A DNA stretch of 12,746 bases from an uncultured Eubacterium sp. (lineage in GTDB: Bacteria; Bacillota_A; Clostridia; Lachnospirales; Lachnospiraceae): the NCBI GenBank assembly GCA_948468465.1, contig CAOKJJ010000151.1, positions 1 through 12,746 of the forward strand, given 5' to 3'. The notes beneath the pieces are model-generated. The model saw only the letters and a program-made list of their open reading frames with translations, did no database searches and was not told the origin of the DNA. Position 1 is the stretch's first letter; each line of letters begins with the position of its first letter. Below, in pieces: positions 1 to 12,746 of the stretch. A program made the translations under genes and the position numbers.

Positions 1-17
1 GGTAACTACGGCGGATT

Positions 18-284
18 TTATGTGAGTTTATACTGCCGTGAATAATTCAGGTTAAATACTTCTTTTCCATGATACTGAATATAACAGCCTCCCCCGGAAA
101 TCATTCCATCTGTCTGCAGCTGCAATACATCATTCTGAACAGATCCGGGATTTCGTCCTGTGCAGATGACAACCTGAATTTTGCGCTTTAGGCATTGCGC
201 CAGCGCCCATTTCGCGCTCCCCGGAATCCCCTTATGCTCATCTCTTAACGTTCCATCTATATCCAGATAAATGATTTTAACCAT
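18..284 (-). pseudogene. Truncated HAD-superfamily (Cof-type) hydrolase
   Basis: The protein begins MVKIIYLDIDGTLRDE, which is HAD motif I (DxDGT; nucleophile and acid aspartates), followed by CTGRN around residues 41-45 (motif II Thr) and GGGCYIQYHGKEVFN, the usual entry into a Cof-type cap domain. It then stops at about 88 residues, whereas Cof-type phosphatases run about 260-280. The cap, the motif III lysine and the motif IV GDxxND metal site are therefore missing from this frame. The ATG at 284 is preceded by GAAAGG about 10 nt upstream; an in-frame TTG at 290 is a less likely start. Family members dephosphorylate sugar phosphates or nucleotides in the cytoplasm, but this product should be inactive. 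The rest may continue in another frame to the left of the window, which I cannot see. Confidence 0.6.
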
Positions 285-340
285 ATACAAACTGCCTTTC
301 GCTTTTTCTATAGGAACCTGCCTGCATTCAGACTATCATA

Positions 341-374
341 AAAAAAGAAGGCCTTCAATAAGATGGCCTTCTTT
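341..374 (-). terminator. Rho-independent terminator, possibly bidirectional
   Basis: AAAGAAGGCC (344-353) and GGCCTTCTTT (365-374) form a perfect 10-bp stem with an 11-nt loop. Read on the minus strand, the stem runs straight into seven T residues. It sits 30 nt after the stop of the SIS-domain remnant and before the HAD fragment, so it most likely ended the transcript of the now-broken RpiR-type gene or of the upstream operon. Confidence 0.85.
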
Positions 375-404
375 AAAATTTATGTACTCTTTTCAGACAT
401 TTTT

Positions 405-688
405 TCATTTTCTGAACTTTTGTACACTTTCCAATTCTTTATTTTTCTTTTCCGCTAAATAGTTTTGATACGACAAATATAAGTATTCGATTAAAATAAA
501 ATACGGCGTTGAAGTTTCATATTCCATGTCGTATGTTACAGGAATCCGGATAGAATTAATGTATAGATTTTCCTCGCACAGCGAAGCAAGCGTATTGCTT
601 TTCAGTCTTGTAATTGAAACTGCCGGCACGTTGCAGCCAGGTTATCCGAAAATGGTATATAGTTCCCGGTAATAACCGCAAATACTTC
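405..688 (-). pseudogene. C-terminal remnant of an RpiR/MurR-type SIS-domain regulator
   Basis: The open frame from a GTG at 629 to the TGA at 405 encodes about 74 residues containing AVSITRLKSNTLASLCEENL and then an alpha-helical end (PYFILIEYLYLSYQNYL). This matches the last beta-alpha units of the SIS sugar-phosphate-binding domain of RpiR-family regulators, where VISITR...S.LA.LAD.NLY is typical. The HTH head and most of the SIS domain are absent. In-frame upstream codons hit TAA after five residues, but a different frame (688 to about 626) reads EVFAVITGNYIPFSDNLAAT, perhaps more of the same gene after a frameshift; that link is weak. The fragment starts only 7 nt beyond the stop of the TPM gene with no ribosome site, which looks like a deletion junction. 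I do not expect it to be functional. Confidence 0.55.
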
Positions 689-695
689 TCATTGT

Positions 696-1538
696 TTAGA
701 AATTCCCTCCTCCGCCTCCATGCGTCGCGCCAGAAGACGATTCATGCGTGGAAGAGCCGCCCGAATGACCGTCGTAATTTGCGTTGTCCGGGCGATTGTT
801 ATCCTGCTGCTTTTCTCTGCGATTGATCTGCCGATACAAAAATATATCTTTCATTTTCGTCAGCTTCATACTGTCCTCTTTCACATAACAGTCTGCCACC
901 AGCCGTCTGTACACCGATCCCAGTTTGTCTCTCATCCTTTCTACCGCAAGGAGCGAGATCACAAAGCCGATACCGAAAGCCGTCAGAAAATATTTGAGAA
1001 ACGCAAACGGTTTTTTTGGAAGATGATCTGCGTCATATGGTTTCCCCATCCGTGCCTGCGTCAGATAATCGTCGCACAGACTGGCAAATATCGTAAACGC
1101 CTCCTCATATTCGCCTTTACTTAAATCATCCGAAAGCTGTTGCGCCATAAACCGCAGGCCTATGTCCGTAACCGCCGTAATTCCAAAGCCGCTCGTGGAT
1201 ACATACCAGCTGCTTTCTTCCATACTGATCAGAAAAAGTATCCCGTCTTTTTCCTCGCCAAAGCCGTAGCCATTCTCATCATAAAAATCATCGGCATATT
1301 CCATCGCAGATTTGCCCTGTAACGATTTACTCGTAACTACTACGATATCGGTCTGCTGCCGTTCGCTGATTTCATCGAGCAGCTCCAGCAGCTGCGTTTT
1401 TTCGCTGTCTGTAAGCAGATTCGCCTGATCCGTAAGCCTCGGGCCGGCTTGCCTGGCTGCCGCTGCCGGACATATGAAAACGACCGACAGCAGCAGAACC
1501 AGAGCTACGACATACCGCCTCTTTTTTATCTTTTGCAT
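696..1538 (-). CDS. TPM-domain membrane protein (YdjH-like)
   Basis: This is a 280-residue protein. Residues 1-28 are a signal or anchor segment: a KKRR start, a hydrophobic core at about 9-25, then AAAA. A TPM domain follows (about 32-150), starting PRLTDQANLLTDSEK and including DIVVVTS and EKDGILFLIS. A transmembrane helix lies at about 169-189, and a basic cytoplasmic part ends in a Ser/His/Gly-rich tail (260-280, closing GGGGGNF) typical of the family. TPM domains act in membrane and photosystem maintenance in other organisms; the biochemical activity is unsettled. The start at 1538 is chosen because AGGAGG lies 8 nt upstream; an in-frame start at 1622 would run through the preceding gene. 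The stop of that gene overlaps this ribosome site, 11 nt before the ATG, so translation is probably coupled. The B. subtilis counterpart works with YdjG and PspA. Confidence 0.85.
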   Translation of the reverse strand: MQKIKKRRYVVALVLLLSVVFICPAAAARQAGPRLTDQANLLTDSEKTQLLELLDEISERQQTDIVVVTSKSLQGKSAMEYADDFYDENGYGFGEEKDGILFLISMEESSWYVSTSGFGITAVTDIGLRFMAQQLSDDLSKGEYEEAFTIFASLCDDYLTQARMGKPYDADHLPKKPFAFLKYFLTAFGIGFVISLLAVERMRDKLGSVYRRLVADCYVKEDSMKLTKMKDIFLYRQINRREKQQDNNRPDNANYDGHSGGSSTHESSSGATHGGGGGNF

Positions 1539-1549
1539 CCTCTTTCCTC

Positions 1550-2635
1550 CTATATCAGCCAGATGACGTAGAAAAGAATAAACAACATCGTGCCTGTGAT
1601 GCCGGTAAGTCCCAGCAGCCATCTGAGATACGCGCCCTTATCGAGCGGCAGATCTCCCGCCATTTTTCCGTTTTGTCCGTTCATGGCAAAAAGATAATTC
1701 TGCCCGTTCCATGTCGTACTCAGCAGCCAGACCGGAAACAGGGCATATGTCACTTTGCCATTGTGCAGCCGGATACTACCCGCCTCTTTTCTGAAAGTCG
1801 TATAACCGCATACGGTCATGTCAAAAATATCCCGCACGCTTTTTTGGATCCGCTCATTGGCCCGCCCGATGCTTTCTTCGCTGTCCACATCATATTTATC
1901 CGCCAGATAGCCTGCCAGATACGCAGTCTGAAAATCTACTGCTCCTGAAAAATCAAAAGGCTCCAGCGTTTCCATTAAATCGTCGGGCATCTTCGCTGAA
2001 CCGTCTACCGGAACATGAGCGAATTCTATGCTGCCGCTCCTGCTGACAAGAAAATGATTTGTCTCGGCATAATAATATTTGCTGTCGCTCCATGTCCGGA
2101 TTTTTGTCGCCTTGTAACGCAAATTTACATCGGCTTTTGCATCGAACAGCCAGAACGGAACATACACGCCTTTGATTTCATTCACATGATTTTCGTCTTT
2201 GAACGCTTTGGGCAGCAGCCGTTTCCCGACATAAAAATCGTACAGCGCCTGTTTTGCGGCTTTTTTGTCCAGCTGAAACGGAATCACATAATCCGGCTTT
2301 TGCGCGCCTGTAAACTGTCCCGTCATAACTACCGGATTTCCACAATACGGACAGGATGTGGCAGCCGTATTTTCATCACACGCAATCTCACCGCCGCAGG
2401 ATTTGCAGACATAAGAACGCAGACCGTCCGTCTCGCCGTCCTGCCACTCTCCTGCGGTAACTTCTTCCCAGTTCAGCTCATCCGGCTGATCGTTTTTCAA
2501 TTCATTGTCATAACGTGCCAGCGCCGCCATCTCAAATTCCGTATCGCAGTACGGACACTTCATCTTCTGCAGCGTACTGTCAAAAGCGATGGCTCCACCG
2601 CAGCGCAGACATTTATATTCTTGTATTTCCTCCAT
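1550..2635 (-). CDS. Double zinc-ribbon, tail-anchored membrane protein (YdjG-like)
   Basis: This 361-residue protein has two zinc ribbons at its N-terminus: C9/C12 with C27/C30 (YKCLRCGG...KCPYC) and C77/C80 with C95/C98 (YVCKSCGG...SCPYC). A large soluble middle domain follows (about 110-330, including KGVYVPFWLFDA), then a single C-terminal hydrophobic helix (about 337-361) that ends the protein at the membrane. This is the architecture of B. subtilis YdjG, which with YdjH forms a membrane platform for the stress protein PspA. GAGGAAA lies 6 nt before the ATG. It sits between the SPFH gene and the TPM gene in one operon. The tail anchor, with the ribbons in the cytoplasm, is inferred from sequence. 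No missing cysteines or breaks were seen. Confidence 0.85.
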   Translation of the reverse strand: MEEIQEYKCLRCGGAIAFDSTLQKMKCPYCDTEFEMAALARYDNELKNDQPDELNWEEVTAGEWQDGETDGLRSYVCKSCGGEIACDENTAATSCPYCGNPVVMTGQFTGAQKPDYVIPFQLDKKAAKQALYDFYVGKRLLPKAFKDENHVNEIKGVYVPFWLFDAKADVNLRYKATKIRTWSDSKYYYAETNHFLVSRSGSIEFAHVPVDGSAKMPDDLMETLEPFDFSGAVDFQTAYLAGYLADKYDVDSEESIGRANERIQKSVRDIFDMTVCGYTTFRKEAGSIRLHNGKVTYALFPVWLLSTTWNGQNYLFAMNGQNGKMAGDLPLDKGAYLRWLLGLTGITGTMLFILFYVIWLI

Positions 2636-2681
2636 GTTCTTTCCTCGTAATTTCCCGCGTTCTTTCCTCGCAGTTTCGCGC
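2636..2681. repeat. Two tandem 23-bp imperfect repeats in the SPFH/zinc-ribbon spacer
   Basis: On the plus strand GTTCTTTCCTCG is followed by an 11-nt variable part (2636-2658), then repeated as GTTCTTTCCTCG plus a similar 11 nt (2659-2681), with a partial third GTTCTT at 2682. The units match at about 20 of 23 positions. On the minus strand each unit carries CGAGGAAAGAAC, the ribosome-binding stretch of the zinc-ribbon gene, so the 60-nt intergenic spacer holds two copies of that site. Confidence 0.7.
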
Positions 2682-2695
2682 GTTCTTATTCTGAT

Positions 2696-4000
2696 CTATT
2701 TTAGATCGTTCTGGTCAAATTTGTCGCCGCATTCCGGGCAGAATTTCGGCGGATGCGCAGGATCCTGCGGCTCCCATCCGCACTTATCGCATTGATAAAG
2801 CGGCGTTCCTGCCGGCTTTTTGGCGCCGCAGTTCTGACAAAATTTTCCCTTGTTTAACGTCCCGCAGGAACAGGTCCATCCGGCGCCGTTCACCGGTCTG
2901 GCTGCGCCGCATTCCGGACAGAAATTGCCGGATGCCGTCGTACCGCACGTACATGTCCATGCGTCTGCCTGCGCCTGCCGCTGTCCTGTCTGCTGCCCCA
3001 TCGCAAACAGGTTCTGTGCATTCGTGCCGCCTCCTGCGTTCATCGCCATACCCATGCCTACAAAACCATTCATTGCTCCGGACGGATTCGCAGCTGCCGC
3101 TTTCATGGCATCTGCCTGCGCGCCTGCCAGAACAGCCGCTGCCATATTCGGATTTTGCAGCGCGGCTGTGCGCTGAAGCTGTCTGATCATCTCTGCGTCT
3201 TCTTCCGGCAGGGTTACAGAACCAAGGGCAATACTGACTACCTTTAATCCCCGAAGCTCCTCCCATTTCGCCGAAAGCGCGGCATTCATCGCCTGCTCCA
3301 GCTCCGCCGTATGCAGCACGATCTGATTTGGACGCAGCTCCATGGCAGACAGTCTGCCAAATGCAGGCTGCAGCGCACTGATAAATTCTGTTTTCAGCTG
3401 ACTTTCTAACTCATCCCGCGTATAATCCTCCTGCACATTGCCGCAGACATTCGCATAAAACAGCAGCGGATTTACAATTTTATACGAATATACGCCGGAA
3501 CAGCGAATGGAAACATCCACGTCCAGTCCGATTTTTGAATCTGTCACGCGGAAAGGAATCGGATTTGGCGTACCAAATTTATTGTCTGTCAGTTCCTTTG
3601 TATTAATATAATACACGCGCTGGTCTTTGCCGGTATCTCCGCCATAGGTAAAACGTCTGCCGATGGTCTGAAACGTCTCTAAAATGCTTTTTGAAAGTCC
3701 GCCGGTAAAAATACTCGGTTCCGTAGACATATCATACCGGAACTCTCCTGGCTGCGCGCATATCTCTGCCACTTTTCCCTGTTCTACAATGATCATGCAC
3801 TGACCGTCAGCTACCGCAATCCCGCTTCCATTTGAAATGACGTTGTCATTCCCTTTTTTGTTCGAAGAACGGGAACCTGTCCGTTTGCGCCCTCTTGTAA
3901 CCATGACGTCTTTTTCCATCGCGTCACAGTAAAAAAACTCTTTCCACTGATCCGCAAGCGTACCGCCCAACGCGCCCGCTCCTGCTTTTATAAGTCCCAT
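2696..4000 (-). CDS. SPFH-domain protein with three C-terminal zinc ribbons (YdjI-like)
   Basis: This is a 434-residue cytoplasmic or membrane-peripheral protein. Residues 1-50 are basic and include MGLIKAGAGALGGTLADQWK, the family start. Residues about 55-280 form an SPFH (band-7-like) domain with GQCMIIVEQGKV, a central beta-rich part and a helical end (AEMIRQLQRTAA). A flexible Ala/Gly/Met-rich linker (about 285-345) leads to three zinc ribbons: C350/C352 with C361/C364, C377/C379 with C388/C391, and C404/C407 with C421/C424. The usual annotation is 'SPFH domain / virion core protein-like'; B. subtilis YdjI is the closest named match. The family is thought to scaffold membrane-stress complexes with PspA. 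AGGGAG lies about 9 nt before the ATG. It is the first gene of the three-gene operon and has a strong promoter about 110 nt upstream. Confidence 0.87.
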   Translation of the reverse strand: MGLIKAGAGALGGTLADQWKEFFYCDAMEKDVMVTRGRKRTGSRSSNKKGNDNVISNGSGIAVADGQCMIIVEQGKVAEICAQPGEFRYDMSTEPSIFTGGLSKSILETFQTIGRRFTYGGDTGKDQRVYYINTKELTDNKFGTPNPIPFRVTDSKIGLDVDVSIRCSGVYSYKIVNPLLFYANVCGNVQEDYTRDELESQLKTEFISALQPAFGRLSAMELRPNQIVLHTAELEQAMNAALSAKWEELRGLKVVSIALGSVTLPEEDAEMIRQLQRTAALQNPNMAAAVLAGAQADAMKAAAANPSGAMNGFVGMGMAMNAGGGTNAQNLFAMGQQTGQRQAQADAWTCTCGTTASGNFCPECGAARPVNGAGWTCSCGTLNKGKFCQNCGAKKPAGTPLYQCDKCGWEPQDPAHPPKFCPECGDKFDQNDLK

Positions 4001-4080
4001 AAATAATCTCCCTTCTGCCGTTTCGCATTGTTTTATCTGATTGTTCTTTGCTCATTTCTGCATTCCTGTTTGTAAAAAAC

Positions 4081-4094
4081 GGTTACTGATAACC
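4081..4094. other. Short palindrome in the leader of the SPFH operon
   Basis: GGTTACTGATAACC has 5-bp arms (GGTTA/TAACC) around a 4-nt centre. It lies just downstream of the predicted transcription start (about 4102). It could be an operator or a small 5' hairpin; no family is recognised. Confidence 0.3.
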
Positions 4095-4108
4095 TGTGCA
4101 CTGGTTTC

Positions 4109-4137
4109 ATTATAATATGAAATACTCATTTTTTCAA
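4109..4137 (-). promoter_or_regulatory. Promoter of the SPFH/zinc-ribbon/TPM operon
   Basis: On the minus strand a TTGAAA -35 box (4132-4137) and a consensus TATAAT -10 box (4109-4114) are separated by exactly 17 bp. Transcription should start near 4102, giving a leader of about 100 nt before the SPFH ATG at 4000. Apart from the small palindrome at 4081-4094, I see nothing else in that leader. Confidence 0.85.
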
Positions 4138-4154
4138 TTAGGAATCCGGACACG

Positions 4155-4197
4155 AAAAAAAGACTATCCCATCGCTTTACAGCGAAAAGAGATAGCC
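4155..4197 (-). terminator. Rho-independent terminator
   Basis: Read on the minus strand, GGCTATC pairs with GATAGTC (one G-U pair), an inner TCGCT pairs with AGCGA, and the stem is followed by seven T residues. It separates the nitroreductase remnant and mgtC side from the promoter of the SPFH operon. The GC-rich stretch just upstream (about 4200-4241) can also fold imperfectly. Confidence 0.8.
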
Positions 4198-4266
4198 GGA
4201 TAAGCGGTTCCCCGCGCGAATACCGGGCGCGTAAACCTTATTACACCATTTGGGCAATCTACATTG

Positions 4267-4431
4267 TTAACTTCTCCACTCAACGATATCTTCCATTCTT
4301 TTACGAGGCCTTTCTTTGGGAAATTCGCCAGGATAACCAAACGCAATAGCGGCAAGCAGCATATTTTCTATAGAAGCGCTTACCGACTGGACATTACAGA
4401 TTTCATAAACATAGGTCAGCCGTACTTTGCT
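4267..4431 (-). pseudogene. Nitroreductase-family remnant with internal deletion
   Basis: The frame ending at the TAA at 4267 reads EICNVQSVSASIENMLLAA and then directly IAFGYPGEFPKERPRKRMED before closing IVEWRS. The first half matches the central FMN-binding helix of clostridial nitroreductases (...S(I/V)xAxIENMLL.A). The second half matches their extreme C-terminus (A.GYP.E.P..RPRK..E.IV.WR). In intact members roughly 50 residues separate the two, so they appear fused by an internal deletion, possibly between the similar LLAA and VAA coding stretches. The frame is blocked by a TGA at 4432, and the N-terminal half with the FMN-phosphate-binding residues is missing. No start or ribosome site was found. 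It lies downstream of mgtC on the same strand. The family assignment rests on motif memory, not on a search. Confidence 0.6.
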
Positions 4432-4492
4432 TCATTTTGTCCCAAAATATGAATATCTGTTCTAATGCTGAACCAGAGGCTTTCGGGCAGCA

Positions 4493-5191
4493 TTAAAAAA
4501 TCTGCCTGACTGCACAGACCCCCTGCATTTTTTCAAGATACCAGACCACCTGCGCATTACTGCGATCCTCCGGAAGCCTTAGGGAAATGACTGCGTTGTA
4601 TACCCCGCCGTCCTTTGGCTCGTTCAGGATCACATTACCGACTTTCAGCCCGAACGCCTCCGCGGCAGAACGGATTTCCTGGAGTTTTACCACATCACGA
4701 AACTCGACATAGACGTGCATCCACATATCATTGTGTGTAAAATGATCAGAAATACCGCGAAACTTCGTCACAACGATGTAAACCGCTCCCGTGGCAAGGA
4801 TACCGCCCACATAAAACCCGATTCCGATCGCAAGGCCGATACACGCGGCAGCCCACAGGCCTGCCGCAGTCGTCAGCCCCCGGATCTTTGTATTTCCTTC
4901 AATAATAATGCTGCCCGCTCCCAAAAAACCGATCCCGCTGACGACCTGAGCGCCCAGCCTGGCCGGATCTCCGGTATGAAACTCCTCATACATATATTCT
5001 CCTGTCAGCATCACAAGCGCCGCGCTCATGCACACCAGCGAATAGGTGCGCATCCCAGCCGAACGATTTGCCTTTCCCCGTTCGATGCCCAGGATTCCTC
5101 CACATAAAATCGAAAGAGAGAGCCGCAGGATACCGGAAAAAATACGCATATTTTCTGCTTCGCTGATCAGATTGAAAAACCACTGTCCCAT
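4493..5191 (-). CDS. MgtC/SapB-family membrane protein
   Basis: This 232-residue protein has a hydrophobic N-terminal half with about five membrane segments (roughly 17-35, 49-64, 79-98, 107-124, 124-141) and the family signatures GIERG (35-39), RSAGMRT (43-48), SGIGFLGAG (85-93) and GLTTAAGLW (105-113). The C-terminal half (about 150-232) is a soluble ACT-like domain, as in full-length MgtC. MgtC proteins help cells cope with low magnesium and, in Salmonella, affect phosphate uptake and the ATP synthase; the role in commensal Firmicutes is unproven. AAGGGGG precedes the ATG by about 9 nt. It begins 68 nt after the permease stop with no promoter that I can see between them, so it may be read through from the transport operon. 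The length is normal and the frame intact. Confidence 0.88.
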   Translation of the reverse strand: MGQWFFNLISEAENMRIFSGILRLSLSILCGGILGIERGKANRSAGMRTYSLVCMSAALVMLTGEYMYEEFHTGDPARLGAQVVSGIGFLGAGSIIIEGNTKIRGLTTAAGLWAAACIGLAIGIGFYVGGILATGAVYIVVTKFRGISDHFTHNDMWMHVYVEFRDVVKLQEIRSAAEAFGLKVGNVILNEPKDGGVYNAVISLRLPEDRSNAQVVWYLEKMQGVCAVRQIF

Positions 5192-5224
5192 GCGGACGTC
5201 CCCCTTTCTGTTTTTCTGTTGCTT

Positions 5225-5258
5225 CTTTCAGATATGCAGACTGTTTCTCATCTGAAAG
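5225..5258 (-). other. Perfect 9-bp stem-loop between the permease stop and mgtC
   Basis: CTTTCAGAT (5225-5233) and ATCTGAAAG (5250-5258) pair perfectly around a 16-nt loop, starting 1 nt after the permease stop codon. No run of T follows on the minus strand, so it is not a standard intrinsic terminator. It may protect the 3' end or regulate read-through into mgtC. Confidence 0.5.
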
Positions 5259-5259
5259 G

Positions 5260-6552
5260 TTAATTTCCTGCTACCCGTCTTTCCAGCCGTTTCTGCCTGA
5301 TCTTTTTGATCTTGTCCATACCGCTGCCCTGTCCGAAATACAATGCAACCGAAGATAAGATCATCAAAACGACCGTATAGACAAAGCTCATCGCTCTGGC
5401 ATCCACAGATGCGGATTCATCGGACGCTGCTTTGATCACGATGCCAAGCGGCTGTAACAGCGGATGATACAGGAATACCGACATATCATAGTCCGACAGC
5501 AGTCCGTTAAAGTTCAGAATCACAACTGACATGACCATCGGGAAGATTACCGGAAGGATCACCTTGCGCATCGTAGTAAACGCGCCTGCGCCCATACATT
5601 TCGCCGCCTCCTCCAGATCACCGTCCAGAGAGAAGAAGGCCGCTTTGATCATCCGGTAGGAAAACGGCAGCTTGATCACCGTATAGCCAATCAATAAGAT
5701 CACGGTCGTTCCTACAAGTACTTTGTTAAAGATCAGCGGATTTTTATCGCCATAAGCTACGGTAAGTCCTAACGCAATCAATGTACTCGGCAGAAGCCAT
5801 GGAATCAGCACACCGTATTCAAACAATACATTCAGCTTGTTTTTGGACTTCTGCACAAACCGGACACAGATCACTGAGACTGCCGCCGCAAGTACCGCCG
5901 CCAAAATGGAGTATACGATACTTACAATATATGGCTCGATCGCTTCCATCGAAGTAAACAGCTTTTTGTAGTTATCCAGTGTAAAGGAAGCTGCGGTCAG
6001 CTCTCCGGTCTTGATCGTTAAAGAATCACAGAAGGAATACAACACGACGAGCACGATCGGCACCGTATAGATTGCAAACATCACATAAGCTACGACATGA
6101 GCCAGCACATTCAGCGCCGGGTTTTGGATTTTTTGCTTCGTCAGCTTCGCTTTTGTCTTTGATACCGAAATATAGTTGCCGCCCTTTTCGATTTTACTAA
6201 AAACAGACAGCAAAATAATCGTCGCCACACCGAGGATAATCGCCAGAAACGCGGCCACTTCCCTCGAATACGTAGATCTGGAAAACGTAATGATCATCGG
6301 ATTAATCGTCTGAAAATTCTCCCCGCCGATAATGACCGGAGCCGCCATAGCGCCAAGTCCGGTTAAAAACGTCAGGATCGTAATCGCAAAAAACGTAGGC
6401 TTTAATACTGGCATAACAATCTGAAATAAAATCGCCCCGCCCGAAGAACCCATATTCTTTGCCGCCTCGATCGTATGATAATCCAGGCTGTGGATCGCGT
6501 TTTTCAAAAACATCATATGATTTTGCGTACAGGCAAACGTCATAACAAACAC
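5260..6552 (-). CDS. ABC permease (FbpB/AfuB type), C-terminal part of a frameshifted gene
   Basis: These 430 codons hold the greater part of a two-domain inner-membrane permease. The first EAA motif (E29-A30-A31...G35, EAAKNMG) and the second (E315-A316-A317...G321, EAAKCMG) mark the two ATPase-docking loops, so both BPD_transp_1 domains are represented. About nine hydrophobic segments follow the frameshift, giving about 12 for the joined protein. The usual N-terminus is in the adjacent frame (6540-6998), and joining them by one extra base near 6555 gives about 579 residues, normal for FbpB-like permeases. There is no ribosome site at the GTG at 6552. An ATG at 6543 overlaps the TGA of the upstream part as ATGA, so reinitiation is conceivable. 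It would pair with the ATPase at 7019-8023 and the lipoprotein at 8060-9148. Confidence 0.85.
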   Translation of the reverse strand: MFVMTFACTQNHMMFLKNAIHSLDYHTIEAAKNMGSSGGAILFQIVMPVLKPTFFAITILTFLTGLGAMAAPVIIGGENFQTINPMIITFSRSTYSREVAAFLAIILGVATIILLSVFSKIEKGGNYISVSKTKAKLTKQKIQNPALNVLAHVVAYVMFAIYTVPIVLVVLYSFCDSLTIKTGELTAASFTLDNYKKLFTSMEAIEPYIVSIVYSILAAVLAAAVSVICVRFVQKSKNKLNVLFEYGVLIPWLLPSTLIALGLTVAYGDKNPLIFNKVLVGTTVILLIGYTVIKLPFSYRMIKAAFFSLDGDLEEAAKCMGAGAFTTMRKVILPVIFPMVMSVVILNFNGLLSDYDMSVFLYHPLLQPLGIVIKAASDESASVDARAMSFVYTVVLMILSSVALYFGQGSGMDKIKKIRQKRLERRVAGN

Positions 6553-6998
6553 GACGCGCCATAGCCTACAAACCAGGACGGATTCATATTCGGGAACACC
6601 TGCAGCAAAAGTTTTGTCAGCAGCCCTTTCTCGCCGTACACATATTTATATCCGGATACAAGGACAACGCCGCCGTAAACGAGCGAGCTCATATAGGCGA
6701 GTTTTAAAAGTCTGGCGCCTTTGATCTCCCAGTATTCTGTAAACAGCACGCACAGCGTCCCTACAATATTAACCGTGATCACAAGCGTAACCGCGAGGAC
6801 AAAGCTGTTCCAAAGGCTCTGCATCGCGCGTCTGGAAGAAAACACCTTACCAAATACTTCCGTGGACACCTGCCCGTCATGATAAAATACATTTCCCAAT
6901 AAGTATACCGCAGGATATACGATAAACGCAAGGATCATCCATGCAATTATTACTTTTAAGATGATGCCAGGTATGTTCATTTTTTGTTTTTCTTTCAT
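6540..6998 (-). CDS. ABC permease, N-terminal part of the same frameshifted gene
   Basis: This 152-codon frame starts at an ATG with AGGAGGA 5 nt upstream, 20 nt after the ATPase stop, so it is the genuine start of the permease. It has a basic start, then membrane helices at about 11-35, 62-86 and 98-118, and enters a fourth at about 142. After NPSWFVGYGA the frame runs into SCLL and TGA, while the neighbouring frame continues with VFVMTFACTQNHMMFL, exactly what the fourth helix should contain. One missing base between 6553 and 6557 explains this. Alone it lacks any EAA loop and could not bind the ATPase. It is therefore a broken gene, unless the shift is a sequence error or the two parts are made and assemble separately. 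Confidence 0.85.
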   Translation of the reverse strand: MKEKQKMNIPGIILKVIIAWMILAFIVYPAVYLLGNVFYHDGQVSTEVFGKVFSSRRAMQSLWNSFVLAVTLVITVNIVGTLCVLFTEYWEIKGARLLKLAYMSSLVYGGVVLVSGYKYVYGEKGLLTKLLLQVFPNMNPSWFVGYGASCLL

Positions 6999-7018
6999 AA
7001 CCGTCCTCCTTGCTGTTT

Positions 7019-8023
7019 TTAAAACTGCATAATATCTTTCGGATGCAGATAAATCTGGATCTGCTGCCCCTGCCTGAACGATGCCCCTGCATCATTCAGC
7101 TGGATCACCCGCAGTACCTCTCTGCCGACCCTGACACGGTATTTTGTGATCAGGCCGTTATAATCATAATCCATGATCTCGCCTTTTAACGCAACCCTGC
7201 CTTCCCCTGGCGCAAAATGGATCAGTTCCAGACGGATATATGCGTGTTTTGCCGCGTCTAGCCTGCCGCCTGACTGCTTGTTGATCTCTTCGATCACCTC
7301 TTTGCCCAGCTTATTAATATCGCCGATAAAATCACAGACAAACTCGGAACCGGATCGGTTGTAGATCTCCTGCGGCGTCCCGACCTGCTCTACATAGCCG
7401 TTGTTAAATACGGCGATCTTGTCCGATAACATCAGCGCCTCTTCCTGGTCATGCGTGACATACAGCGTTGTGATCCCCAGATTCTTCTGCAGCTTTTTTA
7501 ACTCTCCGCGCAGCCCGATACGCAGTTTTGCGTCCAGGTTGGAAAGCGGCTCGTCCAGACAAAGGATCTTTGGCTCTAACACGATCGCCCTTGCAAGCGC
7601 GACCCTCTGCTGCTGGCCGCCAGACAGCTCCGAGACATTCCGCGTGAGCTGCGAATCCTTGATCTCAATGACCTTTGCAACGTTTTTTACCTTCTGGTCG
7701 ATCTCACTTTTCGACATCTTTTTTACTTTTAGCCCAAAAGCAAGATTTTCATATACCGTCATCGTCGGAAAGAGCGCGTAGCTTTGGAACACCATACCGA
7801 TGCCTCTTTTTTCTACAGGCACCTCCAGTATATTTTTCCCGTCTACCAGAATCTCGCCGCCGCTCGGATTTAAAAATCCCACAAGCGCACGCAGCGTTGT
7901 CGTTTTTCCGCATCCCGAAGGCCCTAAAAATGTGAAAAACTCTCCGTCTGCAATCGTCAGATTCAGATTTTCAATCGCTGTAAAATCGCCATATCTGATC
8001 TCTATATTTTTAAAATTAATCAT
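7019..8023 (-). CDS. ABC transporter ATPase (FbpC/PotA-like)
   Basis: This 334-residue cytoplasmic ATPase powers the importer. All motifs are intact: Walker A GPSGCGKT (34-41), Q-loop Q80, signature LSGGQ (133-137), Walker B ILCLDEP (153-159), D-loop SNLD (161-164) and the switch histidine H191 (THDQEEA). A C-terminal TOBE-like domain (about 235-334) with DYDYNGLITKYRVRV and YLHPKD is typical of importers for iron, polyamines, phosphonates or sugar phosphates, where it can take part in regulation. The ATG at 8023 has GAGGTG about 6 nt upstream and gives the normal family start MINFKNIEIRYGDF; a TTG nine codons earlier is less likely. It lies 36 nt after the binding-protein gene and 20 nt before the permease. 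Confidence 0.92.
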   Translation of the reverse strand: MINFKNIEIRYGDFTAIENLNLTIADGEFFTFLGPSGCGKTTTLRALVGFLNPSGGEILVDGKNILEVPVEKRGIGMVFQSYALFPTMTVYENLAFGLKVKKMSKSEIDQKVKNVAKVIEIKDSQLTRNVSELSGGQQQRVALARAIVLEPKILCLDEPLSNLDAKLRIGLRGELKKLQKNLGITTLYVTHDQEEALMLSDKIAVFNNGYVEQVGTPQEIYNRSGSEFVCDFIGDINKLGKEVIEEINKQSGGRLDAAKHAYIRLELIHFAPGEGRVALKGEIMDYDYNGLITKYRVRVGREVLRVIQLNDAGASFRQGQQIQIYLHPKDIMQF

Positions 8024-8059
8024 ATGTGCCACCTCGTATTTTCTATCCAAGGCTGCTGC

Positions 8060-9148
8060 TTACATAAATTCCAGCTCAACCTTTTCTAACCACTGATCCA
8101 GGTTTTGTGCTACAAATTCCCAGTCGATGTCCTGCTGGTGTACTTTTCCAACAAATTCCTTTACATGATCCTCCGCCTGCTCAAACGCTGCCTTCTGGCA
8201 AGGCACGGTGCCGAACTTTTCCATCCACGCTGTCTGTGTCTCGGCAGAGCCGAACCAGTTCGCAAATTCGATCGCACGATCCTTATTGTCTCCGCCCTTT
8301 AAGATCGCAATCTGCTCCGTAACATACGGCACGCCGATTTCTGGGGACATGATCTCAAATTTGTAGTCTCTTTGCTCTTCGTTCTGCAAGACGCCGCTTC
8401 CCCACATCTCACAGATCGGATGGCTGCCGTCGATCACCGCTCCTACATAGTCCTCGCCTTCTGCTTCCATATGGCCGTTCTGCACCCAGTTTTTTACAAA
8501 CTCCCATCCTTCTTCAGAGATGCCGGCTTCGCCGTCCGGATCCTGATAACGTACCAAAAGGCTTGCCAATATGGTCTTTCCGGTACCGCCGCCAAAATTT
8601 AAGATTGTATATTTGTCCTTCCATTTTTCATCGGTAAGGTCTGTATAATCTGCCGGATACTCGTCCAGATCTGCATTCATAATATTTACAAGCGGCTGGA
8701 TCACAAGCGGATAATAATAGCCGTCCGCATCGCCGAGCGACAGATCCACTTCGTCCTTCCATTCCGGCTCCCACTGATCCAGTGTATCCTCTGCCTTTAA
8801 TTTTTCATATTCCACGTTATTTAATCCAAACACAAGATCTGCCTGCACATTGTTTTTCTCTGACACGATCCGGTTGCCAAGGTCGCCGCCCTGAATCTGT
8901 ACAACCTGCACATTAAATCCGTTTTCTTTTGCATAATCCTTTAACCATGCATCTCTGCCGTCAGAGCCGGAATTGGTATAGATGACAAGAGATGCGCCGC
9001 TGTCCTCTCCTCCGCCCTGCTGTGACTTTTCACTGTCTGTGTTGTCTGTATTACTGTTATTGCCGCCCCCATCTTTGCTTCCGCACGCGGATAAGGTGAC
9101 CGCCATCATTGCTGCAAGCCCTAACGCTAATATTTTCTTTACTTTCAT
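8060..9148 (-). CDS. Lipoprotein substrate-binding protein of an ABC importer (FbpA/AfuA-like)
   Basis: This 362-residue protein captures the substrate at the outer face of the membrane. A lipoprotein signal (MKVKKILALGLAAMMAVTLS, then AC) puts the lipidated cysteine at residue 22. A Gly/Asn/Ser/Asp-rich linker (about 23-53) precedes a type II periplasmic-binding fold from about 54. The opening ASLVIYTNSGSD and GGDLGNRIVSEKNNVQADLV, a central WKDKYTILNFGGGTGKT and a later EQIAILKG resemble the FbpA/AfuA group (ferric iron, sugar phosphate, phosphonate or thiamine binders). The paired tyrosines of classical ferric-binding FbpA are not evident in the C-terminal region, so iron is not favoured. 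AAGGAG lies about 9 nt before the ATG. It is the second gene of the operon, 44 nt after the phosphodiesterase. The substrate is inferred only from that neighbour. Confidence 0.9.
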   Translation of the reverse strand: MKVKKILALGLAAMMAVTLSACGSKDGGGNNSNTDNTDSEKSQQGGGEDSGASLVIYTNSGSDGRDAWLKDYAKENGFNVQVVQIQGGDLGNRIVSEKNNVQADLVFGLNNVEYEKLKAEDTLDQWEPEWKDEVDLSLGDADGYYYPLVIQPLVNIMNADLDEYPADYTDLTDEKWKDKYTILNFGGGTGKTILASLLVRYQDPDGEAGISEEGWEFVKNWVQNGHMEAEGEDYVGAVIDGSHPICEMWGSGVLQNEEQRDYKFEIMSPEIGVPYVTEQIAILKGGDNKDRAIEFANWFGSAETQTAWMEKFGTVPCQKAAFEQAEDHVKEFVGKVHQQDIDWEFVAQNLDQWLEKVELEFM

Positions 9149-9192
9149 ATACGTTTCTCCTTATCATTTTTCTTTATTTATTGTTGTTCCTT

Positions 9193-10023
9193 CTACATCT
9201 TTTCATCCAAATAATTTCGTAAAAGCGCAGGCCAGTCCGTCTGCAGGATCTGATAGCCCAGATCGATCAGCCTGCCCCAGCTTTTTTCAAAGCCTTCTGC
9301 AATCGCCAGATTGTCGTCCAGACCGCCGGACAATACGATCTCATCGTTCAGACGGATCACATTGACCCACGGCAAAATCCCTTCGTCAGTCAGCTCCTTC
9401 AAAAACGCCGGGTCTGTAAACGGCCCGTTCAGATCGGAAAAGATCAGCTCTGCAGCCGCCACATTGACATCGTATTTTTTGACTGTTTCCCATTCCTCCA
9501 TTGTTTTTACGATCGGCATATACATCAGGCCTGTCCCGCTTGTCGCAAGCTCTGACAACAACCGCTCATGTACGCCCGATTTTAACAGGATCTGCGTATC
9601 CATCTCCTTTGCTTTTAAAAACGGAATGATCTTTTCCCAGTAAAACCAGGAGCGGTCAATATTAATGAAGCATTTCCCGCGAAACCGTTCCAGCACTGTG
9701 TCTAATCGTTCAACCCTCTGCCCTACATATTCCTGAAGCGAATTTAACGTCTTTTTAGACTCCACCTCCGCAGCTGTCATTTCACGGATATCCCGCCTGA
9801 TGCCAAGCTCCGCCGGCTCTTCCCCGTTGTGGAACGCGAAAAACACCCCGTCGATCGTCATGGATACGTCCACCTCGATCATATCAGCACCGTGTAAAAG
9901 CGCATTTTGGTACGATAAAATCGTATTCTGTACGACGCTCCCGCCGCATGTTCCCCTATGAGCCGCTATCAGCACCTTTTTTCTGCACACAGCTTCCTGC
10001 AGCTCTTTGTTTTTGCTGTACAT
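9193..10023 (-). CDS. Cytoplasmic glycerophosphodiester phosphodiesterase (GDPD family)
   Basis: This 276-residue enzyme is expected to split glycerophosphodiesters into sn-glycerol 3-phosphate and an alcohol such as choline or ethanolamine. The conserved core is present: HRG (22-24), NT (33-34), metal-binding E50 and D52 in MIEVDVSMTIDGV, and the second catalytic histidine H65 in AFHNGEEP. Two usual residues differ: the Glu before NT is Gln (VQNT), and HD is HN. It has no signal peptide, so it should act on imported substrate, like UgpQ. The ATG at 10023 sits 5-6 nt after AGGAG; an in-frame GTG at 10035 overlaps that ribosome site and is rejected. It is the first gene of the transport operon, directly behind the operator-controlled promoter. 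A related phosphodiesterase activity is possible. Confidence 0.88.
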   Translation of the reverse strand: MYSKNKELQEAVCRKKVLIAAHRGTCGGSVVQNTILSYQNALLHGADMIEVDVSMTIDGVFFAFHNGEEPAELGIRRDIREMTAAEVESKKTLNSLQEYVGQRVERLDTVLERFRGKCFINIDRSWFYWEKIIPFLKAKEMDTQILLKSGVHERLLSELATSGTGLMYMPIVKTMEEWETVKKYDVNVAAAELIFSDLNGPFTDPAFLKELTDEGILPWVNVIRLNDEIVLSGGLDDNLAIAEGFEKSWGRLIDLGYQILQTDWPALLRNYLDEKM

Positions 10024-10064
10024 TCTTCTCCTCACTTTCTTTTCTTTTATTTTGATGCATCTCC

Positions 10065-10093
10065 AGCTTATCTCAAATATTGGAACGTGTCAA
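10065..10093 (-). promoter_or_regulatory. Promoter of the phosphodiesterase-transporter operon
   Basis: On the minus strand a perfect TTGACA -35 box (10088-10093) is followed after 17 bp by TAAGCT (10065-10070). The start should be near 10058, about 35 nt before the ATG. The stretch upstream (about 10094-10135) is rich in A and T tracts and could act as an UP element. The -35 box is covered by an operator-like sequence. Confidence 0.75.
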
Positions 10094-10094
10094 T
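10079..10094. promoter_or_regulatory. LacI-type operator covering the -35 box
   Basis: ATTGGAACGTGTCAAT is a 16-bp imperfect palindrome (6 of 8 pairs) centred on CG, as in operators of LacI-family regulators. It overlaps the TTGACA box, so binding would block polymerase. It shares TGGAACGT with the perfect palindrome 109 bp upstream. Confidence 0.6.
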
Positions 10095-10188
10095 TAAATT
10101 TTTTGAATTTTTTAAAAATTTGTACAGAATAGTTAAATATTGCAGTTTGTTTTTATGCATAAATACCATTTTTTGTCTTTTTCAAAAA

Positions 10189-10202
10189 ATGGAACGTTCC
10201 AT
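10189..10202. promoter_or_regulatory. Perfect palindromic LacI-type operator
   Basis: ATGGAACGTTCCAT is a perfect 14-bp palindrome with the central AACGTT found in many LacI-family operators (PurR, RbsR, Cra). It lies about 137 bp upstream of the predicted operon start. The neighbouring fused LacI regulator is the obvious candidate to bind it and the -35 site together, with DNA looping. Confidence 0.65.
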
Positions 10203-10240
10203 ATATTGTTGTATTTCTATGAACAATTTATAAATACTAA

Positions 10241-10321
10241 AAAACGGGGCTGCCGCACCAGGCAAAACGCAAACAAGATCGTATCCTTTGTTTCGTTTTA
10301 CTTAATGCGACAGCTCCGTTT
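10241..10321 (-). terminator. Long hairpin terminator of the regulator gene
   Basis: Arms AAACGGGGCTGCCGCA (10242-10257) and TGCGACAGCTCCGTTT (10306-10321) pair over 16 bp with two G-U pairs. A second stem inside (10264-10276 with 10288-10299, one bulge) leaves an 11-nt loop. On the minus strand the structure ends in CCCCGTTTTTTAG, so it terminates the regulator transcript 30 nt after its stop. At about 80 nt it is much longer than an ordinary terminator. Confidence 0.85.
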
Positions 10322-10350
10322 CTAATGGAATCCATCAAACTTACCATTTT

Positions 10351-12507
10351 TCAGTTAAACATATCATCGCAGATCCTTTGTGCATCTCTAAGCGCTGCCT
10401 CCACCTCCGCAGCCTCAAAAATGACATTCATAAACGCTGACCCAATAATATCCTCAAACGCAAATTCATCAAACCTGTCGTTAACCGCTTCCCTGTTTCT
10501 GCGCTTTCCTTTTTCAAGCATATTCCCGATATCCTCGATCCATGGATACAGTTCCAGCACTTCGGCGTTTTTTATCATATTCCGGTTTGGGATAAATCCG
10601 CCTAAATAAGTTACCATCTCCGCAGTCTCATCTGCATACAGCCATTCGAAAAACTTGCAGCATTCGGCTGTTTTTGACGAGCTTCTGGTAATACCGATAC
10701 TTCCGCCGCCCAATAGCGGCTGTCCTCCAGGCACCTGTGAAAAAATGATCTTGCCTGCCGCTTTTGCATTTATCGAATGTACCATATCCGAGGCATAGTT
10801 GGAAAAAGTAATATTCATCGCCGTCATGCCGTCAGAAAACATATTCGCTGTCTCCCGCCACCATAAATGCGTATCATTCGTCGCATATTTGCACGATTCC
10901 AGACAGGTGCAAAACGCCTCCTTCATTTCTTCGGTACAGACGCGCACCTTACCGTTGCAGTCAAACACACTCGTATTTTTTTCATAATAACGGAGCATGA
11001 CTTCACAGGCTGCCACAAACGATCTTCCATACGTCAGCGTATGCCCGTATACGGTCGGCGATCTGCGGTTGTTTTTCTGCGTAAAAAACCCTGCCGCCTG
11101 ATTGTATTCCGCAAATGTTTTGGGCACTTCCAGCTTTCTTTTGTATGTTTCATAAAACTCACGCTTAATAAGCTCGTTTTCAAACAGATCTTTGCGGCAG
11201 AACAACATCTGCACACAGGCATCCAGTGGGATCGCATACGTTACCCCATGAATGACCGAATACTCTTCCGAAATGCCGGGGATCAGCTTCTGCACGACAT
11301 TCTGCATCGGCTGGCTGTCCATATCCAGCTCCTGGTAAATACGTTCGCCATCCTTTTCCATCCATGCCATATCGATGCGCACAAGGTCGAAAACCGTTTC
11401 CTGTCCCGCCTGCATCTTGGATACCATTCTGCGCAGCTCGTCATAAGGCACTTCAATAACCTTGACATCGATGCCGGACTGCTTTTTAAACAACGGCAGC
11501 AGCCTTCGGATCGCTTTGCTTGTCGCATTTTTGACCGATAACAGACGCAGGGTTTCTTCTTTTTTTACCAGATAACGGGGACGACTGCGAAAGCTCCCTG
11601 CCTCTACAATCCTTTCCTCTTTTTTTTCTAAAATATCTTCCGCGATCCGATGTCCCATCAGCTTATAGTTCATCTCATAACGATTCTCATCCGCCAGCCC
11701 AAATTCTTTGTTTACGACCGCATAAACAACCGGCAGCCTGACATCCGGATTATAGCGGTTTGCCATATGCAGGCTGTCAACGTCTTCGTCAGACCTGGCA
11801 ATTACCGCATCAAACGAATCTGCCGCGTACAACACGTCAAACGCCCTGTTAAATTTCATAGGATCCGGCGCCGCAAAAACCTCAAAATAGCAGCCTTCGC
11901 TCTCAAACACTTCCGAAACCGCTTCTACAAACCTTTTGTCGTCTGTAAAACTAACATCCTCGCATAATACCGCGATGTTTTTATTCCCATCCCGCACGCA
12001 TTTTTCCGCGATCTCCCTGCCTGCCCTCGCATAGTCAAACGTCGCAAACACAGAATGCTTCGGAAATCCCTTCACGTATCTGTCCAGCATAATGATCCGT
12101 GTCCCTTCCGGAACGGACGCCTTATTTTTCAGCAGCGAACTTACAAGGATCACAGCTGTCGGATTACGGGAAAGCGCTTTGCTTAACAGCCTTTGCTCCA
12201 CATATTCCAGCCCGTTCGTACACAAAAGCTCCAGCGTGATCTCCTGCCGCCCAAGCTCCTGCTCGATGCCGGCATACAGCTCGCTGTATTTTGTCATATC
12301 AATCCTTGGCACAATGACACAGATATGCCTGGATGTGCCGCTCCTTAACTGGCTCGCCTGCGAATTGATCTGATATCCAAGCTCCTTTGCCGCCTGCTCG
12401 ACGAGCTTGATCTTTTCTGCGCTGACATTCCCTCTGCGGTTGAGTACATTGGATACCGTCCCATGGGATACCCCTGCGCGCTTTGCAATATCTTTAATCG
12501 TCGGCAT
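10351..12507 (-). CDS. LacI-family regulator fused to an ABC-type solute-binding domain
   Basis: This 718-residue cytoplasmic transcription factor has three parts. Residues 3-50 form a LacI helix-turn-helix (TIKDIAKRAGVSHGTVSNVL) followed by a hinge helix (SQASQLRSG). Residues about 60-315 are a LacI-type sensor domain (HICVIVPRI...LYAGIEQEL; IIMLDRYV). Residues about 320-718 resemble a full type II solute-binding protein of sugar importers: LLPLFKKQSGIDVKVIEVPY, DLVRIDMAWM, IPLDACVQMLFCRKDLFE, VPKTFAEYNQA, GGGSIGITRSSS. LacI proteins usually end near residue 340, so the extra 400 residues are a genuine fusion in one unbroken frame. There is no signal peptide. The start gives the canonical LacI N-terminus but has only a weak ribosome site (GAG) and lies inside a small upstream frame. 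It likely binds the two operators 150-270 bp beyond its 3' end. Confidence 0.9.
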   Translation of the reverse strand: MPTIKDIAKRAGVSHGTVSNVLNRRGNVSAEKIKLVEQAAKELGYQINSQASQLRSGTSRHICVIVPRIDMTKYSELYAGIEQELGRQEITLELLCTNGLEYVEQRLLSKALSRNPTAVILVSSLLKNKASVPEGTRIIMLDRYVKGFPKHSVFATFDYARAGREIAEKCVRDGNKNIAVLCEDVSFTDDKRFVEAVSEVFESEGCYFEVFAAPDPMKFNRAFDVLYAADSFDAVIARSDEDVDSLHMANRYNPDVRLPVVYAVVNKEFGLADENRYEMNYKLMGHRIAEDILEKKEERIVEAGSFRSRPRYLVKKEETLRLLSVKNATSKAIRRLLPLFKKQSGIDVKVIEVPYDELRRMVSKMQAGQETVFDLVRIDMAWMEKDGERIYQELDMDSQPMQNVVQKLIPGISEEYSVIHGVTYAIPLDACVQMLFCRKDLFENELIKREFYETYKRKLEVPKTFAEYNQAAGFFTQKNNRRSPTVYGHTLTYGRSFVAACEVMLRYYEKNTSVFDCNGKVRVCTEEMKEAFCTCLESCKYATNDTHLWWRETANMFSDGMTAMNITFSNYASDMVHSINAKAAGKIIFSQVPGGQPLLGGGSIGITRSSSKTAECCKFFEWLYADETAEMVTYLGGFIPNRNMIKNAEVLELYPWIEDIGNMLEKGKRRNREAVNDRFDEFAFEDIIGSAFMNVIFEAAEVEAALRDAQRICDDMFN

Positions 12508-12571
12508 AAGCAGACTCTGTGCCAGAGAAGATCCTTGCAGGTTTGATCTTATCTCGTTTATTTTTATCCAT
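12494..12571 (-). CDS. 25-codon upstream reading frame overlapping the regulator start
   Basis: An ATG at 12571, preceded by AAAGGAAA about 9 nt upstream and by a good promoter, opens a 25-codon frame (MDKNKRDKIKPARIFSGTES, five more residues, then TAA at 12494). It overlaps the first 14 nt of the regulator in another frame. The regulator itself has only a weak ribosome site, so translation of this short, basic peptide probably delivers ribosomes to the regulator by coupling. No family is recognised, and the peptide may have no function of its own. Confidence 0.45.
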   Translation of the reverse strand: MDKNKRDKIKPARIFSGTESAYADD

Positions 12572-12602
12572 ATCGTTTGTTTCCTTTATCCACAATATGC
12601 TT

Positions 12603-12631
12603 ATTCTATCATGATTCCATGCAGATGTAAA
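12603..12631 (-). promoter_or_regulatory. Promoter of the fused regulator
   Basis: On the minus strand TTTACA (12626-12631), a 17-bp spacer and TAGAAT (12603-12608) with an upstream TG (extended -10) form a good sigma-A-type promoter. Transcription should start near 12596, about 25 nt before the short upstream frame. The spacer contains ATGGAA, half of the operator motif, which is too little to claim autoregulation. Confidence 0.75.
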
Positions 12632-12707
12632 TTATTCATCCATAAAAATTTCAACCATAATACAGCCTGCGGATTGCCATAAAACTATTTTCTTTCCCCG
12701 CTGCCTA

Positions 12708-12716
12708 TGCTACAAT
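12708..12716 (+). promoter_or_regulatory. Extended -10 promoter element facing right
   Basis: TGCTACAAT is an extended -10 element on the plus strand. No clear -35 box is seen at the right distance. The predicted start falls at about 12723, the A of an ATG, so the message may be leaderless. Confidence 0.45.
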
Positions 12717-12722
12717 GCTTTT

Positions 12723-12746
12723 ATGAAAGTACATGAACTGAGTTTT
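12723..12746 (+). CDS. Possible start of a plus-strand gene cut by the window edge
   Basis: Eight codons (MKVHELSF) are open to the window end. There is no ribosome-binding site before the ATG, but the extended -10 element ends 6 nt upstream, which fits a leaderless transcript. Too little is visible to name a family, and the coding call is tentative. Confidence 0.3.

Follow-up and report, generated by a model that had tools for sequence, protein, structure and literature searches.

A LacI-type regulator fused to an MBP-like solute-binding domain, and a candidate operator shared by its loci

Gene content of the locus

The window, by which we mean the whole stretch of 12,746 nucleotides analysed here, carries on one strand a regulator gene and, behind it, genes for a GDPD, a PhnS-like solute-binding protein (SBP), the ATPase and the fused PhnU-like permease of an ABC transporter, and a protein resembling MgtC. 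In order of coordinates these are:

4493..5191, minus strand: MgtC/SapB-like membrane protein (assigned by similarity)
5260..6998, minus strand: fused ABC permease, PhnU2-like, in two overlapping ORFs (6540-6998 and 5260-6552)
7019..8050, minus strand: ABC ATPase, PhnT2-like (match below the cut-off)
8060..9148, minus strand: the operon's own solute-binding protein, PhnS-like (match below family cut-offs)
9193..10035, minus strand: GDPD-like glycerophosphodiester phosphodiesterase (GDPD and DUF4996 by domain search)
10351..12507, minus strand: LacI-SBP fusion regulator, an ORF of 718 aa

None of the best matches of the window's transporter genes reached the NCBIfam cut-offs. The true start of the GDPD gene is probably the ATG at 10023, since the orthologue in L001 starts at that Met. 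The C-terminal DUF4996 (PF16387) of this GDPD is a domain of unknown function. In L001, a 94% identical relative, the permease is a single ORF of 581 aa, and the split in the window may be a frameshift in the strain or an error of assembly.

Architecture and conservation of the regulator

The initial annotation had described the regulator as a single unbroken frame with a LacI head, a LacI-type sensor domain and a complete SBP domain, and the 718-aa ORF has exactly this architecture:

10354..11559, minus strand: MBP-like solute-binding domain, complete, residues 317-718 (domain and fold matches)
11569..12336, minus strand: LacI-type core, residues 58-313, with F193 and V265 at the Arg/Asp pocket columns
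12337..12366, minus strand: hinge helix, residues 48-57 (Leu54 in 117 of 117 homologues)
12370..12501, minus strand: LacI helix-turn-helix (HTH), residues 3-46 (PF00356, E 1.8e-15)

The solute-binding fold expected by that annotation was found by domain search in residues 317-718, and structure prediction supported both the LacI-type and the MBP-like folds. The predicted two-lobed PBP type I core matched RbsR (9ny8) with a TMt of 0.72, and in profile comparison it also matched CcpA. The SBP domain has a full two-lobed MBP-like fold of the SBP_bac_1/8 kind, and the solved SBPs nearest to it are sugar-binding types. The Pfam listing up to E 1, with 13 families, contains neither the SgrR-type HTH nor SBP_bac_5. 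No signal peptide had been seen in the first reading, and we also found no export signal: the N-terminus is occupied by the HTH, and the maximum 19-residue hydropathy was 1.36. For this reason the protein would not be filed as an ABC solute-binding protein; only its domain is such. That this domain arose by copying the operon's SBP was rejected, because the latter is PhnS-like.

Conservation was compared in 117 homologues. Their mean pairwise identity fell from 78% for the HTH plus hinge to 48% for the SBP domain and 37% for the LacI core. The recognition residues of the HTH are nearly fixed (H15 in 116, G16 in 116 and N20 in 117 of the 117), and residues of the fold and of DNA binding are mostly kept, with P67 in 117, E104 in 115 and Leu54, which we take to be the DNA-intercalating Leu of the LacI/GalR hinge helix, in all. 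In the SBP domain, D374, R377, D379, W382, D429, W550, G600-602, W622 and W656 are invariant, and the alignment to 5iai suggests that D379, W382, D429 and G600-602 line the cleft.

Family size, spread and naming

In the protein search 256 relatives scored E 1e-3 or better, and of the 120 among the matches listed, 117 had lengths of 717-771 aa. Searching with L082, a distant member, brought 76 matches, 70 of which are LacI-SBP fusions; many matches of this search retain Peripla_BP_3 similarity, and the eleven of its fusions that were placed on the SBP tree fell in the other main branch than the window protein. The surmise that similar fusions may exist thus holds for a widespread family. A genome scan with two short HTH patterns revealed 24 fusion loci (L001-L024) within the best 80 matches, L023 being truncated by a contig end; together with the window they form the 25 loci referred to below.

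Counting the centre genome each time, fusions occurred in 30 of 348 genomes in the taxonomic family of L001 (Eubacterium MAG), 5 of 104 in that of L005 (Paenibacillus) and 11 of 101 in that of L002 (Sphaerochaeta). Wide phylum samples had fusions in at least 2 of 398 and at least 2 of 299 genomes, which are lower bounds with 2-3 candidates scored per genome, and the centre genome is one of the two in each. Some genomes have two or three fusions.

The name given to the protein was 'extracellular solute-binding protein' in all five E. coli matches listed and in 13 of the 15 plasmid matches listed, a label contradicted by the predicted N-terminal HTH. In the L082 search some members appear under a JGI name, 'DNA-binding LacI/PurR family transcriptional regulator/ABC-type glycerol-3-phosphate transport s...'; the architecture is therefore visible in databases, apparently without explanation as far as we have seen.

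The search for standalone SBP domains gave 20 matches at E up to 1e-10, eight of them with PF00356 or a LacI name. Several of the others lie on contigs of 1.1-1.6 kb, and no clear standalone parent family appeared among those of the 20 that were examined; the remainder includes P0129 (359 aa, on a 9.8 kb contig). Another of the 20, the odd P0136 (430 aa), joins pieces of the regulator and of the operon permease with internal gaps, and we judge it to be a decayed or mis-assembled copy of this locus.

Neighbour genes

The GDPD/SBP/ATPase/permease set, a GDPD with a PhnSTU-like ABC transporter, was found in 6 of the 25 loci (the window, L001-L004 and L009). Another seven loci, from Paenibacillus (L005), Klebsiella (L006 and L007), Haemophilus (L013), Gilliamella (L018), Serratia (L020) and Providencia (L021), have a PhnP-like metallo-hydrolase/phosphodiesterase with an MFS protein resembling nucleoside H+ symporters, and six of the seven also have an MgtC-like gene. 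L022 has a GDPD and a metallo-hydrolase together. For the genes of the PhnP-like and MFS kind, members of L005, L007 and L022 were assigned by family searches and the others by similarity. HAD-type hydrolases are present at L010, L019, L023 and L024 (by family search in L010 only). A sugar-type ABC transporter, which we call ribose-type judging by the size of its ATPase, is present at L011, L012, L014 and L016. An MgtC-like gene lies close to the regulator in 9 of the 25 loci.

The adjoining of regulator and transporter genes in many loci raises the idea that the SBP domain is a protein-contact domain, docking for example to the transporter of the operon so that transporter activity sets repression. 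MalK acts thus on MalT, transporter activity setting the state of the regulator, and the fold of the SBP domain is that of proteins which dock to ABC transporters. However, the neighbouring transporters are of unlike types (PhnU-like ABC, MFS symporter and ribose-like ABC), and the invariant D379, W382, D429 and G600-602 would lie in the ligand cleft according to the 5iai alignment. We hold docking to be improbable.

A candidate operator

The palindrome search in intergenic regions revealed one palindrome common to distant phyla, ATTGGAACGTTCCAAT and close forms, with a central CG at the target promoters in the sequence comparison. The pattern used for the scans was WTTGRMACGTKYCAAW. The window contains two sites 109 bp apart, with the proximal site oriented toward the GDPD gene:

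10079..10094, no strand assigned: proximal operator ATTGACACGTTCCAAT (minus strand), no mismatch to the pattern, overlapping the -35 hexamer
10188..10203, no strand assigned: distal operator AATGGAACGTTCCATA, 2 mismatches to the pattern, also present in L001

In the window alone, two sites are within chance (21 of 200 shuffles gave as many at up to 3 mismatches), and the case for the candidate operator rests on comparison across loci, not on the window by itself. A site at up to 2 mismatches is present in 24 of the 25 loci, L019 being the one without, and 18 have it at least twice; the shuffle expectation is about 0.3 per locus. Exact copies numbered 14 in 420 kb of fusion loci against 1 in 977 kb of 56 ordinary LacI loci, and 20 of the 24 fusion loci had a site within 1 kb of the gene, compared with 2 of the 56 ordinary ones, both contrasts being made with a pattern fitted on these same fusion loci.

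In 13 whole genomes the exact core occurred at 14 places in 11 genomes, and 12 of the 14 are at a fusion locus; the control with the pattern read backwards gave 3 places. Two of these 12 cores lie 2-4 kb from the regulator, ahead of structural genes. In L012, L013 and L018 the operator is upstream of the structural genes and not of the regulator gene, 2-4 kb from the latter. G002 and G004 have no exact core genome-wide. The two cores off the fusion locus (G008, contig 29 at 11094; G012, contig 63 at 58804) are possible second targets.

The test set comprised 45 loci outside pattern building, 37 of which were readable; the scan, at up to 2 mismatches, reached as far as 1.5 kb into the flanks (7 kb in L135). 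The motif filter left L093, L102, L103, L105, L109, L115, L116 and L127 unread; L093, outside the 37, has a site with 1 mismatch. Four loci that duplicate others were excluded: L089 (a copy of L001), L095 (of L012), L121 (of L005) and L122 (of L002). Among test loci whose recognition residues at positions 15, 16 and 20 are x-G-N, 16 of 26 had an operator at up to 2 mismatches against 1.1 in shuffled sequence, and with 1 mismatch allowed at most the figures were 13 of 26 and 0.0; L118-L120 are close to each other and some test loci are close to pattern-building loci. Ten of the 26 had no operator at up to 2 mismatches, and the fusions of other residue types had one in 2 of 11 (0.3 shuffled). 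By residue type, the operator was found in 9/9 loci with H15-G16-N20 (six exact), 5/6 with Q-G-N, and none of those with I-G-N (0/4), L-G-N (0/4) or I-A-C (0/5). L098, L101, L108, L110 and L112 are fusions with the residues I-A-C and no copy of the operator.

The half-site varied with residue 15. Of the 9 H15 test loci with a site 8 had TTGG, and of the 9 other test loci with a site none did (Fisher p 0.0004, with kinship ignored); in the first set TTGG is also missing from the Q15 loci L008 and L015 and from the Leu15 locus L013. TTGG is not exclusive to His15, because L024, with Arg15, also has TTGG halves. We take this covariation between residue 15 and the half-site to tie the fusion protein to the predicted operator.

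Autoregulation in the window was rejected, as no operator was found upstream of the regulator, from its start to the end of the window. Elsewhere the spacing of operators is 21-278 bp. DNA looping between operators is unsupported, since 17 spacings gave no clear helical period.

Overlap with the -35 box

A promoter for the structural operon was proposed at the proximal site:

10065..10093, minus strand: putative structural-operon promoter, TTGACA (10093-10088), 17 bp, TAAGCT (10070-10065)

The -10 sequence TAAGCT is weak, with 3 mismatches. A stricter scan of the region for promoter-like sequences omits this promoter, and the promoter-like and terminator-like results were near chance. Across the loci, an operator containing an exact TTGACA, followed 16-18 bp on by a -10-like hexamer with no more than 3 mismatches, was found in 15 of 25, a count made with no shuffled control: the window, L001-L003, L005-L007, L009, L010, L015, L016 and L021-L024. 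The -10 hexamer is perfect in L015 and L022 and poor in the window, L007, L010 and L021; in L021 the promoter is directed at the regulator gene. The overlap would explain the asymmetry of many sites, and it points to repression by blocking of the -35 box.

Activation was considered in place of repression. SgrR is described as an activator of sgrS (PMC4021124), and its homologue DsvR as an HTH with SBP_bac_5 (PMC13060122). Like the fusion, both are cytoplasmic transcription factors that carry an SBP domain of the transporter type at the C-terminus; they differ in the SBP family and, as described there, have no LacI HTH or core. The second site, which in most loci is further from the promoter, could suit an activator. 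The proximal site, however, covers TTGACA in 15 of the 25 loci, which is a place for blocking RNA polymerase. We regard activation as very unlikely, a shade below docking.

Which domain senses

The usual effector pocket of LacI proteins is anchored by an Arg and an Asp, presumably R197 and D274 in LacI numbering. In the alignment of 54 of the 56 ordinary LacI loci (those passing a length filter) with 26 fusions, 49 of the ordinary proteins had R in the Arg column and 4 had K, whereas the fusions had no R and F in 16. The Asp column held D in 45 of the 54 but in only 2 of the 26. A second comparison used every second of those ordinary loci and 123 fusions of both branches. Among these fusions were 30 rows, every fourth of P0002-P0119, and 68 rows from P0138-P0207, with a length filter on both sets. 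In this comparison R was present in 26 of 27 ordinary proteins and in none of the fusions; K stands in a single fusion, the L082 protein P0138, which thus has a Lys-Asp pair. Asp was kept in 18 of the 123, and 16 of these 18 came from the L082 search. The 37 test loci had no R either. Two of the three CcpA sequences aligned also have no pocket Arg (V and K; the third has Arg), so this pocket appears usual in the LacI/GalR family and not defining for it. By alignment, the polar anchors of the usual pocket are mostly gone in the fusions.

The initial annotation had proposed two pockets integrating two metabolites, with the LacI core and the SBP domain each binding one. Both lobed domains are predicted complete, which suits this reading. 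Against it, the anchors are mostly lost and the LacI core is the least conserved part. The Asp-keeping fusions, mostly of the other main branch, may retain two pockets, as the Lys-Asp pair of P0138 and the persisting Peripla_BP_3 similarity in the L082 search would allow. The LacI core also keeps R143 (110 of 117) and F193 (112 of 117), and for this reason it may bind something else. For the regulator at large, two working pockets seem to us unlikely, though less so than docking. The best fit is with the other possibility raised by the same annotation, a cytoplasmic sensor of transporter origin. From the loss of the anchors, the pattern of identity and the invariant SBP residues, the LacI core looks like a scaffold and the SBP domain like the sensor; sensing is probably done by the borrowed SBP domain, with the protein's own LacI pocket seemingly abandoned.

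On a tree of 42 SBP domains with 22 labelled rows, the type of neighbour genes changed 6 times, which is the minimum, against a shuffled mean of 13.1; this match would also be expected if the whole protein was inherited together with its neighbours, and near-copies aid it.

As to the ligand, our guess is that the signal is probably an imported phosphodiester or what remains after its cleavage, because two unlike types of phosphodiesterase (GDPD and PhnP-like) accompany the regulator. A polyol or a nucleoside/sugar moiety of a phosphodiester is suggested with low confidence. The phosphate-holding serine of UgpB (PMC12718374) falls on D429-Ala-Cys of the fusion in a weak alignment (15% identity), and a UgpB-like phosphate pocket is unsupported.

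Proposed mechanism and comparison with known systems

We consider it likely that the protein is a cytoplasmic one-component repressor in which sensing has moved from the LacI core to the fused SBP domain. A LacI-type dimer would bind palindromes like ATTGGAACGTTCCAAT, and the site over the -35 box of the transport/phosphodiesterase operon promoter would block RNA polymerase. The second intergenic site may give stronger binding, or cover the regulator's own promoter where its gene is divergent. An imported solute or its breakdown product would close the SBP domain; the LacI core, mainly for dimerisation and as an allosteric scaffold, would relay the signal to the hinge helix, the regulator would leave the DNA and the operon would be expressed. 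Computation shows the architecture and predicted fold, the operator and its tie to the protein, the neighbour genes and the lost LacI anchors, whereas the dimer, repression in place of activation, sensing by the SBP domain and induction by a ligand are inferred. The wider reading is one to which we give even weight for and against: that a fusion of LacI and MBP-like proteins founded a superfamily in Clostridia, Paenibacillaceae, spirochaetes and Enterobacterales, that the sugar pocket was abandoned and sensing handed to the SBP, and that specificities evolved in the SBP domain while the head and operator of the main branch stayed nearly fixed.

With LacI/GalR repressors (RbsR, PurR and CcpA) the fusion shares the HTH, the hinge helix, the core fold and a palindromic operator with central CG; it differs by the added MBP-like domain of 400 residues and by the loss of the pocket Arg and mostly of the Asp. 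CUT1-type SBPs (5iai, 4rya, SmoF and UgpB) are also among the closest known systems, and the fusion differs from them in having no export signal; in the weak alignment it has Asp/Ala/Cys at the position of the UgpB phosphate-holding Ser. Btr, like the fusion, is a transcription factor with an SBP sensor. It combines an AraC-type HTH with a siderophore-binding domain of the class III SBP fold, without a second PBP-like domain. PMC9602780 remarks in general terms that transcriptional regulators can have SBP Pfam domains as their sensors. In the main text of a LacI regulon survey (PMC4052901) none of six words for such a fusion occurs. The annotation knew of no characterised fusion, and among the best matches in the open-access literature we found no account of one either. 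Regulators with an SBP sensor are thus already known; LacI sensing passed to a second, MBP-like domain was found in none of the open-access papers covered.

If the repressor reading is right, proteins now named as extracellular transporter parts would be local repressors with predictable operators, and many unassigned sets of transport and phosphodiesterase genes would become testable regulons. The fusion would then exemplify a sensor domain swapped by nature inside a classic repressor, and would serve as a template for biosensors in which MBP-type binding proteins are joined to LacI heads. Should the sensor handover be true, the family would offer a modular scaffold for biosensors made by nature, hidden for the most part behind the label 'extracellular solute-binding protein'.

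Plasmid-borne copies

In E. coli the fusion was found in 46 of 5426 genomes, with 44 of the 46 places plasmid-borne, and 50 of 72,556 plasmid records carry it. The E. coli plasmid module has the same make-up as the loci with PhnP-like and MFS genes. An MgtC/SapB-like gene accompanies the regulator across phyla, in the window, L003-L007, L013, L020, L021 and this plasmid locus (L085). The module of L085 (5849-11175) comprises MgtC, MFS and MBL genes with a divergent LacI-SBP regulator and insertion sequences around, and copies of the operator are present at 8726 (exact) and 8916 (2 mismatches).
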